A program made the translations under genes and the position numbers. From Panorpa germanica (taxonomy: Eukaryota > Arthropoda > Insecta > Mecoptera > Panorpidae), in assembly GCA_963678705.1 (NCBI GenBank), contig OY783212.1, forward strand, positions 1,736,001-1,800,000: a stretch of 64,000 nt of DNA, given 5' to 3'. Within the stretch, counting starts at the first letter, position 1. Each line of letters begins with the position of its first letter. Below, in pieces: positions 1 to 64,000 of this stretch. A model generated the notes under the pieces. The model saw only the letters and a list, made by a program, of their open reading frames with translations, made no database searches and was not told where the DNA came from.

Positions 1-829
1 TAGTTGACGAATTTTAATTGCTCAAACAAAATAAACAAAATACCCAGTGCTGGATTTAATTTTAAGTAGCGAAAAGTCAGCATTTTGCGATTTGGTGCCT
101 TTTCTCATTGACGAAAATTCAACTCTATCTAGTTAATTATACTATTTTTTATGTGTAAATTTTTATTCGTTCAAATTTTTCCCTCATATCGACAATTTTT
201 AAAATCACTTTTGCAAAAAACGCCGAATTCAGTCACATTTACTACAATTAAGTGGTATTTACAATTAGTCTATACTCCACCTAGGTAGGAATCATGATAT
301 TTATTTGCGAAAAGAAAACTTTGATTTGAATAGTTTTAATTATGAATTGTACAATAGTATTCATAAAAAAAATTTAAGAAAAACTCTGAAAACATAGAAA
401 CCAAATCAAATACATTTAATGTATTATTAATTACATACAATGTTATAAACAATGAAATATTCTATAACGACAAATTACATTGCGCTGGCTCACGAACTGT
501 TCGAGTATGCTGGCTATGTAATGCATACATCAACGACATTTTGAAAGTCACCGTGCATAACCATTCTTTGACCTTAGCAGCGCTTTGAGGACTGGACATT
601 ATACTTGCAAATAAATTACGTGATTTAGAACAAAGGTAGCTTCTCTTCATTCCAGACGAATTACATTATGCAATAGATTTTATAATTAGACTAGTAAGAA
701 GTAACACATTATTTAACTTTGGGCTTCTATATGACAATCGACGCAATAAAAACTGCTTTGCTTACAATTTGTTGATAAGCAAGAATATATTAAGAAAGCA
801 TTATATTTCTCGTAAAAATTTTAGTAAGG

Positions 830-1140
830 AAGTAAGGAAGAAGTGGGTAAAGGGATAGGATACTCGGTGGGAGAAGAGAATCATGAAGGAATAGGTAAGG
901 ATATCATGAAGGAATAGGAATGTCGGTTGAAATGATTGAAAGGAGAATGGAAGAGGGGAAAGAGGTGCAGGAATAATTGAGTGACAGAGGCATAGAGGTG
1001 AAGGAACAGAAGATATTTAAAAAATAGAAGAATCAAACCGGATTGAATGGTTGCAAGGCAGGAAAACGAAAAGAGAGGAAGCAGATATTGCGGGAATGAG
1101 GAGGAAAAGCTGTAACACATGAAAGGTAGGTGTAGAATGA
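830..1140 (+). repeat. Purine-rich LINE-derived relic
   Basis: GA-rich tract of the same family as at 35.9 and 38.0 kb; the opposite-strand frame 881-1120 is a shadow. Confidence 0.4.
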
Positions 1141-2551
1141 AAGTGATAGAACTTAAAACTTGAAGCTGGTTAATTAATTGGTTGATTGATTATATTATAG
1201 CTAAATATAATAATTATAGTTAAAGATGGCGGTAAGTTGAATGTGTAAAAGTAAGAAAATTCTAAAGAGATCTATAGCACTTTGTAGCTTTGTTATTAAT
1301 AAACAAACAAAGAAATAAACGCCACGTGTACTTTACTTCAGGTTGCGTTCAGCCGTAATGCCTGTTTGACAGTGACATTTACAATTTTATCAAAATGCGT
1401 TCATTTATCTACTAACATTAAATTTTGAGAGTCGTTCACATATAAACTGCGTGCTGATTCCAAAGTTCTAAAGATAAAACTAAAAACAAAAATAAAACAT
1501 TGGAAAATTTTATTTTTAAATTCCTCAATAGAGAAAAAAATAAATAAATAAAATAAAATGTCAAATTTTGATATAAAAAATATGATAATTTGAAGTTAAT
1601 TAGAATATTTGATTAAATAATTTCCTGCGGCACATTAACGGATGGGTATACCAGTAATAATGCCTTTGAACTTGACCAACAAATTTTAATTAATCTGTTA
1701 TAAAAAACAAGCTAATTAGTAAGAGTTAGGTTAACAGTGTACTTTTTTTAGTTTGATATAACAGTGTATGTACCCATTTTTTATTTAAATGAGTCACCTA
1801 CGTCATATTTACATAGCTTCACCATACATTTTCTTACGTTTCCGTAATTAATGACGGAATCAACGGAGAAAGTGTTTTTTTCTTCTACAAAACAATTAAA
1901 ACAACTCAGCTCAACATATAAGAGCTGATACAAGTTATGTCACCCAGGCTCCGAGGCTCCGAGGCGTGGAACAGAACGAACGCTTGTTCTCTTGGAGGTC
2001 CCCACTGGGCACTGGAGCTGGAGCTGGATTGTTTGGAATTGAGCTCCATCTGCGGTTTACCGATCTGGCGTGATTGAGTCTTACACAACATTTACGAAAC
2101 CAAAACAACGAATTTAACAAAAAACATAAAAAAATTTCAAGACCAAATATTGTTTTAGTCAAAACTTTCTTGCTACTTCCGATTGGTTCATTTGTTTTAT
2201 AGGTATTTATTTTTTATATTTTTTGTTTGTCAATTGGTTTTATCTTTTCTTCACTAAATTGTTAAGGTTCTCTCAATTAAAAGTCAATAATTATAAAATA
2301 ATCATTTATTAATAATCAATTTCAATCGAATATGTATATAATGTCAAATTTCTTAACCGATGTGTATGTGTCGAAGGTTAAAATAGCAAAAGCCGAACCC
2401 TCAGTGTTTCCCGTGTCCTGCAGTTGCTCTCAGCCAAGTGTAAGCACGTATCTTCTGATCCAAGTCACTGTATCAGTATTCTAATGTATCAGTATCGGAT
2501 TGACACTTCGTAACCACGAAAACGTCGCCGTGACGCAAATGTTGCTTGATA

Positions 2552-2600
2552 GTAATGATGTAATAATGTAATGATGTAATAATGTAATGATGTAATAATG
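2552..2600 (+). repeat. Short tandem repeat, 16-bp unit x3
   Basis: TAATGATGTAATAATG repeated three times without change. Confidence 0.9.
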
Positions 2601-4339
2601 TTCGAAGACTTCGCAGGACTAAACTCTCGGACCTAGTAATCTAATTACGTAGAATTGTTCATTGGAGGAATCTCTACCACACCGTGTAATTATTGAAATG
2701 TAAGCTACTAGATAATTATATCTATACTTAGTTGTAGTATTATAGAAAATAAAAAAAATAAAATATCCTAATTAATTTACTGCAGTAATTTTCATTTTCG
2801 ATCTAGACTCCTTCGATAATTTGACACTTTCTTCGTAACATTTATTACAACATTTCAATACAATTTAACCCGAATGAAATGTGGTTTTTATTATATAACC
2901 AGTAATACAACATAACGTAATACTACTCGTATTATTTAACATGTACTCTCGTTATTTGTCCTTTACATTTAATTAGTGTCTTACTGTAACGCCTATAGCT
3001 ACACCATTCCTGGACATATTATCCAACAACTCCAATCTAAGACATGCAATATCTATTGTTTATTTTTATGGTTTAAATTCATTACATTTTCTATGATGTA
3101 AGTATAATGAGATTAGATTGTTGATAGAAATGTTCACTTAGTCATTTGCAAATGCGGAACCAAAAAATTCGAGATGATTTGAAAGTACATGCAACCATAA
3201 TTACAAACACTACTTACTCTACTCTAACACAATGTGAGTCATTCATTTTGAAGGATTATTCAAATTTATGCCGCTATATGCATACTTAAATTAATTAATA
3301 TACATATTTCAAAAGACACATAAAGTTAACGTTGCAATTATTCATTTTATAGCAGTAATAAATTATAGTTGTAGAATGAGCACAATGCTTACAACTGTAT
3401 TTTACCTTGCATGTGTTCTTAATATATATTTAATCTAATGTCATCAATGATAAGACTCAACATTGGAAATAGGCCGCCGTTAAATAAATTAAATACACAT
3501 TTAAAAAAAACTAAATAATTGTTTTTTTTCGATTAACTGAAAACAGTAATTTCGGGTGTCTGAAGCGTTGTGACATCGCATTCAGCACAAAATATAAAAT
3601 CTTTTTAGGATCTTTTTAAAAGAAGGCAATTTTGTGAAAAATATAAAATTCTTTAAAACTTCCTCGAGGGGCAATGTTAAAAGGCGTAAAAAAATGTCCA
3701 TGAGATCTAAAAAAAGTAAGAAAATGTCATTCGCTGTGGCTTAGCCTCCAATGAAACGAATGGGAAAGTAAATAAAAGACACACACATAAACACAAACGA
3801 CGATCAACTGAAAAAAAACGAAAGAAATAAATTCAATTTTTGAAAACACGCTCTTATTCGAATGCAACATTGTGTCAAAATTACAAGTTAATGGACCGGC
3901 TTCTTTTCGAGTTTTGCGAGCACAAACATACGCTGGTGAAATTCTTATATATAAAGAAAAAGATTATATCAGAAAAATAATTTAGACCAATTTTACATTA
4001 TGGCACATAAAAACAGAAACCTTTTTTAAATGAAGGTTCTGTTGACAATTGGATAGTTTCATATTTCTACAGGTAAATTAAATTTTGGAGCCGTTCAATT
4101 ATATTTTCTGTTTTCAATTCTATTGCATTAGTACAATTCATTATCGTTTAGTTTACGATAACTAATATAAGTGTAAAAAAATTATAATTCTTTAGTTAGT
4201 AACACTGACCAGAGATATTACAACCTGTTAGTTATAGCTACTTTCATTGTAGTGTGTGCAACGGCCTGATATTTGGCGTTGACAGAACTCATTGTGCATA
4301 ATGTTAAATTATTATAAAATTAGATAAAAAGAAATAAAC

Positions 4340-4515
4340 AATTTAAATAATAAACTATAAATGTCGTTTCTTTGATTTCAGGTAGATTAAGTTAAACAGT
4401 GTAATTATTATAATGTGTATATAAATTACTAAAATAAAAGTCTTTGATTTCAGAATCAACACATAAGTTTGATTATAAATTTACAATTTTTACAATGTCT
4501 TATATAAGTATAATT
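4340..4515 (+). repeat. Dispersed repeat, 3-copy family
   Basis: CAGTGTAATTATTATAATGT and ACTAAAATAAAAGTCTTTGA, also at 10085-10195 and, more diverged, at 34575-34720. Confidence 0.7.
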
Positions 4516-5519
4516 TTATCACAAATTCCATTCCAACATTTTATTCCCTATTAAATCGTTGTAGACTAATTAGGCGCCCCCTAGGGCATTACTGTTTTGT
4601 TCATAGAAGAACGCGCTTTTCAACACAGTAGTTCTATGTACTATCACTGTCACTGTCTAATGATTCATCCATGATTACATATGCACGTTTTACAATCAAT
4701 TGAACTTTTCTATTTAAAGCACGATGGTCTGAGATTCGAACAGGCTACCACACCAAAAGTTTAATCATGACGCATTGGAAATAACTTATTAATATTCGAC
4801 GTGTTGCAGGACGTGTTTGCGGGAACATATATTCACGCATACATTGCGCGATTAATTTAAATAATTTATACGTACTTTTTAATTAGTTATAACATTTCAA
4901 TTAAGGCTTGGTTATGTTATAAACAATTTTACAATCTGCCAACTCATGAGTGCCTCGGTTCTTACGAAATACTTAACATTTCATACACTGCATAACGGAC
5001 GCACTGACGCACAGCGCCCAACTACTTCCGAAGATCTTCTATTGCGTCCCACTGCGCCGGTCTCTGCAGTCAGCGACAACCGCGGATTTAACAAGTACTA
5101 ACAAATCTTGAAACTCGTCAGTGCTCGTTTGTTGTTTTTAATTTCGTAGTTACTTAATTATAAATTTCTCCGGCTCGTTAGTCTACTTTTTCTAGGAAGG
5201 AAGTAACGTATAAAACTGATTCCTTGAAAGAAATCGATTAACAGAAGCTACATTTGTGCGTATTACCGTAAAGTTTAAAATATAAAGACAGGGCCGTATT
5301 TTTTATTTCACGATAGTATTAATTATAGTTTGGATCATTTAAAAAATGTATGGTAAATGTAAAAACATAGACATAACATCCCTACAAAACATCTGATTAG
5401 CCTTTCTGCAAAATTTTTCGAAGCACGTTCTAAGCCACAGTTCGAAAATATATTTGGTTAATTTATTAACCATATATAGACTAAATTATTACGACTCTAT
5501 TATTTTAAAGGAAATAAAA

Positions 5520-5590
5520 TAAAGTAAGAAGGGCGAAAAAAGGACCGTGGTCCTAAGAAGCCCGTGAAGTATTAATAAAAAAAAATTAAA
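5520..5590 (+). repeat. Tail repeat (AAGCCCGTGAAG variant)
   Basis: GCGAAAAAAGGACCGTGGTC then CTAAGAAGCCCGTGAAG and oligo(A). Same variant at 47870-47930. Confidence 0.6.
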
Positions 5591-6915
5591 AAATAAATTA
5601 TTTTAAGGGGGGCTATGTACAAGTTTGATGGTTGATATCTAAGTACACGTTAGTTAGTTAGTTAGTTCACGTTAGTTTCCGATCGGAAACACCGTCGAAA
5701 CGAACACGTTTCTTATTGTTATCCGTAAGTCACTCTATATCGCCCAAATGTTGATTAAAATAATAGGTCATGTCTGAGAATATCGAATTCGAATTTTATA
5801 CGCTTCGCATCCATTTTGTTTGTCCATTTATCCATTTATCTATATTTTAATGGCACTTGCTTGAGACGAGAAAGCGGCCTACATTACCTCAAATTTGACT
5901 ACTTTGGAATCTGCACTGAACACCGCTATTCTAAATTTTAACCAGAAGAATGGAGGCATTACATTCTATGTAATATAAAATTTGTCTATCCATTATAATA
6001 ATTTGCTGTAATTTGTGTGGAAAATCTGGCGCGGGAAAAATATTGAATATAAAAATTAATCTCGAAATATTTTCCTACACTGCTAAGTTTAACGGAGTAC
6101 AAATCACGTTCAGCACTTGCCTAGCAATGAGGTGGGTGTTTCAGGAGTACCGGGTTGTGGCGCAAATATAAAATGTAGAATAAAGTCAATAATATAGCAA
6201 GAAATAAGGTAATATATTAGACAATTGAATTATGGATAAAAATAGAAAGAAATATACTTTTGAACAGAAGAGCCGGCCCTGTTAAACATTCCCAATTCAT
6301 AGTTTTAAAACCATAATTATCTATCTCATAATCACTTCCGATACCGACTGAGGTTGCAAATAATACGCATACTCACTCGAACACTATTACCAACATAACT
6401 GAACAACGCCGACTCTTGCATAATTCTTCGAACAGTTTTTTTTTTGTAGAAAAAGCACTTGCATGTCTACGAGAATGATTTTATGAATACAGTTGTGTTA
6501 TGAAACAACAACCGAACCGTCCGATTTCTAATCCTCGTTAAAACGCTGAAGATGTTTTCCTCTCTTTCTCGTTCTTCGTTTTCTGTTAATATTGATATTA
6601 AGCAACATTTCAACATTTTTTTAACCTATTGAGTATCTTACATAACAAAAAAACAACAACCTTTAACAAGACACTCATAAAAACCACTTCTATTTATTTG
6701 TTTATAAATATACATCTAATGTTAGTATTAAAAATGTTTATTGCATAATTATTGTGACCTAAAATGAGAACAAACCGCGCGGCGCGACTGCTGTTAATTT
6801 TTGGTATGTAATTTGTATGTAATTTATGCAAATGAAACAATCACTTTAACGTTTAATGAGAATCAGAATTAAAAAAAATACAAAGTTGCTTAACCTAATT
6901 GTTTAAACTACTCAC

Positions 6916-6994
6916 GGGTTTCGTACGCAAGAACTGCGCATGTGCAGAGAACCAAGGCCACCAAACAATGCTGCGTTAGCGATAAATCCGACAT
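6916..6994 (-). CDS. Candidate signal-peptide first exon, gene F (rest off the left edge?)
   Basis: A 79-nt open exon starts at an ATG (MSDLSLTQHCLVALVLC, then TCAVLAYET) and ends at a consensus donor (C|GTGAGT). The peptide has a hydrophobic core and an Ala-rich cleavage region, typical of a secretory signal. The exon ends in phase 1 with a lone C, exactly as the first exons of genes A-D do, and it lies on the same strand downstream of gene A. I infer a further takeout-type gene or another secreted protein. No C-x9-C exon was found in 1-6915, so the remaining exons may lie outside the window or the exon may be an orphan. A TATA-like element and initiator lie about 100-130 bp upstream. Confidence 0.5.
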
Positions 6995-7100
6995 GGCTGT
7001 AACACTTTTAAAAAACTACAAAAAAGTCACTTCAAGTTCCAAAGAAACACACTTTTGTATTCCAATTCCAATTTGCTATCCACCACGATCAGAACATCTT

Positions 7101-7128
7101 CAATGAAAACAGTGAAGATTGATTTATA
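7101..7128 (-). promoter_or_regulatory. Candidate core promoter of exon F1
   Basis: On the minus strand TATAAAT (7122-7128) is followed 24 nt later by TCATTG (7101-7106), which fits the arthropod initiator TCAKT. It lies about 110 bp upstream of the F1 ATG. A second TATAAATA (7265-7272) with TCAGTT (7222-7227) farther upstream is an alternative. Motif match only. Confidence 0.35.
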
Positions 7129-7264
7129 GGTCTATGTAGTACTTAACGTATTTTTGCGTAATCGTTGCGTAATTTTGGACGATCGTTACGCGCACTTTTC
7201 AAATGTTGTTGGCGACAACGGAACTGACAGAACGCGTCTGGGAACAACAGCGCGCGGGTTTCTT

Positions 7265-7272
7265 TATTTATA
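7265..7272 (-). promoter_or_regulatory. Alternative TATA box upstream of exon F1
   Basis: TATAAATA on the minus strand followed by a GC-rich stretch and TCAGTT at 7222-7227. The spacing of about 45 nt is longer than usual for a TATA/initiator pair, so this may be a distal promoter or chance. A possible acceptor (GTTACAG) directly before the F1 ATG would fit an untranslated exon starting here. Confidence 0.3.
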
Positions 7273-10084
7273 CAACTTATCATTTTTTACGGCTTTAAAC
7301 CTTTTTGCTTAGGTGGGGTTTGGTTATTGCTTCACCTGGAGCGGACTGCTTGAACATGATGCCTGAGCCTGATGGTGAACATAGTACAATATTTGCTGCG
7401 TCCATCCAGTTCATAATATTATGAATTACACGTTTGCAATTCGTCTAAATTCATAATTATTTTAATCACGATGATTTTACAATTTCATTTATTTGTATTT
7501 TTTCCTTCTCTAATACTTTTGAGGCGAAATGTTAAATATTACGCAAGTCTAATATTGTTTCCGATTAATAATGGGATTATCCAACGCTAACGTATCTATA
7601 CACATTATACTGTTATTACTTGCTTTTATTGTTTCTTGAGATATTTTGAATTAGTCATTAGTGTCATGTTTATTGTATAAGTTTAGCACGGGGAACGTTA
7701 CGTGTGCAGAAGTTGATTTGATTTCGTAACTGGAAAAGATAAAAGGAACAGTGATATGATTAGACAGTAATTACATTTCTTGAAATTCAATTTCTCCTCG
7801 GTTTTGTTTTATTTTATGCATTTCGTGTAGTACGGATTTATCAGGCATCTCGAGAGGCATCGAGTCCGAGAGGCATGCGTTAAATTATTCTGGCGTTCTC
7901 ACAGGGCCCACAGACTGGCCCTGACACACAGAGTAGTGTTGTTAATGTTAACAAATGGTTGATGCTAAATGCTTCTACAAAATGTACCTTTTTAAAAAAC
8001 TCAGAAGAAGAAAACTAAGCAGAAGTCAGTGAAACAACGAAAGTTGAAATATAATTAAAACTGGAAATAAATGAAATGGTGATTTTCGATAATGTGTTTG
8101 AAAAGAATTGAAGGTAAGGTTATCTTACACGGTGAAGGCAATTTTCAATCCCTCATAGAAAATAAGTGATTTTATTTTTTTATTCTTTCTAGAGAAATTT
8201 CTGCCGAAAGTATAACGCATTCAAACTATGAAGTAATAAAGGTACCACAATCCGATGTCACCTTACCACAACCTGTCATGATTGGTGCAAACTTAAGACT
8301 AATTTAAAAGGCAATTATATTTGATGATGATGTTTAAGGATTGTAATTGTCACTGAATGGAATAGAATTTTAGTTTCTTAAATTATTAAATTCTCAATTT
8401 GTATATAAAATATTTTTGGATTTTCCAGATTTGAAAAAGTATTGGCTTTAATACTGAATTTGGTGCATGATCTTCTACTTCCTGCTCAGTCAGGGTGGTT
8501 GAACTTACTAACTTTAACTTTAGGTGTATACCGCAAGCATGTTTGTGTTAATGGTTATGCAATAGTATCATATGTATACGTATATAAATAAGGTAAAACC
8601 ATAGCTCTAATTATTATTATTATTTCAATCATACTCATATATTTAGTAACGTTTCCTTATTGTCAATGTAATCAAATTTGAATTAGACATGTTTGATTTT
8701 TATGCCGGAAATCGAATTGTTATTAATAGAATCTAAAATTAATTGGCCGCCAAATTAATAAATTCATAACTGCCACCCGGACTTTTTTAGTTGATTTAAT
8801 TGATGATTTAATAATAATTATAGTGGGGCGAAAAAATAACGATCGTTTCCTTTACTCTCTGTTGTATAAGAGAGATGGCAATTCATGGAAGAGACGGAAA
8901 TAGGAAACGAACATGACGTCAAAGTGTTAATGATATTTTTATAAATTTGTATCCCTTTAATTATTAAAGTTACAACATATTTAGCTAATAATATCTACTA
9001 TAATATTACCGATTATTTTAAAACTAATTGGGCTTTTCAGATCCTAATAGCCAACTCAATAAATATGTTTACAGTACTCCTAATTTTAATGCTATATATA
9101 AATACACGCTACACATTTGAGTATTTCTTTTACAAATTTAAAAGGATGTGAATATTTGCACATATAGCAAGTCCTTTATTTTCCATGCATATCCTTTTTG
9201 AATGTAGATAAATGTTCAAAAACTCGTCCTAGTTTAAGGCAAACTTACACGTAGAAAACCAGTTCTCCAATGCAGCAATACGGTTGACCTTTGCTATTTA
9301 GATAAGGGCATATGTCGACTTACTCGTCCGTATGACATTGCATTCCTGCTGATCTTGACATATTCATTATCTAAGTCAAATTCACTTTATTTATTACAGA
9401 CTATCAAATTATTTTTAATGTAAAATAAGCAATGTCAATGATATTTACTTTAAACTATTACACTAGCGTTATATTTAAGAAAATGAATTCGTTTTCTTAC
9501 CTCTGTGCCCTTGAAGCAACACTTTCGCTATATTTGGTCCCACTCGCCATCAAACAAAGAACACGGTAGAATGTTTTTACTTCTAGGTATTAAAAACATT
9601 GCGCTTTGAATACAATGATCATTGAATTTGATTTGCTCGTTAAATTTAATTGAATTCCTTATTAAATAAAATTGCGAACAATACTATTGAACAAAGACAA
9701 CGTAACATGTAAGGAAGAATACTAGAAGATATGTTGTTCTTATATCATAATAACAATTGATAGGTTATGTTGGTGTTTAGACAGTAGATGTCGCGTAGAA
9801 AACGAATTAATTAAGGTGACAACAGTTGGCTTCACAAGTAATCTGTTCTAGTGTGTGATTGGCCTAATAGAGTTGTCACTTCACGTAAATCAATTGTCAA
9901 AAATCAGATCGTTCTAATTGACAATGGGTAGAACTGAATCTAGAATGCAAACTGGACAGAAAACAAATGAAAGTAATTTTGTATATTTAACAAAAGAAAT
10001 GAAGAACTTTAATAAGATGGAGGAGAATTCAATGGAACTGTGGAAAATCTATTATTTACATAATGTGTACTGTGTGTAATGTGT

Positions 10085-10200
10085 AAACAGTGTAATTATT
10101 ATAATGTGTATGTAAATTACTAAAATAAAAGTCTTTGATTTCAGAAGCAACACATAATTTTCGTTAAACATTTACAATTCCTAAAATGCCTTATATAAAT
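10085..10200 (+). repeat. Dispersed repeat, 3-copy family
   Basis: Near-identical to 4395-4510. The start codon of a 111-aa frame at 10186-10521 falls in this repeat, so that frame is not called. Confidence 0.7.
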
Positions 10201-11298
10201 ATAAATATAAATAAAAAATCTAACAAGACACAAATTAATATTTTGTTCAGTGATTTAAGTTTCCTTCCGCATGCTGAAGAGCCTATGTCAGAATCTTTAC
10301 CAGCTCCATCCTTTTGCAAAAGCTTACATTTCATTCTAACAGATTATATTCTATTCAATGTAAATTTGATTACTATAGAAATCCTGGTCAATTATTCTTT
10401 TTGCACGCACAAAGAATTACGCGGCACAGTTGATAACCTCTCTGCGCTTAATACTTCTCTGATTTCAGGATTTCAGGATTCCAGACTTCAAAAGACTAAT
10501 AATTTTTTAGAAAATTTATAATAAGAAAACTCCGTAAATGTAAAGAAAAAGTTCAATAAACCAGAGCCTGCTCTGGTAGAAAATGTAAAGCAATGTATTC
10601 GTTTAATTAGCTTGTAGTAAGCTAGCATGTGAATATATAGCAAGTAGGCACTAAAACAGAAAAAGATAATAAATTAAAAGATAAAATGAATAATAAGATA
10701 TTTTATTAAATTTAATTGAGTAATATTTACACTATTATTTAAAATACATAATTACAAAATAAGACAAGATTAATATCTAACATAACATCTATATAACTAA
10801 TCACCAAATTGCCTACAGAGAATAATACTTGTAGAGGAGATCTACATACGCGTAATGTAGTATTTACATTAATTTTTAAAGGAACATAAAAGTATACAAA
10901 GCGGTAATTTACAATAAAAAGAATTATCAGAAAAATAATTTAAAAACAGAGAAACCTAGTTTTAGTTGGTTTAAATAAACGAATATTACAAGTACGTTAA
11001 AGTCTTATTTAATTTGTACGTAATATTACGTAGTATTTTAATAAAAACCTTTTACAATATATTATTAGAAATGTAATTACTAAGAATTTACTTTACATAG
11101 AATTTAGAGATCGATGTTTTACGAAAATCTAGCAATAATGATAAATATTCTAAAATTGCACGCATCTTGCGTTTGCCTAAAGTTATAAATGAAATATGTG
11201 TTTAATGAATATTAATAAATGAATGAACGAAACCTCAAGAAATTAGAATGAGTTTTAGAAAGGCGGTGCGGCGTGATGATCTAATAATCGTATCGTAC

Positions 11299-11322
11299 GC
11301 AATGCAATGCAATGCAATGTTG
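11299..11322 (+). repeat. Short tandem repeat (GCAAT)4
   Basis: Four GCAAT units just beyond gene A's stop codon, possibly in its 3' UTR. Confidence 0.8.
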
Positions 11323-11341
11323 CTGTTAAGTGTTGTGTGAC

Positions 11342-14300
11342 TTAGACGAGCCATAAATCAAAAGGAATTTTTGAAAACACATTGTTCCATAATCCTTGGA
11401 AGATGTCAGCAAGTCCACTCTCAAGGTCACTGCGTAGTTCGGAAATGACCTCCATTGCATTCTGGTTTAGGAACAAATTTAAACTAGCACCTGTAACAAA
11501 AGGAATAACAATTTTTTGTTAAAGAATATCAATATATTGCATAATCAGAGGTGAACCGGTTAGTGGTGTACTGAGGAATACATTGTTTAAGTCACGCTAT
11601 GCGTAGCGGTATTAACTTTCGCACCAGAGCTGTATTTAATAGTTTGTTGTTCTCACATTGGAACCATACACGCACGTACCATTGACGCAGAATCTTTGCT
11701 ACCTATGTTGGTCCTTTTCAGATTCACCAGGTCGAAAAAGAACAAACATAGTCGTGCGACAAGGATACGCGATAAAAGAGACCCTTAAGCCTGTCTACGC
11801 TACTACGCTTTACTTATTCTAACCCGGTAAATGTAAAGAACCCTCGCAGACTACAAGCGAAAAAGCGGATATTAGCGACTTTTAAAACTAAAACCTATCG
11901 AAACCTTGTAAATACAATCAGCCCTCTCAGACTGGAAGTGATATAGAAGGGAAGCCTCTTTCATAACAATGGTGTTTCGATAAAAATTAAAGTCAAAATT
12001 TGCACTAAATTATATTAGTGCAAAATAACTCCAATACACCCTACAGTACACAAGTTTGACTTGGCGTACTATCGTATCGGTACGTGGAATGTATGTATTG
12101 TGACACAACACATGCAAAGAACACACTAGTCGGCTTACTTTGAAAGTTCTAGCCGCTCAACTAAGTCGCCGATTTACGCCCGAATTCATCGTCGCTTAAA
12201 TACGCTGGCAGTGTCCGACAGGACTTAAAATTACTAGGTTGTAAACCAGCGTTCCTATCTATCAAGGACACTAAACAAAATACAAATGGGGCCTCATTTA
12301 TTTTTCATTTTTATTATGCAAGTGACGGTTTTTTAGTATTAAAATCACAAAGATCAATGCCTTGCAATGCGTGCTGTGCTGTCATATGTTGTCAAAGCAG
12401 ACCTGCATACGCCTTCCCGCACTCTTTACTTCTCTTCCATATCTTATTCAATAAAGCCAATGCGTTTAATGCGAGTACTGCGGACTTCTAACCGTTTACC
12501 GTGACAATGACTAATATCCAGCTAGATGTTTGGCTCGAAACGTGAAATGTGGCTTGACAAAATGTCGTATAACCGAGGAAAAAAGGCGGCCGTCCAATAA
12601 TGTTATAGGCCATTAATTATACCCATGTACAATTTTCATGTTAATTAAATTTTTCAAAAAATATTTCCTTTCTTTTACGGAACTTACATTACGTAAGTTG
12701 TTCTTAAAATTATTTGCAGGCGGTCGTTGATTAATAAATCTATCATTAAAAAACATTATTTATTTGTACATTCGACTCTTCAGGGTTAATGAGCAGAACA
12801 TTTCTAATTAGTAAACAAAGCGAGCGCCTATCACGCCTTATGGGGCTTTAGTAGCCATTAAGTCAAATATATTGTTTACCAAAAGAGGATGTCTTTAAAT
12901 AATATCCTATGTTCCTTACATTTACTTAGAACTGCGACTTACCGGTAAACAAAACAATAAATGATACGAGCATTCGAATTACACCGCTTAAGCAGTACTT
13001 ATTTATGGGAAAAGTCTGTTTTTATGAAAGGTTCACCTAGACACTGCAAAGTAGTAGCAGTGTAGTTCATTTTACGAGTATTTGTTTCAGCATACTGCTA
13101 TATTAACATCAAATTAAAATCTGTCCAAAGCGTAGTGAGTTTCTTTTACCTTTATATGTAAAAATCAATTTAAAAACATTTAATTTTACAGAGCTTAAGA
13201 TAATTTTTGTCTAGTTTGTTCAACCTAGTGTCTAATTGTCATAACCTAATAACATTTAATCTGAAAAGGTCTTACTTTATTCTTTTAAAACTATGTATTC
13301 TAAAAACCTTTAATCCCTATAAACCTTAAAAAAAGTGCCAAGAATTGAGCAATTGAAGAGAAAAAGAATTTTATAAGTATACTAATATGCAATCCGGTAG
13401 ATTCTTTTTTCAAAAATCAGTAAAATAAGTCACGTTATCAACGTTAAGTATTAGATAAAATAATTTATATAACTGGTAACTTTGTTATGTTAGAGTTAGA
13501 TAAACGTTAAGCACACATAACTGTGTTTAACAGGTAGTTTATTGTGGTTTTTACAGAAGTTTAGTGGTGTTTTACAGAAATCACAACCAGTTACCATTTT
13601 CTAATTTAATGTCACCTGCAAAACACAGTCTATTTAACATAAAAAAATATTTTTTACGTATATTACCACGTTCTGTCATCTATTTTATTGCTATTAAAAC
13701 CATATAATTACCATTTTTGAATTAAGGTTATAAAGGAACTTTAGAATCTTAAAATTTAGACCTTTTTGGGTTAAACATTACCAGGTTTTATTTAAACAAA
13801 ATATGAAAATCTAATTAACAGAATGCCCATGTGTCCGACACCCTGTAAATTTAAGTATTTAGCTTTACTTTCATTACTCTTCTTGGTAACTGTCATTATA
13901 GCATATTTTTGTTCACGTCTTGACTACAAGCTATTTATGATTCCTCGTGAGTGCTCGTAGCCAGCGTCAGGTATTGTGATGTCATTTTGACCTAAAACTG
14001 AACTTTTAGTGGAATATGTCCCAACTAACACAGCTGCAATACTAACATTTAAATAGCCAAGTAAAAGTTAAGCTAATACAAGGCCATGACCTTTAATTAC
14101 TAACCTCAATTTATGTACAAATCTTAATAATTTTCTAAAGTTTGGATACTTGCAATTGAAAAGTAATATTATTGGATACTTCATAGGCAGCCACAGACGA
14201 AGGAGAGTACAAATTTACAGTGAAATTTGAGAATATGTAAAGAAATCATTATTTAGAGATTACACGTTCCTCTGGAAAATTATTTGTGGACTCCTTATGA

Positions 14301-17300
14301 AATTATGATCAATTATGCCATTCTTTATGGCGTAATAACCATGGCAATATTAAGTCTATGATTAATCATTGAGTAACCATAAACGATATTTAGATAAGAT
14401 CGGAATAGTAAACACAAAATCAATAGCAGCGTCAATGCGATCAGTTTGCATTGTGATTAATATTAGCAAATCTAATGCTACTTAGACTTATTTCAAAGTG
14501 GGTTGAACTGTTATAATAGGATTAGATGACGTCATATAATAAATATGCTAATAACTTGTCCGCCAAATCAATCATAAATCTTTTAAGAAAATAGAACAAT
14601 TACTTTTTATGTAAAACTTATTTACCAATCGGTGAGCAATGTGCAGGGCACACTGCGTGTTTAATGCCAAGGACAAGTAAACTGTGAAAAAGTACTTAAT
14701 TTCAATAACTCGGTCTAAATGGATAATATTGCATAAAGAAATTTGTAATCAACTTGTGGCAATATCATATTTTTTGTCTGATCGCGGGGTGGAATGATAT
14801 CTCTATAGGCATATAGGGGCATTACTTCTGAAAAAGTATTTCTGCTTGGAAACCTTATATAAAGTTATAATTTGTCACTGTATATAACCGAAGTCGACTC
14901 TAGATAAGTGAAATTGAACTAAATTCTTACTAGATACAAAATCTCAAGTTGAAATGAGCCTGCTACTTGCTAAAAATGTTTAGAGGCCTCTCGAGAGGAA
15001 GATAGCAAATAATTAATAATTTACTTTTTATTATTAAAGAGTTGCCCATTGCACATTTTATTTATAAACAGCTGGTTCTACTCTATTTACAAGTTAATTT
15101 GTAGTCAAACTACAGCGGAACATGTGCATATTAAAGATTATTACATAAAAATCTCGTTTGAATGGGCTTGTGTCCTATGTCTTAATTTCTATAAAAGTGT
15201 ACTACATATTGATAAAGTGGGTTACTAGAACCTCAAATGTTCAATTATTTTTTAATAACTCCTTATATGCTAGAAGACATTAACAATTAAAAAAGTCAGT
15301 TTGTCTCTTTAATTATTAAAGGGATTCAACGTTGTACAACATTCCAAATGCATGTGACCTCATAACCGCTATGTTGCTATCTCTTTTATACAACAGAGCG
15401 TAAAAGAGATATATTCTTGACAGAACTCCGACAAGTTTACAGGTTACCAGCCTTACAGCTCATAAATCTCTGCTATATGTATTGATTTATCAAAATATCA
15501 AATATTATTTACAGCTATTTCAAGAAACAATAAAATTTCAATATTATGTCTGCTGTAACAGGGTTAAATAAAATAAAAACTTATTATTCTTTGACTTGAC
15601 TTGATTATTTCGACTACCAACAGGTACAAAACATTACCACAGCACTGATCTAATCAACAAATAACTGACGTATTTCACGTCATACAAATGGCCGACGGTA
15701 AAAGTACAATTCAAATTTTTAATTCCTATATCTTCGTCAACATTTAGATATTTAATAAAATAGATACGCCAATACACATTTATTAACATCAATTTCAATC
15801 AACAATTGAAAAATCGACCACTAAAAAATGAGTACACAGGCGCATTGAACAAACGTCGATGTCTTGAAAACGGTGACAACTTTTATAGTAGAATATGCTA
15901 TTTTATTTGGTATTCTTGAATCTTGATCTCGTCATTAAAGTGTCTAGGCACACTATTGCATTTCAACATTTAATTGTCCAGTTACATTGACAGAATATTT
16001 GAGTAATGACTGATCAATGGTAAATACTAAATATTTACACATTTCAAATATTACACATTTGTTTGTTCTTTTAAATATAACTACATAACACGAATATTGA
16101 ATATCACTTAAAAATGTTGAGATATTTCAATATTTATTTAAGTTTTCACTGGTTTAAGAAAAGAAGCAAAGGTGTCTTTAGAAACCTTATAATGCGCGGT
16201 CTCTTCAATATTATACAAATACGTTATCGTATAACTATAAAAATAGTATCTCCTCAAAATCTTACATTACACATAACCTAAAATATAATATCTTACCTAA
16301 AATTTCATTTCCATTAAATAGATTTGTCAGATGAATCCTCATTCCTCCGACCAAGAAGGTGACCTTCATGTGATCAATGTGTAGGATCTCTCTTCCTTCA
16401 ATCTTTCTAAAACTGAGTTTCGTTGTCACTGTAGTTCGAACATTCTTTAACGTCAGCTTGGTGTCGCCATCTCCAACAAGAGGAAGCAGAAGAATGTTTC
16501 CTTTCAAGTTGTATCTTGAATCAATCTTTAGTTTTGGAATGACTAAATCAAATTCTAAAGTCTTCGCTTCGAGATCAAGGCTGAAAATGAAATGGTTAAT
16601 TATAATCGGAATTATTTGTAAGTGTCCAGAGAAAGGAGGAAGGTTTTTTTAAACTGAGGCATTTTGAAATACGGTAGTAAATGTTTCCGTGAAACACATT
16701 GTGGAACCTTCAATTACAACAAACTACAGTCTCATAAATTACGTTTCGAGAACAATAACTTGAACAGAAATAAATATATTCCTTAAAAAAAATATCAACT
16801 AATTCTAATTACTGGATATAGTGAAACTTTTTTATAAGTTTGTTACTTTTTGAAATATTAAAAAAGGTAGCTTTTACAATTTTATTATTTAACTGGGCCT
16901 ATTTCTGATAGTTACAATATATACAACCCGGAGTCAAGCCCAAAGTCGAACATTTGGAATCTACGGTGTAATACTATTTTTAATATATTTATTTGAATGC
17001 ATCATCTTTCAACAGTTATAAGTACTTAAAACCAGGGGCGGCCTTAGCCATTGCAGGGCCCCGGGCAGCAGATCTTTGCAAGGCACTTGTTCTTTGTATA
17101 ATTTATGTAAATTGTAAGTAATTATTTTTGATGATAATTGACGAGAAATAAAATTTTATATTGGAAGTTTTATAAAAGTTAACAAGCACAAATGATAAAC
17201 TAAGGTACATGCATGCTTTAAAAGATATACGCAGTGATTCTAGTGGGATTCTAAAGAGCGAGGCGCGAGATTCAAATACATATATAGTAATGAATTTTTG

Positions 17301-19210
17301 TATTTGGGCTGTTGAACAAGGCCGCCTCTGCTTAAAACAATATATACATTTTTAAATATTTGCAAAACAAATTTACAACTTATAGACACATGTATGGGTA
17401 TTTAAAATAAAGAGATTAAATTAATTTTATTGATAAAGTCAATAAGGTTTTTCAGACTTTCCCTGCTTTCAAATATCTGCCTATATTCCTCAGGCATATT
17501 ACAGTCTCGTCTGTGCGATGAGTACCTTGAGCATCGGAAAATAATGTGCGATCTAATACTTAAACACCAGGTAATCACAACAACTAGAGGTAGCTGTAAA
17601 GCTTATTTACATAAAAAAATAACTTTTTATTCCTGTAGGATTATTTTATAGGATTAAACCTTTTCAAAGATTAAAAAATTGCAAGAAAAAATGTATAACT
17701 TTCTAGATTTAGTACACAACAATGTTTTTAAGTTAGTAATATCCATGTTGTGTATTTTGCGGATTATCTACCCTTCCTCAATATCCAACCAGGAATGATT
17801 TAATTAAAAGTAAAACTATTGAAACCAGTTAAGAGATTATTAAAGTATCATTATTATAGTATATGAAATAGCAATTCGTACCCAGCTCGTTTAACGGTTG
17901 CGTTACTGGGACCACTAACTTTCAAATCCTTGAACCCACCAGCCAAAGCTAAGCCACCCATTCCTCGTTGTACACTAACACCATCTATCCGCAATGGTTC
18001 AAACGGTTCAACACCGATCTCAGGAACACCTGTTTCGAAATGGTTTGTTTATTAGATAGTATCAAATAATTTACTTGTACTTTCTTTAGATTACATCATT
18101 AATTGCATATTAAATTATGCGTAAAGTATTTACCTTTTGAAAGTGCGGGAAACATTCCCATGAACAAACGTTGAAAACAATCGTCTTTGTTGGGTTCCGC
18201 TCTTGGACATGTTAGTAGCCAGTCAGCTGGAATGAATGAAAATAACATTTAATTAAACAACTGGAATTCATACTCGGCGCTAGTAATAGTACTTTTGAAA
18301 GATTAAAGCTATATAAATATGTTTAGTGGGTACTACTAGTGCAATCCACTGCGGTCTTTCTGGACACCTTTTCACCTTTCCTTTTCTGCTATTCTCCTTC
18401 TTGTTTTTGTGTAAAAAAAATTTAATGAATGGCCAATTATTAAATTCAATATATTATTTTTCATTTAATGTTTCTGCCATTGGGCACTACATTCTTCTGC
18501 CTTAAATCATTAAATTACATATCATTGTGCTTAATTAAATTTGTGACCCTTATTATATCTAAACATTCTCACTTCTTTTGAACGAAAAAAATAAAAATAA
18601 AAACAAAACATGTAAATTTAAACCTCTAATGCTTACTACTACTCCTACTCCTCCCGCTACTCTCCCTCCTGTTTCTACTTTGCCATTCCTTCTCTATCTC
18701 CGCCATCCACCTCTTCCTTCACTGCTTCCCTTTAATAACTGCACAATATTCTTTTCGCTTTTTACCTTTTTCTCTATTATTTAATATATAATTATTACAA
18801 CAACAGCGGTCATTTTAAATCAATAGAAAAACGCAATATTTTCGGGAAAAGTGATGATATTTCTATCTTAATCTAAAGTACAAACTCTGAGGTTAGCAAT
18901 GAAACACAATATCTGCAAAATTTCGCCAAGTATTGCGTTTTTCTATTGATTTAAAATGACCACTTTCGTTGAAACATCTATAAAATGAACGCTCTTGTTG
19001 TAAGACCCTGTTCTATGTACATTTTTCTAATATAATTACAAATTTCAAAATTTCCATATTTTAGTTTATACATATTACTGTTAACTTTATTCTGGTGGAA
19101 CAATACTCACGTTTTTCTTTCATTAATGGTGAATTATTTATAATAACTTTTTCAGCGCCTCTAGCTGCCAAAATTTGCACTAAAACAATTAATAAGACTT
19201 TGTTTCTCAT
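11342..19210 (-). CDS. Takeout/JHBP-like secreted ligand-binding protein, gene A
   Basis: Five exons in transcript order: 19111-19210, 18134-18226, 17882-18029, 16297-16580, 11342-11490 (774 nt, 257 aa). Every junction has GT/AG and the frame stays open. Residues 1-19 form a signal peptide (MRNKVLLIVLVQILAARGA). Cys40 and Cys50 make the C-x9-C pair that forms the N-terminal disulfide in this family, followed by KGVPEIGVEPFEPL, the usual GIPxLGxPPxxPL block. The exon at 16297-16580 carries the YNLKGNILLLPLVGDG segment, and the last exon the C-terminal LNLFLNQNAMEV helix. Family members (takeout, hemolymph juvenile-hormone-binding protein; TULIP fold) are secreted and carry hydrophobic ligands; the ligand here is unknown. 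The usual length is about 240-250 aa. Oddities: the last intron is about 4.8 kb, the 241-nt block is split (93+148), and the 134 and 150 nt blocks are fused (284). Family certain; exon ends rest on splice consensus. Confidence 0.92.
11491..16296. other. 4.8-kb last intron of gene A
   Basis: Joins NGNEIL to GASLNLFLNQN in phase 1. Contains dispersed repeat copy 1 at 15163-15830; nothing else recognisable. Confidence 0.8.
15163..15830 (-). repeat. Dispersed repeat, copy 1 (about 670 bp)
   Basis: Shares GGGCTTGTGTCCTATGTCTT, TTTAATTATTAAAGGGATTC and TCAACATTTAGATATTTAAT with copies at 22215-22605, 22825-23200 and 57250-57665. In gene A's last intron. Non-coding; class unknown. Confidence 0.65.
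17033..17330. mobile_element. Non-autonomous hAT element with perfect 8-bp target duplication
   Basis: A 298-bp insert with ends CAGGGGCGGCCTT and AAGGCCGCCTCTG (inverted, one mismatch), flanked by CTTAAAAC on both sides (17025-17032 and 17331-17338). It splits an older repeat whose uninterrupted counterpart is near 34290-34380. In gene A's intron between exons 3 and 4 (16581-17881). No coding sequence. Confidence 0.88.
18570..18780 (-). repeat. Purine-rich LINE-derived relic (inverted copy)
   Basis: Read on the minus strand it gives GAAGGAAGAGGTGGATGGCG, also present at about 38680-38700 (+). Lies in gene A intron 1. Confidence 0.5.
18800..18972. mobile_element. MITE with about 37-bp inverted ends in gene A intron 1
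   Basis: Left GGTCATTTTAAATCAATAGA followed by AAAACGCAAT and its inverted copy at 18930-18962. Non-coding, about 170 bp. Confidence 0.8.
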
Positions 19211-20142
19211 GTTAAAAAATATAAACAAACACAAAAAGAAATTTAATTACACAAAATAAAAACTAATAAAAAATAAAATCACAATTTACAAATACTTAAA
19301 ACATTGACAAATATTTATCATGAATATTTTGTTTATTTTAGTATTTTTTTAAATCTCGCTTTGTTTGATGTCCAATCGCAACTGCGCATAAATGTGTTTT
19401 CTCGCGCCAACAAAACATGGCAGCGCATCTCTTCCTCCCTGGACAATGATGGCTGACCAATCACTGCAGGTTACTTTTTAGTGGAGTAACACTTTCTAAA
19501 GTGTTTTGAACTTTTGCGGGAGGATAGCTACATGAACATACCTGTACTACCAGGTTGCATGATTCTAATATGCGCTGTTATATCATTAGATTTTTTTAGT
19601 TCAGTTGTCACATGCACACATCTATAGATTTGTATAACTGCATTGTCAATCAATAAATATGTTACATAATATTAGAAATGTCATATAAAATTCGATTTTT
19701 ATTGCGATCAATTCGGATAGTGCCGGCCAGTGGCGCACGGTGTAAGTCCGGCTGTCCCTCGATTCAATATTATGATGTATTATAATGATATTACAGATTT
19801 TGCAAAAAGGTGGATAGTTTTTTTTTTTTAATTCGTGAACGTAAACATGAGCGTACAGTCATTTTAGTTGAACGTGTGCAAAAATTGACATTAGAAATTT
19901 GAACTTTTAAATGAAAGCATTCCTCTACTGATTCTTCTCAAAAAGGATTCAATAGAATACAAAAATAGCCATATTGCACGACTGTTAAAAAAAATCTCTT
20001 TCTTTTAATTGTTTTGTTTTATTTTTTTATTATTGAATTCATAAAAATTAATAAATAATAAATGATGTTAAGAGAAATTAAAATTAAACCAAATAAACCA
20101 AATCAATTTTAAGCAAATGAACTCTAGGGGCCTATTTTATAA

Positions 20143-20328
20143 CTTACCTGACGTCTGTTAACTTCTGACGATTTTTCAAAGATCTATATTTTTTAAACTA
20201 AGCTATGTAAGTTTACACAAAACTATAAGAAGACCCTAAATAAAGAGCTTTGAAACTGGCATAAGTAGCCTAATTTGTAAATTATAGCGCTTTGAAAAAT
20301 CGTCAGAAGTTAACAGACGTTAGGTAAG
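20143..20328. mobile_element. MITE with about 40-bp inverted ends
   Basis: The left end CTTACCTGACGTCTGTTAAC and the right end (inverted) CTTACCTAACGTCTGTTAAC continue matching through CTTCTGACGATTTTTCAAAG. A 186-bp non-coding element. A diverged copy, split by another MITE, is at 39595-40035. Confidence 0.82.
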
Positions 20329-20654
20329 CAGTTACCTTAATTACGTTAAAGAAATTCATTCATTTCAAGTTTAAATTTGGAGAATGTCAAATTTCTTTTC
20401 TATATTTCAATTATCACATTCTACGTATTTCTTTTAATTACACGGTCTAAAATTTTAATTCATTATAATTAGTCCATTTATACTTACTATTTTTACCACT
20501 AAAGACAAAACATGGATGTTACATTACATCTATGTTATATTTTAAATGAGACGTATAATATTGAATCTAAAAGGTATAAATGTTGCTTCAAATCGGATTA
20601 TAACTTTTACATTATAAAGATACATTTATCGGAATATGAAGTTTGAAAAAAAAA

Positions 20655-20740
20655 GAAAGCAGAACATTATTGGGGGCGATACTGGGGAGGGAGCTACTTG
20701 CCTAAGAAGCCCGAGAAACCATGAGAAAAAAAAATATTTA
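20655..20740 (+). repeat. Tail repeat (AAGCCCGAGAAA family)
   Basis: GCAGAACATTATTGGGGGCG then CCTAAGAAGCCCGAGAAACC and an A-rich end: 3' part of the 46.2-kb retroposon family. Confidence 0.6.
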
Positions 20741-21004
20741 ATTTTTTAAACCAACTTCTTAAAATTGTATAATCCTTAACATACTCATATATTTATGTTA
20801 ATGCGCAAAAGAGGAAGACTTATTTAAAAAAGGACAATAAAATAGCTCCAAAAACGTTGTAACTTTTGATATGTTAGATAAATCTTAAATACACGTTACT
20901 GTTTCTAACAAGTGACAACATGACGGAGTCGAGTGTGCGCTGCGTATTTTCTATGATTAATTAATATGCTGGTAAGTTGCTGGTTTGTTTAGTATTCTTA
21001 GGTT

Positions 21005-21095
21005 CCAAATTACTTCAGTTGTTTAAGGGGATTTATATGATGGCTTACATTTAACGTAAGTGTTGCGCCCTATTAGACCACCCGCAATGGACACT
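21005..21095 (+). repeat. Repeat pair member
   Basis: ATTACTTCAGTTGTTTAA ... GACCACCCGCAATGGAC matches the reverse strand at 33785-33890 (ACACCACCCGCAATGGAC). Class unknown. Confidence 0.5.
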
Positions 21096-22214
21096 ACATG
21101 GTGACCGAGAGAGTTAAGGCATAAAGCTACTCTGTGTTTAAGTGTTGTTACGAATGCAAAAAATACTCAGAACAGAAGATTAAGTAGCGGTCTTGTAATA
21201 CGTAATAGGATGTCCTCGGTGAAGGAACTGGCATCAGCAATACGCGAATTAATTCTAAATGTTATTTTAAATAAAATTCTCCCCTCCCCTAATAAAAGAG
21301 AATACTTATTACAACATATTCTTAGTATCATCAAAATCAGTTAAAGCTAAATTGCGCATAAACTGGTAGAAAGATAATTTATCTAATAAATAAAATAAAC
21401 CCATAATTATCTAATTATACGGAATTCCCTCCTAAGTCTTAATTCACTGCATTGTAGTATTATACTTTCCAAATTTCTCTTATAAAAACATAATCTATGT
21501 AATATTCGTTGACAGTTCTTAATTCATAAAAAAGAGTTCACAATAAATTTGAGTAACTTTTTCCTTAATAATATAAACTTATAAATCTATTTCTCGATTC
21601 TGAACCTAACATTAATACATATTCCATCTCATTTCACGAGCCAGCTGTAACATAATTCTGATCTGAACCTTTCTTTTTAAACAGTGAAAGTTGGTGCTAT
21701 TTTTTTCAAATAACACACATTTTTTACCATTACCTCTTCCTATCTCCTCTCAACCTGCCACAGTCCTACTGTTCGTGCTGAGTTCTGTTTAATCTCCGTT
21801 AGCCATCTTATGTACGAGTTGGACTTCTATTCGCGATGTGTTCTGTGCTAATGTTGCGCTTGCGGTAATGTTGGTTGAATGTTGATGCAAGGCACTACTC
21901 TGGAATGACACTTGACTTGACTTGGTTCTCGGCATCGACGACGACGGCGACTACGACGAAAACGACATACCCTGGCGTCTACTGGTTACATATCCACAAC
22001 ATACTTGGAAAGTTTTTGTTATTAAAGTTATGAAATAACGAAACCTCAAATAAAACCTGTTCAGGTGTTTCACAGAACAGAATCTGCTTGCTTCTCTCCT
22101 GGACCGCGTTCAGATTCAGTAGGTCCAGTCAATAGGTCCAGTGTAACATAATATCTATGTTTTTTGATTCACGAGTAATATTCCAGAAGCAATATTTCGT
22201 TTGTCAATGGACTT

Positions 22215-22605
22215 GCACTCATTTTTTAGTAGTCGATTTTTCAATTGTTGATTGAAATTGATGTTAATAAATGTGTATTGGCGTGTCTATTTTATTTAAT
22301 ATCTAAATGTTGACGGAGATATAGCAAATAAAAATTCGAGTTTTAGTGCTACACATGTTGGCCATATTCATGACGTAACATGTCTGTAGTATTAAGGGTA
22401 GGTCAGTTACTTTTTCTATCGATAAGTGTTCTGTGTTGATTATGCAACTTAGCGGACGTGATGTCACATGTCTTGCAATGTTCTATAACGTTGAGTCTCT
22501 TTAATAATTTAAGGGACAAAATGACTTTTTTAATTGTTAATTTTTTTTTTTAATTTATCAATATATGGAACAGAAATTAAGATATAGGACACAAGCCCAT
22601 TAAAC
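22215..22605 (+). repeat. Dispersed repeat, copy 2
   Basis: Starts near TTTTTTAGTAGTCGATTTTT, contains AATATCTAAATGTTGACGGA and ends AAGATATAGGACACAAGCCC. Left neighbour of the orphan ABC-transporter exon. Confidence 0.65.
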
Positions 22606-22697
22606 AATGAAAATGAAGTTTCGGGCACTAGAAAGTCTGTATTCATGTATATCATTTTGAAAATAAATTACCATATTATAATTACCAAAATAATTAC

Positions 22698-22756
22698 CTG
22701 AACAACGCATTAATAAGAGAAGATTTTCCAGCTCCAGTTCGTGCGACAATGCCAAC
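22698..22756 (-). pseudogene. Isolated ABC-transporter (ABCC-like) Walker A exon
   Basis: A 59-nt stretch flanked by a good acceptor (TTTTTAACAG) and donor (CAG|GTAATT) encodes VGIVARTGAGKSSLINALF plus a split Arg codon. This is the Walker A (P-loop) region as found in the second nucleotide-binding domain of ABCC/MRP transporters, where VGIVGRTGAGKSSL is the common form. The first P-loop Gly is Ala here. No Q-loop, signature or Walker B exon was recognised nearby on this strand, and the exon lies between two copies of one dispersed repeat (22215-22605 and 22825-23200). Most likely a gene fragment carried by duplication or transposition; an exon of a very long-intron gene is less likely. Confidence 0.7.
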
Positions 22757-22824
22757 CTGTTAAAAATAAATTTACAACAATAGCAGAAATAAATTTCAAT
22801 CCAATATTTATAAATAATTTATTA

Positions 22825-23200
22825 AATATCTAAATGTTGACGGAGATATAGCAATTAAAAATTTGAATTGTAGTTTTAGCGCTAGAGATGGTCGGCCATA
22901 TTTGTATGACATGAAATTGTATTGGATAGGTGCTGTAGTAATGTTTTGTACTTGCTGGTAGTCCTGTGTATCTAGTACGTATGCGTTACTATTTTTTATT
23001 ATTTATATTTTATTTTATTTAACCTTGTTACGGCAGACATAATATTTAAATTTTATTGTTTCTCGAAATAGCTTATAGCAGAGATTTAGCAGCTTATAAT
23101 ACATATAGCAGAGATTTATGAGCTGTAAGGTTGGTAACCTGTAAACTTGTCAGAGTTCTGTCAAGAATATATCTCCTTTACGCTCTGTTGTATAACAGTT
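22825..23200 (+). repeat. Dispersed repeat, copy 3
   Basis: Begins AAATATCTAAATGTTGACGG; the later part ACCTGTAAACTTGTCAGAGT mirrors copy 1 (15420-15450). Right neighbour of the orphan ABC-transporter exon. Confidence 0.6.
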
Positions 23201-24591
23201 TCAGGGTAGTTCTTTTCAACTCATGGTTTCAGGGTAGTTCTTTTAAAAACCTCCGCTATGTTTCATTAACTGAACGAAGGTTATAAATAATTTGAACTTA
23301 ACTTTCAATTCTGAACGCGGACCTTCAATCTCGTTTTATGCTTCTTTGCAGGTTTTGCGCCGTTAAAGATAAAGAAATGATTTACTTTTTTTATTTGATT
23401 GGATATTGTTCTACACGTGTAAAAGTGTTATTTCTGCCTCCTACTCCGAGTGGGGAAATCGGGATTGTAAAAACAACATTGTAGACTAAATTCGAACGAA
23501 ACTGGGTTAAAATGTTGACGCCATGTGTAATTTGAACCGTCGCGTTGAAAAGGAGATTGCATTGATTCATTTCTTAAATTTCTTTGAAAGTTCAAATGTT
23601 ATTTAGTCTTTAATGCAATTATTATTTTGAAGACATGCTTTTACATTACTATATGTATATTGACGCTTTTATTTAGTTAAAGGTCCAAAAGTTGACAAAC
23701 TAAATTGAAGTTGGAAATATAGCTATATAAAATTTAAATATTAATTACTTCTGCGTATGACGTCAGAGAATTAATAATTCATCGAGATTATTTTTGTTTA
23801 TTCACAACAATAGTAGTAATAGTGTAATAGTAGCTGTGAATTTAAAAGATACGCATACGTCTGACTTTAAAAGACTAAAAAGACATAGTGTGTTAAAACT
23901 ACCACAACGTTTTTAATTGTCATTTATAGATATAGCCATCACTAGACGACTATTTCTTATCTAGGTTAATTTTCATTTTTAGCATAGGTATTAATTGTTC
24001 ATACTTATTGTAGCAGATTGTAGCGTGGCATATTATTACAAAGTAAAAAAAAAAATTATAGTAATTTAGGTTCGCAAACCCATAACTAAGATTTTTCACG
24101 TTTATGTCTTGTAAACTATAAATGATAATCTAATGACATTAGTACTCGAGTTAGGTAGATGGTTTACGTCCGAAATTCATTCATGAATGAATATTATTAC
24201 TGCAGTAATAATAAAAGGTGCCGAAGGGAAGCATCGTTGTTTAATTACGTTCAAATATTAATAAGACAAAGACATATCCACCACTTGCTTAAACGATATG
24301 AACAAAAAGTAATTACTTATACCGTGTCGAAACTGCAATAGTTGCGAATTACATAATGTATTTATACCTAATTTAAACGCAAAATTAGTTCCAACAATTT
24401 GCACGTCCACACGTATAGAAAGGCTGCTTAATCGCTCATTAAACTGCAAAAGAAACCATTAACATCAATACCAAATGAAAAATAAAATGTAAAACCTTCA
24501 AGTACAGTGCTGATATTAATTAAAAACATAAATTATTACAAATGGAATACAAAAATATAAAACAAAAAGAAATGTCAAATTAATGGAATAA

Positions 24592-24597
24592 TTTATT
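24592..24597 (-). terminator. Poly(A) signal of gene B
   Basis: AATAAA on the minus strand about 9 nt past the TAA stop, implying a very short 3' UTR. Confidence 0.5.
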
Positions 24598-24605
24598 CTT
24601 TGGTG

Positions 24606-27276
24606 TTATTCTGGTAGCAGTAACCGCAGGGGCAAAGCTGCAAACATTTTATCAGCAACTCCACGGAGTACTTTAGCCAAAGCATCTTCAAGAGCAGGTC
24701 GCAGTTCACCAGCTACTGCACGCCAATTATCATTCAGAAATTTGTTCATAGCTCCACCTATATAAAATATACTTTTATGTAAAATCTCGAGAATTTGTCG
24801 GTAAAGAACGTACATGTATAATAATGTTCAACCCATTAAGCCAGGAACTAAACCCTAAGCTGACCTCGAACCTAACTAACTGTGTAAAATGAGGTACAGC
24901 GATTCTAAGTACTTGCTCCGGCATGTACAAAAGTGCGCATGAGCCTACCCCATCAGCTACAACCCTCGTAATGTCATATTTATAATTAAGAACAATAATG
25001 GCTTACCTAAATCAGGATCACCGCCAAATAAATCAGCAAGAAATACGTTGGCGCCTCCAATATTAAAATCTACAACTAAATTTTTAACTTTCAAATATTC
25101 TTCTCCATTTTTCATAATCTTCTCTGCTTGTAAATTAGCAGTAGCATCTATGTCACCTATTAAAATAAATTAATAGTATAGTATTAATTATTATGTTAAC
25201 ATATTAGTAGAGGAAAATTCGACAAAGATTAATTTCGCATCGAATTTTTTTTTAAACGTTCAAATATAAAGACCGGTTAGTGAACCTTCCAAATACATTA
25301 GTGACAAACCTAGTGAAAAACAGAATTACCTTTAGCAGAGTGAAGAGAAGGTACCCTGCCTTCATTCTGCTAAAGTTAAACTTATTGGAGAACTATTGTT
25401 AAATGCCTATAGGGCAGATGGCAATATACTCAGTAAACATTTTGGAGTCACTTTGACATCATATTGAAGATGCATATGATTTGTTTGTCATGAAAGAGTT
25501 CATTTACAGTTCAGTGAAATGCATATTTTATCGGCTACAAATGGCGAGACCACTCCGCCTGTCGGAATGCAAATTAAGATTAAGAAGTGTAATAGTGATT
25601 GAAACGTCACAAAATAGGACACTTCACCAAATTGTTTACTGGGTTAGCATAGGGTTAGTATCGGAAATAAACAGACGTGAATTAAAAGACGGTTGAATAA
25701 AAAGGATATAAATTACTTGGAGTTACTTACTGTAATTTCCTTTACAAGGTCCTGATCCTTCCAAAGGCATCATAAGGATTCTACCCTTCAAGTTGTAGTT
25801 GGCCTGCATCGTTAAATAAGGAAACCACATCCTTAGCCTGATTCTATTCTTATTTGTGTCCATCCTGCAGTTGCAATTGTTTATTAATTGTTTTCAATGC
25901 AATCACGTTAATTAATTCAAACGTTGCACTTACCTGACGCTCTTCAACTGGAAATGACTCGGACCTTTCACAACGATATCCGTGTACTCAGAATTCAAAT
26001 TAACCGCGCCTGCATTTTGCTCCAACGCCAGTCTGGGTAGATGCAGCGGCTCGCATGGTGGTAATCCCAGCTCGGGGATTCCTTTCGCTAGTCTTGGTCG
26101 AAGGGCTTCGATGGATTTCTTCACACATTCATTGAGTTTTGGATCACTGCGATGACAGATTTGTATATATGATGCTGAAAGTGAAATAATTCTTATATTA
26201 AGCATTGAAGAAGAGTATTGAAAAAGTATTAAGAACACCTAATCTAGTTAGGTAGTATTTTTATTTAATTTATATAACGTCGGCCTATTTTCGATGTCCT
26301 ATCACTGACGACATCCTATTATGTTGACAGTATTTATGGTGTCGTGGCCACATATATGTGTACTGTGTCGCTGTTTTATAAGTTTACGATTATGTATGTA
26401 CATAACTAATTACTTTTTGTAACAATGAAACCCAGTAATTATGGTCCGGGATCGAACCCGAAGACACAACAGTCTGTCGTCAAACATTAATGCTCTCGCC
26501 CACTAAGTTGTCAGGTAGTATTTTTGTTATAATTTTCTTTTAATTCCTAAATTGCTTTTATTTGGAATAGGTCACATCTACGTTAATTTGTTTCCTTTCC
26601 CTTGTTTTAAAACCTTGTTTAAAAGGGGGCAAGAAAGGGAAGGTGGAAACTAGTTAAATATGCTTAAATGTGCAAAACCAGAGGGTTTATGACTGTAACA
26701 GAGTGATAGAGGTAAATGGCAGGATAAGTGAAAATGAAGTCAGAAGAGAGGAAGGATAGTGCAAAGATAATGGAGGGAGAATGGAGAATGACGAAGGTAC
26801 AGCAAGAAGTGGAAGGAAGAAGGTGTAGGGAACATGAAGAGATAGGGTCAAGAGAAGAAAAAACAGAAAGTACTTTTAGAAGTATAGAATAGTTTAGGTT
26901 TAATTTTAAGTTGAAGTTATATGAAATGCATTAACAAATATAATATAATAATTAATATAAGTGAAACATCATATAAAACGGAATCGCACTCAGTGACTTA
27001 AACCGTGGTTTACCTTTTGTATTTTAACTCTCATTTTTGTTCATTTAACCGATAACTGAAGTTTAACAAGGCACTAGTGCTCTACTAAACATAGTTAGGC
27101 GAAATGTATCTTCTACATAAATATTACAATAATGCGTTCCCAAATAAATAAATTAACAAAATGTATAATTGTATAATATAATGCAACTTACGTATTGTAA
27201 TTTCATTTTCATCGTTAGTTGAAGACACGCTGAAGATTGTGCATAATAGAAAAAACTTTACAAACGCAAAAAACAT
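24606..27276 (-). CDS. Takeout/JHBP-like secreted ligand-binding protein, gene B
   Basis: Five exons: 27192-27276, 25934-26174, 25731-25864, 25007-25156, 24606-24757 (762 nt, 253 aa). The start is the ATG of a hydrophobic leader (MFFAFVKFFLLCTIFSVSS). Cys35 and Cys45 form the C-x9-C pair (CHRSDPKLNEC), followed by KGIPELGLPPCEPLHL, a textbook takeout/JHBP motif. The third exon gives YNLKGRILMMPLEGSGP, the fourth the VDFNIGGANVFLADLFGG strand region, and the last GGAMNKFLNDNW and the C-terminal helix. Two extra cysteines, one in PPCEP (about residue 69) and one in GPCKGNY (about residue 149), are absent from the neighbouring paralogs and might pair. A poly(A) signal lies about 9 nt past the stop. 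The intron between exons 3 and 4 holds a MITE (25429-25643). It lies between A and C, same strand, as part of a tandem duplication. Predicted secreted carrier of a small lipophilic ligand; ligand unknown. Confidence 0.94.
25429..25643 (-). mobile_element. MITE, CCCAGTAAAC family, in gene B intron
   Basis: An inverted, somewhat shortened copy (about 215 bp) of the 28521-28774 element with ends CTCAGTAAACATTTTGG and CAAATTGTTTACTGGG. The frame 25481-25696 over it is a shadow. Confidence 0.82.
26262..26520 (-). repeat. tRNA-derived SINE in gene B intron 1
   Basis: Minus strand: an A-box-like TAGTGGGCGAGAGC and a B box GGTTCGATCCC (26448-26458) spaced as in tRNA genes, then a body ending near TAGGCCGACGTTATATAAAT. 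No tRNA cloverleaf survives. Shorter relatives at 27580-27735 and 31606-31690. Confidence 0.7.
26690..26960 (+). repeat. Purine-rich LINE-derived relic in gene B intron 1
   Basis: GA-rich tract ending AGAATAGTTTAGGTTTAATT, like 36285-36310. Inside the first intron of gene B, antisense to it. Confidence 0.45.
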
Positions 27277-27579
27277 TTTAAAATAATATCACAAATCCTT
27301 ATTGATTAAAAAACAAATATATACTAATTACTCAAAACATAATTATTTTAAAGTTATAAAATGTTACGAAGCTATTGCGATATGTTGGAATATGCTGACA
27401 AATCATAAAATAACCTTATTCTTAAGTAGGACTATTGCTGTTTAAATCAGCAGTTATTGTGCAAAAATACAAATTACGTAATAAATTTAAATAAAGTAAT
27501 GAAATAATTGCATGACAATAAAGACACTGATATTTTATCGACAAACTGAAGTTTATAGATTTCTTTTTCTTTACATTTA

Positions 27580-27735
27580 TTTTATTTAACGTCGACCTAT
27601 TTACGACCGATTACCTACTATATTGATAGATTTTGTGGTATCGTAGTCTTATATATATAAACTACACCGCTGCTTAATAAGTTTATGATTATATATACAC
27701 TTTTAACTTGATAATTACCAAACCCAGAAAACATA
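27580..27735 (-). repeat. Truncated SINE copy
   Basis: Body similar to 26262-26440 (ACGTCGACCTATTTACGACC and TTATGATTATATATACACTT parts on the plus strand); the tRNA-like head is missing. Confidence 0.55.
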
Positions 27736-27984
27736 ACTTTGCTTGGAGCAAGTTACAGATTTCAAATTAGAACTGAAAAATTAGTGCGGTACTTGAATCT
27801 ATAGACGAACCATATAATGAAAATGGAAGTGTAAAATACAAATGTCTACGGTACACTGGTGTATTGATAAATATAAAAATAGAACCTGCTACTCAAAATA
27901 ACGTGTGCCAAAGCAGCTACACCAGCTACTGCTGTCGGTGAAATACTGACTGCGCCTGCGATTTATACAACAAAACATACAGAT

Positions 27985-28055
27985 ACCGCTGCATACGACT
28001 TCCTTTCTCATCCACGTCGCATTTAAAAATGAGTTGACTGCTTTCCGTGCTGAAT
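27985..28055 (-). pseudogene. Orphan takeout last-exon relic
   Basis: On the minus strand an acceptor-like ATTCAG precedes a reading frame RKAVNSFLNATW, which aligns with the last-exon start of gene B (GGAMNKFLNDNW) in the same phase. The helix that should follow (ELRPALED in B) is not there; the frame continues into a cysteine-rich, unrelated stretch ending at about 27889. No matching upstream exons are seen between gene B's first exon and gene C's last exon. I read it as a decayed remnant of a duplicated takeout copy. The match is short, so chance is not excluded. Confidence 0.45.
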
Positions 28056-28289
28056 AGATTAGGCATACTTTAAATCGACTAATTAGTAAGAGTGTGTTAT
28101 TCAATATATGTATTAAAAACCCATTAATTATTAAAGCATTATTTATTAATATACAAATCCATATATACAAATATAAATCACAAGTCGATCATATAGTCAT
28201 CACATATTTAGATAAACTCTAACGGAACTCTCCCTAAGAAATATAAATGTCAAAACCGTTTATTACAATTAAATTAAATTTGATTAAAG

Positions 28290-28295
28290 TTTTAT
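28290..28295 (-). terminator. Poly(A) signal of gene C overlapping the stop codon
   Basis: AATAAA on the minus strand; the TAA stop (28292-28294) lies inside the hexamer. If used, the 3' UTR would be only some 15-30 nt. Confidence 0.4.
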
Positions 28296-29903
28296 TTGTT
28301 TGGGAAAAGTTGATCATAGGTAAATCTATCAACAATCTGCATTCCTATCTTCAAGAACAATGAAGACAATGATTTCTCAATCAGTGGGATTATATCTCGG
28401 CTGAAAGCGTCAAAGTTTGAGTTGATGGCATTGTTGATGACGTCACCTGAAATTAAAACAATGGTTATAAAATCTTACACAAATTACTTAAATTTCATTG
28501 CAACCTCAGGTTGCAAATATCCCAGTAAACAATTTGGTGAAGTGCCCTATTTAGTGACGCTTCTCTCACTATTTCACTTCAATTATAGTTCGCATCAACT
28601 TTATCTTCATTTGTATTCCGACAGGTGGAGCAATTTCGCCATTTGTAGCCGATAAAGTAGACATTTTATATGAAAAAATGTGAGAAACTGAACTATAAAT
28701 AAACTCTTTTATGACAAAAAAATCATGACGCATCTTCAATATGATGTCAAAGTGACTCCAAAATGTTTACTGGGATTATACTTCAATAAACATGATCAAT
28801 CGAAAATTATGAGCCATACCTAATAGTTTGTCCCCACCAAACAAGTTGTCCAAGTGCATACGCCCTTTGCCGACTTTGATTTTCATATCCAGTTTATCAA
28901 ATTGAACGTAGGTAACTCCGTCCTTCTCCACCAAGCTTCCACGAAGTTTTACATCACCGATGGAGTTTGCTGAAGCGAATACGTTTTAACTAATAGTTTC
29001 TAAGTGTAAAATCCTAATCTAAAATTATCATTATCGAGCCTAAACTTACTAAAATTCCCCTTATATCCTCCAGATCCCTTGACAGGCAACAGAAGAATTT
29101 GCCCATCAACAACATATTTTCCTTCAGTCAATAATTCAGGAAGAAATATTTCGAAATCAAATGATAGTTTGGCAAGATCAATCCTGCAATGAAATAACAT
29201 CTTCATGAAGAACAGTTTTAGAAATAGTTACAACATGTAAGACGGTAGTATTTAACTTACTTCATCTTACGCACGTCGAAATTAGATGATCCCAAAGCTG
29301 TGATTTCCTTAGCTGTAATTTTAAGACCTTGACCATTTACTGTGTCTGCAACAATAAGATCTCCAAGATCTAGAGGTTCCATTAAGGGGATGCCATATTT
29401 TGGATCTCCCTTTGCTAGAACAGGGCGAATATCTTCTACAGCTTTTGTAACGCATTTTTCTAGTTCTGGATCATTTCGGCTGCATACGTGGATGAAATCC
29501 GCTGTGGAATTTGATTTTCTTTATACTGTATTCAAGAGATAGACACTGCCACAATTTGAACCGTATGACAAGAGATATTTATGGCGAACGCATTCATGAA
29601 ATTTGTTAAATTTATCCATACTATCAAGATCTAGAAATGGCTTCCCTTTTCTAGATCTTCACATTTCTACATTTCAAAAAAGCGATTAAATACCAGAGCC
29701 GTACTCGATTAAAGAACTAATAAAACTAAATTCGTTTAAAATATTTTCCAAATTCAGTGACTCTCATGAAGACTGTTATCATTACAACCGAACGATATTT
29801 TAGAAGGTTTAGTAATAAGAATCTTACGAAGTTCTTCCAAACAGCTAGCTCCTAAGACAGCTACCAACAGAAACGTGGCTATCTTCAGTTCGATGTTAAA
29901 CAT
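28292..29903 (-). CDS. Takeout/JHBP-like secreted ligand-binding protein, gene C
   Basis: Five exons: 29828-29903, 29261-29501, 29050-29183, 28820-28969, 28292-28446 (756 nt, 251 aa). The chosen start is the ATG of MFNIELKIATFLLVAVLGAS, a good signal peptide. An upstream in-frame Met (29942) would add 13 polar residues before the leader, so I take it as untranslated. Cys32 and Cys42 form C-x9-C (CSRNDPELEKC). The family GIPxLG block is altered to KGDPKYGIPLMEPLDL, so the proline-glycine pattern is only half kept. Later blocks are typical: GKYVVDGQILLLPVKGSG and HLDNLFGG. Segment lengths 241, 134 and 150 are identical to gene B, which points to recent common descent. The stop codon sits inside an AATAAA. 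The last intron contains a MITE (28521-28774). An untranslated first exon probably lies near 32.1 kb. Predicted secreted; ligand unknown. Confidence 0.93.
28521..28774 (+). mobile_element. MITE, CCCAGTAAAC family, in gene C last intron
   Basis: A 254-bp element with ends CCCAGTAAACAATTTGG and CCAAAATGTTTACTGGG (inverted). No clear target duplication (AT/TA-rich flanks). Best preserved copy in the window; the frame 28422-28655 over it is a shadow. Confidence 0.85.
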
Positions 29904-30033
29904 TTTGCTGCTGATCAGGTTGCGTGTTTGCTGCCTGCCCACTTGTGCTAGATTCTCTCGGACAATCTCGATCTCTGTCTTGATGGGGATTTCTATTTTG
30001 GATTGGCGGCGTCCTTGATGTTATCTGGAGCTC
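29904..30033 (-). other. Probable 5' untranslated part of gene C exon 2
   Basis: The minus-strand acceptor TTCACAG is followed at 30033 by sequence leading to the gene C ATG at 29903. A first untranslated exon with a strong donor lies upstream at about 32.1 kb, giving an inferred 5' intron of 30034-32091. Inferred from splice signals only. Confidence 0.4.
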
Positions 30034-30529
30034 CTGTGAACATGTTATGATAATGATTTACGATTATCAATGCACTGTGGACTTTGTGCTTTCTGCAATT
30101 GCAGTAATGCTTGCAGTACGGCGTTAATTATTGCGACAAATGGCACTTCACCTAGTTCTGACATTCCGATCATTGCGTCCAACGGAAATATTAACAATTA
30201 TTCATTTTCTTAGTAAAATGTCAAGGTGTTGTTCATGTTGCTTAGTCCTATAGAATCTAGTAATATACAACGCTTAAATTAATATGATAAAAGACCGAAT
30301 ATGCTATGAGATATTACCATGCATCTTAGGAAATGCGTTAAATTTGAACTATCTAATACGATCTGCAGTTCGTTTTTGTTCAGATCAAAAAGACAGCTTT
30401 TTTTGTTTTAATTTTGGTTTCGTTTATCATAAAGAAATTCCCGAAAAAAATATTTTTATAGTTTCTTTTCAAAATCATATTTGAAAAAGAAAATTAGAAA
30501 CTGAATAGTGACATTATCACCTGACACCT

Positions 30530-30600
30530 GACAGTGTCTTCGATTTCAATTTCTAGACCAGCGATATATTTTCTAGGTTTGCTTGTCATCAATAGAATAA
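30530..30600 (+). repeat. Decayed SINE, second family
   Basis: CCAGCGATATATTTTCTAGG corresponds to CCAGCGCTACATTTTCTAAG of the 34.2-kb SINE; B box degenerate. Confidence 0.45.
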
Positions 30601-30650
30601 ATTATTTGTTACATAAATATACTCGTACATTCGCTATCCTACATTACAAT

Positions 30651-31097
30651 TAGGGATGGTGATCTGAGATCGATTAATCGAACAATACATTTTTTGAATA
30701 GAAGAAATCGATTTTTTAATCGATTTTAAACAATAAATCTCAAACATTCGAGATTCGATTTTTTTTTTGTAAGAATGCAACTATACAATTATTTACAATA
30801 TTTATTATAAGCTTGAACATGAAATATTGTGAATTATAATTATTTTATTTTACAATAAATAACGTACATGATTTTATTGATTAATCAAAAATCACTATTC
30901 ACTTATTTTTTTAATTACAAGAGAAATTTAATGAAAATAAAATCGATAAAAGATCGTTTTTTTTTTTTGGGTTAGTGTCGTTTTCATATAAAAACTCAAA
31001 GAGAATCGAAAAATCGGTTTTTTCTGAATCGATTCTTTAGACTTCTATTCGAATCGATTAAAAAATCGATCTTTTTTAAGAAGAATCGTCATCCCTA
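30651..31097. mobile_element. Non-autonomous element with TAGGGATG inverted ends
   Basis: Starts TAGGGATGGTGAT and ends ATCGTCATCCCTA (inverted match); the interior is AT-rich with many ATCGATT motifs and several inner palindromes. About 447 bp, without coding sequence; possibly hAT-type. No exact target duplication seen. Inside the inferred 5' intron of gene C. Confidence 0.65.
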
Positions 31098-31144
31098 ACT
31101 ACTATACAATATACATACATATCACCATCTACCGATATCAAGCA

Positions 31145-31146
<2 letters not shown>

Positions 31147-31201
<55 letters not shown>
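31147..31201. repeat. (TA)n microsatellite
   Basis: About 55 bp of uninterrupted AT dinucleotide repeat, 50 bp beyond the TAGGGATG element. Confidence 0.95.
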
Positions 31202-31205
<4 letters not shown>

Positions 31206-31605
31206 CAGCCATCTGCTAAAAAGGCTAAAGAAGAAAAACAACACATTTTTGTTATTGATTCAAAATATTATTTTATCCAGGACATACTGGAACTAATTTT
31301 TGAACTTAAACTTCATTTTATCCGTTGGTAATTTAACTTGGAAAATAACAATTCGTGAATTCGATTACAGGAATTATTTTAATTACGAAAAATATATTTC
31401 CATTTTCGGTTCCTTTCGTCAAATAAATAACGTTACATGAGTACTATTATCGATTCGATTTTAGTCCTTGAATATCTATATCCAAAACGGGCCACTTGTT
31501 TTGCCTAGCGTGTTTTTCTTTCACAATTGCTTTACACCGCGTATGAGTAGAACACGAAAATTTCACCATTTTTTACTGTTAAATGTTACTTAAACTGGGC
31601 TTAGC

Positions 31606-31690
31606 TGTTATTAGGCAGCGGTGTTGATCCATACATATTACTGGGATAGGACTTAGCGGTGGTATTTCCACCGACGTTAAATAATTTTTA
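31606..31690 (+). repeat. Truncated SINE-like fragment
   Basis: Short segment ending CCACCGACGTTAAATAA, similar to the tail of the 26.3-kb SINE. Weak match. Confidence 0.35.
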
Positions 31691-32091
31691 TTTTTGATTT
31701 GTTAAATAAACTGATTCCTTTTAAAAGTCCATAAATGTATTGCATTAATAATAACTTGTTTAATTGATTAAAAATTTTTTTTTTTGTTGGTAACAAATAG
31801 AAAATCTAAGTGTAAATTAAGTATAAGAATAATAACCCTGATTATTAGACAGTGGCAAAAAATGACTTCGATGCACTAACAGGCCGTTACACAATAGGCC
31901 TTAAACAAAGCACAAAATGAACACAAACAGAGCACTGAAGTAACTGCTAGTTCAAAAAAAGTAGAGTAGTAGAGGAAAACAATATTTTTCTTGATACGAG
32001 TAGACAAAGAAAAATTTATAACTAATCCAAAAGGAATTTTAAAAATAAAGAAAATATGAAAACCACTTATTGAAATATGAAGAGAACTTAC

Positions 32092-32215
32092 TTGTACTTC
32101 TTAGGCGTGATATCCTCTTTAACAGATGCTGTGATCTGCAATGATGACTGATACCACCTGGCTAACCTGGCTACCTGGCTACCTGGCTATCTGACTTTAG
32201 CGCACTCAATGCAAT
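32092..32215 (-). other. Probable untranslated first exon of gene C
   Basis: On the minus strand a TATA box (32240-32247) is followed by a GC-richer stretch without an obvious long frame, ending at a perfect donor (ACAA|GTAAGT, exon end 32092). It contains a small tandem repeat (AGCCAGGT units, about 32160-32190). The only downstream gene start on this strand is gene C. The 5' boundary is approximate, about 30 nt below the TATA box. Confidence 0.42.
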
Positions 32216-32239
32216 GGCAATCCTGCACGTGGTGGACGC

Positions 32240-32247
32240 TATTTATA
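32240..32247 (-). promoter_or_regulatory. TATA box, probable gene C promoter
   Basis: TATAAATA on the minus strand in a GC-rich context (GCGCGTATAAATAGCG), upstream of the exon-like stretch with a GTAAGT donor at 32090. Its assignment to gene C depends on the inferred 2-kb 5' intron. Confidence 0.45.
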
Positions 32248-32299
32248 CGCGCGTGATTGCCTCGCGATGGTTTCTGAGATGGATCTCTATCCGTACCAT

Positions 32300-34130
32300 C
32301 TCATTACAGCGTCATTAAGTACGCATTGTTTATGTGTCGCTATGTGTCATTAAGTCGCTGTACTATCATTTATTTTTATTCAGACGTTTACATGGATCTT
32401 GACAATAAATTGACATGTCACGTAATCGCTAAATATGACAACTTAATTGTATTATGCAGTTGCACTTGCAGTTCACTAAGTCCAAATTTTAAATCAATTG
32501 TTTTGATATTTAATTTATCGTTTTTATTTAATACTTTAATCCAGATTTCATGTTTTCAGAATAACCATTCCTTGTCACATTTGTGTTTTAATTTGAGTTT
32601 AGTTAATTTAGTTAGTGCACATGCGTCGTTAGTAATATAAATTTCAACAGTTCGATAGTTGGGAAATTGGGAAATTGAATGTGGAATGATTAAAATTGCT
32701 GTTTTAAATATGGTTGAAGTTACGAGAGTTCGTCGGTGACTCATATTTAAAACAAGTTGTGGGGTATAAACTGCTGACATAACTAAAAAGCACTGACTCA
32801 TTTATTTTTCTATAATGTATATAGAAACGAATAAGACAAAATTCATTATCGTATTATAAATTTATACCGCTCTTATAACCTCTTTTAAGTATAAGTCACC
32901 GCCGATCTATCGTGATTTTGACTATAACAATTAAGAAACTGTTTTAATTTCTTTACGTTTCACAAACTGACATTGAACTTCTTTTAAATATAAATCCTAC
33001 TGAATTTTGACAGATTATCATATTTTGGAGGTTATAGTATAATATTTTCTTTTTAATTTAATATTTTTAATTTAGAAATATTGGACCTTGTAAGGTTCTA
33101 AAAAAACAAAGAAAACTTAAAATAAATTAAATTAAAAATGGTACTGTGAATGACTGCGGATAATGCCGTATGCTAAGCAATTTAAATTAAATACAAAATA
33201 AAATTAAAACAGCTACTGGGAATGATACTTAATGCTTTTTAAACTAAAAATAACGAAAATAATTATTAAATTTTAAACTGTATTTAAGTCTAAGAATATC
33301 ATCCTCGTTGTTGGTACACAGTTTTCGATGTTTCCTAATTTTAAATGTAAGTTGACAGCACAGTGACCAAGAGTGTTGATCGGCTTCGATTCCTGGACTT
33401 GTGCAATATTTTCTGCATTTGGTTGTTGTCAATTTTATTGATTATACTCGTACGTTTACATAAATATACATTCATACCCCTACATTGGAAGTCACTGTCA
33501 AATAGCAATACAGCTCTACTGATATCTTGCAAAATATACACAGTCACCTAAGAAAAAAGAACACATCAAAAAAAAATTACAGAACACTATGACAAATCAA
33601 GGTTTTGACAGGCAAACCTAATCGACAAAATATAAAAATACTCGATGACATTGTCGTAAAACCAGAGAAAACATGTAGTTATTCAACATAATGCAATAAA
33701 GCAATTATAAATGTTTATATATGTATAATAATTCAGCCTGCTTATGTTTGTGCTCATAAAACTCGAAAAGTAGTGGGTCGATTGACTTGAAATGTTGGTC
33801 CATTGCGGGTGGTGTAGTAGGACGCAGCAGTAAATGGACGTTAAATATACACAAATAACTTTAAACAACTGAAGTAACTTATAACTTAATATTGAACAAA
33901 TCAGCAACGAATATTAACTTTAAGTGGACAAACAACGACCAGTGTATAGAAAATACGTAGCGTATACTCGACGTTCACTTCAAATTTTGACACAACGTTG
34001 TTTCGAAAATCAAATTCATTTCTTTCCAGATGATTGTCATCTGTATTTTCGTTTCTGTTTGTGTGTCTTTTATTTACTTTCCCATTCATTTCATACCAGA
34101 CTATACACAGCCAACGTGGCCGGGTTTAGC
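32300..34130. other. Intergenic stretch, nothing coding recognised
   Basis: AT-rich, only short overlapping frames without domain resemblance; one repeat at 33785-33890. Confidence 0.5.
33785..33890 (-). repeat. Repeat pair member
   Basis: Inverted relative of 21005-21095. Small frames over it are shadows. Confidence 0.5.
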
Positions 34131-34139
34131 AAGTGCATT

Positions 34140-34380
34140 TTAAAAATTGTCCAAACAATGGCCGAGAGCAGTTATATCTGTCTTTAAGTTCGATTCCCGG
34201 ACCAGCGCTACATTTTCTAAGTTTGATTGTGTTTTGTTGAACTATATACTCGTATATGTATTGCATAATCATAAAAAATGTTAGGCTGGGGTTTTTTTCA
34301 ATATTTATTTGAGTGCATCAACTTTCAAAAGTTATTAGCACTTAAAACAATATTTACATTTATAAACATATAAAGAAATT
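34140..34380 (+). repeat. tRNA-derived SINE, second family
   Basis: A box TGGCCGAGAGC (about 34159) and B box AGTTCGATTCCCGG (about 34187-34200), followed by CCAGCGCTACATTTTCTAAG and a body TTATTTGAGTGCATCAACTT that also occurs at 16985-17030. A decayed relative is at 30535-30600. Confidence 0.65.
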
Positions 34381-34574
34381 CCATTTCTTTAGTTAGTCTG
34401 TCGGTAAAACTGTGACTGTTCAGTGAAAACATATACTCATTAATACAATAAATGTCACTGTAGAAATAACGACCAACACAGTTGATATCTTGAGTGGACA
34501 GAACCCACGTTTTATTTAGTTACTTAAGTGCATATATTGTGAGGTTGAGGTTGAGGTGAATTGACAATTTATAG

Positions 34575-34720
34575 TAAATAAACTTTAAATGTCATTTCTT
34601 CAAATTTCAGGTATGTTTTAAGTCAAACAATGCAATTATTAAAATATGCATGTAAATTAACAAAATAAACTTCAAATTTCAGAAGCAACACATAAGTTTG
34701 TTTAAAATTTATGATTCCTA
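34575..34720 (+). repeat. Dispersed repeat, 3-copy family, diverged
   Basis: AGTAAATAAACTTTAAATGT and TTCAGAAGCAACACATAAGT match the 4.4 and 10.1 kb copies. Confidence 0.6.
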
Positions 34721-34724
34721 ATAA

Positions 34725-35910
34725 AACTAAAGACATAATTGAACTGGAGTCTTATAAACATTTACAATACATAATTTACAACTTATAGACACGAGTATAG
34801 GTATTTAAAATAAAGAGATTATTTTAGGTTATCCTGTGATTTTGTCTAGGTGTCTATATGATTCCCTGAGCTATGCGGACCTGTGGAAGCTTGCCTTAAA
34901 GGATCGTTCTGAACATTAGCACTGTTTGTTGCGTCCATATTTTGAGAAGCACAGTTTTATATGACAATGCTACATAGAATTTGCTCGTGTGTAATTACAT
35001 TTGAATAGATTCAAAAAACTTGTTCTATTTAATTTTTATGATGTCGATTGAAGTTAAATAAATAACAAGTAGGTGCAGGTAACAGAGCGCGTTGGATAAT
35101 AAGAGTAATAATGGAGTAATCGATAACATGACCGTAGTTTGATCATTCTGACAATGCACATGATGTGTCATCGCGTAGGATTCCATGTAATGGACGTGTC
35201 TAAGGAGCAGGGAGCAATAGGTTAGCGCTGCAAACTTGATGCACATTAATTGCACATGCAAATCAAATGCAAATGTTGTTAAAGATATGCTTGTACGTGC
35301 CCGACACCGGCATTGTTATTCATCTCCAAAGTGACGACTTTGACATTCAGTTGGTCATTCCTGGAACCGTCTGGAGGACGTGCTGAATCAACGCACATGC
35401 AGAACGATGAGGAGGACCCTGCCTGAACTCTGCACTGGACTGTCCTCACATCGTAAATCTCTGATCTTTAACTTTCACAGCATTCACAGTTAGGTACTTT
35501 AAATTATGTCCTTTTCTTGTTAAAAAAAATAATTAATACTTATAGTGCAATGCCATTCCTAAAGTTGATTTAACATTGTGCCGAATAATTTATTGTACAG
35601 GCCAATTTAACAAAATGAAAAACAAAATTGATGTCATTCCTTTATTAACTTCATTTGTTACGTTATGCATGGAATATAACTTTGTTGAAATAGCCACTTG
35701 CTGAGAACAGACCTTTTTGCTCGTTTCTCGAGTTAACACAGTGGAAAATAAATGGCACCACCATGCTCCGTTGAACGCTTATGCCAATTTTACACAATTT
35801 ATCGATAACCGAAACCAGTAGTCGATAACCTGAAGGTCTTTGACTATGTAAGTGCGTGTAATGCAATTATGACTAGATACAAAATATCATATAAAAGTAA
35901 CCTTAAGCTA
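34725..35910. other. Intergenic stretch, nothing coding recognised
   Basis: A GC-richer part at 35290-35460 gives no recognisable protein on either strand. A repeat segment TTTACAACTTATAGACACGA at 34780-34820 also occurs at 17375-17420. Confidence 0.45.
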
Positions 35911-35914
35911 TAAC

Positions 35915-36360
35915 TGTTTAAAATGAGAAACGAAGAGAAAGCCAACAAATATTGGGAATATAGAGAGGAAAAGTTGTGCAGGGTGTGCGAGTGATAAATG
36001 GAGAAAGTGAAAAGAAGATTGTGCAGCTACTAAATGGAGGCAATGAAGTGAAGCGGTGGATGGTGGAGATAGAGAGAAGGAACGAGAAAAAAGAAGGAAG
36101 GGTAGAGTAGAAACAGTTAAACTTCAGTTCAGAAAATAGAAGATTTGCGGAGAGAAGATAAAGAAGACGTAAAGGAAAGAGAAATAGTAAAGAAAGAGAG
36201 TCAAGAAGAAATATTAAAGGAAGACAAACAGTGAGGAGTAGGGAGCAAGAAAATATAGTAACAAAAGAATAAAAATCAAAAAATGTTAGAATAGTTTTAA
36301 GTTTAGGTTGGCAATGAGATGCAATTACGAGATTTAATATTGAAAGAATGTAAAGTCTAA
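35915..36360 (+). repeat. Purine-rich LINE-derived relic
   Basis: A GA-rich plus strand with traces of a retroelement C terminus (KANKYWEYREEKLCRVCE) and a tail GAATAGTTTTAAGTTTAGGT shared with 26880-26920. The long frame on the opposite strand (35918-36370) is a low-complexity Ser/Leu shadow. Confidence 0.55.
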
Positions 36361-36859
36361 CTACACACACATTAAATTAATAAACAATAATAACTGTAAG
36401 ATTTATTCTGATAAAACATTCGTTGTTAATGATTTTGGCGGGTACGTCCGATCATGAAAATCTTTTGACTATCCGATCCGGACCTTCTGTCGAATTACAT
36501 ATAATTACCCTACGCTAACCCTAAGAGGACCTGACTGTAACGCTGTCGGGTTAGTCATGATGAGGTATTCCTTGTCAGAACCTGATACCGCCCCATGTAT
36601 CTTGGGTAACATTTCTTCTTAGACGAAATCAACAATATTGTCAGAAATCTATTCGGTTTGACTTTTACAATAAAATTATTACCCAGTGGAATCATAGCAG
36701 CATAAATATCATACAATCTGATAAGTGTTGACAGGTTTTAACCTTGAATGCAGGTTCTAGGTTTACAGGTTATAAAGACGTAAGAAGTACATGATTGTTC
36801 TATAAGAAAACATGTTTACAATGACAATAGTTATGTTATGACAATAAAAATGTATATAC

Positions 36860-37560
36860 GGCAATGAAACAAACTCTGACTTGACAGTTCCTGATTTCAA
36901 ATCTTTTTATTTCAAATCGTACATATTTACTTATTATCACCTTCAATATACACAACTCCTCTATCCGTATCCTATGGAACGTTCCATGCGAGTTTACCAT
37001 TGTTCGAATCAGCGCTGGAAGTCTTCTTCTATCAGCTCCTTCAGGACGTGTGCCGCTTTTTTCACAACTTGAACGGACTCAAATCTTGTTCCTTTTAATG
37101 CAGATTTTTACCTTATGAAAGAAATAGAAGTCGTACGGCGCAAGATCTGCTGAATAAGACATTCAAAGTGTCAGTATAAACATTTTTGCGAGCTTCTTGT
37201 TGTTCAAACGTGAACATTTTCGCACACACTTTTTTCATGTTAAAATTATTATGTAAAATTTGCCGTACGGATTCTTTATCAATTGCTACAGTTTCAGCAA
37301 TTGCACGAATACTTAACCGAAGATCACTTTAAATCAGATTAGTGATTTTTTTCGATATGGTCATGCGTTTTTTATATGGAAACGTGAATCATCTTGCACG
37401 TCTTCTCGGCATTCTTGAAAATGCTTAAACCACTCATAAACACTATAAGTTATATAAGTTTCAGCAGCAGTTTATTAGCACTGTATTATAAAGGAAAAGC
37501 TTCACGATAAGCAGCTGTCAGTCGCAGGCGTTATTTATTAGCCGCACCTCGTATATAACA
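36860..37560 (-). pseudogene. Mariner transposase relic with internal deletion
   Basis: On the minus strand, frame-shifting translation gives mariner blocks: RGAANK near 37555, EWFKHFQECREDVQDDSRF near 37400, RAIAETVAIDKESVRQIL near 37300, then directly LAPYDFY near 37150 and EEDFQRCFEQW near 37000. The central part holding the first two catalytic Asp residues is missing between about 37150 and 37170. Numerous stops. The residue pattern places it in the Tc1/mariner superfamily. Confidence 0.7.
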
Positions 37561-38039
37561 TTCACTATATCGATATGATAAGATATGTGTTTACCCATTA
37601 AAGCAAAATATCTTTGTGTACAATATTATTAATTGCAGTAATAGAAAGGGGGAAATTTAAGTAAAGTCAATAGAATTACAGGTTAAAGAGCATTTACAAA
37701 ATTAAGTTAATAATAATCATATTGTGAGCTAAATAATTTCTACAAAAAATTATAAAGTTAATGAAGCTTCGCTAACGACTTCCTCATTCGTAAAACTATG
37801 TAATTATAGAATAAATGATAAGAAATTGTCTTTTAATTATATAAGACAGGATGCTTTAATTACTTGTTCCACGGCATCAATTTAACAGGTAATTAGTAAC
37901 GTAGTTGAGAATCTGTCATTGCTTTGTTAATTGCCATCTCCACTGATGCTGACACTTGCTTCAATGAGTTTAAAACATGAAGCACAATACTATTTGTTTA
38001 ATGTTACATAACATTCGAATGGGCTTTTCACAGGAACAA

Positions 38040-38890
38040 CTCATCGCAACACAATTTCATAGAAGTGATGAGGGATCGGGGTGAAGTGATCTGGGATCAG
38101 AAAGATGTGAAATGGATAATATATGGTTGGATAAATGCACGACGAGGTATATAGTAATGGAAGAAGTGAAAGGGATGAAATAAGAATTAAAACAGAGGGA
38201 AGAACAGTATGATTTGAAGAAAAAATTAGCAAGGCAAAGTGTGAGTTCTTAAGGAAGATACACGAAGAGGTTAGGATGGAAAGGGAGGATCGAATAGGGA
38301 GGAAAGAATAGAATGGTGGCAGCAGAGGCATAGAGAAGGAGACAATAAGTAATAAGTGTGGAGCAAGAGTTAAGAAGCAGAAGTAGAGAGATACAACAAA
38401 AAGAAAGAATGACGGAAATGGATAAAAGTAAATACAATAACGGTTATGGAAAAGGGTAGTACCAAAATATGTAGGGGGGAAATAGGCAAGAAATGTAAGG
38501 AGAATTGTAATATTGAGAAAGGGAAATGAAGGGAAAGGCAAAAGTTATTGGGAATCAAGAGAGAAAAATAAATGCAGACTGTGCAGGAAGGAAATAGAAC
38601 CGCTAGAACTCATTAGAGAAATAAACAAGTGTAAAATAAAGAGTGAAAAGAAGATAGAGAAGCTAATGAGAGGATGCAATGAAGGAAGAGGTGGATGGCG
38701 GAAGAATAGAGGAAGGAAGTAGTGGAAAACAGAGTAGAAGAGGTGGGAGCAGTAAAGAAATTAAGAACGTCAGGAAAATGACTGCTAGGAAGAGACCAGG
38801 AAGGGAGGAGATGAATAGCAGAGATACAGAGAAGAAAGTGGAAAAGAGAAAAAGAACACGGAGCTTATTACTGCCATTAATATAGTAGAA
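38040..38890 (+). repeat. Purine-rich LINE-derived relic
   Basis: A GA-rich tract; the frame at 38513-38722 includes KSYWESREKNKCRLCRKEIE, the cysteine-containing end of a non-LTR ORF2, then GCNEGRGGWRKNRG. Matches in style the tracts at 830-1130, 26690-26960 and 35915-36360. Minus-strand frames here (38041-38541, 38663-38965) are shadows. Confidence 0.55.
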
Positions 38891-39594
38891 TTTACGTAAA
38901 AGAATGTGATGCCTTATAGCAAAAAACATTAAAATAATCAATTCATACAATACAATTGATACCACATTTTCGGGTTACGAAGCAGTCATGCCTACCATAT
39001 CTATATCTATCATTACACATATATTTATTTACATCAGGAATTAATATAATTAGATAAATTACAAGTTCAGTATTAGACATTTGCCCGTTCTGCTTATCTG
39101 ATGAATATAATTACAGCCTGCCTGTCCTGCTCTGCCCTACTCCGGGCCCAACCCTGTCGCAATATATTGTCAACAATGATTACATGAGTCGGGAAATTAT
39201 AACTCTCGGTGAACGTGTACGACAGTAGGAGTTATCTTGTGACATAACAGTGATAATATAATGTCTGTTATTCAAATAGACTTCAAATGAACTAGTATTT
39301 ATGCATGCATACTGGAAGAGAATGTCATAATAGTAGATTGCTAATCAGGGGCTCTCAATTCGTCGCTCTAATGTGTTATTGGAAAACAAATTGGATTCTT
39401 TTAATAAAAAAAACATTGCAGAATTAACATGAGAAATAATTCTGTAACGTTAATTGCGTTTGAATCATTCTCCCTAATGTTTTCAGTTCCGTGGTAAACT
39501 TCATGTGCCTCATGGATTACTAAATTTAAGAGTCTAACGCAATGCAACTTTTTAATTTAAATTCTTTAGTTCTTCACTAAGTCCTTGTATTTGT

Positions 39595-40035
39595 TTAAAT
39601 GGCGTTCGTTAACTTCTAACAATATTTCAAAGACAATATTATATTTTCTAAACTAGACAGTTTGTGCCCAAAGTATGGGATCTACTTTGCTCTTTGTAGG
39701 TCGGCTGATTCCCAGTAAACGATTTGGTGAGGTATTATATTTTGTGACGTTTCTATCACTATTGCACTTTATTTCACAGTTCGCATCAACTTTATTTTCA
39801 TTTGTATTCCGACATGTGGAGTGATTTCACCATTTGTAGCCGATAAAATAGACATTTCATATGAACGATTATGAGAAACTGAACTGTAAATGAACTCTTT
39901 CATGACAAATAATCATACGCTTCTTGAATATGATGGCAAAATGTTGGCTATATGACTCCAAAATGTTTACAGGGTACTTTGGGGTAAAGTTACATAAAAT
40001 CGTCAAAAGTTAATGGATGTCAGTCGAACAGCCAC
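39595..40035. mobile_element. Diverged MITE copy (20.1-kb family) split by a nested MITE
   Basis: The left end GTTAACTTCTAACAATATTT and right end AAAATCGTCAAAAGTTAATG resemble the 20143-20328 element; the middle is interrupted at 39711-39974 by the CCCAGTAAAC element. Confidence 0.65.
39711..39974 (+). mobile_element. MITE, CCCAGTAAAC family
   Basis: Starts CCCAGTAAACGATTTGGTGA and ends CTCCAAAATGTTTACAGGG. Same family as 25429-25643 and 28521-28774; nested in an older MITE. Confidence 0.8.
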
Positions 40036-40117
40036 AATATAAGCGTCCAAGTCTCTTATTAATACTTTCCTATATCATTTTGCCTACTATTCCTCTTTGT
40101 TCAGTCTAAGTCCATCT

Positions 40118-40165
40118 CTCCAAGTAAACAATTTGGTGAAGTGCCCTATTTGGTGAAGTTCGAGT
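40118..40165 (+). repeat. End fragment of the CCCAGTAAAC MITE
   Basis: AGTAAACAATTTGGTGAAGT followed by GCCCTATTTGGTGAAG; only the left end is present. Confidence 0.6.
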
Positions 40166-41814
40166 CACTCGTACAATTCTATTCTAACGCTTTACAAGTT
40201 CTCTACCTGTCACAGATTTTGTGTTAGTTTTTCATAATAATATTCTTTCTTTTTCCAACATCATTCATTAAGTATTTCTGTTTCTTTCCCACATGGATAT
40301 ATTTTTTTTAAATTCACATTCATTTCATTTATTCCAAAGTGAGAGAGAAACGAGATGCGGTAGACAAGTAAAATATATTTTTCACCGTTACACTTGTATA
40401 CTTGTATAATATTTCGTTCTGTACAAATGTTTAAAGTATATGCTATCCTTTTTCAACAAATATTTCTTTAACGGTAATAGACAGACGCTATCTCCCTCAA
40501 TCCCCGAATAGAATGTATATAAACGAAGATAGTACGTAGCGATGGTAAGACAGAGGTTTTAAACCTAGCGCAGACCTGCCGATCGTGGATTTTTGAATCA
40601 CCAAAACAATGTAAAAAACTAATATAACGAGTATTGTTGAAGATGAATAATATTCATTAAAAAAATCACGATCCGTACTAACCAGCTGGTTCCTCCCTTC
40701 TTTCTTTCTTTACTCACCATCCAACTAATTTCTTCCCTACTTCTTGCTCCCTTACATTCCCTATTCATATGTTCTAACATATGTTTCGTATACTCTTACT
40801 CTCTTCATGAAATTCATTTTTATCCTCTTTCCTTCCGTATTACTTACTTTATCCTTTGTATTCCTTTGCCTGCATTTTCTTTCCATCTTTCTTAGTTATA
40901 TTTTGTAATGTTTACTTTAAATTATGTTAGAGGAAATATAAAGGCAAATGAAATGCAAAAACAAAAATAAGAAAGTTACCGGTTAAAAGTACAAAAGAAA
41001 AATTCGTCTTCTTTCTAACCTTACACAGGACAAAACGTCTGACAGATGGACTGTCCTTCCAAAAGGACCTTACTTGTAGCTTTCCTTATTTGAACTCGAA
41101 TTCACAACGTGGTAAGGGGATTTGGCTCCAGTAGTTTACAACTTGTTGAGAAACACTGCAGTGCACGTACTCGTATGTTAATGTGTCTTTAATGTAAGCT
41201 ATAAGGTACAAAGTCAAGGACGAACAGGAACGCCTAGTTGTTGTGTTCCAGAATATTATTTGAAATTCTTATCATTATATATCAACTTATATACTTCATA
41301 GTTTGACGTTTTTCAATGTGTGACTTTAAACATTTATTTTATTACGTTTCAGTTATAATGTATTGTTTTCATTTTTATTACTAAAAAAATATTTAGAAAA
41401 AGTTCATAAAAGCAACCTTTGTCCAACATAAAAAATATTTCCGTTTTTAATATCTTAAGACAGCCACACACCGAAGGTACAAGTAACTTCAGACTGCTTT
41501 GTCTTTATCGTGGAATGATAGAGATAGCACCATATGAATACATTGAAGAAACAGAGACAACGCTGTTCATTTTGTTTTAAGACAAACTTATCGCAACTGT
41601 TTGTATCCTTACAGTTTCCCATGGCATGCTCAGAGCAACCAGACTACACTAGACTAATTACGACCTGTCGACTATGGACTTTGTTATATATTATATTTGT
41701 TATATATCATTTGTTATATATGATAACATCATATTATTATCAATATATTATATTGTATAGGATTAGGTCATAAGTCTAAGTTATTTGTCAAATGCAACAG
41801 TTTGCTCTAATAGC

Positions 41815-41884
41815 AGGACATTAAAAGACGATAAAAGGCTACGTATCTAGGAAGCCCGAGAAATCATCTATAAAAAAACTGTTC
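41815..41884 (+). repeat. Tail repeat (AAGCCCGAGAAAT) abutting a LINE fragment
   Basis: GATAAAAGGCTACGTATCTA then GGAAGCCCGAGAAATCATC and A-rich end, followed at once by the jockey-like fragment. Confidence 0.55.
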
Positions 41885-42150
41885 CTATTTAGGTCTATGT
41901 TGAAAACAGTATGGACCTACGGTATACAATTCTGGGGACCAGCCGCAAACACTGACATTATGATTTTACAACGCTTCCAATCCAAGATACTACGTATTAT
42001 TATAAACGCTCCACGATTTATGAGAAACGAAGATATTCACCACAACCTACAGGTACCAAGTGTCAAAGACGAAATTATCAAGTACACAGACCGACTGGAT
42101 GACCATCCAAACACCCTTACGGGGAACCTGATGCATGTAAAAAGAGCGTA
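41885..42150 (+). pseudogene. 5'-truncated non-LTR retrotransposon (jockey-like) reverse-transcriptase end
   Basis: The open frame 41897-42151 reads LKTVWTYGIQFWGPAANTDI, then LQRFQSKILRIIINAPRF and LQVPSVKDEI, matching the C-terminal region after the reverse-transcriptase domain in jockey-clade elements. No RT catalytic motif remains, so this is a 5'-truncated insertion. It starts immediately after a copy of the CTAGGAAGCCCGAGAAAT tail repeat (41850-41880). Confidence 0.75.
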
Positions 42151-42159
42151 GGCTAAAAA

Positions 42160-43570
42160 GAAAACTAGCAAGCGATTTAGTCGACGAATAAATTTACTAA
42201 GTGTCCAAAATATTCACGTGTACATTCTCATGTGCACTTGGAAGGAATAATACCTTATAAGGATGTATCATTGGATAAATTGCTTTTATTTTATGTCACT
42301 TACTATATCCTACTAACAATAGTAGCCGGCCGCACGTAGTCTGATCCAGCGTGAGAGACAGTGCAGTAAGTTTACGTTTTCGTTAGTGGGTTTTCTGATT
42401 CCTAAATATATCTCATCTAAAAATGTTATTGCTGCAATCATATATATATTTTATGCTAACAGAAGAAACAACAACAAGATTAGCAGATAAAATAAATAAG
42501 AAAATTGCAAAAACAAATGCATAAAATATTTATGACTGTAACCCACATTGCTCCAGTCTTTGAGACAAATGAATCACCATCTCTGGTTGCATGGAAAGTA
42601 GAACAAGTAAATCTTAATCTTAATTTTGAACTGGCTCGATATAGTTTCATACGGTCTTGTGCAAATTTCAATTTTGGGGAAACAGAGTTTTAATTTCAAT
42701 GTTCTTACAACAATTTTTTTTTTATATATAATTTCTAGGGCTTAATCTCTTACAACAATTATAAGTTTATAAATCTGCTATTATATACACGATAAATTTC
42801 TATAATGTCCAAATGATTTCTCTTTTGAAAAATCTGTTGATGGGGGCCCTGTGTAATTGCCCATTTTGCCCATAGGTTGTTGTACCACAGATGGTTCTCG
42901 ATGATGGAACTAGTATCAAAAATAGATAGAAATTTAAAAAAGTAAAAGGAAAACATAATAATTAGAAAATAAAACACAAAGTTAAAATTATCATTTAATA
43001 AAATCTATGTGACTTTGTTTTAAATACAATTCCAATAAAAATGAAGACGAATGTTTAATTCCCATCATGTGTAATGACTGTGAGGCAACGTGAGAATGAT
43101 ATAAACATTATTATTAATGGCCGAACGCACCTCCATACATTTCCAATTGTTTATTGCCATACAGACCACAGACTATTGTACAGGCTAACGTGGTTTGCTT
43201 ATTTAACAGCCGAAACAGCCTTCATCACCGCCATGTTTATCCTTGATTCCACAAACCTCTAATTCGTCACATTATCTGATCATTTTGTAATAGCCGTAGA
43301 ACTTACTGCAATTTACTTAACACGGTGTGCTTGAAAATGTACTCAATCCATACTCGTACTTCAAGTTCATTTTTGAAAAACAACGAAATGAAACTGATGG
43401 TAATCAAAGATAGATGACGGTGAATTACATTGACAAATAAGACCGGGTCCACACACTGCTCGTTGCAATGTCTGGACCCGGCTTAATGTGAACTATTTGT
43501 TAATGCGTTTTAAATAAATGACGTCAGGATGATTCTATGCTTAACTAATTACACCTTAGATAATAATATT
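42160..43570. other. Stretch downstream of gene D, nothing coding recognised
   Basis: Short frames only. A hairpin CCGGGTCCA...TGGACCCGG lies at 43443-43482, about 100 bp past gene D's stop. Confidence 0.45.
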
Positions 43571-43574
43571 TATT
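43569..43574 (-). terminator. Poly(A) signal of gene D
   Basis: AATAAA on the minus strand about 8 nt past the TGA stop, mirroring the compact 3' ends of genes B and C. Confidence 0.5.
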
Positions 43575-43581
43575 GATAAAT

Positions 43582-46500
43582 TCAGTCGAGCCAATGTTCT
43601 AATGGCACACGTTCAAAGAGTCGGTCCAGGAAGGATCCCATGAGGGCACTCAGCTTGGCGCGCAGTGCTGGCTTCATTTCGCGCAGGAGCTCCTGGGAGT
43701 TGCTGTTGATGAATAGATTCAATGCCGCCTCTGTAATTCAGATTGTGAAAAGTTAAATCAATCATGAAACTACCTTACAAAACAAAATAAAATATCAAAC
43801 AAATTACGTTCTAATAACTAATCAAAAAGCGTCGGCCCGGGAAACTTTTTCATTTAATTGTAGCAAAAAATCAAATTGTGGGATGATGTGCAAACCTCTA
43901 TAAAGTCCTAAGTCTATGCATTAAATAATAAAAGATGTACGATAATTTCAACGTCGAGATCATCGTAGCCCTGTCCACATGTCATCTCAAACTGCTGCCA
44001 ATCATTGGTGTAATTGTGTGTTGCGAACATGAACAAGACAACAACGAATTGTGTGACGTAATCTGATTGATTACATTAAGATTTGTAGTCAGCCTGCGAT
44101 ACTCGCAGTAATTATGCAACAGATGTCAGTCGCTCCGATATTCTGGTATTAAAGTGTTACCCAATAGAACTTCTCTGCTGCGCGCAGCAGATAGAAGTAT
44201 GACATTTGGAACTATGAAAGGAAATCGTCAATAGTTTTAAGATCTGCAGTTTCCTCACGAGGAAATGGTATGATCAATACAATAATCATCTTCAAACTCA
44301 CGCAATAATCTACCAACAGTTTTATATATTTCAATTATTGTAGGACAAACAGTCTGTGGGAAAAACAAGAAGATTTGTGTGTGTACTACAACTTCACAAG
44401 GTAAGAATACTTAAGTTACAATAATAATTTAATTAAATCCCGGAGCCAGCGCCGATATGGTGAGTAGGGCGGCTGTAGACGCTTAATGAATGATGCTGAC
44501 TGGATATAAATAATAAAGTGTGTTTTAAATAATTAGGCTGGATTGTACTTAACGTCCATATATATATTATATATTTTTTGGTAAATGAATATAGAAATTG
44601 TGACTAGATATAATTGAATTCATCACAAATCTCAATCCACCCTAAAGGACCTACGGCGCACACACCAGAGCCATTGATAGGAGGAGAAGGTATAGAGTGC
44701 AATACCCTAAAAATCAATCAAGACGTCAATACGCCTCGCTTCAAATTTCCTGGAAATTGAGATAAAACTGATGGTTTATGCCTACCAATTATTTATTTTG
44801 TATCTAATATGTTGATTTTATATAGGATTCATTCATTAACGACGCAATCTATTAATCACATCTAAGAATAGCAATAAAGAGCGAACGACTCAATTGATTC
44901 GTCATACTTTTGAAAATCATGTTACTGCACTCTTTTAAATCAGTTGAGTAATGTATAAAATCATAACTATTAAGAAACAAGTAATTAACTTTATACTTTA
45001 ACTTTATAAATTATAATAATTTGCAAAGAAGCTCCTTTGTCATACAATAATATAACCTTTTTCTGTTTTCTATTTTCTTAAGATATCGAAATATTTAAGT
45101 TAAAAATTTAACTAACGGTTTCTGTTGTTTCAACTTACGTAATATCGTATTTCCATTGTGTACATTTTCGACGCCCATTTTGATATCTCTGACACTGAAA
45201 TCCATTTTGACTTGTTCAACTTTCAGCTGCGTATTACCATCAGCTCCTTGTAGCGGTGCAGCTCTGAAGTATATTTTGGTTTTAACGCCATCTGTAAACA
45301 ATTGGAAAATATTCAAATATTAGTACTTAAATAATTACTTGTCTTTTATACATAATAGACTTTGAGTGCACAAACTTTCATGTCGAAGCTGCTCAGCTAG
45401 TGGTTATGTTATTACAGTTGCTCTTATAATAAACGTAGGCGTTTAATAACTAATTGAGCTTTTCATCTACGGTTTGTTTCTCGAATAAGTCAAAATAAAA
45501 TATAAGGTCTTTCAACAAGATATTTCGGTGGCATTTGGTGGATATTGTGTTTCATTAGTAACCTCAGATTTTCTACTTTAAATAAAAATAAAAATATCAT
45601 CACCTTTTTTATTTAAATTTCCATAAAATAACCACTCTTGTTGATCCTTGCAAATTGTGATATCATTTAAATTATTGCAATATGAAAATAAAATGAATTG
45701 TTTTTACCATATTCGCCCCAATAATCTCCTGACCCTGATGCCTGAACTAAAATCAAAACACCGGATGATCTGTACTGTGCTTTAGCTGTAATTCTTGGAA
45801 TTTCCAGGGTTAGCTGGAATTGCAACGAGTCCAAATCAGACCTAAAAACAATAAATTATGATAGAAAATGTTCGGCGTTGTTATGTACTATATTTTCCTG
45901 ATAACAGTGATAATATTAAGAATATTACAAATTCCGAAGCAAATAAAATGAGGTCTGCTGGAATGTTTGCAATAAAATATATGGAATTATGAGTGAGGGT
46001 AGAAAGAAAGTCATGTACTCAAGTACTTGGAAATTTTACACAATTTTACTAGATGGAAATGAATTTGGACGCATTTGAGACCTACTAATAATTTTTCCTT
46101 AATGTTGGAGCTTACCGCTCAATGCATACGAAAAATACTACAAAAAGTCAAAACACTTAAAGTCATTTATTTTAGAGGCAAATATTTTTTTTTATATATA
46201 TATAATTTCTCAGGCCTCCTAGGCACATAGCCTTTTATCCCCCCTAATAATGTTCTGCTTTAACTTTAACTTTACTTTAACTAGCGAAGTAAATCTTAAA
46301 TTCCAATATTCTGAAATGTCAACGCACGTAAATAATGTCACTACTAAAAGAATACCTCCCGTGACAAACCAGCCTCTCCAAAACCTAGCTAAGGGATTCT
46401 GATGCGTCGACCATTTCACCACAATAATTATATCATTATAGCTTTGCTTTGTATATTTTAAATATTACAAATCGATCGTTCACCAACAAGGAAAACTTCC

Positions 46501-48239
46501 TTTTTGGTAGAATGACTGTTGATGAGGCATGAGACCACAGAACTCAGCGACATACCTGACCCCTGTGACAGTGAGGTTGCTGACCCCAAACGCTTCGATG
46601 TTCTTGAACACGGCCCGATATCCGTCCGGACCGCCGCCTAGAGCTATGCCGATCTCGTCCACCACGACGGGCTCAACCTGGAAGGAAATGATTCGTCATC
46701 AGCTCGTGAATATGATTGATTCGAGTACTACTGATCCACTTCTCGAATAACTGTTCATTAAAGTGTACGAGTACATCCAAATGACGCCAAACCACGCAGT
46801 GAACCGCTAAACCGTTGTTTTAGTAATGGCCATTCAAATTACGTTGTTCCTTACTTTGTACAGGATGCCAATACTTCTAGGGATATTCTGGCAGAAGCAG
46901 GTTACTCGTGTTTGGGATTGCAGAAAATACAGTTGGCTTACTACTAACATGAATGTACTTGATTTTTATGCTTGCAAGTTAACCTACTTAAACCATAATT
47001 TATTAAAAACAGTTTAAACTCGTTAAAATTTAAATATGTTGGCCAATATTTCCTAACTTACTTAAAGTCCTTATCATATACGAGTACAACATTCTTTAAG
47101 TTTTTAGTAACGTACAGGAATAAGAAAGCTGAAATTTTAATGAAATTGTTGTGTAATGTTACCTCTTCAATTCCTAGTTCAGGGACACCATTCCTCAAAT
47201 ATTTAGCCAGTCTATTTGCCGTGTTTTGTAGGCATCTGTTTACTTCGGGGTCAGATCGCGAACATTGTTGAATGTAGTATGCTAAAACATGTTTTTAAAT
47301 CATGTACTTTAAAAATCTTCCACCAATCAGATTATATTTAAAAGTCATTGAACTTTAATCGTTAATAACAGAACTTGAATATTTTTTTTAATTATTAATC
47401 TCTTAATATATGTGTTATTAATTAAACCATATAAATTAACTATTATCTATATATTTGGCAAGGTTTGAGTATAAAATCTTCTATAATGAGTTATTTAATC
47501 TTATGATCGATGAAACATTTTATAATTACGATGGCGTCTTTCAGCCTTTTAATATAGAGCACCACTTATCCAAAACCAGGTTCTTCTAAATAAAGAATCC
47601 ACATTACATTTTTAATCTCTTAAGCGGATATGTCCATCATAAGTTAATGTATTTCAATGAAATAGGTCACTGAGGAGATTAAAACACGCTAGATAATAAG
47701 CTTAGATTATATTAACATGCTGTCGTGTATATTATTATAACTCAATAAGCAATTAGGAGAATTTTATCAGACATGGTGATGCTTCGTTTTCGATGCTTCT
47801 ATTACACCTTATCATTTTGCGAATTGATATGATGGAAACAAAATGCCATTGAATGTAAATAAAATGAGCTAAGAACGGCGAAAAAAGGATCGTGGTCCTA
47901 GGAAGCCCGTAAATTATTATTAAAAGAAAAATGCCATTGACATATTATCCGGTCTTTCTTTGAATTATATCCTATTTGATAGAACGGTTACATTTTGCCC
48001 GTGGTTTACTAAGTTGGTACGTATTTGATAAATTTCCATTTGCAATGAAAAAAGCCGGAGCTCTTTTAGGGAACATAATTCTTAACTTTAAAGAATATGA
48101 CTAAGATATTGATATAAAGAAAAGAAACCTAATCATAACTTTTGCATGCCTAATTAATCTATCAACTACTTTAATGTTACTTACGTTGCTGAGCTACCGC
48201 GACCAGAGCAACAGAAGCTAATATTAAAATTTTGTACAT
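43582..48239 (-). CDS. Takeout/JHBP-like secreted ligand-binding protein, gene D
   Basis: Six exons: 48185-48239, 47163-47281, 46556-46677, 45708-45841, 45139-45291, 43582-43730 (732 nt, 243 aa). The signal peptide is MYKILILASVALVAVAQQ. Cys25 and Cys35 form C-x9-C (CSRSDPEVNRC), then NGVPELGIEE and, after an intron unique to this gene, VEPVVVDEIG. The third exon is GC-rich for this region. The block before the middle strand reads AQYRSSGVLILVQASGSG; the last exon gives AALNLFINSNSQELL and ends EHWLD. The 241-nt block of B and C is split into 119+122 by a phase-0 intron; the next block is again 134 nt. A poly(A) signal lies about 8 nt beyond the stop. The introns hold a SINE-like retroposon (46195-46420). 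Most similar in style to gene E. Predicted secreted carrier; ligand unknown. Confidence 0.92.
46195..46425 (-). repeat. Retroposon with CTAGGAAGCCCGAGAAAT-type tail in gene D intron
   Basis: Minus strand: GTGGTGAAATGGTCGACGCA ... GCAGAACATTATTAGGGGGG, then CCTAGGAGGCCTGAGAAATT and an A-rich end. The tail recurs at 5520-5585, 20660-20740, 41820-41880 and 47870-47930. The 67-aa frame over it is not considered coding. Confidence 0.6.
47870..47935 (+). repeat. Tail repeat (AAGCCCGTAAAT variant) in gene D intron 1
   Basis: GCGAAAAAAGGATCGTGGTC then CTAGGAAGCCCGTAAATTAT. Near-identical to 5520-5590. Confidence 0.6.
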
Positions 48240-48621
48240 TTTTCAATAAATATTTATTCAGTTTTTATCACAAGTCTTATTTCACTAACTTCCCACAAGT
48301 TTTCACTATTAATTTCTTTTAATTAAATTATTTTCGATGTGGTGTCATCAGGAGCACCTTTTATTGTGTCTTTAGTTGATCTCTTGTTGGGCCACTGTCC
48401 GGTACAGCCAATGCCCAACGGCTTAAAACGGGACTCTTTCATTCTAAAATCATCATCACACAGCCTGATGACCAGATGATGAATTATTTGATCACATCAC
48501 TGCATTTAATAACAATACATTTAATGGTTTTCGCGATATATTGGTATAACTCAAGAGCCTGCGCGTTTCCAATAGGTCAGCTATCCAAATTTTAACGAGT
48601 ACTGTTATTTAGATTCAGTTA

Positions 48622-48960
48622 GTATTCGGATGATAATGTTTCAACCAAATTTAAGTAAGAAAAGATGGTTCAGAAATGAGTCCCATAAAATTATATCAAC
48701 TATAATCAGAATCAAAAGAAATCAATGTAAAACCCCAGCTCACCTTTACAAAATTAATATTAAATCTGTTGATAGATGCCAATGTGTTGAAGAAGGAACT
48801 TTGGATCATATTATATTTGAATGCATAAATTATTGTTTACAAAGATCAAAATTCAATAGTGAAATATTAGATGTGATTGAAACTTTTCCTGTTAATACTA
48901 AATTTTTGTTAAGTCATTCAAAATTAATTAGTGAATTATAATTTGTAAAATAGAATTATG
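48622..48960 (+). pseudogene. Non-LTR retrotransposon ORF2 C-terminal fragment
   Basis: The open frame 48630-48941 (103 aa) carries CQCVEEGTLDHIIFEC, the C-x-C...H-x4-C zinc-finger-like end typical of the C terminus of many LINE ORF2 proteins, followed by FPVNTKFLLSHSKLISEL. It lies just upstream of gene D's start on the opposite strand. It resembles the fragment at 50200-50565, so the two are copies of one family in opposite orientation. Confidence 0.65.
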
Positions 48961-50199
48961 TTAAATATATATAATAAATGTTTGATGGTAGCTATGACGA
49001 ATAAAAGTCAAGGCAAATAAATAAATAAATTTAAAAAAAATATTAGGATGAGAAGCTATTCTTCCAAATGTGATATTGCCGTTGACCTGTTTCCAGTAAC
49101 TGAATAAATATGTATATGCTGACTTTAGTGGGAGAGAAATCCACACAAGGCTCAATCAATTATAAATAGACGCAATTGAGTTTGCGTTAAAACTTAAAAC
49201 AAAAGGTAATTTCAGATTGGCGGTTCACAATTGTAACTAGGTAGAATTGATTTCGTGTGTGAGCAAGAAAAGGACTCTCATATTGAGCACCGCTTAGACT
49301 CCGCATTAGTATCGGTATGCCACTGGGTATGATTTCTCTTCTAGTATACTCGTAATATTGTAAACTAATGTTCGGAGGGTGCGAGCATAGCTTATGAGCC
49401 AAAGGGTGATTGCCGTACCTAGCTTAAAAATAAAATGTAATTTCTATATACTTGTTGTACCGCATGCCTGCAACAAATCATACCGTGTAATACAGACACT
49501 TTCTTGCAGTTGCTTGTCTTTCAAGTTCTCGGCCTTGGCCGCGACTCCACGAGTAGTTTCAAGCTCATTGTGTATTGACGTTGTCGTTGACGTTGACGCA
49601 TGACGTATCTAAATGCCTCGCCTTCATTGTCTCCTCTTCAAGAGCTCTACTTTGTATCTTGGAGGGTTCTCAAAGACATTTTAAGTATTCCATGTGTCAC
49701 ATCACCACCAGTTCTTACAAACACAGGAGGCATCGAAATCACCGTCAAGTAGATTCACAGCAAATCTAGTGACGTCAAACTGCGATAATGAATAAGATGG
49801 CAATAAATCCCAATCAGAATTGGTAATGATCGATGCAGAATGCGCGCTCTGCAAATTTAAACAATGGCTCGTGTAAAACATTTTGGCGACATCTTCAAGG
49901 AGTGTTCTTAGTCATCATTTTTAGGTTCATTCATTATTCATTTTATGAGTATTAAATTTTATGTGTACAAAAACTTTTAACCTAACTGATGATCACGAGT
50001 TCGTAACATGATCGAACACTGGAGGACTTTATTTCTTTGTTGTTGGGAGACATATAACACCTTGCATTTTAATAGGCAGCCAGTTGATCCAGGATCAACT
50101 CTTTTGCTAAGGCGCAGTTCGAAGTACTAAAGAAATTTGGACGTTTTACTAGAAAATTAAAATTGAATTTAGTAGTAGATACTAATGTTTGTCCTAACG

Positions 50200-50565
50200 T
50201 TACGTTTTCTTATTTAATATGTCAATAAAAGACATTAAAAATCTTTCTTTTTTTTTTAATTTATATCCCGACAACAAGAATGATCTATTCATGGCCACTG
50301 CCGTTATAAATTTCGGTGTCGCGATCAAAAAGGCGGTGTTAACAGGAAGAGTCAGCAAAGTATGTAGCACAGCCCTTTGAATTCCATTTCTTGCTATTGC
50401 TGTATTTTTACATTGCCACAGAATGTGGTCAGGGTCTGCCTCCTCTTCACCACATTCGCACTTAGTGTTGGTAATGATCTTGTTTCTTGCTAGATGTTTC
50501 GGAGCTCTAGTATGATTCATTCTTAGTCTTGAGGTCATTGTCATTAATCTTTTGGCCATTTTAGT
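50200..50565 (-). pseudogene. Non-LTR retrotransposon ORF2 C-terminal fragment
   Basis: The open frame 50200-50559 (119 aa) reads LARNKIITNTKCECGEEEAD, then PDHILWQC and LPVNTAFLIATPKFITA: the same C-x-C...H-x4-C end block as at 48.6 kb. No RT motifs remain. A 5'-truncated LINE copy on the minus strand. Confidence 0.65.
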
Positions 50566-50940
50566 TTAGAAAACCATGGCCTACGTTTCAGTACTGGTTG
50601 TATTTTATAGAATTCTCTACCTTTATCAGAATTATACCACTTGTGCTGCTGCTTTTTCAATTCATTTGCTCATTTAATTTGAACTATAAATAATCTTTAG
50701 GTTAATAAGCTTTATCAACGTCAGGAAATATAAAATTATTTCTAAAGATAACTTTTGTTATGTAAGCTTACAATAAATTCAAATGGTGTTATGTATCAAA
50801 TAAACTAAATTATGTTTATATGTAAGTGTTATGTAAATAAACCATAAATATCTATATAATTGTGTTTACCGGTTAAAGATGATTTAGTCTCAAAATGGTT
50901 AACTAACCTTTAAACTAAAGACCATAGTAGCCCAGTCATT

Positions 50941-53686
50941 ATAGTAAGTTCACCTCGGAATTCGAGATACCCAGCTGTAAGTCTGTAAATACTTGTATAT
51001 TGACACCCTAAAAGTTGTCTCAAAACCTACATATGGTAGGGTGTGCGCAACTATTAAATTTCAAGGTCAAAGGTCACAATAATCGGTTTTTTGCGCTTTT
51101 TTTGTAAATATCTCATTTCCTATGGGTTTTTTGCTATTTGTATTTATTATCAATATTGTAGAATACAAAATTCTCTACAAATTTTGTTTAAAAAAATTTT
51201 TTATACGGTGAACCGTTTTCAAGATAGAGGGCGGAGAGCGCGCGGTCATAGGATCACTTTAGGTCAACCGGTGCCTCCGGTCGAAAACGCGCCATATATA
51301 GTTGATGAACTATCGATAAATCAATGATTATAAATATTTGTCAATTTTTATTAACTATTATATTATATTTTATCATTTTTTTCCCAACCTATCCACTTTT
51401 TATTCATCCCATTCACTTTTGTCCATGTAATTGCAGAAATTGTTAATGAAAATATAGGAATTATATTTGAATTTTAACCTAATTAATATTAATAACTTCT
51501 TATATGATCAAAAAAAAAAAAAAAATAATTATGAATTAATCTTTTTATTAAAAAATATCATTCAATACACATACACATATTTTTATTAAAAGTAAAAAAA
51601 TGGAATAAAGGGTACAAAAACTACAATTTATAATTTTAATCATCTTCTTCCTCTTCATCGTCGTCTTCTGGCTGCTGGTAAATTTCAAACTGGTCTTCAT
51701 TATCGTCTTCAACGACATTTGTCTCAAGTTCTTCCATGAATTCTGGGTCAAAGGTTCCATCTTCGTTAATGTTGCTCTGATATGGTAGAGCATTGAGACA
51801 AGCTTGCCCATTACATTGGCCACAAGCTAAAGAGCATTGCAAGCCCGCTTTCCTGCATCCGCATCGCGAACCACAACCACTCTTGCAGTTGCAGAAAATT
51901 GTATTAAGCAAATCTTCTGGAGCAGCTGGTAAAATTGTCATGATAGGCTCCAGAAAATCGTTTCGCATTGCCCAACCCCATACCTGGGGTTCCAAATCAT
52001 GCCCTAACCAAGTTTCAACTTGATAATATACACGTTTGAAATGTTGATGAGCAGCTGCACTTGTTGGTGGAATATTTGAAAGCTGCACAGGTTTATTAAG
52101 TTTTGTAGACTTGACGTAATGCATATAACGAAGATGATCGAGACTTTTCACAGATTTCGGAGCATTATAGACTGCCAATAAGGTTTGAGTTCCACTCTCT
52201 AATAATCTCTGGGCCGAACAATTTTCTTCCTCAAATGCTGCAGCTAGTTCATCCAAATTTGTCAGTTTCTCAAAAACTTTTAAAAATGTTTTTTTTTCCC
52301 TTTTTAAAAAGCGCAGAAGTTGTGTCACAGCCACAAAATATGTGTTTTGGAATGAGGATAATTATCAAAACTTTTAGTCGAGTATATCTCCGTTTTTACA
52401 TTTCCTTTCCCAACTTTTTTAAAGAAAATTTCTTGTTCGTAAGACAGTGTACGCCCAATTAAAATGACAAGTAAATCAATATCTTGTCCTATTATAACTG
52501 CAGTTTTTTCAGACTTTGATTCTTCAATTGCAGTTTTAACAATAAGAACATCCGCACATTGCAGTTCGTAGAGATTTCATACCGCGCACTACTTCAATAA
52601 GCGATTCACCTCCCGAATCTGACTTATTACATAGAAAACACAAATCAGCCATAGTTCTATAATATAATAATTCCCAGGTATAATTTTTGACGTAGTGGAA
52701 GGATTTTAAAATTTACAGATGTTAAAGAAGATGCATGTTGCGTACTATAAGTCTTAATAGACAGAACCAGCTGATGGACCACATCGGCTCTTTAATTTTA
52801 GTTTTTTTTTTGTTATAAATGTAAATTGATTGTAAATTTTGTATTCATTATTAGTTTAAGGATTGTGCTAGTAACATTGTAATTTAGATTGTATTGTACT
52901 TATGTTTATTTTACTATTAACTTTAACTATTATATTCGACGAACAAAGACATTCCTTTTTTTGCACAGTTGCTTGTAGTTTGAATAAATTAATTTTAAAC
53001 GAATAAACATTAACGTGGTTTTCTTCACATTTTTCGGCAACATCATCGTACAACATCGCAAAAATGATCGCGGTTCAAACAATGCACTTAATTATTTTCT
53101 ATTTAAAATGTCATTAGTGTAAATGGGAATATAATTATATTATGATTCAAGTTTTTCCCTTAATTATTTTTTAATTTTAGGAAACGGTTATCAGTATTAT
53201 TGAATAGATATAGATTTATTGCATGAAAAAAATGATAAAATATAATATAATAGTTAATAAAAATTGACAAATATTTATAATCATTGATTTATCGATAGTT
53301 CATCAACTATATATGGCGCGTTTTCGACCGGAGGCACCGGTTGACCTGAAGTGATCCTATGACCGCGCGCTCTCCGCCCTCTATCTTGAAAACGGTTCAC
53401 CGTATAAAAAATTTTTTTAAACAAAATTTGTAGAGAATTTTGTATTCTACAATATTAATAATAAATACAAATAGCAAAAAACCTATAGGAAATGAGATAT
53501 TTACAAAAAAAGCGCAAAAAACCGATTTTTGTGACCTTTGACCTTGAAATTTAATAGTTGCGCACACCCTACCATATGTAGGTTTTGAGACAACTTTTAG
53601 GGTGTCAATATACAAGTATTTACAAACTTACAGCTGGGTATCTCGAATTCCGAGATTCTTACCTAATTTAAGCTTAAATGACTGGG
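50941..53686. mobile_element. 2.75-kb element with about 450-bp terminal inverted repeats
   Basis: The left arm (50941-51383) and right arm (53228-53686) are near-identical inverted copies, both starting CCCAGTCAT at the outer end and meeting around TATCATTTTTTT inside. The outermost 40 bp carry small indels; the inner about 390 bp differ at only a few positions. Each arm includes a GC-rich stretch with GCGCGCGGTC. Between them lies the broken gene at 51636-52652. CCATAG occurs just outside both ends, but no clean target duplication can be set. I do not recognise the superfamily; the long arms resemble fold-back type DNA transposons. Near-identity of the arms suggests fairly recent insertion or gene conversion. 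Confidence 0.85.
51636..52652 (-). pseudogene. Frameshifted CXC-cysteine protein gene inside the inverted-repeat element
   Basis: The longest open part (51636-52334, 232 aa) contains VYYQVETWLGHDLEPQVWGW, then CNCKSGCGSRCGCRK and CSLACGQCNGQACLN, a tesmin/TSO1-like CXC cysteine cluster, and an acidic tail (EDDDEEEEDD). Upstream pieces in other frames continue the same protein: MADLCFLCNKSDSGGES near 52652, then AVIIGQDIDLLVILIGRT, then CGCDTTSALF. At least three single-base shifts (near 52545, 52335 and 52275) separate them, so the Met at 52334 is not a real start. This block order is, from memory, that of a repetitive gene family of unknown function in invertebrate genomes. The short distance from the N-terminal piece to the IGQDIDLL block suggests an internal deletion. 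Function not established. Confidence 0.7.
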
Positions 53687-54049
53687 CCATAGATTATTTA
53701 CAGATAATAAAGTCATATGAAGCTTAATTTATTGTTATCATTATCAAAATAAATTCAGAAGAATATTGTAAAAACCCACACTTTCCTCTTAAGGTCATAT
53801 CCTATTCTTAATGCTATCAATCAAATAATGAATGGTTGGTAGAATATCTGCGTTTCTTTTTTGTACTAAATTCTTTTTATTTACCTTAATCAATTGACCA
53901 TTCGAAATGTATAATCCAAAGTTCAAGAAATTTCTTCGAATTACTTTTCATTACTAATCAAATAATAGTTATTTGGATGATTGGCAAAAAGCAACTCTCT
54001 TTTTAAGATGTATGAATCACATGAGAACTGTGCGGCTTCTTAATTTAGT

Positions 54050-55010
54050 CAGTTAGAAAATGTTTACTTTATCTTATTTTAGCTACATCCTAATAAATGT
54101 TTTCAACAAGAAAATTGCATTAAAATAATAAAAATTTACTATGAAAATGATGGATCTGTAAAAGTTACATTTCATAAAATTTATGATATTTTCGGTCTAC
54201 ATAATCGTTTTTCTGAGCCAACACCAATGCGTGTTCGACCGGGTCGTTCTAGTGAAAACAATGCAGCTGCAAGCCACAGTGTTGAAGAAGATCCGAATTT
54301 GTCAATTCACGACGTTCTCAACAATTGGGATTATCCAATGCGACCATATGGCGAATTTTTCGTAAAGATTTGGCTTTGAAATCTTCAGAGATGTAGTTGG
54401 TGCCAGAATTGAAGCCGACCGACCATTCACAATGCCGTAGATTTGCTCATTTCATTCAAGAACAAGCCGGTGGTTTTTCTGGAAAATTCATTTTTTTCAG
54501 AATTTTCATTTGTGAACAAGCAAAGTTACCGCATTTGAGCTTCTGAAAATCCAAGAGAGATTGTTGAGAAGCCTTTGCATGCATGTTCTGGAGGTGTGAT
54601 TGGGCAGTTTTTTTTCGAAAATGCAATGGATTACGTTATCGGAGATGTCAACAACTCAATTCTGGCCTATTATTGATGAAATGGTATCACTGACAAGTGG
54701 TTTCAACAGGACGGTGCCACAAATCACACAGCCAACGAAATAATAGTTTCACGAAATTCAGCTATTAAGTGGCTGGCCTGATCATGTGATTTAACACCAC
54801 CGGATTATTTTTTGTGGGGTTATGTTAAAGACAGAGTCTATACGGAGCCAATCGAATCGATTGCAGCCTTAAAACTCAAAATCCGTGACGTGATTTACGA
54901 AATAGACACGCCATTTTGCCAAAAGGTTATTGAAAATTCTGAAAAAAGAATCGACATCTGTCAGCGCAGCTGTAGTGAACATTTGTTCGATATTATTTTT
55001 CATTCATAAT
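54050..55010 (+). pseudogene. Degenerate mariner-like transposase
   Basis: Plus-strand pieces in several frames: IKIIKIYYENDGSVKVTF (N-terminal helix-turn-helix), MRVRPGRSSENNAAA, VEEDPNLSIHDVLNN, then WFQQDGATNHTANE-like and, in one open stretch (54812-55009), WGYVKDRVYTEPIESIAALK ending HLFDIIFHS. The layout matches insect Tc1/mariner-superfamily transposases whose C terminus reads TPPDYFLWGYVKD. Many stops and frameshifts; no intact frame. Terminal inverted repeats not located. Confidence 0.75.
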
Positions 55011-55019
55011 TGCCAAACC

Positions 55020-57240
55020 TTACTCTTTCTAATACAATTCCTCAATACGTTTTCATCTAAATTTCTTGTTTCTTTGTTTTAAAAAACAAAGTTCTTGTTG
55101 AAAAACGCGATATATCATATATGTTGTTTGCTGTTTGCTATAGATTTTGATGCCCTTCTTAATTTAATACCTTAATTAAATGTCCATGTTGTATTCAGCT
55201 GTCTTCGCACCAACAGTGCGATAGATACTTTCAAGAAATAAATCATTTTATTTATCATAAATTCACGATTTACTGTTCCATTTACTTTATCAGTGCATTC
55301 ATAATATGCACGTATAAACAGTTACAAGAAAGTATAAACAAGTAATAACCGGGACTCAATGCGCGTACGAGAGTCACAGCGTTGTTCGAGTAGAAAGTCC
55401 TCATGCAACACGCAGCACACCGTAGCGTCTCTGAGAAATATCATTAACGCTATCATTAAAAGAGAGTTGCCTAACACTTAAATCAGTGAATGAGTGTTAT
55501 TTTATAAAATTAGCATGTTTCTAGATTCCACCAGTTCTGCTACAGTGAACAACAGCGTTCTTCATTATGATATTTGATGCCCTTTACTATAAACTTTCTT
55601 CGAAGGCCAAATCTACAACTTTCATATAAATAATATTAGATTTGATGTCCAAAAGAGGAGCTTATTTTACTGTTAACATTAGCGTCCACAAGTCCTCATA
55701 ACTCGTATCAAACGCATAGGATTTATCGTATCAAACATGAAGCGGAGGGAAAACGTTTGGGAATCTTAAAATACGCATGATATAGAACATGTTTGTAGGT
55801 TTCTTTACACAAAAGTTTCCAATGACTTTACGCCATGTTTTAAGTTGTGTTCAGCTGGCGTCAGCTGATTGAATCTTGTTTATCTCAATATCAATTTCAC
55901 TTCCACTTGCAGTTAGACGCTATCTTGACTGTTTCTTTGTGTTCGATTGTTTTCGCCTTCTTCACAACATACTCTTACACTTTCTACTTTTAACAAAAAT
56001 GCAAACAAACAAGTGTGAAAATAATGTTATTCACTTAATTGATCAATATTAAAATTATTGAAAGTTCAATAACACGTTGAAGTATTGGAAATAGAAACTT
56101 AAGTAATCCAATAACGCCAACAGGATGACTATGACCTCAAATTTACAATTATCTTTTAATTCATCACAATATTATAAAAAATACTAAGTATTTTGTCTCT
56201 TTAATTATTAAATTGGCATAACCCTTTAAAAACATTTATTCTCCACCGCACCGACTATTTCCGTCTCCCTTTCACAACAGAGATAATATTGCTTATTTTA
56301 TTTATGTACTGTAAAGATTTAATACAGATTTATTTATTTATAATCCTCATGTTATTCGGTTGACCCTATCAGCGACGTAAATACTGCGTACTTTAATTAG
56401 GTATTACACAGAATCATTTAAAATGTAATTATATTACGGTAACTTCCATTTATCAGGTCACTATGTCAAATCGAACAATGGGCCATAAAATTAAATCTTC
56501 ATTGGATTGGAGTATCACGTACCCTCATTAACGAATGTGCTATTGTGAGACAACGTCTTTAATTAGTCAACAAGAGTGACTCATGATAGTAATACAGTTA
56601 TTGTTTGATATTATCCCTATTAAATTCACAATGTTTAATACGTTTTTGTGTTTCTATTTCAAATAATGAGTTTGGATTGGATGACGCTGGCATTTACATT
56701 ACATTACGCCTTGTGAATACTATACGCATATCGAATATATGTATAATGTGTTGCCTGAAAACAGGCGTTGCATTCTTTATAAAAATCAAATAGCGTACAA
56801 CGTATTAGATAACTATATTTTGAGTGGCTTTCACGACCCTAGTCCTTTTTTCGCAATAGTCAGTCTGCACTGTCACTTACTCTATCATAAATATCATGAC
56901 ACCTACCCAATTCCTACTCCCATACCTTAATATCCAGTGACTTTAATTCATTCCTTCACTCAAACCAAAATCTTTAGACTTTGTAGCCTGCCATGTGCTA
57001 GATTCTATTCTAACAGAGCCAAACCACTTTTGGAGCTTCATTTGAAATAAAATAAATAATGAGGTATAATTTGTAATGCGTTATAAAAGGTTTATTATAA
57101 GTTTAGTTAAAGAATTTACTACTTTTAATACTTCATAGATTAAATGAGACTATACAGGTAATAACAAAAACCGATGATACGTAGAAATCAAGCTGTCAAA
57201 TTTTTAGATTTAATGCTATGGGATTGAAATAAATGTTAAT
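55020..57240. other. Intergenic stretch, nothing coding recognised
   Basis: AT-rich; short frames at 56605-56930 have no domain resemblance. A partial dispersed repeat near 56190-56290. Confidence 0.45.
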
Positions 57241-57249
57241 ATATGCATA

Positions 57250-57665
57250 CTGGCGTTTTTTTTTAATATTCAAATGTTGACGGAGTTATAGCTATATCAA
57301 TTTTGAAATTCTGTTTTTCCGTGTTACTTTTTCTTGTTGGCAACCTTTGTTATATAACACTTCATGGGATACACAACTCAGCTGTTAGTAGTAAATGACG
57401 TATCTCAAACACACTTGTATGCGTCTCTGTGGTATAAAAGAGATGGCATATTTGCTACATGTGATGTCACATGCATTTGGAATATTCTACAACGTTGAAT
57501 CCCTTTAATAATTAAATAGACAAAATGCTTTTTTTAATTGTTAATATCTCTTAACATATAAGGAGTCAATAAAAAATAATTAGACATTTGAGTTTCTAGA
57601 AACCAACTTGATCATTATAATCCACAGTTTTATAGAAATTAAGACATAGGACACAGGCACATTGC
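57250..57665 (+). repeat. Dispersed repeat, copy 4
   Basis: ATTCAAATGTTGACGGAGTT near the start, CAACGTTGAATCCCTTTAAT in the middle and AAGACATAGGACACAGGCAC at the end. Partial relatives lie near 8835-8975 and 56190-56290. Confidence 0.6.
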
Positions 57666-57784
57666 ATTGGATATGGGTGTTTGTTCGATTATATGTCAAA
57701 TATAATTCATTAGGTAGTGATGTGGGTCACACATATGATGCTGTTATATCATAAAAAGTGCCAAGATGGAAAGGAGTTGTTTGT

Positions 57785-57999
57785 AAATAGGACGATGTAT
57801 GGACGAGTTTTAATAAATAAATTAAGTTTAGTTTTAGGAAAATAATTAGTTTTAAATAAAATTAGCAAGTTTAGTTTTAAGGCTGAATTGTTAAGATAGG
57901 AATGAAATGTAACAAAGAAATAGAATACGGCAGATTGTAAAGCCGAAAGGCACACACAATTAACAATAAATCTAAATCTAAATCTAAATAGGACGATGT
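57785..57999 (+). mobile_element. Truncated retroposon with 14-bp target duplication
   Basis: AAATAGGACGATGT flanks both sides (57785-57798 and 57986-57999). The 187-bp insert ends in a (TCTAAA)n-type microsatellite tail and carries the motif GATTGTAAAGCCGAAAGGCA. A target duplication plus short 3' repeats indicates target-primed insertion of a 5'-truncated LINE/SINE. Confidence 0.8.
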
Positions 58000-58062
58000 T
58001 AACTACAGTAATTTATTAAATAATACGAGTATACTAAACAGAGTAATGTAGCAGTATAAGAG

Positions 58063-61000
58063 TACTAGCTTTTACCCCCGTCGCAAGCGACGTCTGTCTT
58101 TTGTGTGTGGCTTGAACTTCATGTAAAAATTTTAATTCCACCAGAGTTTACACCCGACGTAAAGCGTCTTTTTGGCGTGTATATTTGAATCCAATAAAAT
58201 AATTCGTAATTACATTTCATATTTAACTGTTCTATTTTTAAATTGAAATAATAAATAAACTCGCACATATACATTGACACATATAAATTGACTAAAAAAA
58301 TATATTTTTTTTATGAAAATAAAAAATATTTTCAATTTATGCGTTATTTGACCAACTATTTTTCAAAATTTAGGATTTTTTTTTTAGATTCGTAAATAAG
58401 TTACCAAGGTTAGCCTATATACAAAATTTCAACTTTCTAGCTCAATTTTTACTCTCGGCAAATACTGCCCCCGTGCCCCCAAATAAAATTTTGAAATTTT
58501 GAATTTTTTTTTATTAATAATATACTTAATTATTCTAGAATCCAGAATATGAACTTTATCCAAAGTTCCCTACCGTGCCCCCGAATTTCTTCAACCCCCC
58601 CCCCCCTTTTCAATTTTTGAATTTCTAATTTTTGAGAAATGTCAGCAGCGATTACCTTAATACAGATGCAAAATTTCAACTTTTTATCTCTTACCAACTC
58701 AAAGTAATACAGCAAAAAAGGGCTCACTTTTTTTCCAGTTTTTTCAAAATAACGGGTTTCCAGGAAATTCAGGGAAAAATCCGGGGACGCCAAAAGTCTT
58801 AGATTTTTTTTCTCTACGAAATAGGCAATTTTCAAAAACTTCCCTGGAGCCGTTTTCGAGATGCCATACAAAATTCGAACCAAACATATAAACACATAAA
58901 CATATAAACATAGAAACATATAAGAATACTAGCTTTTACCCCCGTCGCAAGCGACGTCTGTTTTTTGTGTGTGGCTTGAATTTCATGTCAAAATTTAAAC
59001 TCATTTTTAAATTGAAATAATAAATAAACTCGTCCTATATTAATTTTACATATAATAACAATTAATTTTTCATACAAACTGACCAAAAAAATATATTTTT
59101 TATATTAAAATAAAAAATATTTTCAATTTATGCGTTATTTGACCAACTTTTTTTCAAAATTTGGGATTTTTTTTGATTAGTAAATAAGTTACCAAGGTTA
59201 GCCTAGATACAAAATTTCAACTTTCTAGCACAATTTTTACATTCGAAAAATATTGTCCCCCGTGCCCCCAAATAAAATTTTGAATTTTCTATTATTGATA
59301 ATATACTTATTTATTCTAGAATTTAGAATATGAACTTTCTTTGACGTTTCCTACCGGGCCCCCGAATTTCTTCAACCCCCCCTTTTTTAATTTTTGAATT
59401 TCTAATTTTTGAGAAATGTCAGCATTGAATACCTTAATACACATGCAAAATTTCATCTTTCTATAATTTACGAATTAAAAGTAATACAGCAAAAAAGGGC
59501 TCACTTTTTTTCCATTTTTTCCCAAAATACGGGTTTCCAGGAAATTCAGGGAAAAATCCGGGGATGCTAGAAGTCTTAGATTTTTTTCTCTTTAAAGTCC
59601 CTTTTAAAGTCTAAGGTTTACCCCCGTCGCAGAGCGATGTCTTTTTAGCGTGTAATCGTGTAGGCGTGTATCATTTAAATCCAATAAAATAATTCGTAAT
59701 TAAATTTCATATTTAACTGTTCTATTTTTAAATTGAAATAATAAATAAACTCGCGCACATATACACACATATAAATTGATTAAAAAAATATTTTTTTTTT
59801 ATCAAAATAAAAAATATTTTTAATTTATGCGTTAAATGACCAACTTTTTTTCAAAATTTGGGATTTTTTTTTTCGATTCGTAAATAAGTTACCAAGGTTA
59901 GCCTATATACAAAATTTTAACTTTCTAGCACAATTTTTACTCTCGAAAAATACTGCCCCCGTGCCCCCTAATAAAATTTTGGAATTTTGAATTTTTTTTT
60001 ATTAATAATATACTTAATTATTCTAGAATCCAGAATATGAACTTTCTCCAAAGTTCCCTACCGGGCCCCCGAATTTCTTTAACCCCCCCTTTTTCAATTT
60101 TTGAATTTCTAATTTTTGAGAAATATCAGCCTTAAATAGCTTAATACACATGCAAAATTTCAACTTTCTATCTTTTACGACTTAAAAGTAATACAGCAAA
60201 AAAGGGATCACTTTTTTTCCAGTTTTTCCAAAATTACGGGTTTCCAGAAAATTCAGGGAAAAATCCGAGGACGCCAAAAGTCTTAGAATTTTTTTCTCTA
60301 CGAAATAGGAAATTTTTAAAAACTTCCCTGGAGCCGTTTTCGCGCTGCCATACAAAATTCAGTACCAAACATATAAGAATATAAGAATATAAACATATAA
60401 ACATATAAGAATAGATTCAAACAGTTGGAACATTATAATATAGGATACTAGCTTTTACCCCCGTCGCAAGCGACGTCTGTTTTTTGTGTGTGGCTTGGAT
60501 TTCGTGTTAAAATTTAATTCCATTTTTAAACTGAAATAATAAATAAATTCGTCCTATATTAATTTTACATATTATAAGAATTAATTTTTCATTCAAACTG
60601 ACTAAGGAAATATATTTTTTATATCAAAATAAAAAATATTTTCAATTCATGCGTTATTTGACCAACTTTTTTTCAAAATTTGGGATTTTTTTTCGATTAG
60701 TAAATAAGTTACCACGGTTAGCCTATATACAAAATTTCAACTTTCTAGCACAATTTTTACACTCGGAAATTACTGCCCCCGTTCCCCCAAATAAAATTTT
60801 GAAATTTTGAATTTTTCTCTTATTAATAATACACTTAGTTATTCTAGAATCTAGAATATGAACTTTCTCCAAAGTTTTCTACCGGGCCTCCGAATTTCTT
60901 CAACCCCCCCCCCCCTTTTCAATTTTTGAATTTCTAATTTTTGCGAAATGTCAGCATAAAATACCTTAATACACATGCAAAATTTCAACTTTCTATCTTT

Positions 61001-62040
61001 TACGAATTAAAAGTAATACAGCAAAAAAAGCTCACTTTTTTTCCAGTTTTTCCAAAATTACGGGTTTCCAGGAAATTCAGGGAAAATCCGGGGACGCAAA
61101 AAGTCTTACAAAAATTTTCTCTACGAAACAGGCAATTTTCAAAAACATTGACGAAGCCGTTTTCGCGCTGCCATACAAAATTTACTACCAAACATATAAG
61201 AATATAAGATCCCTAGAGTTTACCCCCGTCGCAATGCGACGTCCTTTTGTCGTGTATGATTTGAATCCAATAAAATAATTCGTAATTACATTTCATATTT
61301 AATTCTATTTTTAAATTGAAATAATAAATAAACTCGCCACACATATAAATTGACTAAAAAATATATTTTTTTTATCAAAATAAAAAATATTTTCAATTTA
61401 TGCGTTATTTGACCAACTTTTTTTCAAAATTTGGGATTTTTTTTTTCGATTCGTAAATAAGTTACCAAGATTAGCCTATATACAAAATTTCAACTTTCTG
61501 GCACAATTTTTACTCTCGACAAATACGGCCCCCGTGCCCCCAAATAAAATTTTGGAATTTTGAATTTTTTTTTATTAATAATATACATAATTATTCTAGA
61601 ATCCAGAATATGAACTTTCTCCAAAGTTCCCTACCGGGCCCCCGAATTTCTTCAACCCCCTCTTTTTCACTTTTTGAATTTCTAATTTTTGAGAAATGTC
61701 AGAATTGAATACCTTAATACACATGCAAAATTTCAACTTTCTATCTTTTACGAATTAAAAGTAATACAGCAAAAAAGGGTTCACTTTTTTTCCAGTTTTT
61801 CCAAAATTACGGGTTTCCAGGAAATTCAGGGAAAAATCCGAGGACGCCAAAAGTCTTAGAATTTTTTTCTCTACGAAATAGGAAATTTTTAAAAACTTCC
61901 CTGGAGCCGTTTTCGCGCTGCCATACAAAATTCAGTACCAAACATATAAGATCATAAGAATATAAGAATATAAGAATATAAGAATATAAGAATATAAGAA
62001 AATAAACATACAGTTGGAACATTATAATATAGGATAAATA
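58063..62040 (+). repeat. Tandem array of alternating A- and B-type units
   Basis: Units of about 0.7-0.84 kb each begin TTTACCCCCGTCGCA and end with CTGCCATACAAAATT plus ACATATAAGAATATAAG-type simple repeat. A heads continue with GTGTGTGGCTTGAA; B heads with ATCCAATAAAATAATTCG. Order: truncated A head 58063-58145, B 58146-58926, A 58927-59609, B 59610-60446, A 60447-61210, B 61211-62040. The second and third B units end with CAGTTGGAACATTATAATAT, marking an A+B dimer as the repeat period (about 1.5-1.6 kb). The 58927 A unit lacks the 3' part. Frames in it are low-complexity shadows. No known superfamily recognised; it could be a satellite built from a transposon. Confidence 0.85.
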
Positions 62041-62567
62041 AACACTTGGAACATTATAATATAGGATATGACTTATAAGTTATAAATATTACGTATATGT
62101 TTTACTTGAGCTTAATTATTTATTTGAATACCTTTCTAGGTTAATTACCTATTAGAATCTACACGCTATCAATCTAATGATAACATTTCTAGATTAAATT
62201 TTCATATTTTAAATTCCTTAAATTATTTTCTTATTAATATTTTATCACTTATTCAAACCAAACTCAAGACCTGAACCTCAACTTTTGTTGTGTTGGAAGT
62301 GTAACTATTATTTAGGGGTATAATATTGTAATGAAAGTATATACCATTATTTCATTAATTATTTTATTATTTTATTCTTACTTTTAAATATATACAAAAA
62401 AATACAAAATAATAACAATCTACGAAACTTAATACCATCCTAGTTACGTTATTGCTGATCTTAAAAATAGACTTTAGATTTGAAATAGTGAACTAAAAAT
62501 TATGAAGTGCATAAGCATGGAACCAAACATATTGTTTGTTAGATTCGTTTCGTCTAGATTCTATTTT

Positions 62568-63192
62568 CTATTCTGTAAGCAAAAAGCTTGAGACAGGAAC
62601 ATGTTGGAGAAGCTGATTCGCGATGCGTTTGAATTCTGCTGAAAGTTTCTTCCTCAGCTGCGGTTGCATGGCCCCCAAGACCTCCTGTCCGTTTTCGCGG
62701 AGGAAGAGATTTGTAGCTTCAGCTGTAATACAATAAAGATCAGTTAGATTTCTATATGCGCAAGATATACGTAAGACATATTCGTTTTGTTACTTACTTA
62801 AAATTCTGTTGTTGTTAAACACTTTGGAGACCGCCATTTTGGCATCTCTGACCTTCAGTTCTAATCCCAGCGTATCGACATGCATGTATTCAAGTCCTTC
62901 TCGCTCAGAGAAGCTCACTTTTCCGGTTAAATCAGCGGTGACTCCATCTGCAAATTTAAATTGTATATTATGAATATGTATTGGCCAGCAAATATTAGTA
63001 AGATGTCGGCGGTTAAGGTTGTTAAGCGTCGGTTAACAATTATTAAAAGTTATCTTACCGAACACAGCGCTAAAGGTTCCGTTTCCACTAGCGGGCAGAA
63101 TGATCAACACTCCGCTGCTCAAGTAGTGCGACGCAATGCGTAAACGCGGCATGGTGATTCTTGCTTCGAATGGTTTTCCATTTTCACTTAAC
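62568..63192 (-). CDS. Takeout/JHBP-like protein, gene E, 3' part (5' exons beyond window)
   Basis: Three terminal exons are visible: 63059-63192 (134 nt), 62798-62947 (150 nt) and 62568-62722 (155 nt, stop TAG). Together they encode about 145 residues, the C-terminal three-fifths of a takeout/JHBP-like protein. Block sizes match genes B and C exactly. Recognisable parts are the HYLSSGVLIILPASGNG segment (compare D's YRSSGVLILVQASGSG), the DAKMAVSKVFNNNRIL strand region and the last-exon helix ATNLFLRENGQEVL. The incoming phase requires a preceding exon ending in phase 2; none compatible is seen in 63193-64000, so the signal-peptide and C-x9-C exons should lie beyond the right edge. The similarity suggests D and E are a duplicate pair later separated by about 14 kb of transposons. 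Confidence 0.9.
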
Positions 63193-64000
63193 CTAAAAAT
63201 ATATTCGTTATTTATTGACTTGGAAGTACAAGTTTATACAAAACGCAAGAAGAAAATTTTCCACGAAGTTAAACTTAAGGTGGTCCAGAGTTAAAGGTAA
63301 AATTTAAGGTATTTTGAGGATTGTTTTTTTATAATAAATATAATGATAAACGACATCTTAACTTCTTAGGTTTATTTTTCAAAGTTATTTTACATACAAA
63401 AATCTTTTTTGAAATTTAAAAATATTTTTAAATATGTTAAAAATGGCGCTGAAGTAGACCGTGTCAAAAAATTAAACTTTGACGGTGTCGCCGATTTTGG
63501 CTCTTCTATTTATCTGATAAATAAAAACCAAGAAAATTATTAATTAGTATGAGTACAGTTATGGTCGGAATTAGAGAAAAAAAAATTAAATTGACAAAAC
63601 GGCGCCCGTTCTGAAATTGAAATTCTAAAAACAGGGGTTTTATTATCAGTTATTTAATGAAAAAGATACGAAATTATTGATATATAAAAGTGATTCCACT
63701 TCCAACGATAGCTATTGATGTTGTGAATAACATATTAAAATTTCAGACGATTCGGTTGAATAGTTCTTTTTCTTTTCTACTACACCATGCCGAAAAAAGT
63801 AGTTTTGAAATAAATGAGATTAAAGTCTTAAGTATTATTAATTAAATAAATAATTAACAATTTTTTTAAATTACAAAGAAGATTTTTTTGAATGTAGAGG
63901 AAGTGTAATAATAATCCTAAAAAGTTAAAATATCATTTTTCATTATTATTATTATTAATGAACAATTCTACAAATACCTTCAATTTTCGAGCTCTAGACC
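63193..64000. other. Intron of gene E at the window edge
   Basis: Upstream of the acceptor at 63193-63194 no exon in the needed phase is seen to the window end, so this is read as intron. Confidence 0.5.

Follow-up and report, generated by a model that had tools for sequence, protein, structure and literature searches.

The window analysed here, a 64,000-nucleotide stretch of Panorpa germanica DNA, holds a broken minus-strand gene with a cysteine cluster between two long inverted arms, which raises the question of what kind of element this is and whether the gene belongs to it. Comparison of this locus with its relatives in the same genome suggested, with a probability of roughly 0.84, that it is an AcademX-like cut-and-paste DNA transposon from the Academ superfamily, in a non-autonomous form with an internal deletion; membership in Academ was judged from architecture, duplication length and published descriptions.

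By comparison with same-genome copies, the element was placed at positions 50928–53689. The original prediction had found the element at 50941–53686, and its limits had to be moved slightly outwards to reach the flanking TAG, which is present as a target-site duplication at 50925–50927 and 53690–53692. Terminal inverted repeats were present in the window element and in relatives of its family. The left terminus, TAGCCCAGTCATT (50928–50940, plus strand), lies on the 3′ side of the gene and forms a boundary common to other copies; the right terminus, which reads inward as TGGCCCAGTCATT (53677–53689, minus strand, placed by copy comparison), lies on the 5′ side. The near-identical inverted arms proposed to bracket a minus-strand gene were indeed found, as two 430-bp arms (50954–51383, plus strand, and 53225–53654, minus strand) that are 99% complementary and separated by 1841 nt. 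Because the pair is near-exact over 430 bp and the arm recurs in the genome, it is not a chance pairing.

The ends of copies and subfamilies, TAG or TGG, were first read from the repeats. A subsequent scan of 32 end pairs looked for TAG/TGG ends by pattern, so that the start of the ends was built in; a 3-bp target duplication was observed in 25 of the 32 and a 4-bp one in two. No duplication of 3–4 bp was found in the remaining five, namely the 6.4-kb copy described below, L013, a small element in L015, L017 and L025, the last of which was mispaired, its right arm extending beyond the stretch examined. The duplications that had been proposed as a check were thus found, at 3 or 4 bp in 27 of 32 end pairs, but the empty site was not: the left flank, which alone was searched, matched short dispersed repeats beyond itself (40 of 466 candidates scored).

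Inspection of the gene remnant supported the predicted minus-strand cysteine cluster and the blocks upstream of it. A single frame at 51636–52289 corresponds to the putative C-terminal part of a transposase gene, with the segment that follows the nuclease motifs, a CXC-like cluster of nine cysteines recognised by their spacing (CNCKSGCGSRCGCRK..., 51792–51893) and an acidic tail. The CGCDTTSALFKKGKK block, which aligns with the FEN1 motif GSDYCES...GPK, lies in a second frame (52291–52335), and the rest of the nuclease-like domain, ADVLI...GQDIDLLVILI...KTHIL, in a third (52334–52555), with the IGQDIDLLVILI block at 52457–52492. All of these are on the minus strand, and the cluster and the two blocks are in three different frames. 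Further upstream, also on the minus strand, come the junction of a large internal deletion (52556–52559), which was recognised from the longer copies L047 and L011, and an N-terminal gene piece with a zinc-finger-like start (MADLCFLCNKSD..., 52560–52652). Missing at the junction is the stretch from near the N-terminus through a DDE-like region to the middle of the nuclease. The same comparison with L047 and L011 bore out the proposal that this copy is an internally deleted member. At least three frameshifts had been predicted, and three frame breaks were confirmed: the deletion junction; a 17-bp deletion at 52334/52335, seen in the window copy only among nine aligned copies; and one extra A in the run at 52289–52297 relative to copies with an open frame there, the same run being present in L022 among the other eight copies.

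Database searches returned little for these pieces. No Pfam family reached the cut-off with the window pieces or with relatives, and the CXC (tesmin/TSO1-type) family was not matched by the window pieces up to E 1 or by the relatives up to E 10. Nothing useful was obtained from PDB searches by sequence or by profile, and the predicted structure of a 241-residue piece from the window was poor (mean pLDDT 41.7). Two further stretches were also observed. A segment of ~346 bp lying 5′ of the gene (52736–53081) aligns in sibling copies, and in large part in L012 and L020, and is absent from L047 and L026. Just to the right of the element, on the plus strand, lies what was judged by eye to be a broken-frame remnant of a Tc1/mariner-like transposase (54080–54990).

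A protein search with the 241-residue piece gave at least 150 match rows (150 of 433 candidates scored). The matches listed fell into groups at identities near 95, 62, 46 and 35%, which we refer to as subfamilies A, B, C and D; the letters are our own and follow identity. The window element belongs to A, and the members examined of the others have long arms of their own, spanning about 470–590 (B), 310–355 (C) and 714–746 (D) alignment columns. In the window, the two stretches between short end and long arm (50941–50953 and 53655–53676) differ in length and sequence, and a like asymmetry between the sides was seen in representatives of B, C and D. Six C-type copies were found within ~145 kb (G000 C3:13378666-13522480), as if by segmental duplication. 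Searches for relatives gave 81 pattern matches in viral_contigs and 28 in genome_contigs, none of which was confirmed.

The link between gene and arms was then considered from both sides. A genome search with the left arm gave at least 42 matches (40 of 592 candidates scored), and in 20 loci picked by arm match (L009–L028) gene pieces lay beside the arms in 19, L027 being the only one from which they were absent; L015 also holds a 238-bp gene-less element with the same ends. Among 17 loci picked by gene match (L029–L041 and L045–L048), both arms were present in 12 (L029, L030, L033–L039, L041, L046 and L047, with one arm shortened in L036) and a single arm in two (L031 and L032). None of the four arm types was found within the examined stretches of the other three, L040, L045 and L048. 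The gene pieces of L048 sit inside an inverted pair of their own, of 122 bp. L040 has most of the gene front and no arm within the 12 kb examined, and a C-type arm palindrome lies at C1:4815683, 817 bp past that stretch. The proposed linkage held for 19 of 20 arm loci and, with both arms, for 12 of 17 gene loci.

Internal deletions were found to vary between the copies of subfamily A. Six copies (L016, L019 and L021–L024) aligned to the window element over its full length of ~2.75 kb and thus share its complete structure, which implies that the deleted form multiplied as such, as a non-autonomous element. Arm divergence averaged 1.6% within copies and 1.4–1.9% between copies (18 copies with both arms), values which are consistent with a recent spread of the subfamily. 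The same comparison was used to test for homogenisation of the two arms within copies, and none was found.

Longer copies were reached with a query that took in the first nuclease motifs and the part of the gene upstream of them. A copy on contig C8 measures 6,378 bp, has both C-type arms and contains all parts of the gene in order, although in broken pieces: a cysteine-containing start; a region marked by NAD, VTFDQ...LGxFH and IEQ; and then the nuclease-like and CXC parts. In L047 the arms are of A type and the gene keeps its N-terminal and DDE-like parts, and L046, of subfamily B, has the N-terminus, the DDE-like part and the CXC part, its nuclease being deleted. The order of N-terminus, DDE-like region and CXC part is thus the same in subfamilies C, B (L046) and, by locus overlap, A. 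In an alignment of six sequences, some of them partial, two from one subfamily and the most distant ~25% identical, T[FIY]D was kept in all six, [IL]EQ in all four sequences that reach it and DNxD in three of four, the 6.4-kb copy having H in place of the first D. A search with the DDE-like region gave 38 match rows (all 51 candidates scored), against at least 150 for the nuclease/CXC part, a rough ratio in that the two queries are not of the same length or subfamily. This scarcity would follow from deletions in which both ends are spared, since the DDE-like region is central and the CXC part lies close to an arm. None of the loci examined held a full-length gene free of interruptions.

Judged from these alignments, the broken gene in the window represents the C-terminal portion of a longer one, in which a DDE-like region lies upstream. 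The original prediction had taken the gene to travel in a long-armed DNA transposon or to form its core; it is indeed part of such a core, but not a complete family of its own. An unrelated transposase in full-length copies had been named as counter-evidence, and what the longer copies contain is a transposase-like region inside the same gene. A separate observation concerns L045:3016-5406 (G000 C8:228000-236000), which carries an uninterrupted frame of 797 codons that shares ~25% identity with the DDE-like region; neither a nuclease-like frame nor long inverted arms were seen in the 8 kb examined. Three weaker matches lie on contig C2. The frame could belong to another lineage or be a host-adopted gene.

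For the nuclease-like part, the motif order IIDGG, VFDGY, QAxxDAD, GxDIDLLV and GCDTTS..KGKK corresponds to what we take to be the catalytic residues of FEN1, and after realignment with six FEN1 sequences all motifs were in register over 221 columns. The hhalign score of 22.4, carried by 24 columns around VFDG, was not significant: 60 column shuffles gave a mean of 14.8 (sd 2.6, maximum 22.3), and the reversed profile gave 16.4. With FEN1 alone as the comparison, P was 0.05, and a forced global alignment was unsuccessful. In Pfam, 5_3_exonuc_N (E 0.03) and NYN (E 0.036) appeared in one of ten members, which points in the same direction, but families with no known link scored alike (DUF4674, 0.022 in L029; SPATA6, 0.13 in two of ten members). 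A profile search of the PDB found no match up to E 10. With a FEN1 query, 18 pattern matches in genome_contigs were not confirmed, no relative was found in phages, and one archaeal plasmid record matched. The likeness to FEN1/XPG (PIN-like) nucleases thus lies in the order IIDGG, VFDG, DAD, DxD, GCD..KGKK in one realignment, while FEN1 differs in having E158 and E160 where D-A-D stands here. It is likely, by motif order though without statistical support, that this part is of the FEN/XPG type.

Substitution patterns were compared between and within subfamilies. The A–B coding pair L011/L030 gave a dS of 1.50 and a dN of 0.15, a ratio of 0.10, which implies that the protein was kept by selection during subfamily divergence. 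Between A and C, dS was above 2 or not computable. Pairs within a subfamily showed at most 19 changes each and ratios from 0.25 to above 1, leaving aside those with L029, which were inflated by a misaligned N-terminal stretch.

The arms themselves contain conserved blocks. In the window, the subfamily alignment places a tandem AGGTCA block (TTCAAGGTCAAAGGTCA) in the left arm 133 bp from the end (51060–51076, plus strand) and in the right arm 142 bp from the end (53532–53548, minus strand), and a palindrome, TTGTAGA...TCTACAA, at 51156–51180 (plus) and 53428–53452 (minus). A third block, AACCGTTTTCAAGATAGAGGG, was recognised by eye in the alignment at 51211–51231 (plus) and again, in the alignment, at 53377–53397 (minus). 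Overall, the arms of subfamilies A–D were poorly alike (median 8–14 identities per 25 columns in five arm pairs). In A, B and C, each subfamily being represented by one element, TT[C/T]AAGGTCAAAGGTCA began at 133 in one arm and at 142–143 in the opposite one; this tandem block, which thus lies 9–10 bp further in on one side, was absent from the D arms. The palindrome, as TTGTAGx...xCTACAA, began at 217–238 in all eight arms of the four subfamilies, and in B (L029) both halves were changed together, to TTGTAGG...CCTACAA, so that it is still palindromic. The third block (AACCGTTTT...) was seen by eye near 275–295 in A, B and C. The blocks stayed alike at like distances from the ends while coding dS reached at least 1.5.

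In the whole genome, the 15-mer CAAGGTCAAAGGTCA occurred 222 times and its reversed control twice. Among 100 of its places listed, 69 lay no more than 4 kb from a gene or arm match on the lists, where random places would give 0.5; counting gene matches only, 66 did so. The palindrome pattern, which leaves out the B form, occurred 668 times against once for the reversed control; in 100 places listed, 31 pairs within 8 kb faced inward and no pair showed the reverse arrangement. A listed gene match lay between 20 of the 31 pairs and none between the other 11, the gene lists being lower bounds. The blocks may bind a transposase or a host factor, and they provide testable candidate sites for either. 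The tandem AGGTCA block presumably resembles nuclear-receptor sites. It is a speculative and rather doubtful extension that the arms form an old, position-fixed cis code of tandem block and palindrome, in which, if a host nuclear receptor reads the former, transcription or excision would be tied to hormone-receptor state, the palindrome serving the transposase.

From what was observed here, namely the arms and ends, the duplications, the order of the gene parts and the conserved D/D/E blocks, a likely mechanism can be proposed. The parent gene, estimated from pieces at ~1,500 codons, would encode a zinc-finger-like N-terminus, the DDE-like region, a nuclease of FEN1/XPG motif order, the CXC cluster and an acidic tail. 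Transposase from fuller relatives would bind sites in the long arms and mobilise deleted copies in trans; its DDE centre would excise and insert the element with a stagger of 3 bp or, at times, 4 bp, while DNA branches at excision or insertion would be trimmed or opened by the FEN/XPG-like domain. The form to which the window copy belongs lost the central part of the gene, spread in this deleted state and has gathered frame breaks.

Other readings of the locus were weighed against this one. Seen alone, the window copy has arms around a gene unlike a transposase, as would be expected had an unrelated transposon picked up a host nuclease/CXC gene between its arms. That reading is hardly credible, however, as the same gene occurs in four subfamilies, each with its own arms and with alike ends and arm blocks; longer copies join the nuclease/CXC part to the DDE-like region; and gene and arms diverged jointly. 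It is also very unlikely that the nuclease/CXC protein is the whole transposase of a DDE-less transposon, with the long copies as side products. Such a reading would suit the rarity of the DDE-like region noted above (38 rows against at least 150, from queries of different length and subfamily), the open frames of 400–600 codons that remain in several derivatives and the dN/dS of 0.25–0.6 in some pairs of these frames. But those low ratios come from no more than 19 changes in any pair, ratios above 1 occur in other pairs, and three copies whose frame has 517 codons show no synonymous differences and 3, 3 and 6 nonsynonymous ones; moreover, the N-terminus, the DDE-like region and the CXC part keep one order in C, B (L046) and A (by locus overlap).

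Somewhat less improbable, but still unlikely, is a separate superfamily outside Academ, whose cut-and-paste transposons would combine DDE-like and FEN-like parts. No Pfam family reached the cut-off for the gene, Academ was likened by description, and the ends here are TAG[C/A]CC. Duplication length, the joining of nuclease-like and DDE-like parts and element length nevertheless match AcademX and Academ in the published accounts (PMC10045372, PMC10294476, PMC5199201), and an AcademX-like Academ element is the reading that we prefer.

If the same holds elsewhere, this reading would bear on more than one locus. Unassigned invertebrate proteins with the block order DLLV-GCDTT-CXC, which the original prediction described as repetitive in invertebrate genomes, would be tail parts of Academ-type transposases; such tails would turn up without the rest of the gene because, as in this genome, fuller copies are fewer than deletion derivatives. 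In the literature, no paper was found on the block GCDTTSA or on a joining of Academ with XPG, and the XPG label for the AcademX nuclease is our assumption. It had been suggested that carriage of the gene inside such arms may be undescribed. This did not hold up: carriage in arms is to be expected, since the whole fits the described Academ/AcademX kind. The family here has arms of ~310–750 bp with conserved blocks, and its likeness to Academ is one of description. Academ is given as a DDE/D superfamily with a mean length of 5,565 bp in bivalves (PMC10294476), with which the element length here agrees, and an insect survey lists 3-bp duplications for Academ (PMC5199201). AcademH, which shares the superfamily by name and is described in PMC10045372 as having 9–10 bp duplications and a helicase, differs from the present family, in which duplications are 3–4 bp in 27 of 32 end pairs and the gene pieces gave no Pfam match to a helicase family. 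AcademX, to which the same paper ascribes duplications of 3 or 4 bp and an encoded nuclease (PMC10045372), resembles it in the duplications and, with the nuclease-like part, probably in the encoded protein.
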